This document shows positions 1-64,000 of a stretch of 64,000 nucleotides of DNA, in pieces; the stretch's first letter is position 1; every line of letters starts with the position of its first letter. The position numbers and the translations under genes were made by a program. Source of the DNA: Bacteroidota bacterium (GTDB lineage: Bacteria > Bacteroidota > Bacteroidia > Chitinophagales > Chitinophagaceae); NCBI GenBank assembly GCA_030706635.1, contig JAUZOD010000009.1, positions 1 to 64,000 of the forward strand, written 5' to 3'. The notes under the pieces were generated by a model. The model worked only from the letters and a program-made list of their open reading frames with translations, was not told the DNA's origin and did not search any database.

Positions 1-150
1 ATTTAATAATTTTCCCATGACTGAAAATCTTAGTGTATTAAGTAAACGGAGTATCACCATTAAGATACAGAATTAACAGTATAACCAGAATATAATCATA
101 ATATAATAGGTATAAAACAAGAGTTTAACTATCAATTTTAAGGGTTTATC

Positions 151-194
151 TCCTGTTATATTCCAGTTATACTCCTGTTATACTCCTGTTATGC
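151..194. repeat. 11-bp tandem repeat, four copies
   Basis: Four consecutive 11-bp units of the form TCCTGTTATAC occupy 151-161, 162-172, 173-183 and 184-194, with one to two substitutions between units. The period of 11 bp is close to one helical turn, so the copies present the same DNA face. No function can be assigned; it could be a protein-binding array or a slippage-derived microsatellite. Confidence 0.7.
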
Positions 195-220
195 TGACTC
201 ACATATGGCTAATGACCGGG

Positions 221-340
221 TTTTAAAGGCCGTACTTTGGCCTCATGGATCGCCGTAAATTCCCGATAAAAGAGGGAAACCGGACCCCGGTAAAGTACGC
301 CCACGACTGGAGTTTCCCGACCGGCACTTTCACCGGTTAG
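221..340. ncRNA. Candidate structured RNA element, family unknown
   Basis: Several short perfect stems are packed into about 120 nt. AGGCC at 227-231 pairs with GGCCT at 239-243 around a GTACTTT loop. ACCGG 279-283 pairs with CCGGT 287-291. GGGAAAC 274-280 can pair with GTTTCCC 312-318. ACCGG 320-324 pairs with CCGGT 333-337. The GTACTTT loop (232-238) is exactly complementary to AAAGTAC at 292-298, which would give a pseudoknot. The element is GC-rich within AT-rich surroundings. Inverted repeats are symmetric, so the transcribed strand cannot be told. I do not recognise a known riboswitch or ribozyme motif; a degraded group II intron fragment is a weak alternative. Confidence 0.35.
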
Positions 341-742
341 CAACCCCCATGAGCCTTCAGATTTTTTGCTTCAAACAGTTGGGTCATAAAATTTGATCCA
401 AGCCATTTAGCATTTCCAAAATGTGGTTCTCAGGGTCATTCTATTCATCTTTCCTTGTCTGCACTTTTACTAACATTTCCAGATTTGATCTGTGGTAACT
501 GGTATATAGCTCCCCCATGATCAGTTAAAATCACTACTAATATTATTGGAAAAATGGCCTGTTTTCAAAATTCAAATGATCCTTTAATTAGCCTAATTCA
601 GTTAGTATTTAATATGAATATAAATTAATGATTATCAATCTATAATCACTCATTATATCAATTATTATTAAATATAGTACACAATATATACCGATGGATA
701 TTTCATATTTATCCCATAAATTTGGAATATCCATTCATCGAT

Positions 743-1351
743 ATGCTATTGTCTGAAATACAATATTTTCCGCCCATTACATTCTTTAAAAGTTCGTATG
801 GGCAAACGCATATCTATTTAAGTCAATATGAAATCTACCGGAAAACGAGTTTCCGCAACCGTTGTCTCATAGCCGGCGCCAACGGAATCATCTCCTTATC
901 CGTTCCGCTTCAGCATGGAAGGAATCAACAGGCACCGATGCATGCCGTGAAAATTGCATGGTCGGAACCCTGGCAATCGCAGCATTGGAAGTCCATCCGG
1001 TCTGCCTACAACAGGTCTCCTTTTTTTGATCATTACTGCGATGACCTGGATTTGCTTTTCAGCAGAAAGCCGGAAAGGCTGATGGACTGGAACCTGGGAT
1101 GCCTGAAATGGGTAATGGATAAATTGGGCTGGGCAATTCCGGTAAGGCTCACGGATTCGCCGGAGCAGGAATCAGCTCCCGGTTTATGGGAAGATCACCG
1201 GAACGAGGTGCTACCAAAAAACCATGGGCTTTTTGTTCCTCTGAAATACCGGCAGGTTTTTGAAGAAAGAACAGGCTTTCTTCCCAATCTTTCTATTCTG
1301 GATCTGTTATTTAACCGGGGCAAAGAAGCCGGCATATTATTGGGAAGCTGA
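743..1351 (+). CDS. WbqC-like family protein
   Basis: This 202-residue protein matches the WbqC-like family, which is common in Bacteroidota. Visible features are the N-terminal MLLSEIQYFPP stretch, the YEIYRKTSFRNRC segment followed by a beta-rich LSVPLQHG part, and the W-rich WSEPWQSQHWKSIRSAY region typical of the family. The frame is open from a TTG at 722, but the ATG at 743 gives the usual family N-terminus and is preferred. The biochemical role is not established; WbqC itself is linked to O-antigen loci, while most Bacteroidota homologues stand alone. The gene ends tail-to-tail with the CCG-domain gene, overlapping it by 15 bp. Confidence 0.85.
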   Translation: MLLSEIQYFPPITFFKSSYGQTHIYLSQYEIYRKTSFRNRCLIAGANGIISLSVPLQHGRNQQAPMHAVKIAWSEPWQSQHWKSIRSAYNRSPFFDHYCDDLDLLFSRKPERLMDWNLGCLKWVMDKLGWAIPVRLTDSPEQESAPGLWEDHRNEVLPKNHGLFVPLKYRQVFEERTGFLPNLSILDLLFNRGKEAGILLGS

Positions 1352-2158
1352 TGATTTTGCATCGTCCAGGTCTGCGGCGATCAATTCCGCGATGTCCATT
1401 ACTTTTACCTGCTCTTCTTTTTCCTCGTGTTTTACGCCATCGGTGAGCATGGTATTGCAGAAAGGGCAGGCCGATGCGATAATGCCGGCGCCGGTGCTCA
1501 CGGCTTCCCGGGTTCTTTCAAAATTCACGCGGGTGGTTCCTTTTTCTTCTTCCTTAAAAAACTGAGCGCCGCCGGCGCCACAGCAGAGACCCTTGCTCCG
1601 GCATCGTTTCATTTCGACGAGTTCCGCATCGAGCGCTTCCAGAATCTTCCTTGGCGCTTCATATATCTGGTTGGCGCGACCGAGATAACAGCTGTCGTGA
1701 TAGACAATCTTTTTCCCCCTGAAGCCGCCATCTTCCCGGAGCCGGATTCTTCCCTCATCCAATAACTGCTGGAGAAATACGGCATGATGGATCACTTCGT
1801 ACTGGCCGCCGAGTTCGGGATATTCGTTTTTTAAAATATTAAAACAGTGTGGACAAGCCGTGACGATTTTGTGTATGTGATAATTATTTAATACCTGGAT
1901 ATTCTGATAGGCCATCATCTGGAAAAGAAATTCATTTCCCGCACGGCGGGCCGGATCGCCGGTGCAGCTTTCTTCCCGGCCCAAAATAGCATAACGGATA
2001 CCAATATGCTCCAGGATGCGGATAAATGCCCGCGTGATTTTCTGGGCACGCTGATCAAAACTACCCGAGCAGCCAACCCAGAACAGGATCTCCGGTTCTT
2101 CTCCCTTTGCGGAAAGCTCAGCCATGAGCGGTACGACCATAGAGGAATATTTATACAT
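1337..2158 (-). CDS. CCG-domain (Fe-S)-binding protein, heterodisulfide reductase B-like
   Basis: The protein carries two cysteine-rich CCG domains of the HdrB/GlpC/LldE type. Cysteines at 30, 65, 102 and 105 form the first set, and 157, 192-193, 231 and 234 the second, including the diagnostic LCCGAGG and ACPFC motifs. Such domains bind an unusual 4Fe-4S cluster and work with a membrane Fe-S partner in quinone-linked electron transfer. The expected partner is the minus-strand gene at 7401-8711, now 5.2 kb upstream instead of adjacent. ATG at 2158 gives the listed frame; the ATG at 2140 (residue 7) is an equally good start and resembles family N-termini more closely. The substrate is unknown. 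Confidence 0.85.
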   Translation of the reverse strand: MYKYSSMVVPLMAELSAKGEEPEILFWVGCSGSFDQRAQKITRAFIRILEHIGIRYAILGREESCTGDPARRAGNEFLFQMMAYQNIQVLNNYHIHKIVTACPHCFNILKNEYPELGGQYEVIHHAVFLQQLLDEGRIRLREDGGFRGKKIVYHDSCYLGRANQIYEAPRKILEALDAELVEMKRCRSKGLCCGAGGAQFFKEEEKGTTRVNFERTREAVSTGAGIIASACPFCNTMLTDGVKHEEKEEQVKVMDIAELIAADLDDAKSSASQ

Positions 2159-2178
2159 AAATCTAACTTAATTTTCCC

Positions 2179-2210
2179 TTGCGCCGTTAAAGAACGAATT
2201 GGTAATTTTG
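2179..2210 (+). promoter_or_regulatory. Bacteroidota-type promoter of the Crp/Fnr gene
   Basis: TAATTTTG at 2203-2210 fits the Bacteroidota -7 consensus TAnnTTTG, and a TTG at 2179-2181 lies 21 bp upstream as a -33 element. The ATG at 2227 follows after a short leader. Spacing is the same as in the gyrA promoter of this window. Confidence 0.55.
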
Positions 2211-2226
2211 ATCCTTAATAGTCATT

Positions 2227-2928
2227 ATGCCGTCCGATGATCAAATGCTCCTGATCCGAAACTATGACCTATGGTGTAATCTCAGTGATGAGGATTATAA
2301 GGATCTGAATATTGAACACCATTTTATCGAGGTTCCGAAAGGGGAATACATCTATTTTGAGGCTTACAATCACAACAAGATCTATTTCGTAAAAGAGGGC
2401 TACATACGGATCGGATACATCGATGCAGCGGGAAATGAAAAAGTGAAAGAGATCATTCAAAAGGGTGAACTGTTTGGCCAGTTTACACTGGAAAAAAACA
2501 ACCTCCATGGAGAATTTGCCCAGGCGTATAAGCACGACGTTAGTATTTGCGCCTTTCGCATTGAGGATTTTGAAAAACTGCTGAAAAAGCGGCCCGATCT
2601 TGCTCTGCGCTACAGCAAGCAGGTGGGCGCCAAACTCCGGACCATTGAAAACCGGTTACTGAACCTGCTGAACAAAGATGTCAAAACGCGGTTGACCCAC
2701 TTTTTCTGGCAACTGGTAGAGCAGAAACTGGGAGAAAACCAGCCTGAGGGATTCTGTATTCCCAACTATCTGAAACACGAGGATATTGCCAACCTGATCG
2801 GATCGAGCCGGCAGACCATCACCACCATGATCAATGAACTGGAAACCGATGGCATCCTTTCCTTTAACCGGCAGCAGATCTGCTTTCTCAATGTTAAAAA
2901 ATTACAAAAGCTTGTATCTGTCAATTAA
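2227..2928 (+). CDS. Crp/Fnr family transcriptional regulator
   Basis: A cyclic-nucleotide-binding-type beta-barrel spans about residues 25-135 (GEYIYFEAYNHNKIYFVKEG, with the later GELFGQ turn), followed by a long helix and a winged helix-turn-helix at about 170-210 (HEDIANLIGSSRQTITTMINEL), the classic Crp recognition helix. No Fnr-type cysteine cluster is seen, and the cAMP-contacting residues are not conserved, so the ligand is unknown; this is usual in Bacteroidota members. It is the first gene of a plus-strand run (YHS, DoxX, YceI, DinB, NRDE, ATP-grasp, LysE) and is the obvious candidate regulator of it. Confidence 0.9.
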   Translation: MPSDDQMLLIRNYDLWCNLSDEDYKDLNIEHHFIEVPKGEYIYFEAYNHNKIYFVKEGYIRIGYIDAAGNEKVKEIIQKGELFGQFTLEKNNLHGEFAQAYKHDVSICAFRIEDFEKLLKKRPDLALRYSKQVGAKLRTIENRLLNLLNKDVKTRLTHFFWQLVEQKLGENQPEGFCIPNYLKHEDIANLIGSSRQTITTMINELETDGILSFNRQQICFLNVKKLQKLVSVN

Positions 2929-2978
2929 CTGACAATAGCCCGCAGAAAGGAAATCTAATTTTGGTAAAATTTATTTTT

Positions 2979-3443
2979 ATGAAGAATGGATTTCTTTCCG
3001 TTTTGATCCTCTTTGCAGCGCTCACGGCATCTTCACAAACAGATGCCTTCCGTGTCAGGGAGTTTAACCTGAAAGGCGGTCTCGCCATTAAGGGATATGA
3101 CCCGGTTGCCTATTTTGCCATGGACCAGGCCGTGAAAGGGACGAAAGACATATCGTTTCCTTATCATGGCATTACTTATTATTTCTCTTCTTCCGCCAAC
3201 CGGGATGCTTTCCGGGCTGACCCTTCAAAATACGAACCCCAGTACGGTGGCTGGTGCGCCTATGCCATGGGGCATGATGGATCAAAAGTGGAAATTGATC
3301 CCGAAACATTCAAGATTGTAAACGGGAAACTTTTTTTATTCTACAACAGGTTTTTTACCAATACCCTGAAATTCTGGAATGCGGATGAAAAAAACCTGCA
3401 CGGGCGCGCTGACGCAAACTGGCAAAAATTGATTCACGGCTGA
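2979..3443 (+). CDS. Secreted YHS-domain protein
   Basis: The 154-residue product has an N-terminal signal peptide (MKNGFLSVLILFAALTASSQ) and a YHS domain, recognisable by LAIKGYDPVAYF, the FPYHGITYYFSS strand and the later YGGWCAYAMG segment. YHS domains are often associated with metal-handling or heavy-metal enzymes, but the stand-alone periplasmic form is uncharacterised. The reading frame begins with TTG at 2961; the ATG at 2979 is chosen because it starts the signal peptide exactly. It lies 22 bp before the DoxX gene and probably shares its transcript. Confidence 0.85.
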   Translation: MKNGFLSVLILFAALTASSQTDAFRVREFNLKGGLAIKGYDPVAYFAMDQAVKGTKDISFPYHGITYYFSSSANRDAFRADPSKYEPQYGGWCAYAMGHDGSKVEIDPETFKIVNGKLFLFYNRFFTNTLKFWNADEKNLHGRADANWQKLIHG

Positions 3444-3465
3444 TTAATCTTTAAACTGCTTTGAA

Positions 3466-3864
3466 ATGAACTACCGGAATATTTTCCTTTGGATACTGCG
3501 GTTGGTCCCCGCCGTTATACTCTTACAAACCCTGTATTTCAAATTTACCGGCCATCCGCAATCGGTTAAATTATTCACCATGATTGGTATGGAACCTTAT
3601 GGCCGGATCGGCTCCGGGGTCGTGGAGCTGATTGCCGCTGTGTTGATCCTTATACCCCGGTTTACCGGTTATGGGGCAATCCTTGGGTTGGTCATGATGA
3701 CGGGCGCCTTATTTTTCCATCTTACTAAAATCGGAATATACTTTGACGGGGACCCTGTTCTTTTTATATACGCGCTGATTACCTTTATCTGTTGCGCCGC
3801 CCTTATTTTTGTGCACCGGAGCAGGCTGCAAACAGCTTTTATGGTGACCGGTAAAAAAAGATGA
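3466..3864 (+). CDS. DoxX family membrane protein
   Basis: A 132-residue, four-helix membrane protein of the DoxX/MauE type. Hydrophobic segments lie at about residues 5-22, 48-66, 70-90 and 96-116, and the sequence ILQTLYFKFTGHP near the end of helix 1 is characteristic. DoxX proteins are small inner-membrane subunits found with various redox systems. The stop codon overlaps the ATG of the following YceI gene by 4 bp, implying translational coupling. The exact substrate or partner cannot be told. Confidence 0.85.
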   Translation: MNYRNIFLWILRLVPAVILLQTLYFKFTGHPQSVKLFTMIGMEPYGRIGSGVVELIAAVLILIPRFTGYGAILGLVMMTGALFFHLTKIGIYFDGDPVLFIYALITFICCAALIFVHRSRLQTAFMVTGKKR

Positions 3865-4421
3865 TCAGATTGCTAACCCAAAAAACAAGGATGAAAGTAT
3901 CGTTGTGGTTGTTCTGCTTTGTACTGATCAGCAGGATCAGTTTTGCCCAATACCACCCGGTGGAAACGGGGTCGTCTGTGCAGTTCGTAATAAAGAATTT
4001 CGGATTTAATGTCGGGGGTTCATTCAGCGGCATCCAGGGAGAGATTCGTTTCAATCCCGATAGCCTTTCTGTCGCCCGGTTTGAGGTGAGCGTAAACGCA
4101 GCCTCCATCAACACGGACAATAATTTGCGGGACGGGCATCTGAGGGAAGATGCTTACCTGGACGTAAAGAACCATCCGCGCATTCGTTTCGTATCTGAAA
4201 GTATCCGGGCTGTCAAAAAAAAGGGTGAGTACGAGATGTCTGGCAGATTAACGATCAAGAGTAAGACAAAACTGATCAGTTTTCCGTTTACGGCCACTCC
4301 TTCGGGTAAAGGATATCTTTTTGCGGGAAGTTTTAAAATTGACCGCAGGGATTTTGAAGTAGGTGGCTCAAGCACCATCTCAGATAACCTGACGGTGAAC
4401 CTGAAAGTGCTGGCGAACTAG
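3861..4421 (+). CDS. YceI family periplasmic protein
   Basis: YceI-like lipid-binding beta-barrel protein. After a signal peptide (core SLWLFCFVLISRISFAQ) come the family landmarks: the opening strand YHPVETGSSVQFVIKNFGFNVGG, the IQGEIRF turn, INTDNNLRDGHLREDAYLDVKNHP, and a C-terminal strand FKIDRRDFEVGG. Family members bind isoprenoid-like molecules in the periplasm. ATG at 3861 overlaps the DoxX stop in ATGA fashion; ATG at 3891 would give a more compact signal peptide and is a possible alternative. It is in the middle of the Crp-led gene run. Confidence 0.9.
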   Translation: MIRLLTQKTRMKVSLWLFCFVLISRISFAQYHPVETGSSVQFVIKNFGFNVGGSFSGIQGEIRFNPDSLSVARFEVSVNAASINTDNNLRDGHLREDAYLDVKNHPRIRFVSESIRAVKKKGEYEMSGRLTIKSKTKLISFPFTATPSGKGYLFAGSFKIDRRDFEVGGSSTISDNLTVNLKVLAN

Positions 4422-4445
4422 GGATACTCATACAAAACATCTTTT

Positions 4446-4946
4446 ATGCAGCTCCAAAAAGCAGTTCGTACTGTTTTAACGCAGTTGAGCGATTCCCTCG
4501 ATCAGCTTTCCCAGGATCAATATACAAGATCCTGCAGGAGCCTGTCTGGCAACAGCATCGGCCGGCATGTGCGGCATATCATTGAAATGTTTCAATGTCT
4601 GGATGAGGGATATGAGCAAGGCGTGGTCGATTATGATAAGAGAAAGCGGGACGAGCAGCTGGAAAATCACAAAGTGATTGCCCAGCGTTTGTTGCAGGAT
4701 ATCGTTCTCCGGCTCAACAGAATGAACAAACCACTTTTTCTGCACATTTATTATGATGAATTGCTTTCGGATCCTCAAATCATCGAGTCAAATTATTTTC
4801 GTGAAATTACTTATAACCTGGAACACAGCATTCATCACATGGCGCTGCTCCGGATTGGTATGCTTGAAATGGGGGGAATTTCCCTGCCGGACGGCTATGG
4901 TGTTGCATTTTCAACGATAAAGCATAACCGAAAATGTGCACCGTAA
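4446..4946 (+). CDS. DinB-like four-helix protein
   Basis: The 166-residue protein has the DinB/YfiT arrangement: an early LSGNSIGRHVRHIIEMF segment and a later NLEHSIHHMALLRIGM segment, giving the metal-binding histidine triad pattern in a four-helix bundle. DinB-like proteins often act as thiol transferases or metal-dependent hydrolases; the Bacteroidota type found next to NRDE genes is not characterised. Its end overlaps the NRDE start by 13 bp, indicating one transcript and probable translational coupling. Confidence 0.8.
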   Translation: MQLQKAVRTVLTQLSDSLDQLSQDQYTRSCRSLSGNSIGRHVRHIIEMFQCLDEGYEQGVVDYDKRKRDEQLENHKVIAQRLLQDIVLRLNRMNKPLFLHIYYDELLSDPQIIESNYFREITYNLEHSIHHMALLRIGMLEMGGISLPDGYGVAFSTIKHNRKCAP

Positions 4947-5665
4947 CCTTTATTCCCCGGGGGGAAGATGTTTTCCTCTCGGCCAGCCGCGATGAACATC
5001 GGGAGAGACCGAATGCTCTGCCCCCGGAGATTCACGAAGTAAATGGGCGGAAAATATTATTTCCCATGGATCCCCTGTCTGGCGGTACCTGGATGGCTAT
5101 AAATGAAAATGGAAATGCTGTCGTGTTACTGAACGGAGCTCTGGAAAAACATATTCCCCAACCGCCATACCGTAAAAGCAGGGGGCTGATTGTATTGGAT
5201 CTGCTGTCTGCTTTATCTCCTTCGTCATGGTTTGACGGCGCAGATCTGCAGCGGATAGAACCTTTTACAACGGTTATCGCTGAATCCGGGAACCTGTTTA
5301 TCTGCCGGTGGAACGGCAGCACTAAATCACGTGCAACCCATCATCAAAACCTTCCGGGTATCTGGTCATCTGTTACCCTGTATGACGCGGCTACGGTTGA
5401 AAAGAGACAGCGTTGGTTTGCTGCCTGGTTAAACCGTAATCCGGATCCCGGACCGGAAGATATTATGCGCTTTCATCGCGAGGCGGGAGAAGGGGATCCG
5501 CACACCAACCTCCTGATGAACCGGAATAATCAGGTGTTCACGCAGAGCATCAGCACCGTTTGCATTTCCCGAAACCGGGCCCGGTTTCAGTATTTCGATC
5601 TCCGGCGTATGGCCGGTACGGAATGCGTTCTTCCCCTTGCAAAATCAATTTCCGTAACATCATGA
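4934..5665 (+). CDS. NRDE (TANGO2-like) family protein
   Basis: The N-terminal Cys2 after the initiator Met (MCTVTFIPRG) and the SASRDEHRERP motif are the hallmarks of the NRDE/TANGO2 family; the NRDE motif is here SRDE. GGTWMAINENGNAVVLLNG follows as in other members. The conserved Cys2 suggests an N-terminal nucleophile fold. Eukaryotic and bacterial relatives have been linked to heme trafficking and lipid homeostasis, but the reaction is not settled. It overlaps DinB at its start and the ATP-grasp gene at its end (ATGA), so the three are tightly coupled. Confidence 0.85.
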   Translation: MCTVTFIPRGEDVFLSASRDEHRERPNALPPEIHEVNGRKILFPMDPLSGGTWMAINENGNAVVLLNGALEKHIPQPPYRKSRGLIVLDLLSALSPSSWFDGADLQRIEPFTTVIAESGNLFICRWNGSTKSRATHHQNLPGIWSSVTLYDAATVEKRQRWFAAWLNRNPDPGPEDIMRFHREAGEGDPHTNLLMNRNNQVFTQSISTVCISRNRARFQYFDLRRMAGTECVLPLAKSISVTS

Positions 5666-6732
5666 ACGGAGACACTCGCCTGAGAAGCCGGATTTGCCTG
5701 ATCCGCCTGCTTCACTGGGAATACTGGAGTTTTCACCTCATCTATCTGCCGATTTATCCCATCTGGCTTTTTCTTTGCCTGAGAGCCCGGTCCCTGTTTT
5801 TTTTTGCGGCTTCAAATCCGGGCATCAGAAACGGCGGATTCCTGAGCGAGTCCAAGCAGGAAATTTATGATCTCATTCCGCAGGGGCTTCAACCAAAAAC
5901 GCTTTTCTTTAAATCCGGGGAAGATCCGCAGACGGTTATGGACAGGCTCCGTGCCGGATTGTTTCATTTCCCGCTCATCGGTAAACCCAATATCGGAGGC
6001 AGGGGAAGGGGCGTTCGGAAACTCCTGACAGAAGAGGAGGTTAAATTGTATGCGGCGAAATCGGGAATGGATTTTCACATCCAGGAGTTCGTTTCCCATG
6101 AACAGGAGCTGGGCATTTTTTATTACCGTTTTCCCGATCAGCAGCAGGGCAGGATTTCGGGTATTGTGGGCAAAGAATTTCTGACCGTCACCGGGGATGG
6201 CCAAAGCAGTGTACGCGAGCTGCTGATGCTTAATCCCAGAGGCATTCTCCAATTACCGGCGCTGGATAAAAATTCACGCGGGCTTTTAATGAAGGTACCG
6301 GCCAAGAAGGAAGTCCTTACCGTTGTTCCTTACGGGAACCATGCGCGCGGAGCCAAATTCCTGGACGATTCGGACCGGCTGACCCAGGAGCTCTCTCAAA
6401 CGATAGATTCCCTGTGCGCGCGAATTCCTGACTTTTACTATGGCAGGCTTGATATCCGTTACCGGAACCGGACGCTTTTAGATGCAGGCAGGGATTTTGT
6501 CATCCTGGAAGTGAACGGAGCTGGAAGCGAGCCTACCCATATCTATGATCCGCGACATAGTTTGTTTTTTGCCTGGAAAGAGATTGTGAGGCACTGGATC
6601 ATTTTATTTAAAATAAGCCGGACCAATCACCGCCGGGGTTATCCTTATCTTTCTTTTTCCGAAGGGTTACGCATGTTGCGGGAAGACCGGCTTTACTCAA
6701 AACAACTGGAGCTCATGAAAAATATAGAGTAG
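5662..6732 (+). CDS. Membrane-anchored ATP-grasp enzyme (D-Ala-D-Ala ligase-like)
   Basis: The 356-residue protein starts with a hydrophobic segment (about residues 20-50, rich in Y, I, L, F) and then shows an ATP-grasp fold: FPLIGKPNIGGRGRGVRKL as the lysine/glycine-rich ATP-binding loop, IQEFVSHEQELGIFYYR, and FVILEVNGAGSEPTHIYDP as the metal-binding Glu/Asn end. The start was moved from an upstream ATG inside the NRDE gene to 5662, where ATG overlaps the NRDE TGA. Homologues are usually labelled D-alanine--D-alanine ligase, but membrane association and operon partners (DinB, NRDE) argue for another carboxylate-amine ligation. Substrate unknown. Confidence 0.8.
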   Translation: MNGDTRLRSRICLIRLLHWEYWSFHLIYLPIYPIWLFLCLRARSLFFFAASNPGIRNGGFLSESKQEIYDLIPQGLQPKTLFFKSGEDPQTVMDRLRAGLFHFPLIGKPNIGGRGRGVRKLLTEEEVKLYAAKSGMDFHIQEFVSHEQELGIFYYRFPDQQQGRISGIVGKEFLTVTGDGQSSVRELLMLNPRGILQLPALDKNSRGLLMKVPAKKEVLTVVPYGNHARGAKFLDDSDRLTQELSQTIDSLCARIPDFYYGRLDIRYRNRTLLDAGRDFVILEVNGAGSEPTHIYDPRHSLFFAWKEIVRHWIILFKISRTNHRRGYPYLSFSEGLRMLREDRLYSKQLELMKNIE

Positions 6733-6777
6733 CTTATCCCTGAATAACATCAGGATCTGCGGTTACCGGATATTCAT

Positions 6778-7404
6778 ATGTACTTAGTTTATATTTTTTT
6801 TCTTGGATTCATGCTGAGTTTTCTGGGTCAGCTTCCGCTGGGTACCATGAGTATTACGGCCACCCAGATTTCGGTTCAGGAGAATTTCTCCAATGCCTGG
6901 AAATACGCATTGGGCGTGGCGCTCGTTGAAATGATTTACGTGTGGCTGGTTCTGTCTGGATTGCTCTGGATCATGAAGCACAGATTATTCTTCACTGTAG
7001 TGAATTGGCTGACCGTCGTTTTTTTTCTCGGTCTGGGTACCTGGAGTTTTATTGCAGCACAGAAACAGGATGCGGATAAAAAAGCACTGCTCCTCAATAA
7101 CGGTCTCAACCGTTTTTTTCTGGGTATAGGCATGAGTGCCCTGAATCCTGCCCAGATTCCGTTCTGGTTTATCTGGTCGGGTTACTTCATCGATGCAGGA
7201 TGGCTTTCCACAGATTTTGCTTCGTTTAATTTTTTCACGGTCGGCTGCGGCCTGGGAACGCTCCTGGGGCTTGCACTCTATATGTACGGAGGGAATTTCC
7301 TGGTCACCAAAATGAAAACCAGCAACAGAACCCTGAATAAGATTATGGGGGTTATATTCATACTGGCCGCTTGCGCGCAGTTATACCGGCTCCTGAAGAC
7401 CTAG
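6778..7404 (+). CDS. LysE family translocator
   Basis: A 208-residue inner-membrane protein with about six hydrophobic helices and the LysE signature near the N-terminus (LGQLPLGTMSITATQ) plus a second-half ALNPAQIPFWF motif, the usual N-P pair of the family. LysE/RhtB proteins export amino acids or similar small molecules. It follows the ATP-grasp gene by 45 bp and closes the plus-strand run; export of the product of the upstream ligase is one possible link, but this is inference. Its last 4 bp overlap the convergent Fe-S gene. Confidence 0.85.
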   Translation: MYLVYIFFLGFMLSFLGQLPLGTMSITATQISVQENFSNAWKYALGVALVEMIYVWLVLSGLLWIMKHRLFFTVVNWLTVVFFLGLGTWSFIAAQKQDADKKALLLNNGLNRFFLGIGMSALNPAQIPFWFIWSGYFIDAGWLSTDFASFNFFTVGCGLGTLLGLALYMYGGNFLVTKMKTSNRTLNKIMGVIFILAACAQLYRLLKT

Positions 7405-8711
7405 GTGTTTTTCCATGCGTCGCGATCATCCGGATTGAATTTCCAGGGAGCGAAGTTATTTTCCACGTTGCTGAACATCGTGTTCCATTCCTGAGGCGCT
7501 TTACTTTCTTCCATGACCAGGAAACGGCGCATTTCAAAAATGATTTCCAGTGGACTGATGCTCACCGGGCATTCTTCCACGCAGGCATTGCAGCTGGTGC
7601 AGGCGCGCAGTTCTTCTTCGCTGATATAGTCATTCAAAAGACGTTTGCCGTCATCTTTGAATTCCCCGTTCTGTCGAACGTTCCTGCCCACTTCTTCCAC
7701 CCGGTCCCGCGTGTCCATCATAATTTTCCGGGGAGACAATTTCTTCCCGGTTATATTGGCCGGGCAGGCTGCCGTACAGCGGCCGCATTCCGTGCAGGAG
7801 TAGGCATCCAGCAGGTTTCTCCAGCTCAGGTCAAAAACATCTCCGGCTCCGAATTTTGCTGCCGGCGCGGATTCTGCGGGAGCCTGGTCCGGCCGCATGG
7901 CATACAATACTTCCTGCTGCACGGATTTCATGTTCCTGATCTTTCCCTGAGGTTGTAACCTGGCATAATAAGCATTGGGAAAGGCCAGCAGGATATGCAG
8001 GTGTTTGGACCAGGGGAGATAATTAAGAAAGGCAAAAATGCCGGCGATGTGCAACCACCAGCAGCTTCGCTCTATGCCTGCCAGTTGCTTATCCGAAAAG
8101 CCATTGAGCAGGGGATGAAGCCAGTGGGAAAAAGCAAAATTTCCAGTCAGGTGATGGGCATATTCAGCATAACTTCTTTCCTGCAAAAGGGTGTCTGATG
8201 CGTTAAATGTCAGGAACAGGCCCATCAGCACGATTTCGGTGATGAGGATATAATTCGCATCAGAGCGCGGCCATCCATCCAGATCGTGACTGAGAAACCG
8301 ACCGAGCTTTAATATATTCCTTCTGCACAGAAAAATTACGCAGGCAATCAATACGGTGAGCGCCAGAAACTCAAACCCGTTGATCAGGATTTTATATGCA
8401 GCGCCCAGGGGCTGGGAAAACAAGCGATGCGTACCCAATATGCCGTCCAGCGAAATTTCCAGAACTTCCAGGTTGATGATGATGAACCCGGCATAAATGA
8501 ACAGATGCAGGAGGGCAACCAGCGGATTCCGAAACATCTTTTTCTGGCCAAGAGCCAGCAGGAGCAGGTTTTTCCACCTGCGTGCGGGTTGGTCAGTATA
8601 GTCCTCATCCCTTCCCAGTAATATGTTTTTGCGGATTCTGCGGGCTTTGACAGAAAATAAAATGATGGCAGACGCAGCCAGCAATATAAAAACGATCTGT
8701 TGAAGCATCAC
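7401..8711 (-). CDS. Membrane-bound 4Fe-4S dicluster protein (NarI/HdrC-like fusion)
   Basis: The N-terminal half holds about six membrane helices resembling the nitrate reductase gamma/HdrE-type domain with several conserved histidines (for example FLSHDL and HHLTGNFAFSHWLHP). From residue 306 a bacterial ferredoxin pair follows: CTECGRCTAACP and CTSCNACVEECP, each ligating one 4Fe-4S cluster. The protein most likely passes electrons between the quinone pool and a CCG-type catalytic partner; that partner is at 1337-2158. In other Bacteroidota I know these two genes as neighbours, with this one first, as the orientation here would also give if the intervening block were absent. Confidence 0.85.
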   Translation of the reverse strand: MMLQQIVFILLAASAIILFSVKARRIRKNILLGRDEDYTDQPARRWKNLLLLALGQKKMFRNPLVALLHLFIYAGFIIINLEVLEISLDGILGTHRLFSQPLGAAYKILINGFEFLALTVLIACVIFLCRRNILKLGRFLSHDLDGWPRSDANYILITEIVLMGLFLTFNASDTLLQERSYAEYAHHLTGNFAFSHWLHPLLNGFSDKQLAGIERSCWWLHIAGIFAFLNYLPWSKHLHILLAFPNAYYARLQPQGKIRNMKSVQQEVLYAMRPDQAPAESAPAAKFGAGDVFDLSWRNLLDAYSCTECGRCTAACPANITGKKLSPRKIMMDTRDRVEEVGRNVRQNGEFKDDGKRLLNDYISEEELRACTSCNACVEECPVSISPLEIIFEMRRFLVMEESKAPQEWNTMFSNVENNFAPWKFNPDDRDAWKNT

Positions 8712-8775
8712 CGGATATTTGTTACCCTAAGATAGAGAGGATTTGCAGGATTTATGATTTTCTTTACCTTGGGTC

Positions 8776-9270
8776 ATGGATAAGAATTATATACTGTCGC
8801 CGGAAACAGCCGCCCGGAAGCTTAAAAGAATGGCTTATGAAATCCTGGAAAATAATTTTGCGGAAAAGGAAATTATTCTGGCCGGAATCCGCGTAAACGG
8901 AACGGTGATTGCCCGGAATATTCAGTCTATTTTGAAAGAGATCTCCACATTGTCCACTGAACTGCTGACTGTAAGCCTGGATAAAATTAAACCCGAGACG
9001 GTGATTCTGGATAAGCAGATTCCGTTGGGGAACAAAGTGGTCGTGCTCATTGACGATGTGTCCAACAGCGGCAAAACCCTCCTGTATGCATTAAAGCCTT
9101 TTCTGGATGAGCATCCGAAAAAAATCCAGACCCTGGTGCTGGTAGAGCGCAGCCACAATACTTTTCCTGTTAAACCCGACTATGTTGGCTTATCCGTGGC
9201 CACCACACTTCAGGAGCATATTTTCGTGGATGTGGAAGGGGACCGGATAAAAGGAGCCTGGCTGGAATAG
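8776..9270 (+). CDS. PyrR-like phosphoribosyltransferase
   Basis: A 164-residue type I phosphoribosyltransferase. The PRPP-binding loop is visible at residues 88-101 ([14 protein letters not shown]), preceded by a [10 protein letters not shown] segment. The size and layout resemble PyrR/uracil phosphoribosyltransferase-type proteins, and homologues in Bacteroidota are annotated simply as phosphoribosyltransferase. Whether it salvages a base or regulates is unclear, since no pyrimidine operon is next to it. It precedes gyrA, which however has its own promoter in the 97-bp gap. Confidence 0.85.
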
Positions 9271-9292
9271 TCCGAAAATAGAGTCTTTCTTA

Positions 9293-9324
9293 TTGGCCAA
9301 TGCCTGCTGTTTTCATTACCTTTG
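9293..9324 (+). promoter_or_regulatory. Bacteroidota-type promoter of gyrA
   Basis: TACCTTTG at 9317-9324 matches the TAnnTTTG -7 consensus and a TTG at 9293-9295 lies 21 bp upstream. The promoter overlaps the open frame that extends upstream of gyrA to a TTG at 9293, and so argues that translation starts at the ATG at 9368. Confidence 0.6.
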
Positions 9325-9367
9325 TGCCCTTGTAAATGCAAGGATTTTACAGGGATTTAAAATAATT

Positions 9368-11923
9368 ATGGAAGAACAGATTAAACCGGAAGAAACACAG
9401 GACAATAACCGTATTGTGCCGATAAATATTGACGAGCAGATGAAGACGGCCTACATAGATTACTCTATGTCGGTTATTGTAAGCCGGGCTTTGCCGGACG
9501 TGCGGGACGGACTCAAACCGGTTCACCGCCGTATCCTTTACGGGATGAAAGAACTGGGCAACAACAGCAACAAACCGTATAAGAAAGCCGCTCGTATTGT
9601 GGGCGAGGTGATGGGTAAATACCATCCTCACGGCGATGCTGCCATTTATCATACGATGGTCCGGATGGCCCAGGAATGGAGCATCCGGTACGTGTTGGTG
9701 GACCGCCAGGGAAATTTTGGCAGCCAGGATGGAGACGGGCCTGCCGCGATGCGGTACACAGAAGCCAGGCTTCACCGGCTTGCCGAGAGTATGCTGGAAG
9801 ATATTGAAAAAGAGACGGTGGATTTCCAGCCGAATTTTGATGATTCCCTGACGGAACCGGTGGTTCTTCCTTCCCGCATTCCACAGCTCCTGATCAATGG
9901 CGCCAGCGGGATAGCGGTCGGCATGGCGACTAATATACTGCCCCACAATCTGTCTGAGGTCATTGATGGCTGTGTTGCCTATATCGACAAACGCGATATC
10001 ACCGTAGATGAAATTATGCAGTATGTTAAGGGCCCTGATTTCCCTACCGGGGGCGTGATATATGGCATGGAAGGCGTAAAACTGGCTATGCATACCGGAC
10101 GCGGACGCGCCGTGCTTCGCGGAAAATTGCATGTGGATACCAAACCGAGCGGAAGGGAACAGGTGGTGATCACCGAAGTGCCTTATCAGGTAAACCGGGA
10201 TGGGTTGTGTGACCGGATCGGGCAATTGGTAAATGAAAAGATCATTGACGGGATCACGCATGTAAACAACGAATCGAACGAAAAGGAAGGGACCCGGATC
10301 GTGATTGATCTGCGCCGGGATGCGGTGGCGAATGTGGTGATCAATCAGCTATTTAAACATACCGAGCTGCAGACTTCCTATGGGATCAATAATGTAGCGC
10401 TTGTCAAGGGCAGACCGAGAACCTTAACGGTGCGGGAGATGATTACGGAGTTCGTGGAATTCCGTCATGAAGTGGTCATCCGCAGAACACAGTTTGAATT
10501 GCGCGAGGCTGAGAAACGGGCGCATATCCTTCAGGGTTACCTGATTGCACTGGATCACCTGGATGAGGTCATTAGCCTCATCAGGTCATCAGCCACGCCT
10601 GACCTGGCGAAAGAAAACCTGATCAATGCCGGTTGGGGACTGAGTGAGATCCAGGCGAAGGCCATCCTCGAGCTGCGTTTACAGCGTTTAACGGGCATGG
10701 AGCGGGACAAGATCCGGAACGAATTTGACGAATTGATGAAGCAGATTGCGTATCTCCAGGACTTATTGCAGGATGAAGCCAAGCGGTTTGCCCTAATCCG
10801 GAAAGAACTGCTCGAGATCAGGGAAAAATTCGGTGATGAAAGAAAAACGGAGATCACGTATCTGGACGATGAAATGCAGATTAAGGACCTCATCAAGGAA
10901 GAAGACGTGGTGATCACCATATCGCATCATGGCTATATCAAACGTACTTCGGCTACTGAATACCGTCAGCAGCGCCGTGGAGGAAGGGGCGCGAGCGGCG
11001 GAAAGACCCGGCTGGAAGATTATATTGTACATTTATTTGTTGCCTCCACACACCATACCCTGCTTTTCTTTACCGAAAAGGGAAGGTGCTACTGGCTGAA
11101 TGTTTACCAGATTCCGGAAGGGGATAAAGTAAGTAAGGGAAGAGCTGTTCAGAACCTGATCCAGATTCCGGCAGACGACAAGATCAAGGCGATCATTGAT
11201 GTAAAGGATATTAAGGACAATGAATTCCTGAACAGCCATTTCATAGTACTTTGTACCAAGCAGGGGGTTATTAAAAAAACCATGCTGGAAGATTTCAGCC
11301 GTCCGCGCCAAAACGGAGTAAATGCCATAACGATCCTGGAGAACGATCACCTGCTTGATGCGCGCCTGACCGACGGCAATTGTGAGATCATGATGGCTGT
11401 GAAATCCGGTCGCGCCATTCGCTTTCCGGAAGGGAAAGTTCGTCCCACAGGCCGCGGCGCCATTGGCGTGGCTGGCATAGAAGTGGATGATAATTCAGAC
11501 GAAGTGATTGGCATGATATGTGTCAATAAAGACGATAAATCCAGGACAGTACTGGTTGTTAGCGAAAATGGTTATGGAAAACGCACGCCCATTGAAGAAT
11601 ACCGCGTAACAAACCGGGGAGGCAAAGGAGTAAAAACGATTCACGTTACGGAAAAAACCGGGAAACTGGTCGGGGTCCTGGATGTTACCGAAAAAGAAGA
11701 CCTGATGATCACCTGCAAATCAGGGATTACCATCCGGATGCCGGTGAACGGAATCAGCGAACTCGGACGGGCAACGCAAGGGGTCAAACTCATCCGGCTG
11801 GACGACGGAGATGGTATAGCCGCAATTACCCAGCTCGATGAAGAAAGCAATGTGGAAGAAATTCCTGATATTGCAAATCCATTATTGTCCGACGCTCCGC
11901 CCCCCGAAAACACTCCCGAATAA
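9368..11923 (+). CDS. gyrA: DNA gyrase subunit A
   Basis: An 851-residue type IIA topoisomerase A subunit. The breakage-reunion domain shows the catalytic tyrosine at residue 130 ([10 protein letters not shown]), and the GyrA-box QRRGGRG at 535-541 identifies it as gyrase rather than topoisomerase IV. A C-terminal beta-pinwheel follows and the tail is acidic. Start at ATG 9368 chosen because the family N-terminus ([24 protein letters not shown]) follows shortly and a promoter lies just upstream. The quinolone-determining region reads [17 protein letters not shown]: the positions equivalent to E. coli Ser83 and Asp87 are Ala91 and His95, both non-standard. With GyrB it introduces negative supercoils. 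Confidence 0.97.
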
Positions 11924-11953
11924 TTGTCATCTGAAAACTTCAAATAAAATCTC

Positions 11954-13222
11954 ATGAAACGGATCTTTTTAAGTGTCGCGCTGGCAGGCCTTTTTTCGGG
12001 ATTGTTTGCCCAGTCAATAGACAAGGCAAAAGAATATCTGAAAGCAAACAAGCTGCCCGAAGCCAAAGCGGAAATAGACAAGGTACTCACCATTGAAAAG
12101 AATCAGAAAAATGCGGAAGCCTGGTATACGAAAGTAAAAGTGTACAATGCCATTGCCGTGAATGATCAGCTGAAGGCAACGGTTCCGGATGCTTTTATCC
12201 AGTCTTTTGAAGCGCTTAAGAAATACACGGAACTGGATGATAAAAAACTGATATTGCTCACGCTCGATCAGTACAAGCCGATTAATGAAATCTATCAGGG
12301 TCTTTTCCAGGCAGGCGCTGCGGCTTACAACGATAAAAAATATCCCGAAGCTTTTGACGATTTCACCAGCGCGATCACGGCGATCAAATTCATGAATCAA
12401 AAAGGCTGGATCAAACAGAATATGGATACCACGTCCACTCTGTATGCTGGTATTTCAGCCGAAAAAGCCGGTAAAAGAGATGACGCTGCCCTGTATTATA
12501 AGCAAATCGCAGACTCCGGCATTACAAAGATCAGTGGAAACGACATGTCGGAAATCTATAAATGGCTGGCCGATTACTATAACAGAAAAGGGGATAGAGC
12601 CAATACCGATAAATATGTGGCCATAGGAAAAGCTAAATATCCGAATGAGCTTTTCTACGATGAGATGGTGTTGGATAATCTGCGAAAGAGTGGTTCCAAG
12701 GATTCCCTGTTTGCCAGATATGAGGAGATCAACAAGGAACATCCTGACAGCGCCATTTATTTCTTTAACTATGGCCTGGAGCTCTATCAATATGCCTCCG
12801 ATACCACCAAGGCTGCCTTGTCTAATGCGGATGAACTGGTAAAAAAGGCGCAGGAAAAACTGACCAGGAGTTTGCAGTTAAATCCGAACTATCCTCAGGC
12901 TTCGCTGGTATTGGGTCAAATCTCTTATAATGAGGGCATCGCCCTGCAGCAGCAGGCAAAAGCCATTAAAGGCACCAAGCCGGAAGATCTGAAAAAACGT
13001 GCTGATATCAGGGCTGAAGCGATGAAAAAATTTGATGAAGCCGTTCCTTATTTTGAAAAGATTGATCAATTGCTGGGCAAGGAAGGTGTATTGAAGCGTG
13101 CAGACAAAACCTCCCTGAGGGATGCCTACGATCTGCTGGTGACCATTTATGAACAGAAAAGGGATAAGGATAAGGCGGCCGCATGGACAGACAAATACAA
13201 TAATGTAGAAAAGATTCACTGA
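11954..13222 (+). CDS. Secreted TPR-repeat protein
   Basis: The 422-residue protein has a signal peptide (MKRIFLSVALAGLFSGLFAQ) and then helical repeats with tetratricopeptide character, for example AKEYLKANKLPEAKAEIDKVL, YNDKKYPEAFDDFTSAI, and YYKQIADSGI. The C-terminal part includes LNPNYPQASLVLGQISYNEGIAL. Such periplasmic TPR proteins serve as scaffolds in Bacteroidota; no catalytic domain is visible. It starts 31 bp after gyrA and may be read through from it. A hairpin terminator follows. Confidence 0.8.
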   Translation: MKRIFLSVALAGLFSGLFAQSIDKAKEYLKANKLPEAKAEIDKVLTIEKNQKNAEAWYTKVKVYNAIAVNDQLKATVPDAFIQSFEALKKYTELDDKKLILLTLDQYKPINEIYQGLFQAGAAAYNDKKYPEAFDDFTSAITAIKFMNQKGWIKQNMDTTSTLYAGISAEKAGKRDDAALYYKQIADSGITKISGNDMSEIYKWLADYYNRKGDRANTDKYVAIGKAKYPNELFYDEMVLDNLRKSGSKDSLFARYEEINKEHPDSAIYFFNYGLELYQYASDTTKAALSNADELVKKAQEKLTRSLQLNPNYPQASLVLGQISYNEGIALQQQAKAIKGTKPEDLKKRADIRAEAMKKFDEAVPYFEKIDQLLGKEGVLKRADKTSLRDAYDLLVTIYEQKRDKDKAAAWTDKYNNVEKIH

Positions 13223-13236
13223 TTTCTATCAGTACG

Positions 13237-13280
13237 AAAATCCGCGCATCCATTGGACATCATGGGGTGGGCGGATTTTT
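13237..13280. terminator. Bidirectional terminator between convergent genes
   Basis: AAAATCCGC at 13237-13245 pairs with GCGGATTTT at 13271-13279, followed by further T residues on the plus strand and preceded by A residues that act as the T-run for the minus strand. It lies between the ends of the TPR gene and the 13287-13811 gene. Confidence 0.55.
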
Positions 13281-13286
13281 TATTTC

Positions 13287-13811
13287 TTATGGAAGTGCAA
13301 AATGAAAGTTTGAATTTAAAGACCATTGCTTTTTGACCATGGAATATCCGGGTTCAATTCCTATTCCAATGATTTTGGTGACCGGAACAACATAGCGTAT
13401 CGCGGCGCGCATTTCCAGATAGGAAACATTTACGAGTTCAGGCTGGGCAATCAGATAAAAACGATTGGCTATTTTATATTGCCCTTTTATGTAAAAGGAG
13501 ATGACCATGCCTTTTGAATAAGCTGTTGATTTGCCCGTTCTTTCTTCCGTATTCGACCAAAGGATTTCGGTTCCCAGGAAATAACTGAATTTACCGGCGT
13601 CTTTCTTCCATTTGCCGGCCTCAATGCCAACCCCCATCACCGGGCCCGTTTGCAGGGTATGATATACCGTCAGGGCCGCGAAAGCAGGTATAGAACAGGA
13701 ATTGCATTTTTCCTGTGCGCTGATGCTGATTAAAAAGGAAAAGTAAATGATAAACAGCAAACCAAAATATTTGCCGTAGCTGTTCGGGGGGCGGAATGAT
13801 GATGTCCACAT
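13287..13811 (-). CDS. Small outer-membrane-like protein of unknown function
   Basis: The 174-residue product begins with a hydrophobic signal-like segment (YFGLLFIIYFSFLISISAQ) and continues with alternating beta-strand patterns such as YFLGTEILW, GMVISFYIKGQY, FYLIAQPELV and IIGIGIEPGYSM, typical of a small outer-membrane beta-barrel. A CNSCS cysteine pair follows the cleavage site. I do not recognise a named family. The start at ATG 13811 puts about 14 residues before the hydrophobic stretch, so a later start is possible. It converges with the TPR gene. Confidence 0.6.
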   Translation of the reverse strand: MWTSSFRPPNSYGKYFGLLFIIYFSFLISISAQEKCNSCSIPAFAALTVYHTLQTGPVMGVGIEAGKWKKDAGKFSYFLGTEILWSNTEERTGKSTAYSKGMVISFYIKGQYKIANRFYLIAQPELVNVSYLEMRAAIRYVVPVTKIIGIGIEPGYSMVKKQWSLNSNFHFALP

Positions 13812-14093
13812 GGAAACGGATGGGTTTATTTAAATGATGAATGAATACCGATACGAATCGAGTGGTAATTTCGAGGAGCGGATCTTTGTATTTAAATAAG
13901 AAACTGGATGGGGGAGAACGCGGGTATCAGAGGATGATGGGCGTGGAGATAAAAATAGTCAGCGGATCTGGCTTTTAAAAGCAATTGAGCGTTTTTTTTC
14001 GCCAGTGACAATAATGGGAAAGTGTACTAAATTGGGAATTCATCCGTTTTACGCTTAGCCCCCTGGACTGGTGAATTCATTTAATTAAAACAA

Positions 14094-14107
14094 AAGGAGC
14101 TTCCTTG
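14094..14107 (+). promoter_or_regulatory. Ribosome-binding site supporting a TTG start
   Basis: An AAAAGGAG sequence about 5-7 bp before the TTG at 14105 is a strong Shine-Dalgarno match, unusual for Bacteroidota, and supports TTG as the start of the acyltransferase gene; no in-frame ATG exists close by. Confidence 0.55.
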
Positions 14108-15259
14108 CCGCAAACCCAGCATGAGACCCCGCGTACGGGACTGAAATATCAACCCCAATTGTCCGGACTCCGGTTTTGTGCCGTGTTGTTTGTGGTTATT
14201 TATCATTTTTCCAACGTGCTTACCAACCTGAAGTATGTTTACGATCTGGGCGTTTTTATTGTTTTCTTTTTTGTTCTGAGCAGCTATCTCATCACGCGCA
14301 TTTTACTGAACGCGAAGAGAAAGGCAATCCAGAATGGTTTCGGCAGGTGGAAGGTGGCCATTGCCTTTCTTACCAGGAGAACACTGCGTATCTTTCCCGC
14401 CTATTATTTTTACCTGCTGCTGTTGCTCTTGTTGCCTCTCCAGGGTCAGGAGGTTAGGCACCATCTGGCCATGTATTTTTTTTATTTGTCCAATGTATTG
14501 CTGCATATCACGAAGACCTGGGGACCCTTTACAGTCCATTTATGGACCCTGGCTGTAGAAGAGCAGTTCTATCTGGTATGGCCCTGGATCATTCTCTTTA
14601 TCCCCAATAAATACCTGACTAAGGTTTTTACGGCTATGGTAATTGCAGGTGTCCTTTTCCGGGTTATATCCATTAGCAACATGACAGAGCAGAATATGCA
14701 AATATTCCCGATGCTTGTACTTGCACCTGCCTGCATGGATTGCTTTGCCGCGGGGGCTATTCTGGCTTACTACCACAATCAGGGATATACGAATAATAAA
14801 TGGTTGAAATGGCTGTTGATCGGTATTATTCCGATTTGGCTTTTTCTGATCTTTTCCCATCATCGAAGGATATTTCTGGGGATGGACAGGGTATTTGTGT
14901 CGCTCTTTGCCGTTACGATTATTGATACAGCCAACCGGGGATATACGGGCATTACTAAAAAATTCCTGGAGAACAGCGTGGTGCAATATCTTTCCAAGAT
15001 CAGTTACAGCATTTATTTATACCACCTGATTGTAACTGTTTTTTTCTGGAAGATTTTCGAAGTGGCCCAGCATTATTTCAGTGGATACGACCTCTCGTTC
15101 ATCGGCCGCGTGGCTGATTCTCCGTATGGAGGTTTCTTTATCTATATGGCGCTCGCCATTGGCTGCGCAAGCATTTCTTGGTATTGCCTGGAACAGCCCA
15201 TCAATAATTTAAAGAGACTGGTAGCCTATGTAATGCCGGGGAAGAAAAAAACGGAGTAA
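14105..15259 (+). CDS. Acyltransferase 3 (OafA/YrhL-like)
   Basis: A 384-residue integral membrane acyltransferase of family 3. The start YQPQLSGLRFCAVLFVVIYH carries the family's conserved R and catalytic H (here in VVIYHF), and WTLAVEEQFYLVWP is the second signature; about ten hydrophobic helices follow. These enzymes O-acetylate or otherwise acylate surface sugars. It starts with TTG at 14105 behind a good ribosome-binding site. It lies convergent to a glycosyltransferase and an O-antigen-type ABC exporter, which fits decoration of an exported polysaccharide. Confidence 0.9.
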   Translation: MPQTQHETPRTGLKYQPQLSGLRFCAVLFVVIYHFSNVLTNLKYVYDLGVFIVFFFVLSSYLITRILLNAKRKAIQNGFGRWKVAIAFLTRRTLRIFPAYYFYLLLLLLLPLQGQEVRHHLAMYFFYLSNVLLHITKTWGPFTVHLWTLAVEEQFYLVWPWIILFIPNKYLTKVFTAMVIAGVLFRVISISNMTEQNMQIFPMLVLAPACMDCFAAGAILAYYHNQGYTNNKWLKWLLIGIIPIWLFLIFSHHRRIFLGMDRVFVSLFAVTIIDTANRGYTGITKKFLENSVVQYLSKISYSIYLYHLIVTVFFWKIFEVAQHYFSGYDLSFIGRVADSPYGGFFIYMALAIGCASISWYCLEQPINNLKRLVAYVMPGKKKTE

Positions 15260-15269
15260 GAAAAACGGA

Positions 15270-16301
15270 TTATCTGAAAAGATTCAGCGGTCTGTACAGG
15301 AATTTCTTCTCTTTTTCCATTTTGTATCCAATCAGTATTTTAAACCGGATCTTCAGATAATAGAACAAAGTGGTGTAGCCAAAATGAATTTTCAGCGCGC
15401 GCTTCGCCTGGGCAGCGGCAATATCCGGGCGGAAATATTCATGATATATTTTATCGGACGTATATGAGAAGTAATGAGCGAAATGTTTTCTGGCGAGCCG
15501 GTACATCCTTTTTTTTTCGGCCTTTGGGAAATAGTCCTGGATGATGTCGATGACCGTCAGCGCATCGGTCATGCTTTGCCCGGAAAGAAAATAACGACTG
15601 GTGATGTTATTTTCATGAACCCGGTATAGAGCCAGTTTTTTTGGCGTATGCGCAACGGGATAATGCGCCGCGATCCTGACCCACATTTCCCAGTCCTCTC
15701 CGTAATGAACGGCAAAAAACCCTCCCAGCTTTTCGTAAACGGACCGCCTGACCACCATGGCCGGGGGTTGAACATGCTGGGCATGTCCGATTTCCAAAAG
15801 CCAGTTCTTCAATATGCCTGGCTCAGTGAGGAATTCGTTACTATGGTACAATTCTGTGTTCTGTTCATTGATATAGGTATAGCCGCTGAAGACGGCACCT
15901 GCTTCCGGAAACCGGGAAAAGACGTGCTGGATTTCGGCATAGAAGCCCGGCCTCACCAGATCGTCTCCATGCAGCATATGTATATACTCACCGGTTGACC
16001 TGTTAAGACAGGTCTCAAAATTACGGAGGCTGCCTACGTTTTCAGTCTGGCGGTAATAGGATACCCTGCCTTTGCCTATATAGTCAACCAGGGCTTCCAC
16101 ATTGGTATCTGTGCTGCAATCATCCACCACTTCAATTTGCATGATTTCGGGTCCGGGGTCCTGTTGTAGAATAGAACGAAGCGCCTCAATCAGGTAAGCA
16201 CTGCAGTTAAAACAGGGAAGCATAACAGACCATAAAGGCCGGTTCACCTGTTGCGGTACGGGGTTAATTTGTGGCGGGGTTTTAGGAATCCGATCAATCA
16301 T
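15270..16301 (-). CDS. Family 2 glycosyltransferase
   Basis: The GT-A fold of family GT2 is evident: WSVMLPCFNCSAYLIEALRS at the N-terminus, the VVDDCSTD nucleotide-binding motif, the MLHGDDLVRPGFY DxD-equivalent, and the GEDWEMWVRIA segment holding the probable catalytic acid. The C-terminal 80 residues are basic with aromatic residues and may sit at the membrane. It probably adds a sugar to the polysaccharide exported by the Wzm/Wzt-like pair upstream on the same strand, 279 bp away. Donor and acceptor cannot be inferred. Confidence 0.9.
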   Translation of the reverse strand: MIDRIPKTPPQINPVPQQVNRPLWSVMLPCFNCSAYLIEALRSILQQDPGPEIMQIEVVDDCSTDTNVEALVDYIGKGRVSYYRQTENVGSLRNFETCLNRSTGEYIHMLHGDDLVRPGFYAEIQHVFSRFPEAGAVFSGYTYINEQNTELYHSNEFLTEPGILKNWLLEIGHAQHVQPPAMVVRRSVYEKLGGFFAVHYGEDWEMWVRIAAHYPVAHTPKKLALYRVHENNITSRYFLSGQSMTDALTVIDIIQDYFPKAEKKRMYRLARKHFAHYFSYTSDKIYHEYFRPDIAAAQAKRALKIHFGYTTLFYYLKIRFKILIGYKMEKEKKFLYRPLNLFR

Positions 16302-16580
16302 GGCGCAATCTTATACGGTTTCAAGGGGTAGAGATAAGGGTAAATACTTACATGGTACTAAGTTAAAAAAGAAATATCAGGGAATCATATCAACCCTAGT
16401 TCATTTCGGTGAATGCAGGCAAATAATCTCTTCTGCCAACTTCGTGTTTCTGTGCTATTTACTCAGAATCAGGGCGTGGCCTGTATAATAGGATGGCATA
16501 CGGTGAATATCTTTAAACTGTCCTTTTCGATAAAGAGGCTTCTTTCTTCGATGAACGGAATCGAAGATCCGCAGATCCGG

Positions 16581-17831
16581 TCACGCGCCGGATAGTGCAG
16601 ACAACGTCACCGGGAAATCGGGTCTTACAATGCCCGGCCATTTTCCATACCACGAGCCATTTTCTCTATAATCTTCCACATCAAACGACAAACAGGATTC
16701 GAGATAAAACAAGCGGATGGTAGCATTTCTGATAAAGACAATCGAAATATAATAAGATCCGTCATTTAAAAAATTACCGGGTATAAGACACTCTCCCCGG
16801 AGCAGCCCTTTTTGAAATGTTTTTCTGCCGGAGGTAAGATCAAAAATAAATTCGCCGGTAAAATTGAACAGGTGGATTCCGGCCATCAGATCGCCCGGTT
16901 CTTCCACATCATACCAGAATTCAAATTTTATCCTTAAAGGCGTCCTGATATCAATGAAGGGATGTTCCTGAATGTATTCGGGAACAAGCTCCACTTTTTG
17001 AACGCGGATATATTCATTTCCGGGCATTGCAGGTTTCAGGGAGTAATCATTTCCCAGGAACTGCTCTTCCCCGCTTTTTAAATATTGTGAAATCACCTGT
17101 TCAGGATCTCCGGATGCTACAATTTGCCCTTTTTCGAGCAGCAGGGCGCGGTTACATAAATTCCGCAGGGCATGCATATTATGACTTACGAAAAGAATGG
17201 TCTTGCCTTCCTGACCCGACACGGATTTCATTTTTCCGAGACATTTTTTCTGAAATTCGGAATCGCCGACGGCCAGCACTTCGTCGATGATCAGGATCTC
17301 CGGATCGAGGTTTGCTGCAACGGCAAATGCCAGGCGAACATACATGCCGCTGGAATATCTTTTCACCGGGGTATCCAAAAACCGCTCTACTCCGGAGAAG
17401 TCCACGATCTCGTCAAATTTCCGGTCAATCTCTTTCTTCTTCATACCCATGATATGACCATTGAGATAGATATTCTCTCTTCCTGTAAGTTCGCTGTGAA
17501 ATCCGGTTCCCACTTCAAGCAGACTGGCAATACGGCCGTTACCACGAACCCTGCCGCCGGTGGGTAATGTAATCCGGGATATGATTTTAAGCAAGGTGGA
17601 TTTTCCCGAACCATTCTTTCCGATTAAGCCAAGCACATCACCCTTATTCACCTCAAAATGAATATTTCTTAGCGCCCAAATATGATTTTTATGCTGGGTA
17701 ACTGCAGGGGTCTGCTGTCGCCATTTGCCGGACCACCAGTTTTTTATATCTTCTTTAAGTGTGCCTGAGCTCAATACACCCAACCGGTAGTATTTAGAAA
17801 CGTCTTCGGCCCTGATCATCAGATTATTCAT
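16581..17831 (-). CDS. Polysaccharide ABC exporter ATPase, Wzt-like
   Basis: The ATPase domain has Walker A GKNGSGKST at 71-79, signature YSSGMYVRLA at 159-168, Walker B ILIIDE ending at Glu184, and a switch histidine in FVSHNMHAL. From about residue 255 a beta-rich C-terminal domain follows, as in Wzt proteins that recognise the modified end of the O-antigen. At 416 residues it has the length of full Wzt with this domain. The gene starts 4 bp after the permease gene. Together they export an undecaprenyl-linked polysaccharide across the inner membrane. Confidence 0.92.
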   Translation of the reverse strand: MNNLMIRAEDVSKYYRLGVLSSGTLKEDIKNWWSGKWRQQTPAVTQHKNHIWALRNIHFEVNKGDVLGLIGKNGSGKSTLLKIISRITLPTGGRVRGNGRIASLLEVGTGFHSELTGRENIYLNGHIMGMKKKEIDRKFDEIVDFSGVERFLDTPVKRYSSGMYVRLAFAVAANLDPEILIIDEVLAVGDSEFQKKCLGKMKSVSGQEGKTILFVSHNMHALRNLCNRALLLEKGQIVASGDPEQVISQYLKSGEEQFLGNDYSLKPAMPGNEYIRVQKVELVPEYIQEHPFIDIRTPLRIKFEFWYDVEEPGDLMAGIHLFNFTGEFIFDLTSGRKTFQKGLLRGECLIPGNFLNDGSYYISIVFIRNATIRLFYLESCLSFDVEDYRENGSWYGKWPGIVRPDFPVTLSALSGA

Positions 17832-17835
17832 AACA

Positions 17836-18684
17836 TCAGATTACATCCATGATTTGTTTTTCCTTGCGGCTGAAGAGCACGGTGCCCAGCAGCAGCACCA
17901 TTATGGAACTGATGAGGCTGATCCCTAAATAAAAAAAGGGAATTGGCCGGTGACTAAAAAATGCAGATCTGAAAGATTCAATCACCGGGGTAAGCGGGTT
18001 GAGCCAAAATATCAGTTTATATTTTTCCGGAATAAGCGATGCCGGATACACGACCGGCGCAGCAAACATGAATAACCGGAGCAGGAATTGCATCATATTT
18101 TCGAGATCGCGATATTTTGCCGTATAAACGCTGACGATGAGACCGCAGCCCAGAGCAAACGCAGCGGTTATAAAAATGAATACCGGGATCAGCAGCATAT
18201 AGGCATTCGGATGTATGTCTTTACCGCCAATCGCAAAGATCACATAAACGGCGATGAATAAGAGAAGCTGAATGGATATTCTGAAGGAGTGAAAAAGAAC
18301 GTAACTCAGCGGCACAATCAGCCTCGGAAAATATACTTTGTTGAAGATATAGGCATTCTGCACGAAAGTAAACATGGTGGACGTGAGGCCGTCGGAAAAA
18401 AAAGTCCAGATGATGCTTCCGGGGAGATAAAAAAGCATGGGCGGTATGTGATCCGTTGAAATTTTGGCAACCCGGCTGAAGATAATAAAGTAAACGAAAG
18501 TGGTAAGCAGGGGTTGGAGGAAAACCCACAATGGACCCAGGATGGTTTGCTGATAACTGGCTATCAGGTCCCTCCGTACAAATTGAACGATCAGATCCTT
18601 ATATTGGTAGATTTCTTTCAGGTTGAACCTGAACCATCCCTGGTTTGCATTTATCTCCCATTGCCAGCCGGCATTTTTGTCCAT
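17836..18684 (-). CDS. Polysaccharide ABC exporter permease, Wzm-like
   Basis: A 282-residue ABC-2 type permease with six hydrophobic helices. The amphipathic N-terminal segment FNLKEIYQYKDLIVQFVRRDL followed by SYQQTILGPLWVFLQPLL is characteristic of Wzm/TagG/KpsM-type permeases, and WLNPLTPVIESFRSAFF near the end is also typical. The start ATG at 18684 is the only one fitting the family. It is the first gene of the wzm-wzt unit; the terminator just upstream isolates it from the response regulator gene. Confidence 0.92.
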   Translation of the reverse strand: MDKNAGWQWEINANQGWFRFNLKEIYQYKDLIVQFVRRDLIASYQQTILGPLWVFLQPLLTTFVYFIIFSRVAKISTDHIPPMLFYLPGSIIWTFFSDGLTSTMFTFVQNAYIFNKVYFPRLIVPLSYVLFHSFRISIQLLLFIAVYVIFAIGGKDIHPNAYMLLIPVFIFITAAFALGCGLIVSVYTAKYRDLENMMQFLLRLFMFAAPVVYPASLIPEKYKLIFWLNPLTPVIESFRSAFFSHRPIPFFYLGISLISSIMVLLLGTVLFSRKEKQIMDVI

Positions 18685-18768
18685 GTAAACGAAAATATTA
18701 TCCGTTACCGGAAAAGTAAAGCATTTTCGTCTAATTATAAAAAGGTTCGTCTGCGAACGTATATAAAC

Positions 18769-18804
18769 AAAAGAGCGATCCTTTTGAACAGAATCGCTCT
18801 TTTT
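18769..18804 (-). terminator. Rho-independent terminator after the response regulator
   Basis: AAAAGAGCGAT at 18769-18779 and ATCGCTCTTTT at 18793-18803 form an 11-bp perfect stem with a 13-nt loop. In the minus direction the A-run becomes a T-run after the stem, placing the terminator 19 bp after the stop of the response regulator. Confidence 0.75.
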
Positions 18805-18822
18805 ATTTCCGGATACAGATGT

Positions 18823-19200
18823 TTAATTTCTAAATTCCTCTGATGAAGAATTTTCCAGTGTTCCGATTTGCGTTAGCAAAGCTTCAGAATCGAATGGTTT
18901 GGCGAAAAAGAAATCGGCGCCTGCTTTATAGGATTTGTTTTCCGCGTCGGGTAGTCCGGACATGATGTAAACCGGAATATTTTTTAAATAACTGCTTTTT
19001 AATTCCCTGCAGATATCGAGGCCGTTCCCATGATCCAGTTTTATATCCAACAAAATAAGATCGGGCTGGAGCAAGCCGGCCGTTTTCATTATTTCATCGG
19101 CATCTGAGAGAGGACAGATCTTGCAATTGTAGGCCTGCAGCAAAAACCGAAGGCCATGGAGCAAATCCAGGTCATCCTCAACAATCATTATTTTTAGCAT
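18823..19200 (-). CDS. Single-domain response regulator
   Basis: This 125-residue protein is only a CheY-like receiver domain: acidic pair Asp9-Asp10, phosphoacceptor Asp52 in LILLDIKLDHGNG, Ser81 and Lys101 (FFFAKPF). No output domain follows, so it signals through protein interaction. There is no histidine kinase next to it; the nearest is at 27193-29112 and has its own regulator. The gene is followed by a clear terminator. Confidence 0.88.
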   Translation of the reverse strand: MLKIMIVEDDLDLLHGLRFLLQAYNCKICPLSDADEIMKTAGLLQPDLILLDIKLDHGNGLDICRELKSSYLKNIPVYIMSGLPDAENKSYKAGADFFFAKPFDSEALLTQIGTLENSSSEEFRN

Positions 19201-19350
19201 TTGGTTGGTATGTTTTATTGTTTAATGCTTATTTGGTGCCAAAAAACTTACTGTTTATAATAATGTATTCTCAATGTTTCCTGGGTAACTATTTCCCCAT
19301 GATCAGGACGCTGACCCCAGGTTCTGCCTTTTCCAGTTTTTGGAAAAAGC

Positions 19351-19545
19351 CTATTCATCAAGGAATTCATCCAGTTTTTCGTCTGTGATGTCATCCGGAT
19401 CGCGGGACCCGGGATCCTCCGTTTCCTGAAATGCATTGGAGGAACCCAGGTGTTGTTCGCCATCCTTTGTCCCTTCCGGGGGATTGAAAAGTGTTTTGTC
19501 TGTTTTTTTTGCTGAATCTGTATCGGGTTTTTTGGGGGAAGTCAT
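19351..19545 (-). CDS. Small acidic, probably disordered protein
   Basis: A 64-codon frame rich in D, E, K, P and T (starts MTSPKKPDTDSAKK, ends DDITDEKLDEFLDE). It begins 16 bp after the stop of the upstream 107-residue gene on the same strand, which suggests an operon. No domain is recognised. The composition is typical of short disordered proteins found in Chitinophagaceae. A frame on the same strand overlaps it at 19248-19463 but lacks protein-like character. Confidence 0.5.
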   Translation of the reverse strand: MTSPKKPDTDSAKKTDKTLFNPPEGTKDGEQHLGSSNAFQETEDPGSRDPDDITDEKLDEFLDE

Positions 19546-19561
19546 ACCTGTTAAAATGGTT

Positions 19562-19885
19562 TCATTTATTCATTTGTATCACACCTGCGTCGGTAGGTTG
19601 CCCGTCCACGACCGTAACTCCTTCTTTAAATGAATTCCGATAGGGGGGCCTCCCTTCGATCATCAGGGTGTAATTTCCAGGCTTTACATTTTCAATCATA
19701 AAATTGCCTTCTAATACCGGAGCACTCAGAGTATCTTTCGGGGATATTATCCAGGCCCTGATTCCCGCATCAGAGGGCGTAACCGAACCTTTAACAGGAC
19801 TGTTCCAGAAAATTTGGAATCCAAAACACATGATGATTCCCGCGAAGATCATGGCTAAAAAGCCGGGTGTATGAAAAATGCGCAT
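19562..19885 (-). CDS. Small protein with carboxypeptidase-regulatory-like (CarbRL/SpaA-type) beta-sandwich
   Basis: The 107-residue product has an N-terminal hydrophobic anchor or signal (residues 8-28, FLAMIFAGIIMCFGFQIFW) followed by a short beta-sandwich: VKGSVTPSDAGIRAWIISPKDT, LEGNFMIENVKPGNYTLMIEG and VTVVDGQPTDAGVIQM. The 'G.F.I.NVKPGNYTL' pattern is the mark of carboxypeptidase-regulatory-like or CNA-B-type domains. It probably sits in the envelope. The small acidic gene follows at once. Confidence 0.65.
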   Translation of the reverse strand: MRIFHTPGFLAMIFAGIIMCFGFQIFWNSPVKGSVTPSDAGIRAWIISPKDTLSAPVLEGNFMIENVKPGNYTLMIEGRPPYRNSFKEGVTVVDGQPTDAGVIQMNK

Positions 19886-19962
19886 ATTTCGGACTGTTGA
19901 TTAATAGAATGTTGCAATTCTTGTTCCCTTATTTCTGGTCGTAATTTTGAGTGCATAAGAAA

Positions 19963-21252
19963 ATGGACACAAAAAAAATCCTCATTGCAGGTGCAGGAAT
20001 CTCCGGGCTTATCGCGGCGCGTTTGCTGCTTCGTGCCGGGTTGAATGTGGGTATTATCGAGGCACGGGATAGAACCGGCGGACGGATTTTCAGTATTTAC
20101 CGGCATGGGGTTACCGTGGAAGCGGGACCGGAATTTATTCATGGCCGGCTTGGGGAAACCATGTCTCTGCTGGAGGAATACCATATTCCGTATATTAAGA
20201 CCGCGGGAAAGATGTATTATGCCAGGGCTGGAAAGTTTACCACAAATACAGGAAATGCAAATCATTGGAATGACCTGATCGATAAAATGAAGCAGGTTAA
20301 ATCCGATATTCCATTCAATAGATTTCTTTCCGAGAATTTTGATGCCGAGGTGTACAGGGAATTGCGGGAATCAGCTAAACGGTATGCTGCCGGGTTTGAC
20401 CTGGCGGATGTAAACACGGTGAGTACCTGTTCTCTTATCAGGGAGTGGGAGCAGGAGGATTCCGAACAATACCGTATACCGGAAGGATACGGAAAGCTCA
20501 CGGAAAGGTTAACCGCCGAGTTTCTTTCTTCGGGAGGAGAAATTTTTTTAAATCAGGCCATCCGCCATATACAATGGGCCAGGAATTCCGTTTGTATAAC
20601 AACAACAACATCCCGTAAATTCACTGCAACAAAACTATTGATTGCCCTGCCTGCCGGTGTGTTGTCTCTGGAGGAGAGGGCAGGTAATGCCGTTCAATTC
20701 GCTCCGAAGATTACCGCAAAAAGAAAGGCGCTCAAAGAAATCGGATTCGGCGCTGTAATCAAGATAATCCTTTACTGGAATACGCCATTTTGGAAAGAAT
20801 TTGTGTCTGACCTGCAATTCATTTTCTCTGATAAAGAAATTCCAACCTGGTGGACCCACAACCCCGAAGATACCCGGGTATTGGTGGGATGGATTGGCGG
20901 ACCACCTGCGGATGATTTGTCTGGTTTATCCGAACAGGAGATGCTGCAAATAGCCCTCAGAAATCTGTCTTCCCTTTTTGGGATCACAGTGTCTGAATTG
21001 AATGAGAAATTACTTGATTCTGAAATTTTCAACTGGCGAAAAGACAATTTTACCCATGGTGCCTATAGTTTTGAGCTGGCGGGATGCGGGCAGGCAAAAT
21101 CTATTTTGAAAACCTCGGTTGAGCAAACGCTCTATTTTGCCGGCGAAGCCTGTTACGACGGTCCTCATGGCGGAACCGTGGAAGCAGCTATAGTCAGCGG
21201 AATGGAAACGGCCCGGGAAATAATGGACCATGTAAATAATGGAAAAAGTTAA
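19963..21252 (+). CDS. Flavin amine oxidase family protein
   Basis: The 429-residue enzyme opens with the FAD dinucleotide-binding motif ILIAGAGISGLIAARLLLRAG and the IIEARDRTGGRI extension of the amine oxidase/protoporphyrinogen oxidase superfamily. It ends with the second FAD-binding element LYFAGEACYDGPHGGTVEAA, as in monoamine oxidases and polyamine oxidases. The aromatic-cage residues and substrate cannot be deduced. The frame is open from GTG 19951; the ATG at 19963 starts right at the Rossmann fold and is preferred. No operon partner. Confidence 0.88.
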   Translation: MDTKKILIAGAGISGLIAARLLLRAGLNVGIIEARDRTGGRIFSIYRHGVTVEAGPEFIHGRLGETMSLLEEYHIPYIKTAGKMYYARAGKFTTNTGNANHWNDLIDKMKQVKSDIPFNRFLSENFDAEVYRELRESAKRYAAGFDLADVNTVSTCSLIREWEQEDSEQYRIPEGYGKLTERLTAEFLSSGGEIFLNQAIRHIQWARNSVCITTTTSRKFTATKLLIALPAGVLSLEERAGNAVQFAPKITAKRKALKEIGFGAVIKIILYWNTPFWKEFVSDLQFIFSDKEIPTWWTHNPEDTRVLVGWIGGPPADDLSGLSEQEMLQIALRNLSSLFGITVSELNEKLLDSEIFNWRKDNFTHGAYSFELAGCGQAKSILKTSVEQTLYFAGEACYDGPHGGTVEAAIVSGMETAREIMDHVNNGKS

Positions 21253-21346
21253 GGCGGGATAAGTCGTATTGTTCCTAATATGTGGATAATAATCCGGAGA
21301 ATCCATTTTGTTCTCCAGTAAATTCACAGCTTAACCTGAAAATTTT

Positions 21347-21625
21347 ATGCACACCCTGGAGGGCTCACGCATTTCCGAAAAGGGATTTGTCAGCACAATC
21401 CACGTACTCAGTAATGGTGAGATTATTTACACAGTACAGGATTTCATGAAAATTGAAAGCCGTTTTTCCTGGGTGGATAAAAAATTTCTGGTTGGCAAAA
21501 TACTTGAACTTCAGAAGAAGACCGACGATAGAAAGACGTCTTATATCGTACTGTATGAAGAGGGTAACCAAATCCGCGAATTTGTCAATGTGGATCAGGG
21601 ATTTAAGCCCCTGCCTTATTGCTGA
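21347..21625 (+). CDS. Small hypothetical protein
   Basis: A 92-codon frame whose translation looks protein-like (STIHVLSNGEIIYTVQDFMKIESRF, then WVDKKFLVGKILELQKK and YIVLYEEGNQIREFVNVDQGF), with alternating strand and helix character and codon use similar to the surroundings. No family is recognised. It lies 94 bp after the amine oxidase and could be co-transcribed with it. No signal peptide or membrane segment is visible. Confidence 0.5.
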   Translation: MHTLEGSRISEKGFVSTIHVLSNGEIIYTVQDFMKIESRFSWVDKKFLVGKILELQKKTDDRKTSYIVLYEEGNQIREFVNVDQGFKPLPYC

Positions 21626-21750
21626 TCTTTTCCCTTGTCTTCCGCACGCGCTCCCTTATCAAATCCACTCCGGGTCCCGGCTGCACAAATCCTGTTCCCA
21701 TGCGCGGGCGGGTTGGTATGATATTTTAACAGCTACCCTAAAGTTTGAGC

Positions 21751-21891
21751 ATGAAAAACATTTTTTTGTTGTTCATTGCCTGGGTTGGCTTTGGAATAGT
21801 TTCCTGTAATCAGCGCTTCTCTTTTAATTTGCATTTATGTATATCGTATGCCCAACACTACAAGAAAATAATCTCAAAAGGTCGGATTTAA
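21751..21891 (+). CDS. Very short lipoprotein-like ORF, possibly a remnant
   Basis: A 46-codon frame starting with a textbook lipoprotein signal: positively charged MKN, hydrophobic IFLLFIAWVGFGIV, and a lipobox ending in Cys19 (IVSC). The remaining 27 residues (NQRFSFNLHLCISY and a basic tail) show no fold. Its last 18 bp overlap the convergent cellobiose epimerase gene. Either it is a very small lipoprotein or the leftover 5' end of a larger lost gene; the intact lipobox argues against chance. Confidence 0.4.
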   Translation: MKNIFLLFIAWVGFGIVSCNQRFSFNLHLCISYAQHYKKIISKGRI

Positions 21892-23100
21892 TCTTTTCAG
21901 CAGTTGAACGCAGGCCCTGACATTGTGATATGGACATTTCCACAATCCGATTTTATCCTGATTTTCCATCAGCTCATGTCGTGCATTGACCCCCCAGAAC
22001 CATTCTCCGTTCTCCTGATCGATGATATATCTTTTAATGAACTGCCAGTTGAACAGCATGGCGTTCCGGTACTTCATGTTGCCCGAAAGTTGCCAGGCAT
22101 TGCAGAGTCCGATCAGGGCTTCAGCCTGCGGCCACCAGTGTTTTTCCTTCAGCAACTGATTGGCTTCTGCATCCCATTCATACCAGAGGCCTCCATCTTC
22201 ATCGAGCCCTTCCATAGCGGCCTCCGTAATGCGGATGGCATTGGATTTGGTGAGATCCATCCAGAATTCATCTCCTGCGGTCGTCGCGCAGGAGTGCAAC
22301 AGCCACCCGGCTTCAATATCATGGCCGTAGGAAATCGGTCCTGGTTTCCGTGTCCACTGCTCATCAAAGAAAAGATGCAGGTGAAAACTGTTTTTGTCCA
22401 GGATCTTTTCCTGGAAAAGGGCCAGTAGTTCCTTTATGCGGAGAAGAAGGATCGGATCCGGCCATATTTCATACAGGTTGGCATACGCTTCCAGAATATG
22501 TAAATGCGTATTCATGGTCTTCACCGCATTATCATCTTTAGCACTCAGTCTTTTATCTTCCAAAAAGGACCAATCCCGTGCGAATGCATCAATATATCCC
22601 TTGTTGAACATATCGAGGCCATACCGTTCAATGAGCCGGTACCATTCAATGGCCAATGCCAGAGCCTGTTCGCTGACTGTGGCCCGGTAATATTCACTCA
22701 TTCCATATATGCCAAAAGACTGGGCATATATTTGTTTGTGGGTATCCAGTGGTTTTCCGTCAGCATCCACGGTCCAGTACAGGCCGCCATCCAGAAGATC
22801 ATTGAAATGAATGCAGATATAATCAAATGCTCTTGTTGCTATGGCCAGATGGTCAGGATCGCCGGTGATTTTATAAGCAGCAGAGAAGGTCCATAGAATC
22901 CTCGAATGGAGAACCGAACCTTTTGGCGCATCCGGAATATATCTTCCCTGCTGATCCATTTTTCCAACAAAGCCGCCCTTTTCTTCGTCCCGGGAGAACC
23001 GTTTCCAAAAATCAAGGATATGATCGAATTCTTCCCTGAGTTCCCGGTAAAATACTTCCACATCCGTTGGAATGGCTTGATGGGCGTCCTGTTCCTTCAT
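21874..23100 (-). CDS. Cellobiose 2-epimerase (AGE superfamily)
   Basis: The 408-residue protein is an (alpha/alpha)6-barrel of the N-acylglucosamine 2-epimerase superfamily. It carries the cellobiose 2-epimerase histidines in their usual contexts: MNTHLHILEAY (around 196-206), SYGHDIEAGWLL with His260, and KCPYHNVRAC with His392, plus KHWWPQAEALIG. The enzyme converts the reducing-end sugar of beta-1,4-disaccharides, in mannan use mannobiose to mannosyl-glucose. It lies 14 bp after the GH130 gene on the same strand, and the two form the standard epimerase-phosphorylase module. No signal peptide, so cytoplasmic. Confidence 0.9.
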   Translation of the reverse strand: MKEQDAHQAIPTDVEVFYRELREEFDHILDFWKRFSRDEEKGGFVGKMDQQGRYIPDAPKGSVLHSRILWTFSAAYKITGDPDHLAIATRAFDYICIHFNDLLDGGLYWTVDADGKPLDTHKQIYAQSFGIYGMSEYYRATVSEQALALAIEWYRLIERYGLDMFNKGYIDAFARDWSFLEDKRLSAKDDNAVKTMNTHLHILEAYANLYEIWPDPILLLRIKELLALFQEKILDKNSFHLHLFFDEQWTRKPGPISYGHDIEAGWLLHSCATTAGDEFWMDLTKSNAIRITEAAMEGLDEDGGLWYEWDAEANQLLKEKHWWPQAEALIGLCNAWQLSGNMKYRNAMLFNWQFIKRYIIDQENGEWFWGVNARHELMENQDKIGLWKCPYHNVRACVQLLKRLNPTF

Positions 23101-23114
23101 GATAAAGAATGCAA

Positions 23115-24320
23115 TTAAACTTGTTCAGCCGGGGTTTCTGTCTGCAGCAGGGAGCGGTTTCTGTCAATCAGTCTTCTCACCTGTTGAACCGAGTGAAAAG
23201 AATTCAGACCGTCGGGTTCTGTGTTCACTGCGTAATCCAGCAGCCTTTCTATTGAGGTAACGGCGACATGCATACGGGTATCGGAGGAAGCATAATATAT
23301 GAACACAGTTCCATCTTCATCCCTGATCCATCCATTGCAAAATACCACGTTGGATACGTCTCCGGTTCTTTCTTCTCCTTCCGGCGCCAGGAAATAGCCA
23401 CCCGGTTTATAGATCACTTTTGTCAGATCTTTCAGATCCGTCATAAAAAGGTATAGAACGTACCGCAGGCCGGCCGCAGTGGTTCTAACACCGTGAGCGA
23501 GGTGAAGCCACCCGAGGGAAGTCTTGATGGGCGTTGGTCCCAGTCCGTTTTTTAATTCATAAACGGTATGATAGACTTTTTTATCAATGATCAATTCTTC
23601 CCGGATCTCGGCATGTTCGATAGAAGGGGAAAGCCCAAAACCAATGCCCCCGCCTTTGCCCGCTCTAATAAAACCATCCTGAGGGCGGGTGTAAAAAGCG
23701 TACTCTCCGTTAACAAATTCGGGATGAAGCACTACATTTCGTTGTTGCAGGGAAGTCGTGACCAGATTGGGCAACCTTTCCCAGCTCAACAGATCCCGTG
23801 TACGTATAATGCCGCACTGGGCAATGGCATCGGATTGATCTCCTTCCGGAGCGTTTGCATTTCGTTTTTCCGTGCAGAATATTCCGTAGATCCAGCCGTC
23901 TTCATGAGTCGTTAGCCGGGCGTCATAAAAATTTGTTTCTTCGGAATCGAGAACCGGAACGATGACCGGCTTATCCCAAAACGTAAACTGATCCGTGCCG
24001 TTCGGGCTTTCCGCCATGGCAAAAAAGGACTTCCGGTCAATCCCCTCAACCCGGGTCATCAGCACATATTTGTCATTCCATTTGATAGCACCGGCGTTCA
24101 TAACAGAATTGATTCCGAAACGTTCCATCAAAAACGGATTTGTGTTTTCGTTCAGATCGTATCGCCAGGCGAGTGGAATGTGGTCTTTTGTGAGCACCGG
24201 GAACTGGTATCTTTCAAATACGCCACTTCTGTTCAATTCAGCGACCCTATTCTTCCGGCAAATGGTTTCCAGGTGATATTTTTTTAATTTGTTGAATCTT
24301 TCAGCAAATGCTGCCTTCAT
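23115..24320 (-). CDS. GH130 4-O-beta-D-mannosyl-D-glucose phosphorylase
   Basis: A 401-residue five-bladed propeller of family GH130, with the segments [32 protein letters not shown], and [19 protein letters not shown], where Asp133 is the expected general acid. The late [20 protein letters not shown] motif provides phosphate and sugar contacts. Its resemblance to the Bacteroides mannosylglucose phosphorylase type suggests phosphorolysis of Man-beta-1,4-Glc to mannose 1-phosphate and glucose. It is the first gene of the pair with the cellobiose 2-epimerase. No mannanase or transporter gene is nearby in this window. Confidence 0.9.
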
Positions 24321-24359
24321 GATCTTAATTTTAAGCCTGCCTTCCGGTCACTTAACTCC

Positions 24360-25139
24360 TTATAAATCAGAATAATCGGTTCTGTGCATCAAGATGCTGT
24401 CAATATGCGAAACGGAAATGGGGTTTTCGTAATTCGGATCAGCAGAAAGTTTTTTCCATTCCGGATCATCCCTGAAGGCCTTCCAGAGCTCATCATGGGC
24501 CCCGGCGTTTTTAAAAACGATCATATACATGAGATTAGGTAAATGACTTCCCGATAATACTTCTGCATAGAAAACAGCATTAAAGCCCAGACGACTGAAG
24601 ATGCCCGTTTCTCCTCCCTGATTAAACATGCTTACTTTTTTGAAATGAAGATGTTCGGTCGGATTCTCATAGCTTCTCAGTTCATACACCGTTTCGGAAT
24701 TCACGTCCATGGCAGGGGGTGTGAGTTTTGTGTGTTTCGGAAATGCATCGAGTAAAGTGGATTCCATCCGGACAAAGGGAATCATGCTGGTATCGGCGTC
24801 AGTAAATGGCCTGGCAGCCTCTGCATATTGTTTGTCCTGCTGCAGGACGAGTTTTGTTTTCCTCCAATTCTCCAGCGATGGGTAGGTTACCAGGACAAAT
24901 ATTTTTTTGAGTGAAGCGGTATCATTGGCGATGGGCTTGAATACGCCAATATGCTTAATCCCGAGACGGTGGAGGGCAGGCAGATAAGCATTTTTTAAAT
25001 ACTGGTCAGTCGCCTCTATCTGACGATCAGATTTCAGCAGGTAGGTCTGTATTTCATAAATGTCTTTTTGTGCGATGGCTGAAAGGCAAATGATATTCGT
25101 CAAAAGAAAAGCAAGTGGTTTGGAAATGAACTTTAGCAT
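24360..25139 (-). CDS. Secreted NIPSNAP family protein
   Basis: After a signal peptide (MLKFISKPLAFLLTNIICLSAIAQ) come two NIPSNAP/ferredoxin-like alpha-beta repeats: YEIQTYLLKS at the start of the first and VYELRSYENPTEHLHFKKVSMF at the start of the second, the latter followed by the family's GGETGIFSRLGF and LMYMIVFKN. Start ATG 25139 is preferred to the one at 25172 because it begins the signal peptide. NIPSNAP domains are dimeric alpha-beta barrels, sometimes oxygenase-like, but this secreted form has no known reaction. An AraC regulator is encoded divergently. Confidence 0.85.
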   Translation of the reverse strand: MLKFISKPLAFLLTNIICLSAIAQKDIYEIQTYLLKSDRQIEATDQYLKNAYLPALHRLGIKHIGVFKPIANDTASLKKIFVLVTYPSLENWRKTKLVLQQDKQYAEAARPFTDADTSMIPFVRMESTLLDAFPKHTKLTPPAMDVNSETVYELRSYENPTEHLHFKKVSMFNQGGETGIFSRLGFNAVFYAEVLSGSHLPNLMYMIVFKNAGAHDELWKAFRDDPEWKKLSADPNYENPISVSHIDSILMHRTDYSDL

Positions 25140-25541
25140 GATAATTTGTTTCAGATTATGATTTTTGGCCAAGCCGAATGCCGGCGGCCATAAATTAAAT
25201 ATCGTTTATATTTAAAGACGGGTAAGTGGGATTTTTCATTTCCCAATTTTCAACGGGATTCCTGACCCGCTGAAGCCCGGCATGGCTGCGTATCGTTCGA
25301 AGTTTGCTCAAATCTATTCTCATTCTTATCTTTATTTAAATACTATATTAGCATATCGTTGTATTATTTTAGGAAGTGGCTTCCAGTTCTTTGCATTAAT
25401 TTAGCGAAATAATCTATGTTTACTGCTGTATTGCAATTCCAAAAGTTTTCCGGGGGATGATACTTTTTTGTATCAAATAGTATTGAAATGTTTAGATAAA
25501 GCGGCTGGTTTACCTCCGGCCAGGACATAAAATGACGGCAA
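25140..25541. promoter_or_regulatory. Divergent intergenic region between NIPSNAP and AraC genes
   Basis: About 400 bp without a credible gene, AT-rich towards both starts. A short inverted repeat (TGGGA at 25227-25231 with TCCCA at 25241-25245) is the only structure seen and is too weak to call an operator. The region must hold the promoters of both divergent genes. Confidence 0.4.
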
Positions 25542-26417
25542 ATGAAAAAAAATCTTCTGCGGGAAATTACGCCCCTGACGCAAAGTGATTGTTTTACCCT
25601 CTTCTCCCGCGTCAAGACAGCTTTTGATTTTCCGCTTCATTATCACGAGGAGTTTGAATTGAATTTTATCCAGCATGCCAAGGATGCGAGGCGGATTGTG
25701 GGGGATCATATGGAGGACATTAATGATCTGGAACTGGTGTTGGTCGGCCCGAATCTGCAACATGCCTGGTTCACCCATCATTGCAAATCGCCGGAGATCC
25801 GGGAGATCACCATTCAGTTTCACAAAGATCTTTTTGATGAACGGCTGCTTCGGCGAAACCAGCTCAGCTTTATCAAAAGCATGTTTGAGAAGTCTTCCCG
25901 GGGCATTCTTTTCTCAAGGGAAACCATACAGTCGCTCGCTCCCCGGATCATTGGTCTGAATCAGAAGCAGGGTTTTGATTCCGTGCTGGAACTGATGTCC
26001 ATCCTGCATGACCTGTCCATCTCGAGAAACATGCGCATTCTTTCCGACCTTTCTTTTACACCCGAGCATTTTACTTATAACAGCCGCCGGGTGGAGCGGA
26101 TTTTTGAACACATGAACAATAATTTCGACAAGAATATCACGCTGGGCGAAGTATCCAAACTGGCCAACATGTCCAACGTTTCTTTCAGCCGTTTTTTCAG
26201 ACAGCGAACGGGAAATACTTTTATTGACAGCTTGACGGAAATCCGGTTGGGTCACGCAACCCGCATGCTGATTGAATCTACTAATTCTGTTGCCGAGGTG
26301 GCTTATCATTGCGGGTTTAATAATATCTCCAATTTCAACCGCATTTTTAAAAAGAAAAAAGGCTGTACACCCCGGGAGTTCCGTGATAATTTCTCCGGAA
26401 CGCGGATTTTTATATAA
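25542..26417 (+). CDS. AraC family transcriptional regulator
   Basis: An N-terminal cupin-like sensor (FDFPLHYHEEFELNFI, residues 28-43, and the later VGPNLQHAW) is followed by the two-helix-turn-helix AraC domain in the last 100 residues (ITLGEVSKLANMSNVSFSRFFRQRTG and VAEVAYHCGFNNISNFNRIFKKKKGCTP). This layout is that of sugar-responsive AraC regulators. It is divergent from the NIPSNAP gene and 1.2 kb from the mannosylglucose phosphorylase operon, either of which it could control. The ligand is not evident. Confidence 0.92.
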   Translation: MKKNLLREITPLTQSDCFTLFSRVKTAFDFPLHYHEEFELNFIQHAKDARRIVGDHMEDINDLELVLVGPNLQHAWFTHHCKSPEIREITIQFHKDLFDERLLRRNQLSFIKSMFEKSSRGILFSRETIQSLAPRIIGLNQKQGFDSVLELMSILHDLSISRNMRILSDLSFTPEHFTYNSRRVERIFEHMNNNFDKNITLGEVSKLANMSNVSFSRFFRQRTGNTFIDSLTEIRLGHATRMLIESTNSVAEVAYHCGFNNISNFNRIFKKKKGCTPREFRDNFSGTRIFI

Positions 26418-26451
26418 AAAAATCAGGTCTCTCTCTGTCGAAAAAGACCTG
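26415..26451 (-). terminator. Terminator of the two-component operon
   Basis: CAGGTCT at 26424-26430 pairs with AGACCTG at 26445-26451; reading on the minus strand the hairpin is followed by a T-run (26415-26421 region). It follows the response regulator stop at 26487 and lies between convergent genes. Confidence 0.6.
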
Positions 26452-26486
26452 GGAACGGGGTTTAATGATTAATGGGTGGCGGCTTA

Positions 26487-27140
26487 TCATGGCTGGCCGG
26501 CAGTATTGGAAGAGGTGGACCTTCCCAGAATTTTGGCAACGGCCGCAGTTTTTGAATGAACGTGCAGCTTTGAATAGATGTTACAGATATGGGTTCGGAT
26601 GGTACTGATGCTGATACAATATTTCTCCGCTATTTTCTTGTAGCTGAGTCCGTCGACCAGTGAATACAGAATTTCGTTTTCACGAACTGTAAGACGGAAA
26701 GCATCTGTCGGATCAGGACTTTCTGATTGAAAAGACTGAATCACTTTTCTGGCAATGCTGGGCGTCATGGGCGCACCGCCGTAGTAAAGATCCTGAATAG
26801 CCTGGACAATCTCTTCCGGTGGGGTTTTTTTCAGGAGATAACCCGATGCACCGGTTTTGATGGCATCGAAAATCCTTTCTTCGTCGTCGAAAACCGTGAA
26901 CATCATGATTTGTATTTTGGGAAAATTGGTCTTCAGTGTTCTCACTCCCTCGATACCCGAAATATGGGGAAGACCAATATCCATCAACACAATATCCGGC
27001 AGGGCGTGACCGATATCGCTGACCACATTCATCAAATTATCCAGCGCCGCAACGCATTTGATGCCTTCGGTTTTATCAAACAGGTTTATCAGGCTGTTAC
27101 GAAGTGATGGGTTGTCTTCTACGATAGCCACTTTGATCAT
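26487..27140 (-). CDS. NarL/LuxR-type response regulator
   Basis: A receiver domain with acidic Glu8-Asp9, phosphoacceptor Asp54 (IVLMDIGLPH) and the K of YLLKKTPP, then a LuxR-type helix-turn-helix at about 148-210 (LTVRENEILYSLVDGLSYKKIAE and STIRTHICNIYSKLHVHSKT). It begins 52 bp downstream of the sensor kinase and is its obvious partner. Target genes unknown. Confidence 0.93.
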   Translation of the reverse strand: MIKVAIVEDNPSLRNSLINLFDKTEGIKCVAALDNLMNVVSDIGHALPDIVLMDIGLPHISGIEGVRTLKTNFPKIQIMMFTVFDDEERIFDAIKTGASGYLLKKTPPEEIVQAIQDLYYGGAPMTPSIARKVIQSFQSESPDPTDAFRLTVRENEILYSLVDGLSYKKIAEKYCISISTIRTHICNIYSKLHVHSKTAAVAKILGRSTSSNTAGQP

Positions 27141-27192
27141 GATACAAAATTCATTTTTTTTAATGAATACGGGTATCGGATATTAATCTGAA

Positions 27193-29112
27193 TTAAGAAA
27201 ATGGCACGGTCAGCGTCAGGACGGTTCCGGTTTGGGGGTCTGAGCGGAGTTCAAGGCTGGCGTTCATCTGTTGCGCCCGCTTTCGCATTCCATAGATCCC
27301 GTTTCCCCGATACTGAGCCAAAGCGTCGAATCCCCTGCCGTTATCCCGCACTTCCATGGTCAGATGCCGATCATCAAACCAGATGTTTATGCCGGCCATA
27401 CTTGCGTGGGCGTATTTAACCAGATTATTGATAGCCTCTTTAAGGATCAGGTAAATATGCTGGCGGTATTCCATAGGGATCCTGGCCAGGCTGATTTGCG
27501 ACTGAATTTGGATTTCATAGTCTATATTCTGTGCTTCAAATAAGCTGGTTGCAAAATGTTTTACCCGCGTCATCAGGTTTTCCAGCGTATCGTTCCGGGG
27601 GTTGATGCTCCATACGATATCGTCCATCCGCTCCATCAGCAGCATGGAATGGGCATTGATCTCGGCGATCGTGTGGAGGGACAATTCCGAATCCTTTTCC
27701 TTTATGGCCAGGCCGCTGAGAATGGAAATGGAACTGAGCGTGGATCCGATATCATCATGCAGATCCTGGGCAATTTTATTCCGGATGTGCTGAAGCCTTG
27801 TCTGAAGCAATTCATTTGCCTTGAGTTGTTCAATGAGTTCCTGCTGGCCCCGGATCTTTTCTTTTTCGGATGCCTGGCTTTTGTAGCTGAGGCCGGCTGT
27901 GAAACAGCATATCTCCAGAATAATACCCATCTGCGGATAGATCATGATGTTTGTCACCCCGGTATCCAGGTGCAGGTTGTCACTCATAAAAGTGAAAATG
28001 GTTCCGATGATGCTGCCCAGGCCGACAAAAAAACTTCCGGTCAGGATATAATTGACCAGTGCCTTTCTTCTGCGGAACATATAAACGATGAAGGAGGCCG
28101 AAATAATAAAAGTGGCAATGAGTACGAAAGTGGAGATCAGCGCCTGCATTCGCTGGTTAAAACTGATGACGATGAAGAGAAAATCAAAAAGAGAATAGCA
28201 CAGTAAAAAATATTCCAGCTTTACGATCCATCTGTTGAGTCGAGGGTATTGGGAAGGCATTTCCAGAAAACTCCTTACAAACCGGTAGTAGAAGAAATAC
28301 GGAAGAATGAGAAAGGTTTTTGACAAATAGATGCGCAGGACCGGATACTTCGTAAACAGCAGATGGATTCCGAAAAGTGGTTCATATTTACTGAGGAAAT
28401 AAAGCGCCAGCAACAGCAGGTAAGAAAAATAATATAAGTATTCATTTCGGCGGATCAGCAGCCATTGAAACAGTACATAAAATAACTGACACAAAAGGAA
28501 TCCCTGAAACAGGGCCTGAAAGAAAATAAAACGCGTGTCCGAATCATAATCCGCCATCACATAAGCATTCAGCTGATTTTTGTCCAGCAATTCAATATCC
28601 CTGAAATAATATTCTACGCTGTGTTGCACAATACTTAAATACAGGGTTCCTTTCTGCCGGGGCAGGAGCCTGAACGGAATGGTTCCTGAAACTTCGTTTG
28701 CCAAGGCATCGTCCGGGTGATACCGGCGAAGACGGCCACCCTGCAGGTGAAGCGCGGGATGTTTTTCAGATAGAAAATAAAGATCGGTATAGTCTGAATA
28801 CCCGGAATACAGGTTGACATCCAGCGTGCTGTCCGAGGCGTTGCTCAAATTGAATTTTATCCAGTATCGAAAGGAACCGGAAGGGTGATCCATCAAATGC
28901 AGAAAGTTGTTTTCCGCAACGGAAAAGGAATCTTTTTGTATCTGGCTGAAAGTTTCAGAACCGGTGCTGTCTGCCAAGAAATGCGGACTACTGAAGGATA
29001 GTTCCCGGCCGAACCCGTAACTGACCAGCACGGTGTCCTTTTCCGTCCGCTTCTGCGCGAAAAGGAATGCCGGCATGATCAGCAGGCTAAAAATAAATCG
29101 CAAAGAAAACAA
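27193..29112 (-). CDS. 7TMR-DISM sensor histidine kinase (HisKA_3 type)
   Basis: The 639-residue protein has a signal peptide, a periplasmic 7TMR-DISM extracellular beta-domain (about 60-175), seven membrane helices (about 195-410), a coiled coil, and a NarX-type kinase core with phosphoacceptor His452 in AQDLHDDIGSTLSS. The ATPase domain shows KEAINNLVKYAHAS, DNGRGFD and GIYGMRKRAQ. The likely start is a TTG at 29112 since the in-frame codons just upstream are closed by a stop. It transfers phosphate to the LuxR-type regulator encoded next. The diverse-intracellular-signalling-module extracellular domain probably senses a carbohydrate-like ligand. Confidence 0.92.
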   Translation of the reverse strand: MFSLRFIFSLLIMPAFLFAQKRTEKDTVLVSYGFGRELSFSSPHFLADSTGSETFSQIQKDSFSVAENNFLHLMDHPSGSFRYWIKFNLSNASDSTLDVNLYSGYSDYTDLYFLSEKHPALHLQGGRLRRYHPDDALANEVSGTIPFRLLPRQKGTLYLSIVQHSVEYYFRDIELLDKNQLNAYVMADYDSDTRFIFFQALFQGFLLCQLFYVLFQWLLIRRNEYLYYFSYLLLLALYFLSKYEPLFGIHLLFTKYPVLRIYLSKTFLILPYFFYYRFVRSFLEMPSQYPRLNRWIVKLEYFLLCYSLFDFLFIVISFNQRMQALISTFVLIATFIISASFIVYMFRRRKALVNYILTGSFFVGLGSIIGTIFTFMSDNLHLDTGVTNIMIYPQMGIILEICCFTAGLSYKSQASEKEKIRGQQELIEQLKANELLQTRLQHIRNKIAQDLHDDIGSTLSSISILSGLAIKEKDSELSLHTIAEINAHSMLLMERMDDIVWSINPRNDTLENLMTRVKHFATSLFEAQNIDYEIQIQSQISLARIPMEYRQHIYLILKEAINNLVKYAHASMAGINIWFDDRHLTMEVRDNGRGFDALAQYRGNGIYGMRKRAQQMNASLELRSDPQTGTVLTLTVPFS

Positions 29113-29184
29113 GAAAATATTTTCTTAAATGTATATAGAAATGGTAAATAAACCATCTTTGCGTTTCATCCACATCAGGATCAT

Positions 29185-30180
29185 ATGGGTTATGCTTTTA
29201 GCGAGAACAGATATGATAAAATGGAATACCGCCGCTGCGGGCGAAGCGGTCTGAAACTGCCTGCCGTTTCCCTTGGACTCTGGCATAATTTCGGAGATAT
29301 TGACCGGCAGGAGAATGCACGGGATATATTGCGACTGGCATTTGACAAAGGCATTACGCATTTTGATCTGGCAAATAATTACGGGCCTCCTCCGGGATCT
29401 GCGGAAGAGAATTTTGGCAAAATCTTTAAACAGGATTTTAAAGATTATCGCGATGAGCTGATCATTTCAACCAAGGCCGGGTGGGGAATGTGGCCCGGAC
29501 CTTATGGCGATCTTGGTTCCAGGAAATACCTGATTGCCAGCCTGGATCAAAGCCTGAAACGTATGGGGCTGGAATACGTTGACATTTTTTATCATCACCG
29601 GCCCGATCCCGATACGCCACTCGAAGAAAGCATGCGGGCATTGCAGCAGATCGTTCGTCAGGGGAAAGCATTGTATGTAGGCATATCGAGTTACCATCCG
29701 GACGAAACCGCAAAGGCGGTTAAGATCCTTCGTGATCTGGGTACGCCATGTCTTATTCATCAACCTAAGTATTCCATGTTTGAAAGGTGGATCGAAGACG
29801 GTTTACTGGATGTCTTAAAAAAAGAGGGTGTGGGTTGCATCTGTTTTTCGCCACTTGCGCAGGGCATGCTGACCGATAAATATCTTAACGGAATTCCGGA
29901 AGGGTCCAGAGCCAGAAGTCACCGGGGAAACGGAGCCTTGGAAGAATCAGCCGTCACACCCGAAAAGATCGGCAAACTGCGTAAGCTGAACAAAATAGCC
30001 GGACAACGCGGCCAGAATCTGGCGCAAATGGCATTATCATGGGTTTTAAGGGATCCTGCAGTTACTTCTGTTCTAATCGGCGTGAGCAAACCTGCACAAC
30101 TAACGGATTCCATACGCTGCCTGGAGAATTATACTTTTAGCGATGAAGAAATCAGTGCGATTGATTCGATATTACGGTAA
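29185..30180 (+). CDS. Aldo/keto reductase, YghZ (Gpr)-like
   Basis: A 331-residue AKR barrel close to E. coli YghZ, the L-glyceraldehyde 3-phosphate reductase: MEYRRCGRSGLKLPAVSLGLWHNFG, DLANNYGPPPGSAEENFG with the catalytic Asp and Tyr, LIISTKAGWGMWPGPYG, and VDIFYHHRPDPDTPLEE with the active-site histidine. The C-terminal ALSWVLRDPAVTSVLIG binds NADP. It has a single gene unit, divergent from the sensor kinase, and ends at a heptamer-repeat hairpin. Confidence 0.9.
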   Translation: MGYAFSENRYDKMEYRRCGRSGLKLPAVSLGLWHNFGDIDRQENARDILRLAFDKGITHFDLANNYGPPPGSAEENFGKIFKQDFKDYRDELIISTKAGWGMWPGPYGDLGSRKYLIASLDQSLKRMGLEYVDIFYHHRPDPDTPLEESMRALQQIVRQGKALYVGISSYHPDETAKAVKILRDLGTPCLIHQPKYSMFERWIEDGLLDVLKKEGVGCICFSPLAQGMLTDKYLNGIPEGSRARSHRGNGALEESAVTPEKIGKLRKLNKIAGQRGQNLAQMALSWVLRDPAVTSVLIGVSKPAQLTDSIRCLENYTFSDEEISAIDSILR

Positions 30181-30185
30181 TTTGT

Positions 30186-30283
30186 TTGATGGTTAATGGT
30201 TGATAGTTGATGGTTGATGGACTTCAATTCGGGACCCGCGCCTGGGAGCCATTAACCATCAACTATCAACCGTCAACAATTAA
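30186..30283. repeat. Inverted repeat of 7-bp tandem units, copy 1
   Basis: The left arm (30186-30220) is made of 7-bp units of GTTGATG type, and the right arm (30249-30283) of their complement CATCAAC type; 30 of 35 positions are complementary around a 28-nt loop. It lies exactly between the convergent aldo/keto reductase and BamA-like genes and could act as a terminator in both directions. Two further copies are at 53506-53609 and 58471-58540. Confidence 0.8.
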
Positions 30284-30307
30284 TGCGGAGATTTTGAAAT
30301 TTAGTCC

Positions 30308-31510
30308 CTAAAAGATTTCTCCCAGATTCACAAAAAATCCTCTGGAACCCTGTCTGCCCAAGCCATAGTCAATGGAGATATTGGTGCGTGAATATTTGTT
30401 GAGTTTAACGCGGAGTCCCAACCCGCCGGCAGGTGCAACTGATCCAAACCGGAACGTTCCGATTTCCGAGAAGCTCTCCAGGTTGCCAAACAATACCATG
30501 CCAAGCAGTCCGTTTTTTGTGAGACGAATGCGGTATTCAGTTTCTGCGTCCAGCATATTATTACTTCTGAAGCGTCCCTGAATATAACCCCGCCCTGTAT
30601 TGTAGGATTTATCCCAGGCTGTGCTCGGCAGCATAAGATAGGGGGCCCTGCCGCCCAGGGTAAACCAGTTATAGCTCCACAGGGCCAGAATATTATTCGA
30701 ATTTGCCGGAAACCGGAAATATCCCCGCCATTCCATGTGCATGGTGGTCCAGCTGGCATCGGAGCCCAGGAATTTCGATCGCGGACTTACCAGAATATTG
30801 GTAAATGTTCCGGAATAGGCGTTGATGGGATTATCACGGGTGTCTCTGAGCAAATGAAACATGAGACCTGAAGATATCGTGTGATCCCGGTACCCATATT
30901 TTTCAAAATCCGTTACCGGATTTGGATGCGGATGAACTTCTTTTACTTTCCAGAAATAATCGAAGGCATAACCACCACCCGCATATATCTGGGGGGCCAG
31001 TTGAAACAGGACGGATTCATGGAATTTAAAGTATTGAAAATCGAGCAGGTTCTGATCTGAAGGACTTGAATGCATACCCAGACCATAAGTGAATGAAGGA
31101 TATTTCAGGAAGCGCCAGTCCGAGATCAGCACGGCCTTGTTATGACTGAGGTAAATGACCGTCTGAAAGGGGAAAATAACCTGGTTTTTTTGCGTGTATG
31201 AAAGGCTCGCGATAACTGTGGAAGGTAAAAGGCTATCTTTTTTCCTTCTTTTATACACTACCATATTGGCGCTTACCACCGTTGCAAATCCGGTTTGCAA
31301 AGTATATCCTACTGCAGGCAATACGCCAATCCGGATGTGCTGATACCGGGATACAGTATCCGCGCTTTTGTTTTTTTTACCAACGACTTGCTGTATGATA
31401 TCGGGGAGATCTTTCCCGTCCGCTGTATTATCCTCGCTCCCGGATGATTGCGCAATCAAAAAAAAAGGTAAAAGCAATTGCAGGGCAATCGTCAGTGGTC
31501 TTCGAAACAT
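30308..31510 (-). CDS. BamA/TamA-type outer-membrane barrel (surface antigen D15 family)
   Basis: A 400-residue protein with signal peptide (ending LLLPFFLIAQ) and then alternating strands through to the C-terminus, ending with the outer-membrane aromatic pattern GFFVNLGEIF. The Omp85-type C-terminal half is recognised by HLLRDTRDNPINAYSGTF, the GRGYIQGRFR motif in loop L6 and APAGGLGLRVKLNKYSRTNISIDYG. No POTRA domains precede it, so it is the short, stand-alone BamA-like type common in Bacteroidota and not the essential BamA. Role unknown. Confidence 0.82.
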   Translation of the reverse strand: MFRRPLTIALQLLLPFFLIAQSSGSEDNTADGKDLPDIIQQVVGKKNKSADTVSRYQHIRIGVLPAVGYTLQTGFATVVSANMVVYKRRKKDSLLPSTVIASLSYTQKNQVIFPFQTVIYLSHNKAVLISDWRFLKYPSFTYGLGMHSSPSDQNLLDFQYFKFHESVLFQLAPQIYAGGGYAFDYFWKVKEVHPHPNPVTDFEKYGYRDHTISSGLMFHLLRDTRDNPINAYSGTFTNILVSPRSKFLGSDASWTTMHMEWRGYFRFPANSNNILALWSYNWFTLGGRAPYLMLPSTAWDKSYNTGRGYIQGRFRSNNMLDAETEYRIRLTKNGLLGMVLFGNLESFSEIGTFRFGSVAPAGGLGLRVKLNKYSRTNISIDYGLGRQGSRGFFVNLGEIF

Positions 31511-31618
31511 AAGTTGGGCTAGAGATTAGTCACAAGTTCCAAGATAATCATTTCGTATTAATCCAAGCCGGCCTTAACAAGGGCACAACCGGGAGAGCAA
31601 ATCCTAAATTGGATCCGC

Positions 31619-33181
31619 CTATCTGCCGGGATATTTTGAATACAGGAAATTCAGTGCTTCCCAGTCCGGTAGTTTTTTGGCGACAGGATCTTCGCTCAAA
31701 AACATCGCCACCGGATCACTTTCTGAAAACGCCGGCCAAACGGGCAGTCCCGAAGCGTTTGGATTTCCGGTTTTTACGAAATTGGTCCAGTAGTCGCTCA
31801 TTATTTTCTCAAGATTCCGGTCAACTGGTTCCCAGGGCCTTCGGATGCTATCCAGGTTGTGAAAGGCATATCCTATTTCCGCCGAATGATAAGCGCCGAA
31901 TCTTTTCATCTCTCCGGTTGCGGGTGGTTTGCGAGTGAATTGATAAAGGAAAGTCTGGCTGCTGCTGTTTTCATTTTGTTTGAGTGCCCAGGCATACTGC
32001 GGAATGCCAATCGTTTTGTCTACACTCCATGCAATCTGGGAAGCCTGTGATTCCGTGTCGGTGACGGAAGGAAAATATTTATCAAAGAGCGCTGAGTCAG
32101 CTCCGAACGCTTTTTTCTCACGTGCAAATTCTTCTCTTTTTTGGATGCCCATTAAGAATCCTTCATCCGCATTCCATCCGGTTAAAAAAGGCAAATGGGT
32201 CTGCTTCCCCTGGCTGTAAATTTCCGAAACGGATCCGGGCAGCACGTACCCATCTGCTGTGGGTGTATAAAAGCCCGATGTTTTCTGAAGTGTTTCTGCG
32301 GGGAGTTCCCGCATCTCCTGTATATTTTTTGTCTTTAGTCTTTTGGCCAGTGCCAGTCCCTGTTGTTCCGCTGCTTTTTTATCTTTCATATTGATCAGCG
32401 GATTTTGCAAGACCAGTGATCCGCTTTCAGCAATAGCACCCTGAAACAATCCTTTTGCCAACGGAGAAGCCAACAGGCAATTGACGCTGATGGAGCCGGC
32501 CGACTGCCCGGCGATGGTTACGCGGTCAGGATCTCCACCAAAAGCATGAATATTTTTTTGCACCCATTTCAAAGCGGCAATCTGATCCAGCAGCGCGTAA
32601 TTCCCCGAGGAATGATGCGGGTCTTCAGCAGACAATTCAGGATGAGAAAGGAATCCAAAAACACCTAAACGGTAGTTGAAAGAAACAAAAATAATTCCCT
32701 TCTCTGCCAGTGCTTCCCCGGAATATCCCGCGGTGGCTGCGCCCCCGGTTATAAAGCCACCCCCATAAATCCAGACCATTACAGGTCGTTTTTCGTTTGA
32801 GGACTTAGCGGCTGTCCATACATTGAGGTAAAGACAATCCTCGCTCAGGGGTTCCTGGGGAACGACATACTCTGGTCCGATCATTAAAAAGGAAATGGGC
32901 TTGGGTTGCATTGGACTAGGCCCGAATTTATCGCAGATTCTGACCCCTTTCCATTTTGCTGCTGGCCTGGGCGCTCTCCAGCGAAGCGGACCTACGGGCG
33001 GTGCGGCAAACGGTATGCCTTTGTAAACGGTTACCTGCGTCTGTTCGTGATATATGCCCGAAATCAAACCGGATTCAATTCCGACAGGATGTCGAGATGG
33101 TTGACCGGGGTGCGTGTCCGGTAAGTAAAATGACATTAACCCGCCGGCCGTTATTAAAAAAACAAACGCCTTTTTTTTCAT
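31619..33181 (-). CDS. Secreted type B carboxylesterase
   Basis: A 520-residue alpha/beta-hydrolase with signal peptide. The catalytic triad is Ser227 (AGQSAGS), Glu340 (GWNADEGF) and His432 (GAYHSAEIGYAF), and the opening YKGIPFAAPPVGPLRWRAP and EDCLYLNVW are the type B signatures. The oxyanion loop is YGGGF. The frame is open far upstream; ATG 33181 was chosen because it begins a signal sequence, and earlier starts would overlap the divergent helicase. It hydrolyses an ester of unknown kind in the periplasm or outside. Confidence 0.9.
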   Translation of the reverse strand: MKKKAFVFLITAGGLMSFYLPDTHPGQPSRHPVGIESGLISGIYHEQTQVTVYKGIPFAAPPVGPLRWRAPRPAAKWKGVRICDKFGPSPMQPKPISFLMIGPEYVVPQEPLSEDCLYLNVWTAAKSSNEKRPVMVWIYGGGFITGGAATAGYSGEALAEKGIIFVSFNYRLGVFGFLSHPELSAEDPHHSSGNYALLDQIAALKWVQKNIHAFGGDPDRVTIAGQSAGSISVNCLLASPLAKGLFQGAIAESGSLVLQNPLINMKDKKAAEQQGLALAKRLKTKNIQEMRELPAETLQKTSGFYTPTADGYVLPGSVSEIYSQGKQTHLPFLTGWNADEGFLMGIQKREEFAREKKAFGADSALFDKYFPSVTDTESQASQIAWSVDKTIGIPQYAWALKQNENSSSQTFLYQFTRKPPATGEMKRFGAYHSAEIGYAFHNLDSIRRPWEPVDRNLEKIMSDYWTNFVKTGNPNASGLPVWPAFSESDPVAMFLSEDPVAKKLPDWEALNFLYSKYPGR

Positions 33182-33280
33182 TTTCTGAATTTTTGGATGA
33201 TGTGTTATAATCCAATCGTTCCGGCCGGGCATACCGGAGCCCGGTAACCAACAATTTATGCAAACTTCCAAAAAATACGC

Positions 33281-33288
33281 TATCTTTG
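33281..33288 (+). promoter_or_regulatory. -7 box of a probable DEAD-box helicase promoter
   Basis: TATCTTTG at 33281-33288 fits TAnnTTTG. The helicase start lies about 150 bp downstream, so the transcript would carry a leader of about 140 nt, as is common for cold-inducible helicases. No good -33 TTG at the usual spacing is visible, which lowers confidence. Confidence 0.35.
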
Positions 33289-33437
33289 TTGTTCTGTATG
33301 TTATGACTCTTACTGCGTTTTCTTTTGAGTGTTTTATTTCTCTCCAGAGTTTTCCCGTGATAGTGTAACGTAAGGCAGGTAAAGTACCCTGATTCAGCGG
33401 TAGCCTTACCACATTTTTTACCTTAATATTATTCAAA

Positions 33438-34673
33438 TTGTTATTCTCAGAACTAGGCCTTATTGAGCCCTTGCTCAAAGCCGTAGCCCAGGAAGGCTAT
33501 AAAATTCCAACGCCAATCCAGGAACAGGCGATTCCCGTCGTTTTAGCCGGCAGAGATCTGCTCGGTTGTGCCCAGACGGGCACCGGTAAAACAGCTGGTT
33601 TTGTACTGCCCTTACTGCAGCGCATCCACAAGCAGAAGGAAGCAGCTTCCGTTAAGGGGCATGGGATTAAGACCCTTATCTTAACCCCAACCCGCGAACT
33701 GGCCACACAGATTCATGAATCCATCGGGACTTATGGAAAATTCCTGAACCTGAAGTCTGTCGTTATTTTTGGCGGTGTGCCCCAGTCCAGGCAAGTGCAG
33801 GAGTTGCGCAGGGGATGTGACTTTGTCGTTGCAACACCCGGACGTTTAATGGATCTGCTTAATCAGGGCGTTCTGTCCTTAAACGGCATCGAATACTTTG
33901 TATTGGATGAAGCAGACAGGATGTTAGATATGGGTTTCGTGGTTGAAGTGAAGCGCATTATTGCGAAGCTGCCTAAAAACAGGCAAACCTTATTCTTTTC
34001 TGCCACCATGCCTCCTGCTATTCTTTCCCTGGTTCAGATACTGCTGACGAATCCGGTAGAGATCACCGTTACCCCGGAAGCGACCACCACAGAGCTTGTA
34101 GATCAGTCTCTCTATTATGTGCAGAAAGCGGAAAAAAGATCCCTGCTGCACCATCTGCTGAAAAACGGCAGGCGTGAAAGCGTGCTGGTATTTACCCGTA
34201 CCAAACATGGCGCCGACCGGGTAGCCAGAGATTTAAACCGTTCCGGCTTTCAGGCAACCGCATTGCACGGCGACAAAACCCAGCAGGTAAGGGAACGGTC
34301 CCTGCAGGGATTTAAAGATGGTAAATTGCAGATCCTTGTTGCAACCGATATCGCAGCCCGTGGTATTGATATTGACGAGCTGGGACTGGTTGTTAATTTC
34401 GATCTTCCGAATGTGCCCGAAACCTATGTGCACCGGATCGGCAGAACAGGCAGGGCAGGTGCATCCGGCAAAGCCATTTCTTTCTGTGATTACGAAGAAA
34501 AAATTTATCTGAAGGATATTCAAAAGCTGATCGGTCAAACGGTACCCGTAGTAACGGATCATCCTTTTCATGTTAAACTCATGGAGCCGTTATCCACTGC
34601 TGTTGCAGCGGCTTCTTCCGGGCGTACGGCTGGTGGCGGAAGGCGGTATGGAAGAAAATTTTCTCAACGATAA
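33438..34673 (+). CDS. DEAD-box RNA helicase
   Basis: The 411-residue RhlE-type helicase shows a Q motif (YKIPTPIQEQAIP, 21-33), Walker A AQTGTGKT (45-52), PTREL, DEAD at 157-160, SAT, and in domain 2 VATDIAARGID and HRIGRTGRAG. A short basic tail with glycines follows, as in RhlE. The only in-frame start is TTG at 33438 because an in-frame stop lies just upstream; the resulting N-terminus (LFSELGLIEPLLKAV) fits the family. It remodels RNA, possibly at low temperature. The epimerase-like gene follows by 11 bp. Confidence 0.92.
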   Translation: MLFSELGLIEPLLKAVAQEGYKIPTPIQEQAIPVVLAGRDLLGCAQTGTGKTAGFVLPLLQRIHKQKEAASVKGHGIKTLILTPTRELATQIHESIGTYGKFLNLKSVVIFGGVPQSRQVQELRRGCDFVVATPGRLMDLLNQGVLSLNGIEYFVLDEADRMLDMGFVVEVKRIIAKLPKNRQTLFFSATMPPAILSLVQILLTNPVEITVTPEATTTELVDQSLYYVQKAEKRSLLHHLLKNGRRESVLVFTRTKHGADRVARDLNRSGFQATALHGDKTQQVRERSLQGFKDGKLQILVATDIAARGIDIDELGLVVNFDLPNVPETYVHRIGRTGRAGASGKAISFCDYEEKIYLKDIQKLIGQTVPVVTDHPFHVKLMEPLSTAVAAASSGRTAGGGRRYGRKFSQR

Positions 34674-34684
34674 GGACTTGACTT

Positions 34685-35359
34685 ATGGCAACAGCCTCTC
34701 TGCGGGTTATATTGACCGGCGCCACCGGTATGGTGGGAGAAGCTGTTTTGCATGAATGCCTGCTTTCTCCGGAAGTAGAGACGATATTGCTGATATCCAG
34801 GAAATCCTGCGCCTTGCAGCATCCGAAACTCCGGGAGATCCTGCAGCAGGATTTTATGAATCTTTTGCCCATCGAATCCCAACTGAAAGGGTATAACGCC
34901 TGCTTTTTTTGCCTTGGCGTTTCCTCGGTCGGCATGGATAAAGCGTTGTACGAAAAGTTAACCTACAATCTGACCATGGGATTTGCTGCCGCGCTGGTGG
35001 CGCAAAATCCGGAAATGGTATTTTGTTATATTTCCGGTCGTGGAACGGACAGTACGGAAAAAGGAAAAATGCATTGGGCCCGGGTGAAAGGCAAAACAGA
35101 AAATGATTTGCAAAAATTGCCGTTCAAGGCAGTGTATAATTTCCGGCCGGGCATTATGAAGCCAACGAAAGGATTAAAAAATACTTTGGCATTTTATAAA
35201 TGGGCAGGCTGGTTACTTCCCATTATCAGCGCTGTTGCCCCGCATTATGTGATCAGCCTTGCCGATCTGGGGCAGGCTATGATTCACGCTGCTGCCCGCG
35301 GGTATGAAAAGAGCATATTGGAAATCCGGGACATCGAGGCGCTCTCGGCAAGTGCCTGA
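34685..35359 (+). CDS. NAD(P)-binding epimerase-like protein
   Basis: A 224-residue short Rossmann-fold protein with VILTGATGMVGEAVLHECL as cofactor loop. It belongs to the atypical SDR family near HTATIP2/YbjT: FFCLGVSSVG, then CYISGRGTDSTEKGKMHWARVKGKTENDL, where the usual Tyr-x3-Lys is not clearly present, and NFRPGIMKPTKG. No substrate can be proposed. It follows the helicase by 11 bp and precedes Tex by 64 bp, so the three may be one operon. Confidence 0.8.
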   Translation: MATASLRVILTGATGMVGEAVLHECLLSPEVETILLISRKSCALQHPKLREILQQDFMNLLPIESQLKGYNACFFCLGVSSVGMDKALYEKLTYNLTMGFAAALVAQNPEMVFCYISGRGTDSTEKGKMHWARVKGKTENDLQKLPFKAVYNFRPGIMKPTKGLKNTLAFYKWAGWLLPIISAVAPHYVISLADLGQAMIHAAARGYEKSILEIRDIEALSASA

Positions 35360-35423
35360 ATTACTAAATGCATCGCATTATTCCAAATTGTTGTTTAACA
35401 CAGCAGCCATTAGTTTTGCAGGC

Positions 35424-37670
35424 ATGATCGCATTTGCTCCCCTTATTGCTGAAAAATTAAAAATTCGGACCCAACAGGCAGAAACTGTATTGACACTACT
35501 TGCTGAAGGCGCTACCATTCCCTTTATTGCCCGTTACCGGAAAGACAGAACAGGGGCACTGGATGAAGTTCAAATCCAGCAGATTCAGGATGAATCAAAA
35601 ATATTGAAGGCGTTTACCGAAAGGAGAACGGCGATCGAAAAGTCGATCAATGAGCAGGAGAAAATGACCGCTTCGCTGCAGGAAAAACTGGATCATGCGC
35701 TAACCCTCGTTGAACTGGAAGATATTTATCTTCCGTATAAACCCAAACGGAAAACAAAAGCACAGGCTGCCCGGGAAAAAGGATTGGAGCCGCTGGCTCT
35801 CCTGATACTGGAGCAAAAATCATTGGATCTGCAGGCTACGGCGGAAACCTTCATCAGGGATGAAATAAAAACAACAGATGAGGCACTGCAGGGCGCAAGG
35901 GATATCATTGCTGAAATGGTGAATGAACATGAAACCGTGCGTGCCCGCCTGCGTAAACTTTTTGAAGAAACAGCAAATCTTGAAAGCAAGCTGCTGTCAG
36001 GAAAAGAAACGGAAGCGGTAAAGTTCAAGGACTATTTTGATTATTCAGAAAAGATTTCCAAGGTCCCTTCACACCGGATTCTGGCTGTACTGAGGGGGTT
36101 TATGGAGGGATTTCTCCGCATGGATATTTCCCCCAGGGAAGAAGAGGCACTTGAGCTGACTGCTGAAGTATTTATTAAAAGTTCCGGAACTCCTGCAGAT
36201 GAAATAAAAAAAGCCATCAAAGACAGTTACCGACGTTTGTTACAGCCCGGGCTGGAAAGTGAATTCAGGATGGCTTTAAAAACAAAGGCCGACGAAGATG
36301 CCATCATGGTCTTTGCGGAGAACCTGCGACAGTTATTATTGAGCTCACCGCTGGGATCAAAACGGATCCTTGCCATTGATCCGGGTTACAGAACGGGTTG
36401 TAAAGTGGTGTGCCTCGACGAACAGGGCAACCTCACCCAAACGGATTTAATTTTCGTGCATGAACCGAACCGGATACAGGAAGCGGAAAATAAAATACGG
36501 AACCTGGTGACCCGCTGTAATATTGAAGCATTTGCCATAGGGGATGGAACGGCAGGCCGCGAGACGGAACAGTTCATCAAAAAACTAGACCTGGGAATCC
36601 CTGTTTTTTTGGTGAACGAAGATGGCGCATCCGTCTATTCCGCATCGGAAACGGCACGGGAAGAATTTCCTGACCATGATATCACCATCCGGGGAGCCGT
36701 TAGTATCGGAAGAAGACTGATGGATCCGCTGGCAGAATTGGTAAAAATCGACCCGAAGAGCATCGGGGTCGGCCAGTATCAGCACGACGTAAACCAATAC
36801 CGTTTAAAAGAGAAACTCGATCAGACGGTGATCAGTTGCGTAAATGCCGTGGGCGTAAATCTGAACACTGCGGGAAAACAACTGCTGGGTTATGTAAGCG
36901 GAATAGGAGAGGGCCTGGCCGAGCATATTATCAAATACAGAACGGAGATCGGAAAGTTTACCAACAGGAAACAATTATTGAAAGTCACCCGCCTGGGTGA
37001 GAAAGCCTATGAACAGTGCGCGGGTTTTATGCGGATCCCGCAGGGCGACAATCCGCTGGATGCAAGTTCCGTGCATCCGGAAGCCTACCCGGTTGTGGAA
37101 AAAATGGCAAAGGATTCCGGCGTGGATGTGCACGCCCTGATCGGAAATGAAGAGCTGATAAAAAAAATCAATCCGAAGCAGTATATATCTGAAACATCCG
37201 GCGAGCATAGTATTAAAGATATATTGAACGAGTTGAGAAAGCCGGGCCTGGATCCGAGAACTGGTCTCGAGGTTTTTGAGTTTGCCGCCATATTCAAAAT
37301 AGAAGATGTTCAGCCTGGCATGATCATTCCGGGTGTTGTGACGAACATCACGCGGTTCGGGGCATTTGTGGATATCGGCGTTAAACAGGATGGCCTGGTT
37401 CATGTGAGTGAGATTGCACACCGGTATATTACCGATCCGAATGAAGTACTGAAGCTAAATGACAAAGTTCAGGTAAAAGTAACAGAGGTGGATCTGCATA
37501 GAAAACGAATCGCACTTTCCATCAAGCAGGCAACGGAACAGCCCGCTAAAAAACGAATTAATGCTGCAAATCCGGGTCAAAAAAAGACGGCTCCCGACAA
37601 TGTTTCCATGGAGGACGCCCTGAGTGCGCTCAAAATGAAATTTAAATCCTCCGGTCGTTCGGATCGGTAA
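35424..37670 (+). CDS. tex: Tex-family S1 RNA-binding protein
   Basis: A 748-residue Tex/YqgF protein. Recognisable parts are the N-terminal helical domain with EGATIPFIARYRKDRTGALDEVQ, the YqgF RNase H-like domain at RILAIDPGYRTGCKVVCLDEQG, tandem helix-hairpin-helix segments (LLGYVSGIGEGLAEHII), and the C-terminal S1 domain (IIPGVVTNITRFGAFVDIGV). The ATG at 35424 was preferred over the one at 35304 inside the preceding gene, since the family begins close to IAEKLKIRTQQAETVL. Tex binds nucleic acid and influences transcript termination or degradation. Confidence 0.93.
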   Translation: MIAFAPLIAEKLKIRTQQAETVLTLLAEGATIPFIARYRKDRTGALDEVQIQQIQDESKILKAFTERRTAIEKSINEQEKMTASLQEKLDHALTLVELEDIYLPYKPKRKTKAQAAREKGLEPLALLILEQKSLDLQATAETFIRDEIKTTDEALQGARDIIAEMVNEHETVRARLRKLFEETANLESKLLSGKETEAVKFKDYFDYSEKISKVPSHRILAVLRGFMEGFLRMDISPREEEALELTAEVFIKSSGTPADEIKKAIKDSYRRLLQPGLESEFRMALKTKADEDAIMVFAENLRQLLLSSPLGSKRILAIDPGYRTGCKVVCLDEQGNLTQTDLIFVHEPNRIQEAENKIRNLVTRCNIEAFAIGDGTAGRETEQFIKKLDLGIPVFLVNEDGASVYSASETAREEFPDHDITIRGAVSIGRRLMDPLAELVKIDPKSIGVGQYQHDVNQYRLKEKLDQTVISCVNAVGVNLNTAGKQLLGYVSGIGEGLAEHIIKYRTEIGKFTNRKQLLKVTRLGEKAYEQCAGFMRIPQGDNPLDASSVHPEAYPVVEKMAKDSGVDVHALIGNEELIKKINPKQYISETSGEHSIKDILNELRKPGLDPRTGLEVFEFAAIFKIEDVQPGMIIPGVVTNITRFGAFVDIGVKQDGLVHVSEIAHRYITDPNEVLKLNDKVQVKVTEVDLHRKRIALSIKQATEQPAKKRINAANPGQKKTAPDNVSMEDALSALKMKFKSSGRSDR

Positions 37671-37700
37671 CCGGGTATCGGTTGACCGGGTCTTTACAAA

Positions 37701-38216
37701 TTATTTTGTAAATTTTACAATAGCCAGGACGCCCCCGAGAATTGCAATAAGTTGTGCAATACCGGTCCAAAACATGGCTTTATAGGTATCCGCCCTGGAT
37801 TGTTCAATTTTGAGTTCAAGATTATGAATATCATTTCCGATTTTGAATTCAAGATTATGGATATCGTCTTCCAGTTTGAGTTCGAGATTATGGATATCAC
37901 CTCCAAGCTTGAATTCAAGATTATGGATATCGTCTTCCAGTTTGAGTTCCAGATTATGAATATCACCTCCAAGCTTGAGTTCAAGATTATGGATATTGTC
38001 TCCCAGTTTGAGTTCCAGATTACGAATATCAGATCCGAGATTGAATTCAAGTTGATGAGCATCCTCTTTGGTTGCCAGCAATTGCTTTTGGCTTTCTGCT
38101 TCAGATCCTGCTACTTCCGCTACAGCAAGTACAAAATCAGCTGCTTTGTCGTCAGACAGGCTCAACTCCTTTCTGAAGAGATCATACAGCCTGATTTGAT
38201 TAATGCTCATGTCCAC
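37701..38216 (-). CDS. Hendecad-repeat coiled-coil membrane protein (CCDC90/DUF1640-like)
   Basis: Residues 1-50 are helical (YDLFRKELSLSDDKAADFVLAV), then eight perfect-length 11-residue repeats run from 52 to 139 (consensus DIHNLELKLGG), and a C-terminal membrane helix closes the protein (about 145-168, MFWTGIAQLIAILGGVLAIV). An 11-residue period gives a right-handed coiled coil. The layout (N-terminal head, coiled coil, C-terminal anchor) resembles the DUF1640/CCDC90 family linked to membrane-anchored trimers. The 33-bp DNA repeats are listed separately. Function unknown. Confidence 0.75.
   Translation of the reverse strand: MDMSINQIRLYDLFRKELSLSDDKAADFVLAVAEVAGSEAESQKQLLATKEDAHQLEFNLGSDIRNLELKLGDNIHNLELKLGGDIHNLELKLEDDIHNLEFKLGGDIHNLELKLEDDIHNLEFKIGNDIHNLELKIEQSRADTYKAMFWTGIAQLIAILGGVLAIVKFTK
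37800..38063. repeat. 33-bp tandem repeat, eight copies, inside a gene
   Basis: Eight units of 33 bp encode the 11-residue repeats of the coiled-coil gene. Adjacent units differ by a few bases and alternate between two sub-types (GGD and EDD at the repeat boundary), indicating duplication of unit pairs. Copy number is likely to vary between strains. Confidence 0.85.
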
Positions 38217-38506
38217 AAAAATAAATTTTAATCTAACCTAGTGCTTTGTCTTATATGCTAAAGGGTTAAAAAACGGTATTTTGGTCGTTATTGAAGTATG
38301 CGGAAATCCAGACGCAATTGATTGAAATACTTTTGGATAATCTATCCATAGCCTGTTAGTCAGTTTATTGTCCGGAGCCATGGGAAAACCCTGTATTTCC
38401 GCAACCTTTTTATCGTAAATTACGTAGTACTAACCAGCAGGGCTCAACTTCTATTCTTCCTTTGGAAATCAACTGTTCTCCCATGTAGCCTTAACAACAT
38501 TGTCTG

Positions 38507-40948
38507 ATGAAATGCAGATTGAGTGTTTTGCTGCTGTTTATTTGCTGCCGGTCTTTTTCCCAGACGCAAGCCTGTCCGGTAAATATCGATTTTGCCAGCG
38601 GCGATCTCACTCATTGGTATGCATATACCGGGAATAACGGGGCAGGCAATGGTCCCACTGCCATTATTCAAAAGTATGACTCCAATAACAGCGCGCCGTC
38701 GGGAACAAGAGGTGCGAAAACCTTACCGGAATTTAACCTGGGTTCTGTTCCGGGTATTCAGGTGATCACAACCAGGTCGAATGACCCCTTTGGCGGTTTT
38801 CCGACCATTCCCACGATCAACGGCTATAGTTATAACTATTCCATACTGCTGGGCTCCACGTCGATAACACGGGGAAATGGCATGAACGGTACAGGCGGCG
38901 GCGGATATGTCCGCGGCGTCAGTTACAGCATCAGCGTGCCGCCAGGACCCGCTACGGAGCCCTATACCATGACTTATGCATACGCCATGGTTCTGGAGAA
39001 CGGAACCCATATATCCAGCCAGCAACCGGTTATTTCAGCCACGCTGAAGACGCCTGACAGTGTGATCAACTGCGCTTCGCCCAGTTATCTTCTGCCTACG
39101 TTTAACAACGTAACGGAGGGAGGGAGGGGAGCGACATTGGACAGCGCTGCGGCAAAGCGCAATGGGTTCAGCGTGAGTAACCAGCCTACCCCAAATGCCA
39201 GTTTTGATCCGAATGGCGGTACGGGCGGAAACCTGCGGGACGTCTGGACAAAAGGCTGGACCGAAGTCACTTTTGATCTCTCTGCCTACCGGGGACGAAA
39301 GGTGAGCCTTACCATTGAAGCAGACAACTGCGTGCCCGGCGGCCATTTTGCCTATGCTTATATAGCTATCCGGAATAGTTGTGCAGGGCTGATGATCAGC
39401 GGGGATTCTCTGGTCTGCTACAATACGGCTGTAACGTATTCAGTGCCTGCGCTGGCGGGCGCTACATATAATTGGATCGTACCCGGTACCTGGACCCTTC
39501 TTTCTGCCGATACAAGCAATATCATTCAGGTTAAATCAACTGCGACCGGTGGCGCCGTTAGTGTAAGGGAGCAAAATAGTTGCGCCAATTTAACCGACAC
39601 GATCCAGGTAAAAACGCTTCCATCACCGGTTGCCGGTAACCTGGAGGGATCCACCGCGGTTTGTGCCGGTGAAAACAGCAGCACGCTCAATCTGTTTAAC
39701 TACTCCGGCGTTATCGGTAACTGGTTGTCTTCAACGGATAGCATTGACTGGTCTCCGATACCCGATATTACATCTGTGTATATCGCAGAAAATCTCAATA
39801 CGACCACCTTGTACAAAGTGGTGGTTGGAAAAGGCACGGTATGCCCGCCGGATACCAGCATAGCGGCGAAGATAGCGGTGGATCAAAAAACGGTGGGCGG
39901 ACAGATTGATCCTCCGGAGGCGACACTCTGTTCCGGGCAAACTGCAGGAGAAATCCTGAATCTTACCGGAAATACGGGCTCCGTGCAGAACTGGCAATAT
40001 TCTGCCGATGGAATAACCTGGCTTGATCTTAATCCTGTCAATGCCAGCCTTACCAACACGGTAAAAGGCATAACGGAGTCAACACAATACCGGACGATTG
40101 ATAAGAATGGTGTTTGTCCGCCGGATACCAGCGCACCCGCCAGTATTGCTTTTAATCCGGTTGCTTTCCCGCAGGCATCAACGACCCCGGCAGATACTAC
40201 AATTTGTTTTGGGACTCCCGCATCACTGGAGGCGAGTATTGATATAGGAACCAGTTATACCTGGATTCCCGCCATAACCGCCAGTGGGAATATCAGCAGT
40301 ACGCCATTCCGTTTTGTCAACCAGGTGACGCCGGCCGCCACGTCAGAATATGTTTTGCGGGTGCTGAATAATGGTTGCCCGAATCCTTTGCTGGATACTT
40401 TTGATGTTGAAGTGCTGGCTAAAGTAGTTGTAGATGCGGGTAGGGATACATCGGTTGTTGTTGGCGAACCCCTGCAACTTCAGGCTTATTCCAGCGATGC
40501 CGGTCCGGATTTGTTTTCCTGGCTTCCGGCAACCGAACTCAGTGATCCTTCCATTGCCAATCCGGTAGCCATATACAGTTTTGGTGATAACCTGATAAAA
40601 TATACGGTGAAGGCGACCAACGCAGCCGGATGCTCCGGGCAAGGTTCTATTACAGTGAAAATCTTCAAAACAAAGCCGGATATTTTTGTGCCCAATGCCT
40701 TTACGCCGGGTCTCGCCGTCAATGCAGTATTCCGGCCAATACCGGTGGGCATCTCTTCTTTACAATATTTCAGGGTTTATAACCGGCTGGGCCAGCTGGT
40801 TTATAACACAACTGCCATCGGCAACGGATGGGACGGCTCTTTGAATGGGGTGCCGCAGGCCAGTGGCGGTTATGTGTGGATGGTTAAAGGAACGGACTAT
40901 ACTGGCAGCCCGGTAATTAAAAACGGAACGATGGTCCTGATCAGATAG
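38507..40948 (+). CDS. Type IX-secreted large surface protein with gliding-motility C-terminal domain
   Basis: An 813-residue extracellular protein: signal peptide (MKCRLSVLLLFICCRSFSQ), an N-terminal beta-sandwich (NIDFASGDLTHWYAYTGN, similar to lectin-like or LamG-like starts), then several immunoglobulin-like or PKD-like repeats with paired cysteines (YNTAVTYSVPALAGATYNW, and similar), and a C-terminal segment from about 720: IFVPNAFTPG, FRVYNRLGQLVY, GWDG and GTMVLIR. The last is the gliding-motility-associated (type B) type IX sorting domain. The protein is therefore exported by T9SS and probably attached to the surface; ligand unknown. Confidence 0.88.
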   Translation: MKCRLSVLLLFICCRSFSQTQACPVNIDFASGDLTHWYAYTGNNGAGNGPTAIIQKYDSNNSAPSGTRGAKTLPEFNLGSVPGIQVITTRSNDPFGGFPTIPTINGYSYNYSILLGSTSITRGNGMNGTGGGGYVRGVSYSISVPPGPATEPYTMTYAYAMVLENGTHISSQQPVISATLKTPDSVINCASPSYLLPTFNNVTEGGRGATLDSAAAKRNGFSVSNQPTPNASFDPNGGTGGNLRDVWTKGWTEVTFDLSAYRGRKVSLTIEADNCVPGGHFAYAYIAIRNSCAGLMISGDSLVCYNTAVTYSVPALAGATYNWIVPGTWTLLSADTSNIIQVKSTATGGAVSVREQNSCANLTDTIQVKTLPSPVAGNLEGSTAVCAGENSSTLNLFNYSGVIGNWLSSTDSIDWSPIPDITSVYIAENLNTTTLYKVVVGKGTVCPPDTSIAAKIAVDQKTVGGQIDPPEATLCSGQTAGEILNLTGNTGSVQNWQYSADGITWLDLNPVNASLTNTVKGITESTQYRTIDKNGVCPPDTSAPASIAFNPVAFPQASTTPADTTICFGTPASLEASIDIGTSYTWIPAITASGNISSTPFRFVNQVTPAATSEYVLRVLNNGCPNPLLDTFDVEVLAKVVVDAGRDTSVVVGEPLQLQAYSSDAGPDLFSWLPATELSDPSIANPVAIYSFGDNLIKYTVKATNAAGCSGQGSITVKIFKTKPDIFVPNAFTPGLAVNAVFRPIPVGISSLQYFRVYNRLGQLVYNTTAIGNGWDGSLNGVPQASGGYVWMVKGTDYTGSPVIKNGTMVLIR

Positions 40949-40958
40949 TCATTGCGCT

Positions 40959-41153
40959 TTATCTGATATTTCCTTTTTTCTTTTCCGTGTTCGTGGATGA
41001 TCCTGATTTTATTCTTCCAGTTTCTTTTAATTGATTTTGCAGGAGCCATTCAATCTGGCCATTCACGCTCCGGAATTCATCCGAAGCCCATTTCTCGAGC
41101 GCTTTATACACCGCTTCGTCTGTCCGGAGAACAAATGTTTTTTTACCGGTCAT
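40959..41153 (-). CDS. Arc-type ribbon-helix-helix DNA-binding protein
   Basis: The 64-residue protein starts with a beta-strand TFVLRTDEAVYKALEKWASDEFRSVNGQIEWLL: the strand, then helix, turn (SVNGQ) and helix are those of Arc/CopG-type repressors. The tail is disordered. It lies 66 bp downstream of the patatin gene on the same strand, suggesting one transcript, and could repress it or act elsewhere. Antitoxin-type partner not seen. It converges with the T9SS protein with 10 bp between. Confidence 0.75.
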   Translation of the reverse strand: MTGKKTFVLRTDEAVYKALEKWASDEFRSVNGQIEWLLQNQLKETGRIKSGSSTNTEKKKGNIR

Positions 41154-41219
41154 GCCTTCCCCTTATTGGCCTTAACCGAGCCGACATATTTCCCAAAAAA
41201 TATGAGCGTTCTGGCTGGT

Positions 41220-42260
41220 TTAATCGTGCTGAATGATCTTGCGGGCAATTTCATTCAATGTGCCGGCATGATCCGTGACATAGGTAAGGCCGGCCTGGTA
41301 GAGATTGCTGATGTTTTCGGGCGTAGCAATATCCATTTCGGAACAGGCTTCCTTTAGCCCCGGTTCCAGGCGATAATAGTCGCCTTGGTCGGCGGCATCC
41401 AGGGAAAGAAAAATCTGACGCAGCTGGTAGTCCACCGTTTCCGAATTGCCCGACATCAGGATATCGATTACCGGTTCCAGCCAGCCGATTTCTCCGGCAT
41501 AACGCATGTGCTGGTAGTGGTAAGGTTTTTTTACGGAACCGGTGCCAATCGTTACGATCAGCATTTCTCTGGCGGAAGGGGCATCGGGTTTTCCGGATTC
41601 ACGAAGAACGGTGGAAAATGGCGTTTTCCGGGCTTCCGCAAAGGCGCAGAGAGTTGGGTTATTGGCAAACACCCCACCATCAATCAAAGACCAGATCTGT
41701 CCTGAAAGGGATGTGATGTGCGCGGGTTCAAAATACGTGGGCGCTGCAGCGGTGGCCCGGGCTACGTCCCGCACTTTAAAATTATAGATCGGATCTTCTC
41801 CGGCATCGCTGCTGGTAAAAAAGACCGCCTTGCGATCAGTCATCTCGTAGGCGGGAATCAGGCTTGGCTTAATCAGGTCCGAGAGATTGGTTTCGCCACA
41901 ATATTCTCTTAGCAGTTTTTCCAGGGTAGTGCTGTGAAATTTGGAATGAAATACGCCTCCTCCGCTGGAAATTTTTTCCAGCAGGGTACGCTTAAAAATA
42001 GATTCTCCCTGATTCAGGTAAAGGTTCAGTGCATCTTTTGCTGCGTATTTTGCTTTTCCGTTTTCATCTGGCATCAGATAAAGGCAGCTGAGTATCCCGC
42101 CCGTGCTGGTTCCTGCAATCATGTCGAAATAGTCCCCGATTTTCCGCGGGCCTTTCGGATCTATCTTATTGATCGCTGTCTCAAGGTAAGAGATAATGGT
42201 TCCGGGAAGAATACCGCGAATTCCTCCGCCATCTATGGAAAGTATTCTGATTTTTTTCAT
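41220..42260 (-). CDS. Patatin-like phospholipase
   Basis: The 346-residue protein has all patatin hallmarks: the oxyanion loop DGGGIRG at 10-16, nucleophile Ser52 in GTSTGG, and catalytic Asp194 in DGGVFANN; the hydrophobic residues around each also match. The extended C-terminal half (DSFxx-like IGWLEPVIDILMSG and LEEL helices) resembles the CBASS effector CapV and related bacterial phospholipases, but no cGAS-like cyclase is next to it, so a defence role is not supported. It may degrade membrane phospholipids or lipids taken up. No signal peptide: cytoplasmic. Confidence 0.9.
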   Translation of the reverse strand: MKKIRILSIDGGGIRGILPGTIISYLETAINKIDPKGPRKIGDYFDMIAGTSTGGILSCLYLMPDENGKAKYAAKDALNLYLNQGESIFKRTLLEKISSGGGVFHSKFHSTTLEKLLREYCGETNLSDLIKPSLIPAYEMTDRKAVFFTSSDAGEDPIYNFKVRDVARATAAAPTYFEPAHITSLSGQIWSLIDGGVFANNPTLCAFAEARKTPFSTVLRESGKPDAPSAREMLIVTIGTGSVKKPYHYQHMRYAGEIGWLEPVIDILMSGNSETVDYQLRQIFLSLDAADQGDYYRLEPGLKEACSEMDIATPENISNLYQAGLTYVTDHAGTLNEIARKIIQHD

Positions 42261-42414
42261 GGAATTGACGGTTATTGATCAAAGGTAAATATTTGGGAAG
42301 TGCTGAATGTGCTTTAAACAGCCGTTGTGTTTTCGCATGGCCTGATGCAGGAATGTTTTGCGGCGCTTAACTTTGCGACTCTGAACTTTATTTTTATAAT
42401 TTTAATGGATTGGT

Positions 42415-43200
42415 ATGGATATTTCAATAAAGGGGAAACATGCTGTCGTCTGTGGCAGCACGCAGGGCATTGGATTTGCAGCAGCCAGGGTACTCGCGGC
42501 GCTTGGCGCCCATTGCATATTGATAGCCAGGAACGAGGCTGCTCTGGCGTCTGCCGTTGCTGAGCTTCCGACGGAAGATGGGCAGCAGCACCGTTATGCA
42601 ACAGCGGATTTTTTGGATCCCCGGCGGGTTCGTGAAGCGATTGCGGGCATCGTGCGAGAAGTTAACGTAGAGATCCTGGTAAATAATACCGGGGGACCAA
42701 AGGCCGGGCCCGTGCTGGATGCTGCTCCGGAAGTTTTTGAAGAAGCATTTCGTCAGCACCTGGTCTGTAATCAGATACTGGTGCAGCATGTTGTTCCCGG
42801 AATGAAATCGGCGGGTTATGGAAGAATCATCAACATCATTTCCACTTCCGTGAAGACGCCGCTGCAGAATTTAGGCGTTTCCAATACGATCCGTCTGGCC
42901 GTGGCGTCCTGGGCAAAAAGCTTATCTAATGAGGTTGGGCAATTTAATATTACCGTCAACAATGTGCTTCCTGGATTAACGGAAACGGCAAGGCTCAAAG
43001 GCCTGATTCAGCATACAGCTGCTTCCGAGATCAGGTCGGAAGCTGAGATCCGGAATCAAATGATCGGAAGTATTCCGATGAAACGCTTTGGCAATCCGGC
43101 CGAAATTGCCCAGGTGATCGGATTTCTGGCTTCGCCGGCTGCGTCTTACGTTAACGGAACAAATATCGCGGTGGACGGAGGAAGGACGCCGGCATTTTAA
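42415..43200 (+). CDS. SDR family oxidoreductase with altered catalytic motif
   Basis: A 261-residue short-chain dehydrogenase: cofactor loop GSTQGIG (residues 16-22), NNTGG in place of NNAG, and the C-terminal AEIAQVIGFLASPAASYVNGTNIAVDGG. The expected catalytic Tyr-x3-Lys is not there: the segment after ISTSVKTPLQNLGV reads SNTIRLAVASW, with Ser and Arg at these places. This variant is known for a subgroup of bacterial SDRs of the BKR-like type. A different catalytic acid, or loss of reductase activity, must be considered. It is followed by an alpha/beta hydrolase, 53 bp away. Confidence 0.85.
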   Translation: MDISIKGKHAVVCGSTQGIGFAAARVLAALGAHCILIARNEAALASAVAELPTEDGQQHRYATADFLDPRRVREAIAGIVREVNVEILVNNTGGPKAGPVLDAAPEVFEEAFRQHLVCNQILVQHVVPGMKSAGYGRIINIISTSVKTPLQNLGVSNTIRLAVASWAKSLSNEVGQFNITVNNVLPGLTETARLKGLIQHTAASEIRSEAEIRNQMIGSIPMKRFGNPAEIAQVIGFLASPAASYVNGTNIAVDGGRTPAF

Positions 43201-43252
43201 TAAACCTTCATCGAAAGCGAATGAATCCGGCGGGCAGGAAAATAGATAAAGC

Positions 43253-43903
43253 ATGAACCTGTATTTTATCAGCGGTCTGGGTGCAGACCGAAGGGTGTTT
43301 CAAAAACTGATTATCCCCAGATCATTTGTCGTCCATCACATCGACTGGATCCCGGTGGTTCAGGATGAAACCCTTTCCCAATACTGTGAAAAACTCGCCG
43401 TTCAGATCAACCAGGCGCAACCTTTTATACTGATCGGCTTATCGTTTGGCGGCATCATTGCCATAGAACTTTCCAAACAGATAAAACCATTGCAGACCAT
43501 TCTTATTTCCAGTATCAGCAGTCCGGAGGAAGTGGGCAGGGTTTATATCGTTTTGGGAAAATTAAGAATACAGCGGATCATCCCCATTCGTTTTTTACTT
43601 ATGCCATCGGCGATCCTGTTCCGGTTATTCGGAGCGCATACTAAAGAAGAAAAAATGCTGATGAAGCAAATTCTCGCCGATACCGATCCGGATTTCTTCC
43701 GGTGGTCGCTGAAACGGATGTTTTCATGGAAAAATGAATGGAAACCCGAGCGCCTGGTGCATATTCATGGAACCAGCGATAAAATCCTTCCGTACAATGA
43801 AAAGATGCAGGCCATTAGGGTGGAGGGTGGAGAGCATCTTATGGTGTACAGCAAATTTGAACAGATCAGCGGATTATTGCAGGAGCATTTATTGGTCGGG
43901 TAA
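43253..43903 (+). CDS. Alpha/beta hydrolase
   Basis: The 216-residue enzyme has the nucleophile elbow GLSFGG with Ser64, the preceding strand FILI, and a terminal VEGGEHLMV providing the catalytic histidine; the acid is likely the Asp in HGTSDKILP. It is short, without a lid domain. The substrate is unknown. It may be co-transcribed with the SDR gene. Its stop directly abuts the stop of the convergent MgtC gene. Confidence 0.82.
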   Translation: MNLYFISGLGADRRVFQKLIIPRSFVVHHIDWIPVVQDETLSQYCEKLAVQINQAQPFILIGLSFGGIIAIELSKQIKPLQTILISSISSPEEVGRVYIVLGKLRIQRIIPIRFLLMPSAILFRLFGAHTKEEKMLMKQILADTDPDFFRWSLKRMFSWKNEWKPERLVHIHGTSDKILPYNEKMQAIRVEGGEHLMVYSKFEQISGLLQEHLLVG

Positions 43904-44539
43904 TTAAAACTCAAAGGTTTTAACAGCGGGATCCCGGAGGATGCTGTTGACAAATGCCAGATGGTTTTTCTCTGATCCTCTCACGATCCATTCTCCGGTC
44001 ATCAGGTTGTTTGATTTTGTTTCCCTTCCTCTTTTGAATTTCAGGTGGTGTTTTTTAAGCTGTTCCTCATAAACATGAAGAGTTTCTTCCTGATAATCGC
44101 AAACAATTTTATAATCCCGGGTCTGGCTGATCCGGTCGATCCATCCTTCCAGCCGGCTGAAGACCATCAGCATGACCAGGATTAAGGCGCAAGCCAACAT
44201 GGAGACCGATTCATAGCCGGCGCCGATGCCCATACCCAGGGCGGCCGTTGCCCAGATCATTGCGGCCGTGGTGATTCCATTTACGCCAAAATCGCCTTTA
44301 AAAATAACCCCCGCACCAACAAAGCCGATCCCTGTTGCAATATTGGAAGCGATGCGGTCGGGGTTTCCGTTCGCTCCGATCAGTTGGGAGAAAATAGTAA
44401 ACAGGGTTGAACCCAGGCAGATCAGCGTCAGGGTCCGGAAACCGGCCGACTTGCTCCTGTATTCTCTTTCCGCCCCAATGAGTCCACCGACCACCAGCGA
44501 TAATAGCAGTTTTTCAATAATCTGATCCGGCAGGGGCAT
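43904..44539 (-). CDS. MgtC/SapB family membrane protein
   Basis: The first 130 residues hold four to five hydrophobic helices with the MgtC signature: LLSLVVGGLIGAEREYRSKSAGFRT, IGFVGAGVIFKG, then VNGITTAAMIWATAALGMGIGAG. The cytosolic C-terminal domain from about 140 binds no known ligand. MgtC proteins regulate ATP synthase or magnesium homeostasis in pathogens; here a general envelope or ion role is more likely. The upstream PepSY-like gene is 88 bp away on the same strand. Confidence 0.9.
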   Translation of the reverse strand: MPLPDQIIEKLLLSLVVGGLIGAEREYRSKSAGFRTLTLICLGSTLFTIFSQLIGANGNPDRIASNIATGIGFVGAGVIFKGDFGVNGITTAAMIWATAALGMGIGAGYESVSMLACALILVMLMVFSRLEGWIDRISQTRDYKIVCDYQEETLHVYEEQLKKHHLKFKRGRETKSNNLMTGEWIVRGSEKNHLAFVNSILRDPAVKTFEF

Positions 44540-44627
44540 AAATGGTTTATATCAGTATGAAAGTTCGTGATTGCCAATGAACTTTCCAAGCTGATAAAAA
44601 AAAGCTGTGCATTCCGGTTTAATTGGT

Positions 44628-45086
44628 TTATTGCTGCTTGTCCAGTTTTTCCACTACCCTCAGGTTCCCGTTTGCATTTCCTCTTACGGTCACCCAGTCG
44701 CTCTGCCCTTCCAGCTTTACATAGTAAAAGGTTTTGGACCCGGAACTGGTCTCCGTTATGCCGTAGACGGTTTTATCCCCGAATTTTTTGTGCAGCTGCC
44801 AGGAAAGACGAAGGGGCAGGAGGCAGGGATTCTGATAATACCGGATGGCGCTTAAGAAATTGCCGTCCAGGTCATATTCAATCTGTGAGCGGATGGCGTT
44901 CTCCATAAAATAAACAACATAGCCATTGTCCTTTTCTTTCCAGTCTACTTTTTCCGCCAGTGGAAAAGCATCGTGGAATGCCCTGATGACTTTTTCGTTG
45001 ACTTCCTTTGGACTGCCGTGGGCAAAAGCGGCGGTTTGCAGTACCAGCACAAAGAGGCAGGCCAGCTTTGCAAGTTTTGTTTTCAT
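44628..45086 (-). CDS. Secreted PepSY-like (BLIP-like) protein
   Basis: A 152-residue secreted protein with signal peptide (MKTKLAKLACLFVLVLQTAAFA) and two tandem PepSY-like or beta-lactamase-inhibitor-like alpha-beta units: VNEKVIRAFHDAFPLAEKVDWKE with YVVYFMENAIRSQIEYDLDGNFL, and LHKKFGDKTVYGITETSS with TFYYVKLEGQSDWVTVRGNANGNL. Bacteroidota carry many such proteins, with no settled function; they resemble inhibitor domains. It is 88 bp upstream of the MgtC gene. Confidence 0.8.
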   Translation of the reverse strand: MKTKLAKLACLFVLVLQTAAFAHGSPKEVNEKVIRAFHDAFPLAEKVDWKEKDNGYVVYFMENAIRSQIEYDLDGNFLSAIRYYQNPCLLPLRLSWQLHKKFGDKTVYGITETSSGSKTFYYVKLEGQSDWVTVRGNANGNLRVVEKLDKQQ

Positions 45087-45480
45087 ACATGATCGTTTTG
45101 ATGTGGAGAAATGGGATACCGGAATAAATATATACTGGTATGGGGGAGGAAGTCAAGCAGATCTATATCAGCGGCGGCGCAGGTTTTGCGGGAAATGGAA
45201 ATTCATAACCGGGTTAGGACGAACCATGTTTTTTATACCTACGATCCGTGGAATTTGCCGCTGAATGCGATTGGCTTTTCTTTAACATCCGATTTTTAAA
45301 AGGAAGGATGAGGATCAGCGGTAAATATCCGGGTGCGGTACATGTTATTTTGAGCTGCGTCTGACGACCGGGCCGGGGTGATGGTATGCTTTATTCTGCC
45401 AATGCAAACACGATCCGTTAGCGACTGCTTAATGCGAAGCCAATTTTTTTTATATTTAAACATCAATATAACATCATATT
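45087..45480. other. Intergenic region without recognised content
   Basis: A 394-bp stretch between the divergent PepSY-like and PEP mutase genes. Frames up to about 110 codons exist on the plus strand but run antisense into the PepSY-like gene and look like shadows. No hairpin terminator is expected here since the genes diverge. The last 60 bp are very AT-rich and probably contain the promoter of the lyase gene. Confidence 0.5.
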
Positions 45481-46350
45481 ATGGTTTCAAGTATTCAAAA
45501 AGAAAAAGCCGAGCTGTTCTTGAAATTTCATGAAGACAAAGAAATTCTTGTTCTGTTAAACACGTGGGATATCGGAAGTTCTAAATTGGCGGCAGCATGT
45601 GGCTATAAAGCAATAGCAACAACGAGTATGGGAATAGCGGCTTCCCTGGGATATCCCGACTGCCAGATAATACAACTGGCAGAAATGACAGGAATTGTTA
45701 CAGGAATTGTAAATGCGGTACGTGTTCCGGTAACTGTGGATTTTGAAGCCGGTTACGGGAATAACTTAAATGAAGTAATTGATGCGGTTAAAAAGATAAT
45801 TGCAACAGGAATAGTAGGAATAAACATCGAAGACAGTATTGATTTAAATCCGGTATTGATTGACGAAATGCAATTTTGTGAAAGGATATCGGCTATTCGC
45901 GCATTATCAGACTCACTGGGTTTTCATTTGGTCATTAATGCCAGAACAGATTCATTTTATGTTTCTTCAGGTTCACCTCGGGAAAAGTTATCCCAATCAA
46001 TCAGGCGGGGCAATAAGTACCGGGAAGCCGGTGCCGACTGCATATTTGTGCAGCCTGTTTGGGAGAAAGAAACAATATCAACATTAGTTAAGGAAATTAA
46101 TGCACCGGTTAATATTCTTTCAAATCCTGCAATCGCAGCGGGATTGACTCCGTCCGTAGCTGAATTGCAGGACCTGGGGGTCGCGCGTTTAAGTTTGGGT
46201 TCAAGTGTGATGAAAGCTACTTTAGCTTTGATCAAAAAGGTGGCTGATGAGCTCCGTGATAAAGGAACCTGCGATTTGTTACTTAGTACTTTAACGCCGC
46301 TTCCCGATGCTGCTATGGCATATAAAATGGCAATCGGCCTGACTGATTAA
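45481..46350 (+). CDS. Isocitrate lyase/phosphoenolpyruvate mutase family protein
   Basis: A 289-residue ICL/PEPM barrel: VLLNTWDIGSSKLAAACGYKAIATTS at the start, VTVDFEAGYGN with metal-binding Asp and Glu, GINIEDS, and VINARTDSFYV as core motifs. The KKCGH-type catalytic Cys loop of isocitrate lyase is absent, so it is closer to the phosphonate or oxaloacetate-type lyases (the broad carboxyvinyl-carboxyphosphonate mutase-like group). The reaction cannot be fixed. The gene's codon use is visibly more A/T-rich (many aat, aaa, ata and gga codons) than its neighbours, suggesting a separate origin. Confidence 0.85.
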   Translation: MVSSIQKEKAELFLKFHEDKEILVLLNTWDIGSSKLAAACGYKAIATTSMGIAASLGYPDCQIIQLAEMTGIVTGIVNAVRVPVTVDFEAGYGNNLNEVIDAVKKIIATGIVGINIEDSIDLNPVLIDEMQFCERISAIRALSDSLGFHLVINARTDSFYVSSGSPREKLSQSIRRGNKYREAGADCIFVQPVWEKETISTLVKEINAPVNILSNPAIAAGLTPSVAELQDLGVARLSLGSSVMKATLALIKKVADELRDKGTCDLLLSTLTPLPDAAMAYKMAIGLTD

Positions 46351-46792
46351 GCCTGAAAATCTGACAGCGTTGAGGTGGCAATAAGCCGGCTCTTATATTC
46401 GCTTTGATGTCGCTTTGAATTCGCTCATCTACCACTTTGATTCCCCACTGTCATTTTGGCTATTTGCTTTGCCGGAGCCCGGTTTTCGGGCTTATTTTCC
46501 CGGCTTCCGATTTATCGAACAATCCTTGCGTTCGGGCAAAGAGGAATCGGAAATTGCCGGGGCCGTATACTCGCTCCACGAAAAATATTTCAAAAAATTT
46601 GAATAACCCCAAATCGGATACTGTATCCGGTACACAATGCGGAAGGCCCCGCAGAACCTGAGATCCTATAACAAAACAGGCATTCCGGCTTAAGATGCAT
46701 AGTTGCATCCCGGAATAACTTTAGTAATATTTATTTGACCATGAAATAACCTTGTCAACATCTGATTAATCTTCTACCAAAAACTGTTTCCC
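46351..46792. other. Degenerate intergenic stretch
   Basis: A 442-bp stretch lying before an MFS pseudogene. A 63-codon frame at 46415-46606 exists but has no credible start or family resemblance. Since the pseudogene has lost its N-terminal half, part of this DNA may be decayed coding sequence; no trace of transporter helices was recognised in it. Confidence 0.4.
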
Positions 46793-47344
46793 TTGCAGCT
46801 GGAAAAATTACGGCCCGGTTTACAACAAACACAACAAGTGCATTTGTTGAATGAATTGCCTTCAGGGCTCATATTTCCCTATGTTATCATGACCATCGTT
46901 TTGCTCGCCCTGGGGTTCATGATCCGGTATTCAAAACTCCCGGATGTAAAGGAGCAGGAAGAGGACGACACAGCAGGTACGGAAATCCGTAGAAAAAGCA
47001 TATTCCGGTTTCCCTGCCTGATCCTGGGACTGGTGATTTCGCTCGCCGCTATTTTCATTTCTGGTAAAACATCCGTTTGGTTTAGTGCCTTACCGGGTCT
47101 GAGCAATGGCTTATTATGGCCCTCCATCTGGGCGCTTGCGCTGGATGGCCTGGGAAAATTCACCAAACAGGGGTCAGCCCTGCTCATCATGGGAGTGGTG
47201 GGCGGAGCGACAACGTCGCTGCTCTACGGATATTTAAGTGACTATTATAACCCGCAGCGGGCTTATTGGGTCCTGATACCCTGTTATTTCTTTATCTTAT
47301 TTTTTTCAGTGAAAGGATATAAAATCGGGAAATTAAATCTTTAG
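46793..47344 (+). pseudogene. Remnant of an FucP-type sugar MFS transporter
   Basis: The frame encodes only the end of a sugar:proton symporter of the FucP/GluP-like family. LPSGLIFPYVIMTIVLLALGF looks like helix 6 and the loop KLPDVKEQEED follows, but the text then jumps from KSIFRFPCLILG to LVISLAAIFISGKTSVWFSALPGLSNGLLWPSIWALALDGLGKF, which in intact members are separated by about 100 residues (helices 7-9). After that the C-terminal helices 10-12 are intact (GSALLIMGVVGGATTSLLYGYLSD). Both the first half and an internal block have been lost, without frameshift. Intact proteins have about 400-430 residues; this is 183. Confidence 0.8.
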
Positions 47345-47452
47345 CAAATGTATGAACCCGAATAAATTCTCTTCAAACTTACCGGAAAATATTTTCGGAA
47401 TATCACATTGGATGTGGCCTCGAAATACTGATTTCAAACAGCTTGCCCTGAC

Positions 47453-47478
47453 AAAAGGCTACCTCCGGGTAGCCTTTT
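47453..47478. terminator. Terminator next to tRNA-Leu
   Basis: AAAAGGCTACC (47453-47463) and GGTAGCCTTTT (47468-47478) form an 11-bp perfect stem with a TCCG tetraloop. On the minus strand it follows the tRNA-Leu by about 20 bp and serves as its terminator; on the plus strand it could end the MFS pseudogene transcript. Confidence 0.85.
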
Positions 47479-47497
47479 ATAATAATTGAACATCAAG

Positions 47498-47581
47498 TGC
47501 CCGGAACAGGAATCGAACCTGCACATCCTTGCGAATACCAGATTTTGAGTCTGACGCGTCTACCAATTCCGCCATCCGGGC
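47498..47581 (-). tRNA. tRNA-Leu (anticodon CAA)
   Basis: On the minus strand the cloverleaf is clear: acceptor GCCCGGA at the 5' end pairs with TCCGGGC at the 3' end, followed by discriminator A. The anticodon arm is CAGA-CTCAAAA-TCTG with anticodon CAA, decoding UUG. A long variable arm and the T-arm GGTTCGATTCC are present, as required for a class II leucine tRNA of 84 nt. CCA is not encoded. Confidence 0.95.
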
Positions 47582-47681
47582 AAACGGGAAAACATGGAAG
47601 CGGGGGCAAATGTAACGGATTCAGCATAAATATAAAGCAGATTACTCTTCCAGTTTTTAAATTAACTTGCCCGGACAAACA

Positions 47682-48887
47682 ATGCTCTTGATGACCCGTA
47701 TTGGCTTAATCCGGGAGACAAAAGTTCCGGCGGATAACCGCGTTGCTTTAATTCCTTCCCAATGTAAATGGCTTCAGAAAAATTTTCCTTCACTGAAGAT
47801 CGTTGTCCAGCCGTCTGATGCGCGTTGTTTTACCGATAAGGAATTCGGCACGGCCGGAGTGGAGGTAACGGAAGACCTGAGCACATGCGATTTCCTGCTG
47901 GGTATTAAAGAAGTGGCTATTGACCAGCTGATTCCGGAAAAGAAATATCTTTTTTTTTCGCATACTCGGAAAATGCAACCCTACAATCGACCACTTTTTC
48001 GCGCGATCCTGGAAAAAAAAATCACGCTCATTGATTACGAATGCATGGAGCATGAGGATGGGCAACGTATTCTGGGTTTTGGTTTCTTCGCGGGCGTTGT
48101 GGGCGCGCACAACGGGATTATGGCCTATGGAAACCGCACGGGAAAATACTCGCTGCCGCGTGTGTACCAGCAGCCGAATTTCCGTCAGCTGATCCATTCT
48201 TATTTCGGCCTGCGCCTGCCCAATATCAAAGTGCTCATCACGGGTTCCGGCAGGGTGGCTCATGGTCTGCTCGAGATCATGAACCTCATGGGCATCATCG
48301 AGATTGAACCGGACGAATATCTCGCCCGCGATTTTTCTTATCCCGTTTTTACGCAACTGAAGGGGAATGCATTGTATTATCACAAGATCAGGGGAACTTA
48401 TCAGCGGGAAGATTTCCACCTGAATCCGGATCAGTATGATTGTAATTTCAAACCGTTCACCAGAACTACCGACATTCTGCTCAATGGCATTTTCTGGGAG
48501 CCCAGGATGCCACGTTTAATGGAATGGGAGGATCTGGAGTCGCCGGATTTTCGCATTCAAACCATCGCCGATATCACCGACGATAAAGAGGGCTCTATCC
48601 CTTTTAACCTTGGGGATGCGCTGATGGAAGATCCAGTTTACGGGGTTGATAAAATATCCGGGAAGCGCACCGCTCCTTATCTTCCGGGATCGGTGGATAT
48701 TATGGCCGTCGGAAATCTCCCCAACGAACTTCCCCGCGATGCCTCGCGGTATTTCGGAGAACAGCTCATTAAATATGTTCTGGAAGACCTTTTTAAAAAG
48801 GATTCGCCCACTATTGAAAGAGCTACGATGGTGGATCAGGGGAAGATTACCCGGGCTTTTGAATATCTTACGGAGTACGGGGCGTAA
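47682..48887 (+). CDS. Saccharopine/alanine dehydrogenase-like NAD enzyme
   Basis: The protein of about 401 residues shows the alanine dehydrogenase/lysine-forming saccharopine dehydrogenase fold: IGLIRETKVPADNRVALIP at the N-terminus, FSHTRKMQPYNRPLF with the substrate-binding SHT motif, then a Rossmann loop KVLITGSGRVAHG. The ending PGSVDIMAVGNLPNELPRDAS carries the family PxxLP element. Lysine-forming saccharopine dehydrogenases are seldom found in Bacteroidota, so the substrate may differ. The ATG at 47682 is preferred; TTG 47667 and ATG 47691 are alternatives. Convergent with trmN6. Confidence 0.82.
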   Translation: MLLMTRIGLIRETKVPADNRVALIPSQCKWLQKNFPSLKIVVQPSDARCFTDKEFGTAGVEVTEDLSTCDFLLGIKEVAIDQLIPEKKYLFFSHTRKMQPYNRPLFRAILEKKITLIDYECMEHEDGQRILGFGFFAGVVGAHNGIMAYGNRTGKYSLPRVYQQPNFRQLIHSYFGLRLPNIKVLITGSGRVAHGLLEIMNLMGIIEIEPDEYLARDFSYPVFTQLKGNALYYHKIRGTYQREDFHLNPDQYDCNFKPFTRTTDILLNGIFWEPRMPRLMEWEDLESPDFRIQTIADITDDKEGSIPFNLGDALMEDPVYGVDKISGKRTAPYLPGSVDIMAVGNLPNELPRDASRYFGEQLIKYVLEDLFKKDSPTIERATMVDQGKITRAFEYLTEYGA

Positions 48888-48931
48888 TGGACGCGGCATT
48901 TAACTATCTTTCTCTGTAGGCAAATCGCATC

Positions 48932-49657
48932 CTAACGTAAATAATAGTCTTTCATCAGATCCAGTAATTCAGGCGTTTCTTTTCCCTGTTCATCGCGGAT
49001 GGTCAGTTCCTGTTCAACGGTCAGACCAGATTCCTTTCCTGAAAATAATAAAATGGAGCGGAAGGGTGCATGGGCTGGGGTTTGCCTGATGAGCATTTTC
49101 TCCTGGAGAAAATAACCTTTGCCTGCGGCGAGCTTTTCAGCATAAGCTGAACGCGGGAGGGGAACCAGCATACCGAATGCGCCGTGAGTATTTAGCGTAC
49201 GGGATATGATGGTCACCAATGCTTCCAGATTCAGTGTTTCAGCGTGTTTGGCTTTATTTTTTCCGGAAGAGGGGGAGAGCAGATCGTCTTCAAAAAATGG
49301 GGGATTGCTGATGATGAAATCATATCCATGAAGAAAGGTATAATGACGAACATCCTGGTGGATCAAGTGGATACGGTCGGACCAGGGGCTGGCGGCAAAA
49401 TTTTCAGCAGCCTGCCCGGCTGCTTCCTGATCCAGTTCTATTGCATCAATTACAGCGTGATGCTGCTGAGCCAGCATAAGACTAAGCAGGCCCGTGCCTG
49501 CACCGATGTCCAGAATGTTTTGACACGTCCTTAGCCTGCTGGCCATCCAGGCGCCCAGTATGCAGGAGTCGGTACATACTTTCATTGCGCACCGGTCCTG
49601 ATGGATGGTGAATTGTCTGAACTTGAACCAGGTATTCGGCATGAGTATCTTTTTCAC
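48932..49657 (-). CDS. trmN6: tRNA1(Val) adenine-37 N6-methyltransferase
   Basis: A 241-residue class I methyltransferase. The N-terminal FRQFTIHQDRCAMKVCTDSCILGAWM is the conserved start of the TrmN6 (YfiC) family, followed by SAM loop ILDIGAGTGLLSLML and the catalytic NPPFFEDDLLSP, the N6-adenine NPPF motif. Its ATG at 49657 overlaps the tsaD stop (ATGA), so both are translated from one message. The ATG 15 bp further in (49642) is an alternative. It methylates A37 of tRNA1(Val), a neighbour position to that handled by TsaD, which acts on A37 of ANN-decoding tRNAs. Confidence 0.88.
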   Translation of the reverse strand: MKKILMPNTWFKFRQFTIHQDRCAMKVCTDSCILGAWMASRLRTCQNILDIGAGTGLLSLMLAQQHHAVIDAIELDQEAAGQAAENFAASPWSDRIHLIHQDVRHYTFLHGYDFIISNPPFFEDDLLSPSSGKNKAKHAETLNLEALVTIISRTLNTHGAFGMLVPLPRSAYAEKLAAGKGYFLQEKMLIRQTPAHAPFRSILLFSGKESGLTVEQELTIRDEQGKETPELLDLMKDYYLR

Positions 49658-50673
49658 CAGGAAGCCCTGGCGCTGACCGTGACCGTTAGCGGAGAAAATT
49701 GCTGCTCCAGGAATTTATAATATCCGGTGATGGCGATCATCGCCGCATTGTCTGTGCAGTATTCCATTTTGGGAATGAAGGTCCGCCAGCCCCGGTTACC
49801 GCCCGTTTCCCGGAATGCCTCTCGCAATCCCTTGTTCGCCGCCACTCCGCCTGCGAGGCAGATCTCTTTGATGCCGGTTTCTTCAGCCGCCTTTTGTAAT
49901 TTATTCAGTAAAATGGAAATGATGCGCAGCTGGATCGAAGCGCATATGTCCGGTAGATTTTTTTCTATGAATTCCGGATCTCTTCCCTGTTGTTCCTGAA
50001 GGAAATAGAGGATGGCTGTTTTCAGTCCGCTGAAACTAAAATTCAATCCGGGGATACTGGGTTCCGGAAATTTAAACCGCAACGGGTTCCCGGATGCTGC
50101 GTACCGGTCGATCAACGGCCCGCCAGGGTAGGGAAGCCCCAGCATTTTTGCCGATTTGTCAAAGGCCTCGCCGGCCGCGTCGTCCATGGTTTCGCCGATG
50201 ACTTTTAAGTTGCCGGGTGAATGGCAGATCACGATCTGGGTATGGCCGCCGCTGACGGTTAAACATAAAAAGGGAAACTCCGGCAGCTCATCCTGATCCG
50301 TGGATCCCCTGATCAGGTTGGCCAGCACATGGGCCTGCATGTGATGCACGGCAATAATGGGTATGTTTAAGGACAGGGCCAAAGATTTGGCGAACTGCGA
50401 ACCCACGAGCAGGGAGCCGATCAATCCGGGCGCCTGTGTAAAAGCCACGGCATTCAAAGCAGAAAGATCGCATCCGGACAGGATCAAAGCCTGATCAACC
50501 ACAGGAACAATATGCTGGATATGGGCGCGGCTGGCCAATTCGGGAACAACGCCGCCATAACGGCTATGGATAGCCTGCGATGCAACGATATTGGAAAGAA
50601 TATGACCGTCGCGGCAAACTGATGCTGCCGTTTCATCACAGGAGGATTCAATGGCCAGGAGTGTAATGGACAA
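49654..50673 (-). CDS. tsaD: tRNA threonylcarbamoyladenosine (t6A37) transferase
   Basis: The 339-residue TsaD/Kae1 protein has the ASKHA-fold, with LAIESSCDETAASV at the start, metal ligands His111 and His115 (HHMQAH), VSGGHTQIV, the third ligand in the later CTDNAAM motif, and the phosphate-binding GGVAANKGLREAF. The only start matching the family is a TTG at 50673; a TAnnTTTG box lies upstream. It joins threonylcarbamoyl-AMP to A37 of tRNAs reading ANN codons. Overlaps trmN6 by 4 bp. Confidence 0.95.
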   Translation of the reverse strand: MSITLLAIESSCDETAASVCRDGHILSNIVASQAIHSRYGGVVPELASRAHIQHIVPVVDQALILSGCDLSALNAVAFTQAPGLIGSLLVGSQFAKSLALSLNIPIIAVHHMQAHVLANLIRGSTDQDELPEFPFLCLTVSGGHTQIVICHSPGNLKVIGETMDDAAGEAFDKSAKMLGLPYPGGPLIDRYAASGNPLRFKFPEPSIPGLNFSFSGLKTAILYFLQEQQGRDPEFIEKNLPDICASIQLRIISILLNKLQKAAEETGIKEICLAGGVAANKGLREAFRETGGNRGWRTFIPKMEYCTDNAAMIAITGYYKFLEQQFSPLTVTVSARASW

Positions 50674-50694
50674 AGCGGGAAATTTAAATTAAGG

Positions 50695-50702
50695 CAAAGA
50701 TA
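50695..50702 (-). promoter_or_regulatory. -7 box of the tsaD-trmN6 promoter
   Basis: On the minus strand TATCTTTG fits TAnnTTTG and lies 21 bp before the TTG start of tsaD. It supports TTG 50673 as start. The usual -33 TTG is not visible at the standard distance. Confidence 0.4.
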
Positions 50703-50729
50703 CCGGAGGCGGGGGAAAGAAGGAACTGA

Positions 50730-51944
50730 TCAGGTGGTGGACCGTATCGCGACCACCGGATCCATTTTGGCAGCGGTCACGGCCGGAATAATACCGGCCA
50801 CAATGCCGACAAACAGGCAAATGCCAACGGCCATGCCGATGATTTCGACCGGGATAAACACCTTGAAGCTGAGAAAAGAAGAGACGATCACGGCGAGAAT
50901 AAAAACGCCGATAAGACCAATCATTCCGCCGATGATGCACAGAAAGGAAGACTCCAGCAGGAATTCGGAAACTATGGTCCTTCTCTTTGCGCCCAGGGCT
51001 TTTTTCAGACCGATCTGGCCGGTCCTTTCCCTGACGGTGACAAACATAATATTAGCTACGCCAAACATGCCAACGATGAGGGAGAGGGCAGCAATAGCCC
51101 ATCCGCCTTTATTGATATTGGAGAAAATTTTATCCATTTCGCGGCTGAAGGATTCGATGTCGTTCAGGGCATAGTCATCTTCCTGTCCCGGTGATAATTT
51201 ATGGATGGAGCGCATGGCTCCGGTGAGCTCTTCTTTCAAAGCCGGGATACTGATGTTTTCTTTTCCTTCCACGATGATTTTGGGGTTGGCGTCTTCGTCC
51301 CGGGTCAACTGTCTTAAAAATTTGTATGGCATGATCACGCAATCGTCATAACCCCACATGTCCATCATGCTTTGTCCCTGCTTTTCAATAACGCCAATAA
51401 TAACCGCGGGTTTTCCACTCTTCAGCCTTACGGTTTTGCCGATGGCCAGTTCAGGTTTGGAAAACAATTTTTCAGCGATATTATATCCCACAACGAGAGA
51501 ATTCGTGCCCCGGTCAAAATCTGTTTGCTGCAGGTACCTTCCTTCCCCGATGCCGAAATGTTCTATTTTGGCAAAATCCTCTCCCGCGCCGTAATAGTTG
51601 ATCCCGGAAAGAATATCATTTTCAAATTCCACCACGGAATTGTCCTGGGTCAGAAAAGTAGCATTCTGTATGATGGACACCCTGTCTTTTAACTGGGCAA
51701 CTTCCTCATATTTGGGGGAAGGTCTTTTTACAAAGCGCCACCAGGGATAGTCGTTGCTGTTCATGTATTCCCACTTATCAATAAATACGGTATTGCTTCC
51801 CAAAGCCTTGATATCATTCTGCACGGCCGTCTTCATTCCGTTGATGGTGGCCAATACACTGATAATACAAAAAATACCAAAAGTGATTCCTAAAAGGGAA
51901 AGGAAAGTCCGCAATTTATTGGAACGGAATTCTGTTATGGCCAT
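50730..51944 (-). CDS. MacB-like ABC transporter permease
   Basis: The 404-residue protein has the MacB/FtsX layout: first helix in FRSNKLRTFLSLLGITFGIFCIISVLATI, a large periplasmic domain (about 40-280), then three C-terminal helices beginning in NINKGGWAIAALSLIVGMFGVANIMFVTVRERTGQIGLKKALGAKRR and ending AAKMDPVVAIRSTT. No ATPase or membrane fusion gene is adjacent. The listed ATG makes the N-terminus shorter than in homologues. Codons upstream in the same frame (LARSLNIVLTSLK) look genuine but have no ATG, GTG or TTG; see the finding on a possible frameshift. Confidence 0.88.
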   Translation of the reverse strand: MAITEFRSNKLRTFLSLLGITFGIFCIISVLATINGMKTAVQNDIKALGSNTVFIDKWEYMNSNDYPWWRFVKRPSPKYEEVAQLKDRVSIIQNATFLTQDNSVVEFENDILSGINYYGAGEDFAKIEHFGIGEGRYLQQTDFDRGTNSLVVGYNIAEKLFSKPELAIGKTVRLKSGKPAVIIGVIEKQGQSMMDMWGYDDCVIMPYKFLRQLTRDEDANPKIIVEGKENISIPALKEELTGAMRSIHKLSPGQEDDYALNDIESFSREMDKIFSNINKGGWAIAALSLIVGMFGVANIMFVTVRERTGQIGLKKALGAKRRTIVSEFLLESSFLCIIGGMIGLIGVFILAVIVSSFLSFKVFIPVEIIGMAVGICLFVGIVAGIIPAVTAAKMDPVVAIRSTT

Positions 51945-52062
51945 TTTCAGGCTGGTCAGAACAATATTGAGGGAACGTGCCAGATACTTGTATTAGGCAT
52001 TAAATATCGTACAATTTCCGGGAATCGCCCTGCCGTTCATCCGGATTGCCGGAGAACGATTG

Positions 52063-52932
52063 TTAAAAAACCCTTACCCGCCACTGCCGGCTGAAGGTGC
52101 TTCCGGGAGCGGCTTTTTCTATCCCCTCTTTGTTTTCGAGACGCTGGTTGCTGCTTACACTGTCGGCAATACCACACCAGGGTTCAATACAAATGAAATT
52201 GGCATCCTTAAAAGACCAAATGCCCAAAAAGGGAAACTCGCCCATCTGGAAATTAATGCCATGACTTGTTTTGGCTGAAAGCACGGAGATTTCCGAAGAG
52301 GCCGGGTATTTAAAAACCAGGGCATCCCGATAAAAAAGAGGCTTCAGCAGGTTTAGTCTGTCCGTATCATTTAATAAGGGAATGGGTTGGGGCTCTATTA
52401 ATCCATCCGGGGAAATAGGCCACCTGGAAAGATTTTCCTTTTCTTCAAAGCGCAGGTAATAGTCCGAGAATACGGTATCTGCCGTCAGGGGCAGGCGGAA
52501 TGCCGGATGGCCTCCGACAGAAAATAATAATACGGCCGATCCAGTATTCTTTACCAGGTACTCCGTGCTGAGCTCATCGCCATCGAGCGAATAACGGATC
52601 CTGAATTCGAAATCGAAAGGATATTGCTTTTTGGTTTCGGCATTGCTGCGGAGCAGGAAAACAAGCTCGCCAGGAGATTGTTTTTCCACCACAAAATCTC
52701 TTTCCCTGGCAAACCCATGGCGATTCATTTTGTATTCCTTTCCCTGATAGGTATAGGTATTCCCCTTTAAAGTGCCTACGATGGGAAACAATACGGGTGA
52801 ATGTTTCGCCCAGTATGCCGGATCAGCATTCCAGAGATAATCCAGTTGATGAATCTTATGAAATAGCCGCTGGAGCTCAGCTCCCGTGGCCGATAGTTCG
52901 ACTTTCAGAAAATCATTTTCTAAGGAATACAT
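52063..52932 (-). CDS. Aldose 1-epimerase family protein (LacX-like)
   Basis: A 289-residue beta-sandwich galactose mutarotase-like protein. Landmarks are LSATGAELQRLFHK, the sugar-binding region FPIVGTLKGNTYTYQGKEYKMNRHGFARERDF with the catalytic His in RHGFAR, the second His in GGHPAFRLPL and a Glu near the C-terminus (ICIEPWCG). It is closer to LacX than to GalM. It interconverts sugar anomers or hexose 6-phosphates; substrate unknown. It is a single-gene unit, 119 bp from the ABC permease. Confidence 0.85.
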   Translation of the reverse strand: MYSLENDFLKVELSATGAELQRLFHKIHQLDYLWNADPAYWAKHSPVLFPIVGTLKGNTYTYQGKEYKMNRHGFARERDFVVEKQSPGELVFLLRSNAETKKQYPFDFEFRIRYSLDGDELSTEYLVKNTGSAVLLFSVGGHPAFRLPLTADTVFSDYYLRFEEKENLSRWPISPDGLIEPQPIPLLNDTDRLNLLKPLFYRDALVFKYPASSEISVLSAKTSHGINFQMGEFPFLGIWSFKDANFICIEPWCGIADSVSSNQRLENKEGIEKAAPGSTFSRQWRVRVF

Positions 52933-53043
52933 GGGGTAATTTGAAGATTTGAAAATGTGGCAATGTGAAAATGAAACTAAATTAACACAATTGAAAAGGA
53001 TTTGTTAAGACATCTATCCGGAAACATATTATATCTTGCAATC

Positions 53044-53505
53044 ATGATAAAGATCCCTCTTTCTATTTTTGCCGGTTTATCCATTTTGGGTATTTTTTCG
53101 TGTACCAAACCAGTGGCGCCGGAATATCTTGGTTTCAGGGATTTGAAGTTTGAGAAATTCAGCATGGATGAATCCATCCTGCACACCGATCTGGCTTTCT
53201 ACAATTCCAATCCGTTCAGTATGCAGTTGAACAGGGCAGACATCGATGTCTATCTCAACGATGACCTGGCCAACCATTATGTTATGGATTCAACCATATA
53301 CATTCCTAAAAAAGACAGTTTTTCCATTCCCCTGAATCTCCGGTTAAATCCGCGTTTACTGCTCGGCAGTGCCATAAAAATGCTGATGAACAATAACCAG
53401 GTCAAGGTCCGCCTCGAAGGGAATGTGAAAGTGAAAAGAAGCGGTGTTGGTTTTACCGTTCCAATCCACTATGAGGAACTGCAGAAGCTTGATATTAATT
53501 TCTGA
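53044..53505 (+). CDS. LEA type 2 family lipoprotein
   Basis: The 153-residue protein has a lipoprotein signal with lipobox Cys20 (LSILGIFSC), then a LEA14-like or WHy-type beta-sandwich: FRDLKFEKFSMDESILHTDLAFYNSNPFSMQLNRADIDVYLN, a typical 'N-PF' beta-turn in the WHy domain, and a Leu-rich later strand. The start ATG 53044 was chosen in place of TTG 53002 because it starts the signal. These lipoproteins are linked to desiccation stress; here the role is unproven. It ends at a heptamer-repeat hairpin. Confidence 0.8.
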   Translation: MIKIPLSIFAGLSILGIFSCTKPVAPEYLGFRDLKFEKFSMDESILHTDLAFYNSNPFSMQLNRADIDVYLNDDLANHYVMDSTIYIPKKDSFSIPLNLRLNPRLLLGSAIKMLMNNNQVKVRLEGNVKVKRSGVGFTVPIHYEELQKLDINF

Positions 53506-53609
53506 GTTATAGTTAAGTTGACGGTTGACGGTTGACGGACTTCATGTGGAAATTCGCAACTGGGATCGGTCAACTGTCAATTGTCAACTGTCAACTGTCA
53601 ACTGTCAAC
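53506..53609. repeat. Inverted repeat of 7-bp tandem units, copy 2
   Basis: Left arm at 53506-53538 is built from GTTGACG-type heptamers (at least three in a row) and the right arm 53568-53609 from CTGTCAA-type heptamers (five in a row). The arms match at six of every seven positions. It lies between the convergent LEA2 and valS genes, and the right arm covers the valS stop codon. See copies 1 and 3. Confidence 0.8.
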
Positions 53610-56268
53610 CCTTCAACACCAGTTCAATCGCTGCAATCTTCTCCTCCGTGTCTGATTTTTTCTTTTTCTCGAGATCAATTACTTCCGGTTTGGCATGTTG
53701 CATGAATTTTTCGTTGCTTAGCTTTTTATTCAGGGACTCAAGGAACCCGCGGTAGTGAATGAGTTCTTTTTCCAATTCCTGCTTCTGATATGTCTTGTCT
53801 GGCTGCAATCCGGTTTCGAAACCGATTTGAGAACCCCTGAATGGAATCCAGTGGATGCCGTTGTCGTTTTCCCCGCTCTTTGTGCCAAAACCGACAGCTT
53901 CTGCGTTGAGCTGTTTCCGGATGATGGCATAGACGCTGTTATTGCTGAAGATTTCTTCCGCTAACACAACCCGGGTTATCGGTTCGCTGTTTTTCATCTG
54001 CTGTTGCTGCCTGAACTCCCGGCCAACGGTAAGGAACAACCGGAGATCATCGCCAGCCCGCAAGACCTGCGGGTCGGGTTCTCTGACCGGCCCAAATTGT
54101 TTAATGCAGAGATCGTCTCCGGCAGCCCGTTCTTTCAATAAATGGTAGATCTCTTCTGTAACAAAGGGCATAAAGGGATGCAGCCATTGAAGGAGTTCTT
54201 CAAAAAAAGAAACGGTTTTCTGGTATACCTCTGGCAGCATAGCCTGTTCATATCCCGGCTTCACCCATTCGAGGAACCAGCTGCAGAAATCGTCCCATAT
54301 CAGGGAATAAAGATTTTTTAAAGCTTCACTGATTTTAAATTCTGCAATTAGTTTCTGAATATCATTTTTGGCCTGCTCCAGGCGGTTTTCAAACCATTGA
54401 ACGGCAAAATGGCCTGTTGAGTCTATTGCTGCTGAGCCGGGTTTTTCCGGGCCTGTTTCAGAAACCGCCTGCCTGGCCGCCCACATATTCACCAGTTTGA
54501 GGGCGTTCCACAGTTTATTGTTGAAATTCCTTCCCTGCTCGGGTCCTGCTTCATCGAAGAGCAGGTCATTACCTGCCGGGGAGGAAATCATGATGCCGAA
54601 CCGGACGGCATCGGCGCCATATTTTTCAATGAGTTTTAAAAGGTCGGGAGAATTGCCCAGACTCTTGCTCATTTTCCTTCCCTGTTTATCTCTCACCATG
54701 CCCGTGAAATAAACATCAGAAAACGGCTTTTCATTTTTGAATTCCATGCCAGCCATGATCATGCGGGCCACCCAGAAAAATATTATATCCTGGCCCGTGA
54801 CCAACACGGCGCCGGGGTAATAATATTTGAAATCTGCGTTGTCTGGGTCTGTTATGCCGTGGAAAACTTCCATAGGCCATAACCACGAAGAGAACCAGGT
54901 ATCCAGCACGTCTTCATCCTGCGTTAATTTTTCGCCCGCTTTCAGGGGCCCGAATTCCTGTTGATAAGTGGCTATGGCGGCCTGTTCATTTTCGGCAACA
55001 ACGAAATTCTTTTTGCCGTCATACCAGGTCGGGATCCTTTGTCCCCACCAGAGTTGCCTTGAGATACACCAGTCCTTTACATTTTCCAGCCAGTATTTGT
55101 AGGTCGCCAAAAATTTATCTCCCGGATGAATACGGATGTTCCCGGAAATCACCTGTTCCAGCGCAGGAGCCGCGAGCGGTTTCATTTTTACAAACCACTG
55201 GGTGGAAATGCGGGGCTCCACTACGGCATGAGATCTCTGGGAATATCCCAGTCGGGTGGCATAAGTTTCTTCTTTCACAAGCAATCCTTCTTCCCGGAGC
55301 ATTTCAACTATTCTTTTTCTGGCCTCAAACCGGTCCATGCCCACCAGTATTTCGGCAGCCGGGGATAAGCTACCGTCTTCGTTCAGGGTTTCTATTACTG
55401 GTAAACCGTGCTTCAATCCCAGATTATAGTCGTTGATATCGTGTGCAGGCGTAACCTTTAATGCGCCGGTTCCGAAGCTGATGTCAATATAATCATCAAA
55501 GATCACGGGTACGGAGCGGTTTACCAGCGGCACGATCACCTGTTTCCCTTTCAGGTGCCGGTATCGTGGATCTTCCGGGTTCACGCATACTCCGGTATCT
55601 CCCATGATGGTTTCGGGACGCTGGGTGGCAATGGTTATAAAGTCGCTGGTGCCGGCAATGGGATACTTAACGTAATAAAGTATCCCCTCCACATCCCGGT
55701 ATTCCACTTCTTCGTCGCTGAGTGCCGTTCGCGCAGATGGATCCCAATGGATCATGCGGGCGCCGCGATAGATCAGGTTTTTCCGGTACAGATCCACAAA
55801 CACGCGTATGACCGCCCGGTAATAGTGGTCATCCATGGTAAAGCTGGTGCGGTTCCAGTCAACACTGCATCCAAGTTTGGCGATCTGGTCGTATATGATG
55901 CTGCCATAAGTGTCTTTCCACTCAAAGGCGTATTTCAGAAAGGCTTCCCGGGAAAGGCTGTTCTTATCAATGCCTTTTTCTTTGAGCATGGCCACCACGC
56001 GGGCTTCGGTGGCAATGGACGCATGGTCGCTTCCCGGAACCCAACAGGCATTCAGTCCGCTCATCCTTGCCCGGCGTACCAGGATGTCCTGAACCGTTTC
56101 GTTGAGGGTGTGACCCATGTGCAGCACGCCGGTCACATTGGGCGGCGGAATCACCACCGTGTATGGTTTCCGGTGATCCGGAAAACTGTTAAAATAATGA
56201 TTCGCATTCCAGTGTGCCGACCATTTATTTTCTACGGAGGCGGGATCATAGTGTTTATTCAATTCCAT
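53605..56268 (-). CDS. valS: Valyl-tRNA synthetase
   Basis: An 887-residue class I synthetase: PPPNVTGVLHMGHTLNE with the HIGH motif at 50-53, the editing domain TIATQRPETIMGDTGVCVNPED, the KMSKS loop GRKMSKSLGNSPD, and the C-terminal coiled coil (KELIHYRGFLESLNKKLSNEKFMQHAKPEVI). Start ATG 56268 is chosen because a TAnnTTTG box (56293-56300) lies where a longer reading from 56295 would begin, and MELNKHYDPA fits the family. The stop is inside the second repeat hairpin. Charges tRNA(Val) and edits threonyl-tRNA(Val). Confidence 0.96.
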   Translation of the reverse strand: MELNKHYDPASVENKWSAHWNANHYFNSFPDHRKPYTVVIPPPNVTGVLHMGHTLNETVQDILVRRARMSGLNACWVPGSDHASIATEARVVAMLKEKGIDKNSLSREAFLKYAFEWKDTYGSIIYDQIAKLGCSVDWNRTSFTMDDHYYRAVIRVFVDLYRKNLIYRGARMIHWDPSARTALSDEEVEYRDVEGILYYVKYPIAGTSDFITIATQRPETIMGDTGVCVNPEDPRYRHLKGKQVIVPLVNRSVPVIFDDYIDISFGTGALKVTPAHDINDYNLGLKHGLPVIETLNEDGSLSPAAEILVGMDRFEARKRIVEMLREEGLLVKEETYATRLGYSQRSHAVVEPRISTQWFVKMKPLAAPALEQVISGNIRIHPGDKFLATYKYWLENVKDWCISRQLWWGQRIPTWYDGKKNFVVAENEQAAIATYQQEFGPLKAGEKLTQDEDVLDTWFSSWLWPMEVFHGITDPDNADFKYYYPGAVLVTGQDIIFFWVARMIMAGMEFKNEKPFSDVYFTGMVRDKQGRKMSKSLGNSPDLLKLIEKYGADAVRFGIMISSPAGNDLLFDEAGPEQGRNFNNKLWNALKLVNMWAARQAVSETGPEKPGSAAIDSTGHFAVQWFENRLEQAKNDIQKLIAEFKISEALKNLYSLIWDDFCSWFLEWVKPGYEQAMLPEVYQKTVSFFEELLQWLHPFMPFVTEEIYHLLKERAAGDDLCIKQFGPVREPDPQVLRAGDDLRLFLTVGREFRQQQQMKNSEPITRVVLAEEIFSNNSVYAIIRKQLNAEAVGFGTKSGENDNGIHWIPFRGSQIGFETGLQPDKTYQKQELEKELIHYRGFLESLNKKLSNEKFMQHAKPEVIDLEKKKKSDTEEKIAAIELVLKG

Positions 56269-56292
56269 CCGGGTGCATCTTTTAAAGGAATG

Positions 56293-56300
56293 CAAAGTTA
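56293..56300 (-). promoter_or_regulatory. -7 box of the valS promoter
   Basis: TAACTTTG on the minus strand fits TAnnTTTG and lies 25 bp before the ATG at 56268. It supports this start. No standard -33 TTG was identified. Confidence 0.45.
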
Positions 56301-56342
56301 ATCAATCGCTTATATGGATGGAAAGCAGGCAGGGGCAAATAA

Positions 56343-56370
56343 AAAAGTTTCCTGTTAAAAGGAAACTTTT
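56343..56370 (-). terminator. Terminator of mini-gene 1
   Basis: AAAAGTTTCC (56343-56352) and GGAAACTTTT (56361-56370) form a 10-bp perfect stem with an 8-nt loop; on the minus strand it is followed by T residues. It ends transcription of the 37-codon gene at 56454-56567, some 84 bp downstream of its stop, before valS. Confidence 0.7.
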
Positions 56371-56453
56371 GTCTTAGGAGAGGGAATACCAAGATTCCTC
56401 CCGTATCCTGGGAATAGAGGTTCTGAACTTAAGCTCAGCAGGTAAGCTTGATG

Positions 56454-56567
56454 TTATGCAAACCAGTACAAATAAGAAAGCAGCATAACCAGGGCGAGAA
56501 AACCAAAGGCAAATAAAGCTGTCTTTGCATTTTCTCCCAAATGAAATGAATGTGTTGTCCTCTTCAT
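56454..56567 (-). CDS. 37-residue membrane mini-protein, copy 1 (FHxGE type)
   Basis: ATG at 56567 opens a 37-codon frame ending in TAA. The product has a short N-terminal part MKRTTHSFHLGENA and a single hydrophobic helix (TALFAFGFLALVMLLSYLYWFA). It aligns with the second mini-gene (56842-56955): both are exactly 37 residues, both start MK, both carry F-H-[LV]-G-E at positions 7-12 and then one membrane helix. Each is followed by a separate hairpin terminator, so each is its own transcription unit. No family is known to me. A lone frame this short would be unreliable; the paralogue plus terminators make it credible. Confidence 0.6.
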   Translation of the reverse strand: MKRTTHSFHLGENAKTALFAFGFLALVMLLSYLYWFA

Positions 56568-56794
56568 AAATGAAAAATTTAGAATGAAACCATGTTAATT
56601 AAAAACATTTGTTTCAAAGGGACTCAAAATCAACTAGGGTAGGTTTCTCTTACGATCTGGGGGGGATGCCTTAAAAATAATGACCATGGCAGGCGAACCA
56701 TGATCTCCAAACAAATATAAACTGATTTTCTGAGCAGTGCTAGTGTTTAGCCATAAAATTTGCAATATTTTCCCCAAATTTCCCCAAAAAGGAA

Positions 56795-56817
56795 AACTCC
56801 GGCTTGAGGCCGGAGTT
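56795..56817 (-). terminator. Terminator of mini-gene 2
   Basis: AACTCCGGC (56795-56803) and GCCGGAGTT (56809-56817) form a 9-bp perfect stem with a 5-nt loop. Reading the minus strand, TTTCCTTTTT follows. It lies 25 bp after the stop of the mini-gene at 56842-56955. Confidence 0.75.
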
Positions 56818-56841
56818 GACGTACCAGGTGTTTGCCCAGGA

Positions 56842-56955
56842 TCAGGTTAAGGTAAAGACGTAGGCAAATAACATGATGGAGCAGAAATACAGGACCGCGA
56901 TGATCGCGGCCAATGTCGTTTCCTCCCCAACATGAAAGGCTTGCATGTTTTTCAT
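56842..56955 (-). CDS. 37-residue membrane mini-protein, copy 2 (FHxGE type)
   Basis: ATG at 56955 opens a 37-codon frame ending in TGA. Product: MKNMQAFHVGEETT, then a single hydrophobic helix (LAAIIAVLYFCSIMLFAYVF). It is the partner of copy 1, with the same length, MK start and FHxGE motif but otherwise diverged, so both have been kept as protein rather than being a recent DNA duplication. It lies 160 bp before the divergent DnaQ/GIY-YIG gene. Possible roles are as regulatory subunit of a membrane complex; not known. Confidence 0.6.
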   Translation of the reverse strand: MKNMQAFHVGEETTLAAIIAVLYFCSIMLFAYVFTLT

Positions 56956-57114
56956 GGAGATGAATTTAAAGGTGAAATACTAAGCATACGGACGGATTTC
57001 AGGGCGCTTTCAACGGGTACGAATGGAATAATATCAAAAAAACCGTAAATGAAATGGAAACGGAAGCGTGATTATCCTAACTTTATTAGCAAATAAGGCT
57101 CAGGACACCCGGTT

Positions 57115-58488
57115 ATGTATGCAATAGTAGATATCGAAACAACGGGTAGTTATGCTGCTAATAACGGCATCACTGAATTGGCTATTGTGCTTTACGATGG
57201 AAATAAGATCTTGGACCGTTTTGAAAGCCTGGTCAATCCTCAAATGCCTATCCCGCGCTACATTCAGGTACTCACGGGCATTCTGCCGGAGATGCTGGAA
57301 TCTGCTCCGCTGTTCAGCGAAATGGCTGACCGGGTTTATACCTTATTAAAAGATGCTGTTTTCGTGGCACACAATGTGAATTTTGACTATTCTTTCATCA
57401 AATTCCATCTGGAGTCCTGCGGTTATTCGTTGAACAGTAAAAAGCTTTGCACTGTCCGGCTGAGCCGTAAACTGTTCCCGGGGCTTGCCGGTTACAGTCT
57501 CGGCAAGTTATGCCGCGAGTTGAGTATTCCCCTCGAGAACCGCCACCGGGCCGGAGGGGATGCCGACGCCACGGTAAGGCTTTTTGAAAAAATTCTGCTC
57601 AGGGACTCGCAGGGTCATGTGCAGCAAATGCTGAATACGAGAAGCCGGGAACAGTACCTGCCTCCCAATTTACCTTCGGATCAGATTGCGGGAATCCCGT
57701 ACACATCGGGGGTTTATTATTTCCACGATCAAAAAGGGAAAGTGATCTATGTGGGGAAGGCCAGGAATCTCCGTAGCCGCGTCTGCAGTCATTTTTCGAA
57801 TAATCACACCGGCCTGCGCAAACAGGAATTTCTGCGGAATATTTTTTCTGTTTCCTGGCAGGAATGTGGTACGGAATTGATGGCCTTTCTGTTTGAATGC
57901 ATTGAAATCAAACGGCTCTGGCCTAAATACAATAGCAGCCTGAAACGGTTTGAACAGGCCTATGGCCTATATACCTATGAGGATCACAACGGTTTTCTGC
58001 GGCTTATTATGGAAAAGAAAAAAAAGCATCTGCAGAGTTATTATAGTTTTAACAGCGTTTTTGAAGGGAGGCAAATAATCAGCCGGCTGGTTCGCCAATG
58101 CGGACTTTGTCCAAAACTTTGCTTCATACAAAAAGGGGATGATGCCTGTGAGGGGATCCGGGAGCATTATTGTTCAGGAGCCTGCAGGGGAGAGGAAACA
58201 GCATCAGCATATAATGACCGTGTTCGGGAGGCTTTGGCTTCCCTGCAGCAGGTTCTTCCGTCTTTTTTCGTGAAAGATAAAGGTCGACACGCCGCCGAAG
58301 AGAGCTATATACTTATAGAAAACGGACGTTTCTATGGAATGGGTTACCTGGACAAAGAATTGCAAATAGGAAATCTGGACTTGCTGAAAGAACATCTCAC
58401 CGTTTATCCGGAAAATGATTATATGCGGGGACTGGTGTATCAGTATGCAGAAAAATGGCCTTCAAAGAAATTGACAATGGACAATTGA
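57115..58488 (+). CDS. DnaQ-like exonuclease fused to a GIY-YIG/UvrC-type nuclease
   Basis: Residues 1-165 form a DEDDh exonuclease with Asp6 and Glu8 (DIETTG), Asp91 (NVNFDYSF), His144 and Asp149. Residues 195-275 form a GIY-YIG endonuclease (SGVYYFHDQKGKVIYVGKARNLRSR) like that of UvrC and Cho. A cysteine-rich segment follows, including CGLCPKLC and HYCSGACRG. Total length 457. Such fusions (as in the mycobacterial DnaQ-UvrC-like protein) are suspected to act in nucleotide excision repair or DNA processing. The last codons and stop overlap the third heptamer-repeat hairpin, giving the tail LTMDN. Confidence 0.88.
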   Translation: MYAIVDIETTGSYAANNGITELAIVLYDGNKILDRFESLVNPQMPIPRYIQVLTGILPEMLESAPLFSEMADRVYTLLKDAVFVAHNVNFDYSFIKFHLESCGYSLNSKKLCTVRLSRKLFPGLAGYSLGKLCRELSIPLENRHRAGGDADATVRLFEKILLRDSQGHVQQMLNTRSREQYLPPNLPSDQIAGIPYTSGVYYFHDQKGKVIYVGKARNLRSRVCSHFSNNHTGLRKQEFLRNIFSVSWQECGTELMAFLFECIEIKRLWPKYNSSLKRFEQAYGLYTYEDHNGFLRLIMEKKKKHLQSYYSFNSVFEGRQIISRLVRQCGLCPKLCFIQKGDDACEGIREHYCSGACRGEETASAYNDRVREALASLQQVLPSFFVKDKGRHAAEESYILIENGRFYGMGYLDKELQIGNLDLLKEHLTVYPENDYMRGLVYQYAEKWPSKKLTMDN

Positions 58489-58540
58489 CAATGGACAATG
58501 AGGACAAATTGTCACCTGTCAATTGTCCATTGTCAATTGA
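58471..58540. repeat. Inverted repeat of 7-bp tandem units, copy 3
   Basis: Left arm (58471-58500) is made of GACAATG/GACAATT heptamers and the right arm (58509-58540) of their complements; about 20 consecutive bases are perfectly complementary. It spans the stop codons of both the exonuclease (58486-58488) and the aat gene (58519-58521). As both genes run into the palindrome, both proteins end with the same residues LTMDN. Confidence 0.85.
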
Positions 58541-59172
58541 TCAACATATTCCAGGAATTCAACCCTGGGAATCATTCTCGCGCCAAGGCTTTCGAGATGC
58601 GCGGTGTATACCTGGCAGTCAATTATCCGAACGCCTTCGGATTGCAGTTGCTGCACGTATTTGATAAAAGCGAATTTACTGGCATTACTCCGCTTGCTGA
58701 ACATGCTTTCCCCAAAGAACATATTTCCCAGGCGGATACCGTAAAGTCCACCCACCAGTTCCCCATTTTGCCAGGCTTCAGCGCTGTGCGCATAACCATG
58801 ACGGTGCAGATTGATATAGGCATTCTGCATGTCTTCCGTTATCCAGGTTCCCTCCTGGTCGTGTCTGGATATGCTTTTGCATTCGCCGATGACGGCCCGG
58901 AAATTCCGGTTAACAGAAAACTCCAGATCTCCTTTTTTCAAAATCTGTTTCATGCTATTGCTCACCTTCAGTTCCTGCGGAAATAATACGAACCGGGGAT
59001 CGGGACACCACCAGAGGATATATTTATTTTCATACCAGGGGAAAATTCCGTTCCGGTAGGCGAGGAGCAGCCTTTCCATAGACAGATCGCCGCCAATGGC
59101 CAGCAGCCCATCCTCATCGGCCAGGTTAACCGGCGGAAATACCAGATCCCGATCCAGGATATAAAGCGACAT
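58519..59172 (-). CDS. aat: Leucyl/phenylalanyl-tRNA--protein transferase
   Basis: The 217-residue protein has the Aat landmarks: FPPVNLADEDGLLAIGGDLSMERLLLAYRNGIFPWYE, ILWWCPDPRFVLFP, then HRHGYAHSAEAWQNGELVGGLYGIRLGNMFFGESMFS and a C-terminal LESLGARMIPRVEFL. It adds Leu or Phe to proteins with N-terminal Arg or Lys for degradation. clpS lies 48 bp upstream on the same strand; ClpS is the adaptor that recognises the products, so the N-end rule pathway is encoded together. The C-terminus (QLTMDN) comes from a repeat. Confidence 0.94.
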   Translation of the reverse strand: MSLYILDRDLVFPPVNLADEDGLLAIGGDLSMERLLLAYRNGIFPWYENKYILWWCPDPRFVLFPQELKVSNSMKQILKKGDLEFSVNRNFRAVIGECKSISRHDQEGTWITEDMQNAYINLHRHGYAHSAEAWQNGELVGGLYGIRLGNMFFGESMFSKRSNASKFAFIKYVQQLQSEGVRIIDCQVYTAHLESLGARMIPRVEFLEYVDQLTMDN

Positions 59173-59220
59173 ATTCGGATATAAAATGAATGTAAAATGG
59201 GCTTCGAATCCGGGTGAGAT

Positions 59221-59532
59221 TCACGAAGCTGAAAGAACTTCGATCGTAGCGCCGATACCCCGGTCGGTAATGGCATCACACATGGGCTTCAGTTCTTCAT
59301 AACTTCCCCGCTTAACCCCATATTTTCCCTGAGTATGTATGATCATCGCGCATTGTTCCGCCTGTTCTGTGCTATGCTTGCAAACTTCCATCAGGGTTTG
59401 AATTACCCAGTCGAAGCTATTTACCTCGTCATTCCAGACAATCAAACTGTATGGCTCTTCAGCATCGGTTAACAGCTCGATGTCTGATATACTCTCTTCC
59501 CGTGTGCCGGGATTGTTTAACTGCGTTGCCAT
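59221..59532 (-). CDS. clpS: ATP-dependent Clp protease adaptor
   Basis: A 103-residue ClpS. After a disordered N-terminal arm that enters the ClpA pore, the core runs YSLIVWNDEVNSFDWVIQTLMEVCKHSTEQAEQCAMIIHTQGKYGVKRG-, with the Asn-Asp of the N-degron pocket (WNDE) and the His of IIHTQG. ClpS delivers N-end rule substrates to ClpAP/ClpCP. It precedes aat, which makes the N-degrons, on the same strand. Confidence 0.94.
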   Translation of the reverse strand: MATQLNNPGTREESISDIELLTDAEEPYSLIVWNDEVNSFDWVIQTLMEVCKHSTEQAEQCAMIIHTQGKYGVKRGSYEELKPMCDAITDRGIGATIEVLSAS

Positions 59533-59732
59533 GGTATAAAATTAGAACATTGCACCTTTTTATGCAAAGTGACAGGCTCAAATGTGCAAGAAATATGTTA
59601 ACAATTTTTTTGCCCCACCATTTTGTTGCCAATTATACCCATAATATGGGAAAACCGGCCGGCTATCAGGCTTAAAACAGGTGGCTTGGCGTTTGAATAG
59701 GTAGGATATCGGATCATTAAAACAATATATTT

Positions 59733-60299
59733 ATGAAGTCGCTAATTTTTGCTTTATGCCTCACTACCGGTCTTTTTGCGGTGCAGGCCTGTAATAACAG
59801 TACGTCATCTGACAGCCATGAGGATTCTGTTGACAGTGCAAAGGCAGTCAATAAAACAGTACAACCCGTTCAGAAAGATGCATCTGATTTTGCCGTTGCG
59901 GCAGCCAATGGTGGCATGATGGAAGTAGAGTTGGGTAAGCTTGCGCAGGAGAAGGCCGTTAGCCAGCGCGTGAAGGATTTTGGCTCCATGATGGTGAAGG
60001 ACCATTCTGCCGCCAACGACCAGTTGAAAACGGTCGCTTCCACGCTGAATATCACGCTGCCTGATTCAGTAAGCGATGATGCCCGCAAAGAAATCGATAA
60101 GCTGAAAATGAAAAAAGGAAAGGATTTTGACAAAGCCTATGTGAATATGATGCTCGATGATCATAAGAAGGATATTGCGGACTTCAGGAAATGTGCGGAC
60201 AACTGTTCCGATTCCAGCATCAAGGCATTTGCCTCCAACACATTGCCCACACTGGAAAAACATTTGGATTCCGTGCAGGCGATCGCCGGAAAGAAATAA
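59733..60299 (+). CDS. DUF4142 lipoprotein
   Basis: The 188-residue protein has a lipoprotein signal with Cys20 (LTTGLFAVQAC), a Ser/Asp-rich linker (NNSTSSDSHEDSVD), and a four-helix DUF4142 domain from about 60: FAVAAANGGMMEVELGKLAQEKAVSQRVKDFGSMMVKDHSAANDQLK and FDKAYVNMMLDDHKKDIADFRKC. The ferritin-like helical bundle with MVKDH and LDDHKK motifs suggests a metal- or membrane-stress role, unproven. A terminator follows. It might be co-regulated with the potassium channel gene. Confidence 0.85.
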   Translation: MKSLIFALCLTTGLFAVQACNNSTSSDSHEDSVDSAKAVNKTVQPVQKDASDFAVAAANGGMMEVELGKLAQEKAVSQRVKDFGSMMVKDHSAANDQLKTVASTLNITLPDSVSDDARKEIDKLKMKKGKDFDKAYVNMMLDDHKKDIADFRKCADNCSDSSIKAFASNTLPTLEKHLDSVQAIAGKK

Positions 60300-60349
60300 G
60301 AGAATTGGAAAAGGAAGTATTAAAATTTGTGAGGCGGTAACTGAGAGTA

Positions 60350-60384
60350 GGTCCTGGAGATGAAAATCTTCAGGACCATTTTCA
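60350..60384 (+). terminator. Terminator after the DUF4142 gene
   Basis: GGTCCTGGAGAT (60350-60361) and ATCTTCAGGACC (60366-60377) pair over 12 bp with a single G-U, closed by a GAAA tetraloop and followed by ATTTTC. It lies 50 bp downstream of the DUF4142 stop. Confidence 0.75.
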
Positions 60385-60401
60385 TTGAAAAACCTTCTTC
60401 T

Positions 60402-60409
60402 TAGCTTTG
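60402..60409 (+). promoter_or_regulatory. -7 box of the KirBac promoter
   Basis: TAGCTTTG fits TAnnTTTG and lies 16 bp before the ATG at 60426, directly after the terminator of the preceding gene. The leader would be very short. No well-spaced -33 TTG was seen. Confidence 0.4.
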
Positions 60410-60425
60410 CCAAAATAAATTACTC

Positions 60426-61394
60426 ATGGCAAGCGGACGGATGACCCTCAGACTCAAGGCGAACAACGATACGGGATTTGGAACAAACCCGGATAATTAT
60501 GGCGGGCGTTTTGTAAACCGGGACGGGAGCTTCAATGTACGTAAGGAAGGAATCCCTTTTTTGAGAAGATTCAGCCTGTATCATTCTATGCTGAATATGC
60601 CGGTTCTGAAATTTTTCGCCTCTCTGTTTGCTTTTTATCTGGTGATTAACTTTCTTTTTGCGTGGATCTATTTTTTCATTGGAATGAGTCAGTTCCAGGG
60701 AATAACGGCTTCCACATTTATGGGTATTTTTAAAGAGATGTTCTTTTTCAGCACGGAAACGTTTACGACGGTGGGATACGGAAGAGTGAATCCTGTGGGG
60801 GATGCCGCCAACTCAGTGGCAGCGGCCGAATCCATGTTGGGATTTCTGTCCTTTGCCGTGGCAACGGGTCTTTTGTACGGGCGTTTTTCAAAACCCAGAG
60901 CATTTCTCATCTTCAGCAAACAGGCGCTGATGAGTCCGTATCGCGAAGGTCAGGCACTGATGTTCCGGTTTGTCGCTTATAAGGATAATCACACCCTGAC
61001 CAACCTGGACATAAAGGTGAATATTGCCATGCAGCTGGAGGAAAACGGGAGAAAGGTTTATAAATTTTATGACCTTGATCTGGAAAGAAATCATGTGGAA
61101 ACCCTGCCCATGAACTGGACCGTGGTTCACCCGGTAAATGAAGAAAGTCCGCTGCATCTGTACACGGCAGAGGATATGAAGCGGGCGGATGTGGAACTGT
61201 ATGTTTCTGTCAGGGGGTTTGATGATGTTTATTCTAATGTGGTTCAACAGCGAACCTCCTACACATTTGATGAGATCCTGTTTGACCGGAAATTTGTGCA
61301 GATGTACCGTGAAAGCGCAGATGGAAGAACCACCATCCTGGAGCTGCACCGGCTAGACGAACATCGGGAAGCCAGGCAGGAAATTAAAAAATAG
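60426..61394 (+). CDS. Inward-rectifier-type potassium channel (KirBac)
   Basis: A 322-residue KirBac-type channel with a slide helix (about 45-58, FLRRFSLYHSML), membrane helix 1 (62-86), pore helix and selectivity filter TVGYG at 115-119, membrane helix 2 (127-152), and a large cytosolic immunoglobulin-like domain beginning KPRAFLIFSKQALMSPYREGQALMFRF, the usual Kir gating region. It conducts potassium into the cell. The preceding DUF4142 gene and following DUF4421 gene are in the same direction, the latter 41 bp away. Confidence 0.9.
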   Translation: MASGRMTLRLKANNDTGFGTNPDNYGGRFVNRDGSFNVRKEGIPFLRRFSLYHSMLNMPVLKFFASLFAFYLVINFLFAWIYFFIGMSQFQGITASTFMGIFKEMFFFSTETFTTVGYGRVNPVGDAANSVAAAESMLGFLSFAVATGLLYGRFSKPRAFLIFSKQALMSPYREGQALMFRFVAYKDNHTLTNLDIKVNIAMQLEENGRKVYKFYDLDLERNHVETLPMNWTVVHPVNEESPLHLYTAEDMKRADVELYVSVRGFDDVYSNVVQQRTSYTFDEILFDRKFVQMYRESADGRTTILELHRLDEHREARQEIKK

Positions 61395-61435
61395 AAAATG
61401 GGTTGGATTGTTGTCGATCATATCAATGAAGCCGG

Positions 61436-62476
61436 ATGATGAATAAATGCTTCTTTTATTTTTTATTTTTTATCTTTTATCTTCCTGTCGCACATGCCCA
61501 GACGCCCCGGCTCGACCATGATACCAGTTATTATCGTACCTACCGCGATCGCGTTACAGCCCGCGCATATCTTTCCCGGAAATATACCGCGCTGAGATTT
61601 GATCCGCCGGGATCGGTCCCTGATTTTGATTATCATCCCAACACCAGCCTCAATCTCGGCATCGGGGCTACATATCATGCATTTACCCTGAATATAGGAT
61701 TTGGCGTCAACCGGTTTAATCCGGAAGAAATCAGAGGCAAAACACGGTATCTGGATCTGCAGGGCCACTTCTATGCCCGTAAATGGAATATAGACCTGCT
61801 GGGTGAGTTTTACAGAGGGTATTACTTAACGCCCAAAGGGCTGGCAGCTCCGGCGGGTGAAGATTATTATAAACGAAATGACCTCAAGCTGGATCTCATC
61901 GGCGTTGCTTTTTACCGGAGTCTGAACGACAGGCGTTTTTCTTATCAGGCGGGGTTACTTCAAAATGAATGGCAGAAGCAGTCTGCGGGATCCATTTTGG
62001 TGGGCGGAGAAATATATTATGGATCTATTCACGCAGACAGTGCGCTGGTGCCGGGCAAACTGGATACGAGTTATCGTAAACTGAATATTGATAAGCTGCA
62101 TTTTTTCGAGATCGGTCCGGGAATCGGTTATGCGTATACGTTGGTTGTAAAACAACATTTCTTTTTGCTGGCCTCGGTAACGATCAACCTGGCTGTCAGG
62201 TTATCCGCCGAAATATCCCATTCAACCGGAAAACTGGAAGATCAGATTGATTTCACACCGAATCACATCGTTCACGTTGGATTGGGTTATAATACAGAAA
62301 ACTGGTGTTTAAGTACGCTTTGGGTCAACACCCGGATAAACGCAGCGGGGATAACATCAAATTATCAATATGGCGTGGCCACGGGTAATTACCGGCTTAT
62401 TTTTGCCAAACGCCTGAGGATAAACCGCAAGGTGCGTAAAATACTGGAACCCATTCCAACCCTTATTGGGAAATGA
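61436..62476 (+). CDS. DUF4421 outer-membrane-type protein
   Basis: A 346-residue secreted protein with signal peptide ([18 protein letters not shown]) and DUF4421 signature: [28 protein letters not shown] and [29 protein letters not shown]. Alternating beta-strands through the whole chain suggest an outer-membrane barrel. Function unknown; Bacteroidota specific. It lies 41 bp after the potassium channel gene and probably shares its transcript. The last 14 bp overlap the convergent gcvP. Confidence 0.85.
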
Positions 62477-64000
62477 CTCTGCTCTCCGGCGCCAGTTCCT
62501 CGTAAGCACTCACCGGTTCGCAGGTGCAAATAAGATTTCTGTCGCCATAAGTATTATTGACCCGTCCGACGGAAGGCCAGAATTTATTTGTTCTGATGTA
62601 TGATAAAGGAAAGGCTGCTTTCTCCCGGCCATAAGCATGCTGCCAGCTATCGGCGCAAATCGTCAATTGGGTATGCGGCGCATTCTTAAGCGGGTTATCT
62701 GTTTTGTCGAGTACACCCCCGGATACATCCATGATCTCCTGATGAATGGCAATCATGGCATCGCAAAAACGGTCGAGCTCAGATTTATCCTCACTTTCCG
62801 TAGGTTCGATCATGATGGTGCCGGGTACCGGAAAACTCAGGGTGGGTGCGTGGAATCCGTAATCCATCAGCCGCTTGGCCACATCCTCAGCTTCAATACC
62901 AGCCTGCGTTTTGAATGGGCGAAGGTCAACAATGAATTCATGCGCGCAGGTGTTGTTGTGGCCGGAAAAAAGAATGGGGTAATAGGCTTCCAGCCGGGAC
63001 CTCATGTAGTTTGCATTCAGAATGGCATAACGGGTAGCTTCTGTAATACCGGCTGATCCCAGCATCTTAATATACGCGTAACTAATCAGCAGAATGCTTG
63101 CCGATCCAAAAGGAGCTGAACTCACGGCGCCGGACACAGCTTTATGGGAATTTGTCCAGTGACCCGGCAGGTGATCCCTGAGCTTTTCATTCACGCAGAT
63201 CGGTCCCATGCCCGGGCCGCCTCCGCCATGCGGTATGGCAAAGGTTTTATGCAGGTTAAGATGACAAACATCGGCCCCGATAAAACCCGGGCTGGTAAGG
63301 CCTACCTGTGCATTCATGTTGGCGCCATCCATATAAACAAGTCCGCCGTTTTCATGGATCAGCTCACAGATCTCTTTAATTCCTTCTTCAAAAACACCGT
63401 GCGTGGAAGGATAGGTAACCATCAATCCCGCCAGCTCGTTTTTATATTGTTCTGCTTTTACTTTCAGATCTGAAAAATCAATATGCCCTTCCGCGTCACT
63501 TTTTACAACAACTACTTTCATTCCGGCCATCACAGCGCTTGCCGGATTGGTGCCATGCGCCGAAATGGGAATCAGCATCACCTGGCGATGGGATTCTTTT
63601 CGTGAAGCATGATACGACCGGATGGCCAGCAGGCCGGCATACTCGCCCTGGGCGCCGCTGTTCGGCTGCAGGGAAGTGGCTGCGAACCCGGTGATAATGC
63701 TCAGCCATTCTTCCAGCTCCCGGATGATCTGCTGATACCCTTTGCACTGATCGGCCGGAGCAAAAGGATGGATGCGGCTGAACTCGGGCCAGCTCACCGG
63801 AATGAGTTCACTGGCTGCATTCAGTTTCATGGTGCATGAACCGAGGGGAATCATGGAGCTGTTGAGCGAAAGATCTTTATTCTCCAGGCTCTTCAGATAG
63901 CGCATCATCTCTGTTTCACTGTGGTGCGAATTAAAAACGGGATGCGAGAGAAAGTTTGTGCTTCGGTTAAGGGTAAGCGGTATATTTTCCGGAGGGATTT
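62463..64000 (-). CDS. gcvP: Glycine dehydrogenase (decarboxylating), C-terminal part
   Basis: The P protein of the glycine cleavage system, cut by the window edge so only the C-terminal half (about 512 codons) is present; the frame stays open to base 64000. Visible motifs are [48 protein letters not shown], and [16 protein letters not shown] with the PLP-binding lysine. The internal ATG at 63908 is not the start, since conserved residues continue upstream of it. It decarboxylates glycine and transfers the aminomethyl group to the H protein. Confidence 0.95.

Follow-up and report, generated by a model that had tools for sequence, protein, structure and literature searches.

Two genes of a lineage-restricted family of predicted single-helix mini-proteins in the valS–dnaQ slot of Chitinophagaceae

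The analysis of a 64,000-nucleotide stretch of Bacteroidota DNA (referred to here as the window) points to two short minus-strand genes, A and B, that belong to a small, lineage-restricted family of predicted single-pass membrane proteins and that may, with about even chances, act as accessory or regulatory subunits of an unlinked membrane complex. A and B are almost certainly real coding genes, and they are under purifying selection at the protein level.

Coding evidence for A and B

The two genes and their neighbours are as follows.

53605..56268, minus strand: valyl-tRNA synthetase-like gene (valS), syntenic neighbour, start read as ATG 56268
56454..56567, minus strand: gene A, 37-aa single-helix mini-protein, HLGE before the helix, C-terminal SYLYWFA
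56842..56955, minus strand: gene B, 37-aa mini-protein with a single helix, probably an old paralogue of A
57115..58488, plus strand: dnaQ (so called here), divergent syntenic neighbour, RNase_T exonuclease plus GIY-YIG protein

Both frames lie exactly where the original prediction had placed them and run intact for 37 codons from an ATG start, giving the products MKRTTHSFHLGENAKTALFAFGFLALVMLLSYLYWFA (A) and MKNMQAFHVGEETTLAAIIAVLYFCSIMLFAYVFTLT (B). The intergenic gap of 819 bp stated at the same time holds only if valS, whose product we take from its sequence to be a valyl-tRNA synthetase, is begun at TTG 56295, the start of its longest frame (53605–56295), which falls within a promoter-like site; since that site, TAACTTTG, occupies 56293–56300, ATG 56268 is the likelier start, and the gap then becomes about 846 bp. 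A plus-strand frame of 38 codons (window 56932–57048), containing VFHGDE, overlaps the start of B.

For A, pN/pS was 0.159 in frame (11 disjoint pairs, 23 rows of 114 nt), against 1.23 and 1.82 when the same DNA was shifted by one or two bases; for B, the in-frame value was 0.286 (8 disjoint pairs, 16 rows), against 0.80 and 1.84 in the shifted frames, rows of other lengths being excluded from both sets. These contrasts agree with the selection on the protein that had been proposed, and the suggested comparison across homologues likewise gave dN/dS below 1, with a median of 0.14 for A (highest 0.34; 50 pairs with dS < 1.5) and 0.28 for B (highest 0.67; 49 pairs with dS < 1.5).

Six-frame searches of 78 relatives, among them 32 genomes of the same genus, recovered the homologous frames that had been anticipated: A was matched strongly (E at most 7.5e-8), and in the same slot, in 28 of the 32 congeners, and B had a same-slot match in 27, the weakest B match (E 0.019) being admitted on position, and the frames in these genomes were intact rather than missing or broken by indels. 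The valS gene, too, went unmatched (at E 1e-20) in the four congeners without A (G003, G005, G015 and G016; 58–94% complete), whose assemblies probably lack the site, and in one further congener (G028) A was present and no B was recognized in the slot. Of the 28 A loci in congeners, 27 showed both valS and dnaQ by tblastn, and in the remaining one the contig ends inside the locus.

Kinship and range of the family

The members of the family are about 34–43 residues long. The common length of 37 residues is correct for the pair in the window, and is found in 24 of 30 A rows and 16 of 27 B rows (start codons in both sets were chosen by us), so that it is not universal. Similarly, the FHxGE motif is present in both window proteins but fails as a family signature, being exact in 9/30 A and 3/27 B rows; the pattern H-[LIM]-[GSN]-[ED] occurs in 29 of the 30 A rows. 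The A helix keeps GF..LV..LSYLYWFA, and B keeps LYFCAI..FAY.FT.

B accompanies A in the genus of the window and in five other genera, where it was picked by eye from the open frames and was missing in one of the two genomes of one genus. In a tree of 95 rows, the B rows of all six genera group as a single clade (support 100/96, on only 37 columns and with the bootstrap not settled). The paralogy of A and B, as originally proposed, is likely but not proved. An end-to-end alignment by hhalign (probability 87%, E 4e-6) favours it, whereas the excess over shuffled sequences is partial: the profile of A alone placed 17 of 35 B sequences above the 95th percentile of 2100 shuffles and one above all of them, a profile of A plus distant A-like rows placed 24 of 35 and seven, respectively, and the B profile placed 14 of 41 A sequences above the 95th percentile and two above all shuffles.

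A third set, the C group, lies away from the valS–dnaQ slot (12 loci in 11 congeners examined). Neither valS nor dnaQ was present at any C locus examined, and the nearest large frames there, inspected by eye, include no gene shared with the A/B slot; four loci (L071, L073, L074 and L076) carry genes on the two sides that we take from their sequences to be GH92-like and dus-like, and two others (L068 and L069) carry the presumed GH92-like gene only. That C copies occur elsewhere in the genome suggests that genomic place is not function. A 10-bp inverted repeat, GCGGATTTTT / AAAAATCCGC, lies just upstream of the C gene in L071, L074 and L076 (three of 11 C loci scanned), with its second arm directly before the start codon.

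Across 244 genomes of Chitinophagaceae, the A profile matched 44 at E up to 0.05, namely five in the genus of the window, 14 strong matches in six other genera (E at most 1.6e-13) and 25 weak ones; strong matches therefore amount to 19 of the 244 genomes, five of them in the window's genus. All 17 out-of-genus loci formed by the 14 strong matches and three weak ones (L125, L126 and L130) sit between valS and dnaQ, and neither gene was seen at the eight other weak loci examined (L127–L129 and L131–L135). When the DNA upstream of dnaQ was taken from 80 genomes, valS lay within the stretch in 18, of which seven held a member by profile (five already in the profile seed; L213, which shows a seed locus again; and the unseeded L215), and among the 62 stretches without valS a single member was found (L147; 2.3 kb stretch). 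Of 40 more loci around valS starts, members occurred in L237–L240, with L243 doubtful (8.9 bits), and in none of the 31 (L244–L274) where valS was not seen beside dnaQ; seven valS–dnaQ gaps of about 500–750 nt held no recognizable member. As far as these genomes show, the family is patchy and tied to the valS–dnaQ junction, since members are almost absent where the two genes are apart.

No convincing member was found outside Chitinophagaceae among 198 genomes of the order and 296 of the phylum. The order search matched 19 of 198 genomes at E up to 0.01, including nine from outside the family, none of which was convincing (L218, L219, L224, L225, L227 and L228 were inspected, the others judged by frame length and score), and the phylum search matched three of 296 at E up to 0.001, these being the window's own genome, one of the same family (G092) and a weak match in a 140-aa frame that we took as chance. 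We also took as chance a 286-aa match, presumably TatC, and long-frame B matches at six loci, comprising five proteins of 136–144 aa with a DPFHIG stretch (which we take to be DoxX-like) and one 1780-aa frame. A 36-aa peptide near the far end of dnaQ in G040 (L220, 1498–1608) resembles divergent members and is possibly one of them.

Neither window protein had a match in Pfam or NCBIfam, even at E up to 10. Among 35 members scanned, scores were scattered, with best E values of 0.028 (Pfam, where 16 families were listed at E up to 1), 0.0017 (NCBIfam) and 0.019 (PHROGs, 13 families with one or two members each), PADLOC gave none at E up to 0.5, and neither phage nor defence membership is indicated by these scans; the best sequence match among solved structures had E 0.27. 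No paper describing the family was recognized by title or abstract start among the literature matches listed. The earlier view that no described family covers these proteins is in keeping with this lack of a convincing match.

Transcription signals and the leader of A

The following candidate signals, all on the minus strand, surround the two genes.

56293..56300, minus strand: promoter-like TAACTTTG for valS, TAnnTTTG, downstream of A's terminator
56343..56370, minus strand: intrinsic terminator after A, 11-pair stem
56585..56591, minus strand: leader block GGTTTCA, conserved, shortly before the start of A
56613..56621, minus strand: leader block CCCTTTGAA, conserved
56642..56655, minus strand: leader block TCGTAAGAGAAACC, conserved
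56712..56719, minus strand: promoter-like TATATTTG for A, TAnnTTTG
56795..56817, minus strand: intrinsic terminator after B, 9-pair stem

Each gene has its own hairpin terminator, as was first noticed. Five terminator-like sites fall in the 1-kb stretch, where shuffles average 0.9, and against 200 shuffles the two stems gave z of −3.5 (0/200 as good) and −2.3 (5/200). A terminator-like hairpin stands behind A in 34 of 46 loci (47 tried, one not parsed) and behind B in 20 of 36, with a background of 9 in 460 Markov draws from the DNA behind A.

The motif TAnnTTTG, which we take to be the Bacteroidota −7 element, occurs 135–195 nt ahead of A in 25 of 29 leaders, compared with an expectation of 3.8, and a further one lies between A and valS, no more than 400 nt past the stop of A, in 26 of 29 loci, compared with 5.1; it was found within 110 nt of B in 0 of 27 loci (one cut by a contig end), and a general sigma-70 scan of the stretch returned no promoter. 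On these sites A and valS look separately transcribed.

The leader of A (window 56568–56711) carries three sequence blocks conserved through the genus. Allowing at most one mismatch, GAGAAACC, CCCTTTGAA and GGTTTCACC were found in 26, 21 and 24 of 30 leaders, against shuffle expectations of 1.9, 2.6 and 0.7, respectively. The blocks GAGAAACC and GGTTTCACC were not enriched before B (1 and 0 of 27), before C (0 and 0 of 12) or before A-like genes outside the genus (1 and 1 of 24). A looser, CC.TGAA-like pattern, drawn up after the leaders had been inspected, precedes A in 21 of 29 cases, where 3.4 would be expected. It stands before 16 of 23 A-like genes in other genera (expectation 1.7) and before B in 8 of 35 cases (expectation 3.6), one of these 8 (L035) being a contig-end artefact. 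The consensus fold of the A leaders contained no pairs, and single-sequence folding was unremarkable in five of six leaders, with z of −2.4 in the sixth. Of the 23 rows that contain both blocks, 21 complete an outer GAAACC/GGTTTC pairing, which is however invariant; an inner helix showed no clear excess, 39 of 500 permutations being as good (6 of 29 rows, lacking a block, were dropped). The Rfam scan of the A leader gave nothing near a gathering score. The long conserved leader suggests that expression of A is regulated.

Proposed role and alternatives

AlphaFold2 confidently predicts a single helix in A (residues 7–36; mean pLDDT 83.1, pTM 0.45). We suggest that the lysine-bearing N-terminus would stay in the cytoplasm and that the helix would cross the inner membrane, its aromatic end pointing outward. 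On the model of CydX and AcrZ, A would be a structural or regulatory accessory subunit, its helix docking onto a larger membrane complex encoded elsewhere, while B and C, as copies that have diverged, would serve that partner or ones related to it. Among the most conserved columns are those of the helix and its aromatic end, where a partner could bind. Several observations count against the accessory-subunit reading, namely the lack of one-face conservation around the A and B helices (equalled or exceeded in 1991 and 2063 of 5000 shuffles), the lack of any neighbour common to the A/B and C sites, a range that is confined to one family and patchy within it, and the lack of a promoter-like site for B.

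AcrZ is proteobacterial and is encoded apart from its complex. It is described (in the part of PMC7267776 drawn on here) as a small protein of the membrane that binds to a large complex there and modulates it, and CydX, in the corresponding parts of PMC4325964 and PMC6005532, as hard to identify by sequence, with 37 aa in E. coli and a single hydrophobic helix, in which respects it is like A and B. In contrast to CydX, the immediate neighbours of A and B are valS-like and exonuclease genes and not oxidase genes, and no AcrZ model was among the Pfam and NCBIfam families listed.

An unlikely alternative, which nevertheless deserves weight, is that the proteins act on the bilayer or the membrane potential and not on one protein partner, either as stress-induced modulators or as type I toxin-like peptides. 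Small size, a single helix, tandem and dispersed copies and separate terminators would all fit, as would the regulated expression suggested by the long leader of A, and a precedent exists in YohP, a 27-aa E. coli membrane protein whose production is described (PMC12719787, in part) as lowering the membrane potential and raising cardiolipin. In description, YohP is like A and B as a very small membrane protein. Against this alternative, the single fixed slot across genera and the strong constraint on the residues of A are unlike what is usual for toxins with fast turnover, and the PADLOC and PHROGs scans offer no more than scattered, weak PHROGs scores.

It is rather improbable, to our judgement, that A, B and C are paralogous helices that are, jointly or interchangeably, part of an undescribed Chitinophagaceae-specific membrane complex, with the A leader (roughly 120–180 nt; GAGAAACC / CCCTTTGAA / GGTTTCACC) as a novel cis-acting regulator of A's dose, either an RNA or an operator.

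We consider it very unlikely that the family belongs, as a detached relative, with one of the known small membrane subunits (cytochrome oxidase subunit IV, SecE, FixQ, CydX or TorE/NapE), although size and topology are similar and weak scores exist for one of 35 members each against SecE (E 0.0017, NCBIfam PRK09400; not among the 10 members rescanned) and FixQ/CcoQ (E 0.42, PF05545), the latter too weak for membership. The genome's SecE is encoded elsewhere (E 7.1e-15), and A and B are absent from the four PF00584 matches at E up to 10, so that SecE was rejected. Cytochrome oxidase subunit IV, a lead suggested by an FMHL..E motif, was rejected likewise: there was no profile match, and 377 and 202 of 500 shuffles aligned as well with the COX4_pro protein of the genome. 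For the 35 members, NapE, CydX and COX4 do not figure among the 16 Pfam families, nor does a CydX/YbgT model figure in the Pfam and NCBIfam listings (E up to 1). TorE and NapE are described, in the part of PMC6134056 drawn on, as small membrane proteins whose single helix contains conserved residues, TorE homologues adjoining genes for NapC/NirT-family cytochromes; the slot of A and B, in contrast, adjoins the valS-like and exonuclease genes.

A leader peptide that controls valS by attenuation was rejected as most improbable: A does immediately precede valS on its strand, and a terminator separates the two, but the apparently separate transcription (TAnnTTTG between A's stop and valS) makes this unlikely, the A peptides hold only one to three Val and Val-Val in 0 of 30, one member (L147) stands beside dnaQ with no valS in 2.3 kb, and the C copies lie elsewhere. 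Chance open frames above a non-coding element can scarcely account for the data either; such short frames abound (the 1.8 kb stretch is overlapped by 31 ORFs of 20 aa or more, large genes included), the leader DNA of A is conserved as well, and the contrast for B is the weaker one, with pairwise dN/dS up to 0.67 and one shifted frame at 0.80, but the in-frame constraint on both genes and their intact frames in 28 and 27 congeners stand against it.

Conserved small membrane proteins are of an already known kind, but this family is well delimited and testable. The analysis adds a coding family of membrane proteins of about 34–43 residues that is named in none of Pfam, NCBIfam, PHROGs and PADLOC. 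Owing to its fixed synteny it is readily located in genomes that carry it, an alignment is ready, and Puia dinghuensis CGMCC 1.15448 is a named relative with a genome record. A and B are deletion targets separate from the neighbouring genes, and the conserved leader of A offers a handle on regulation.
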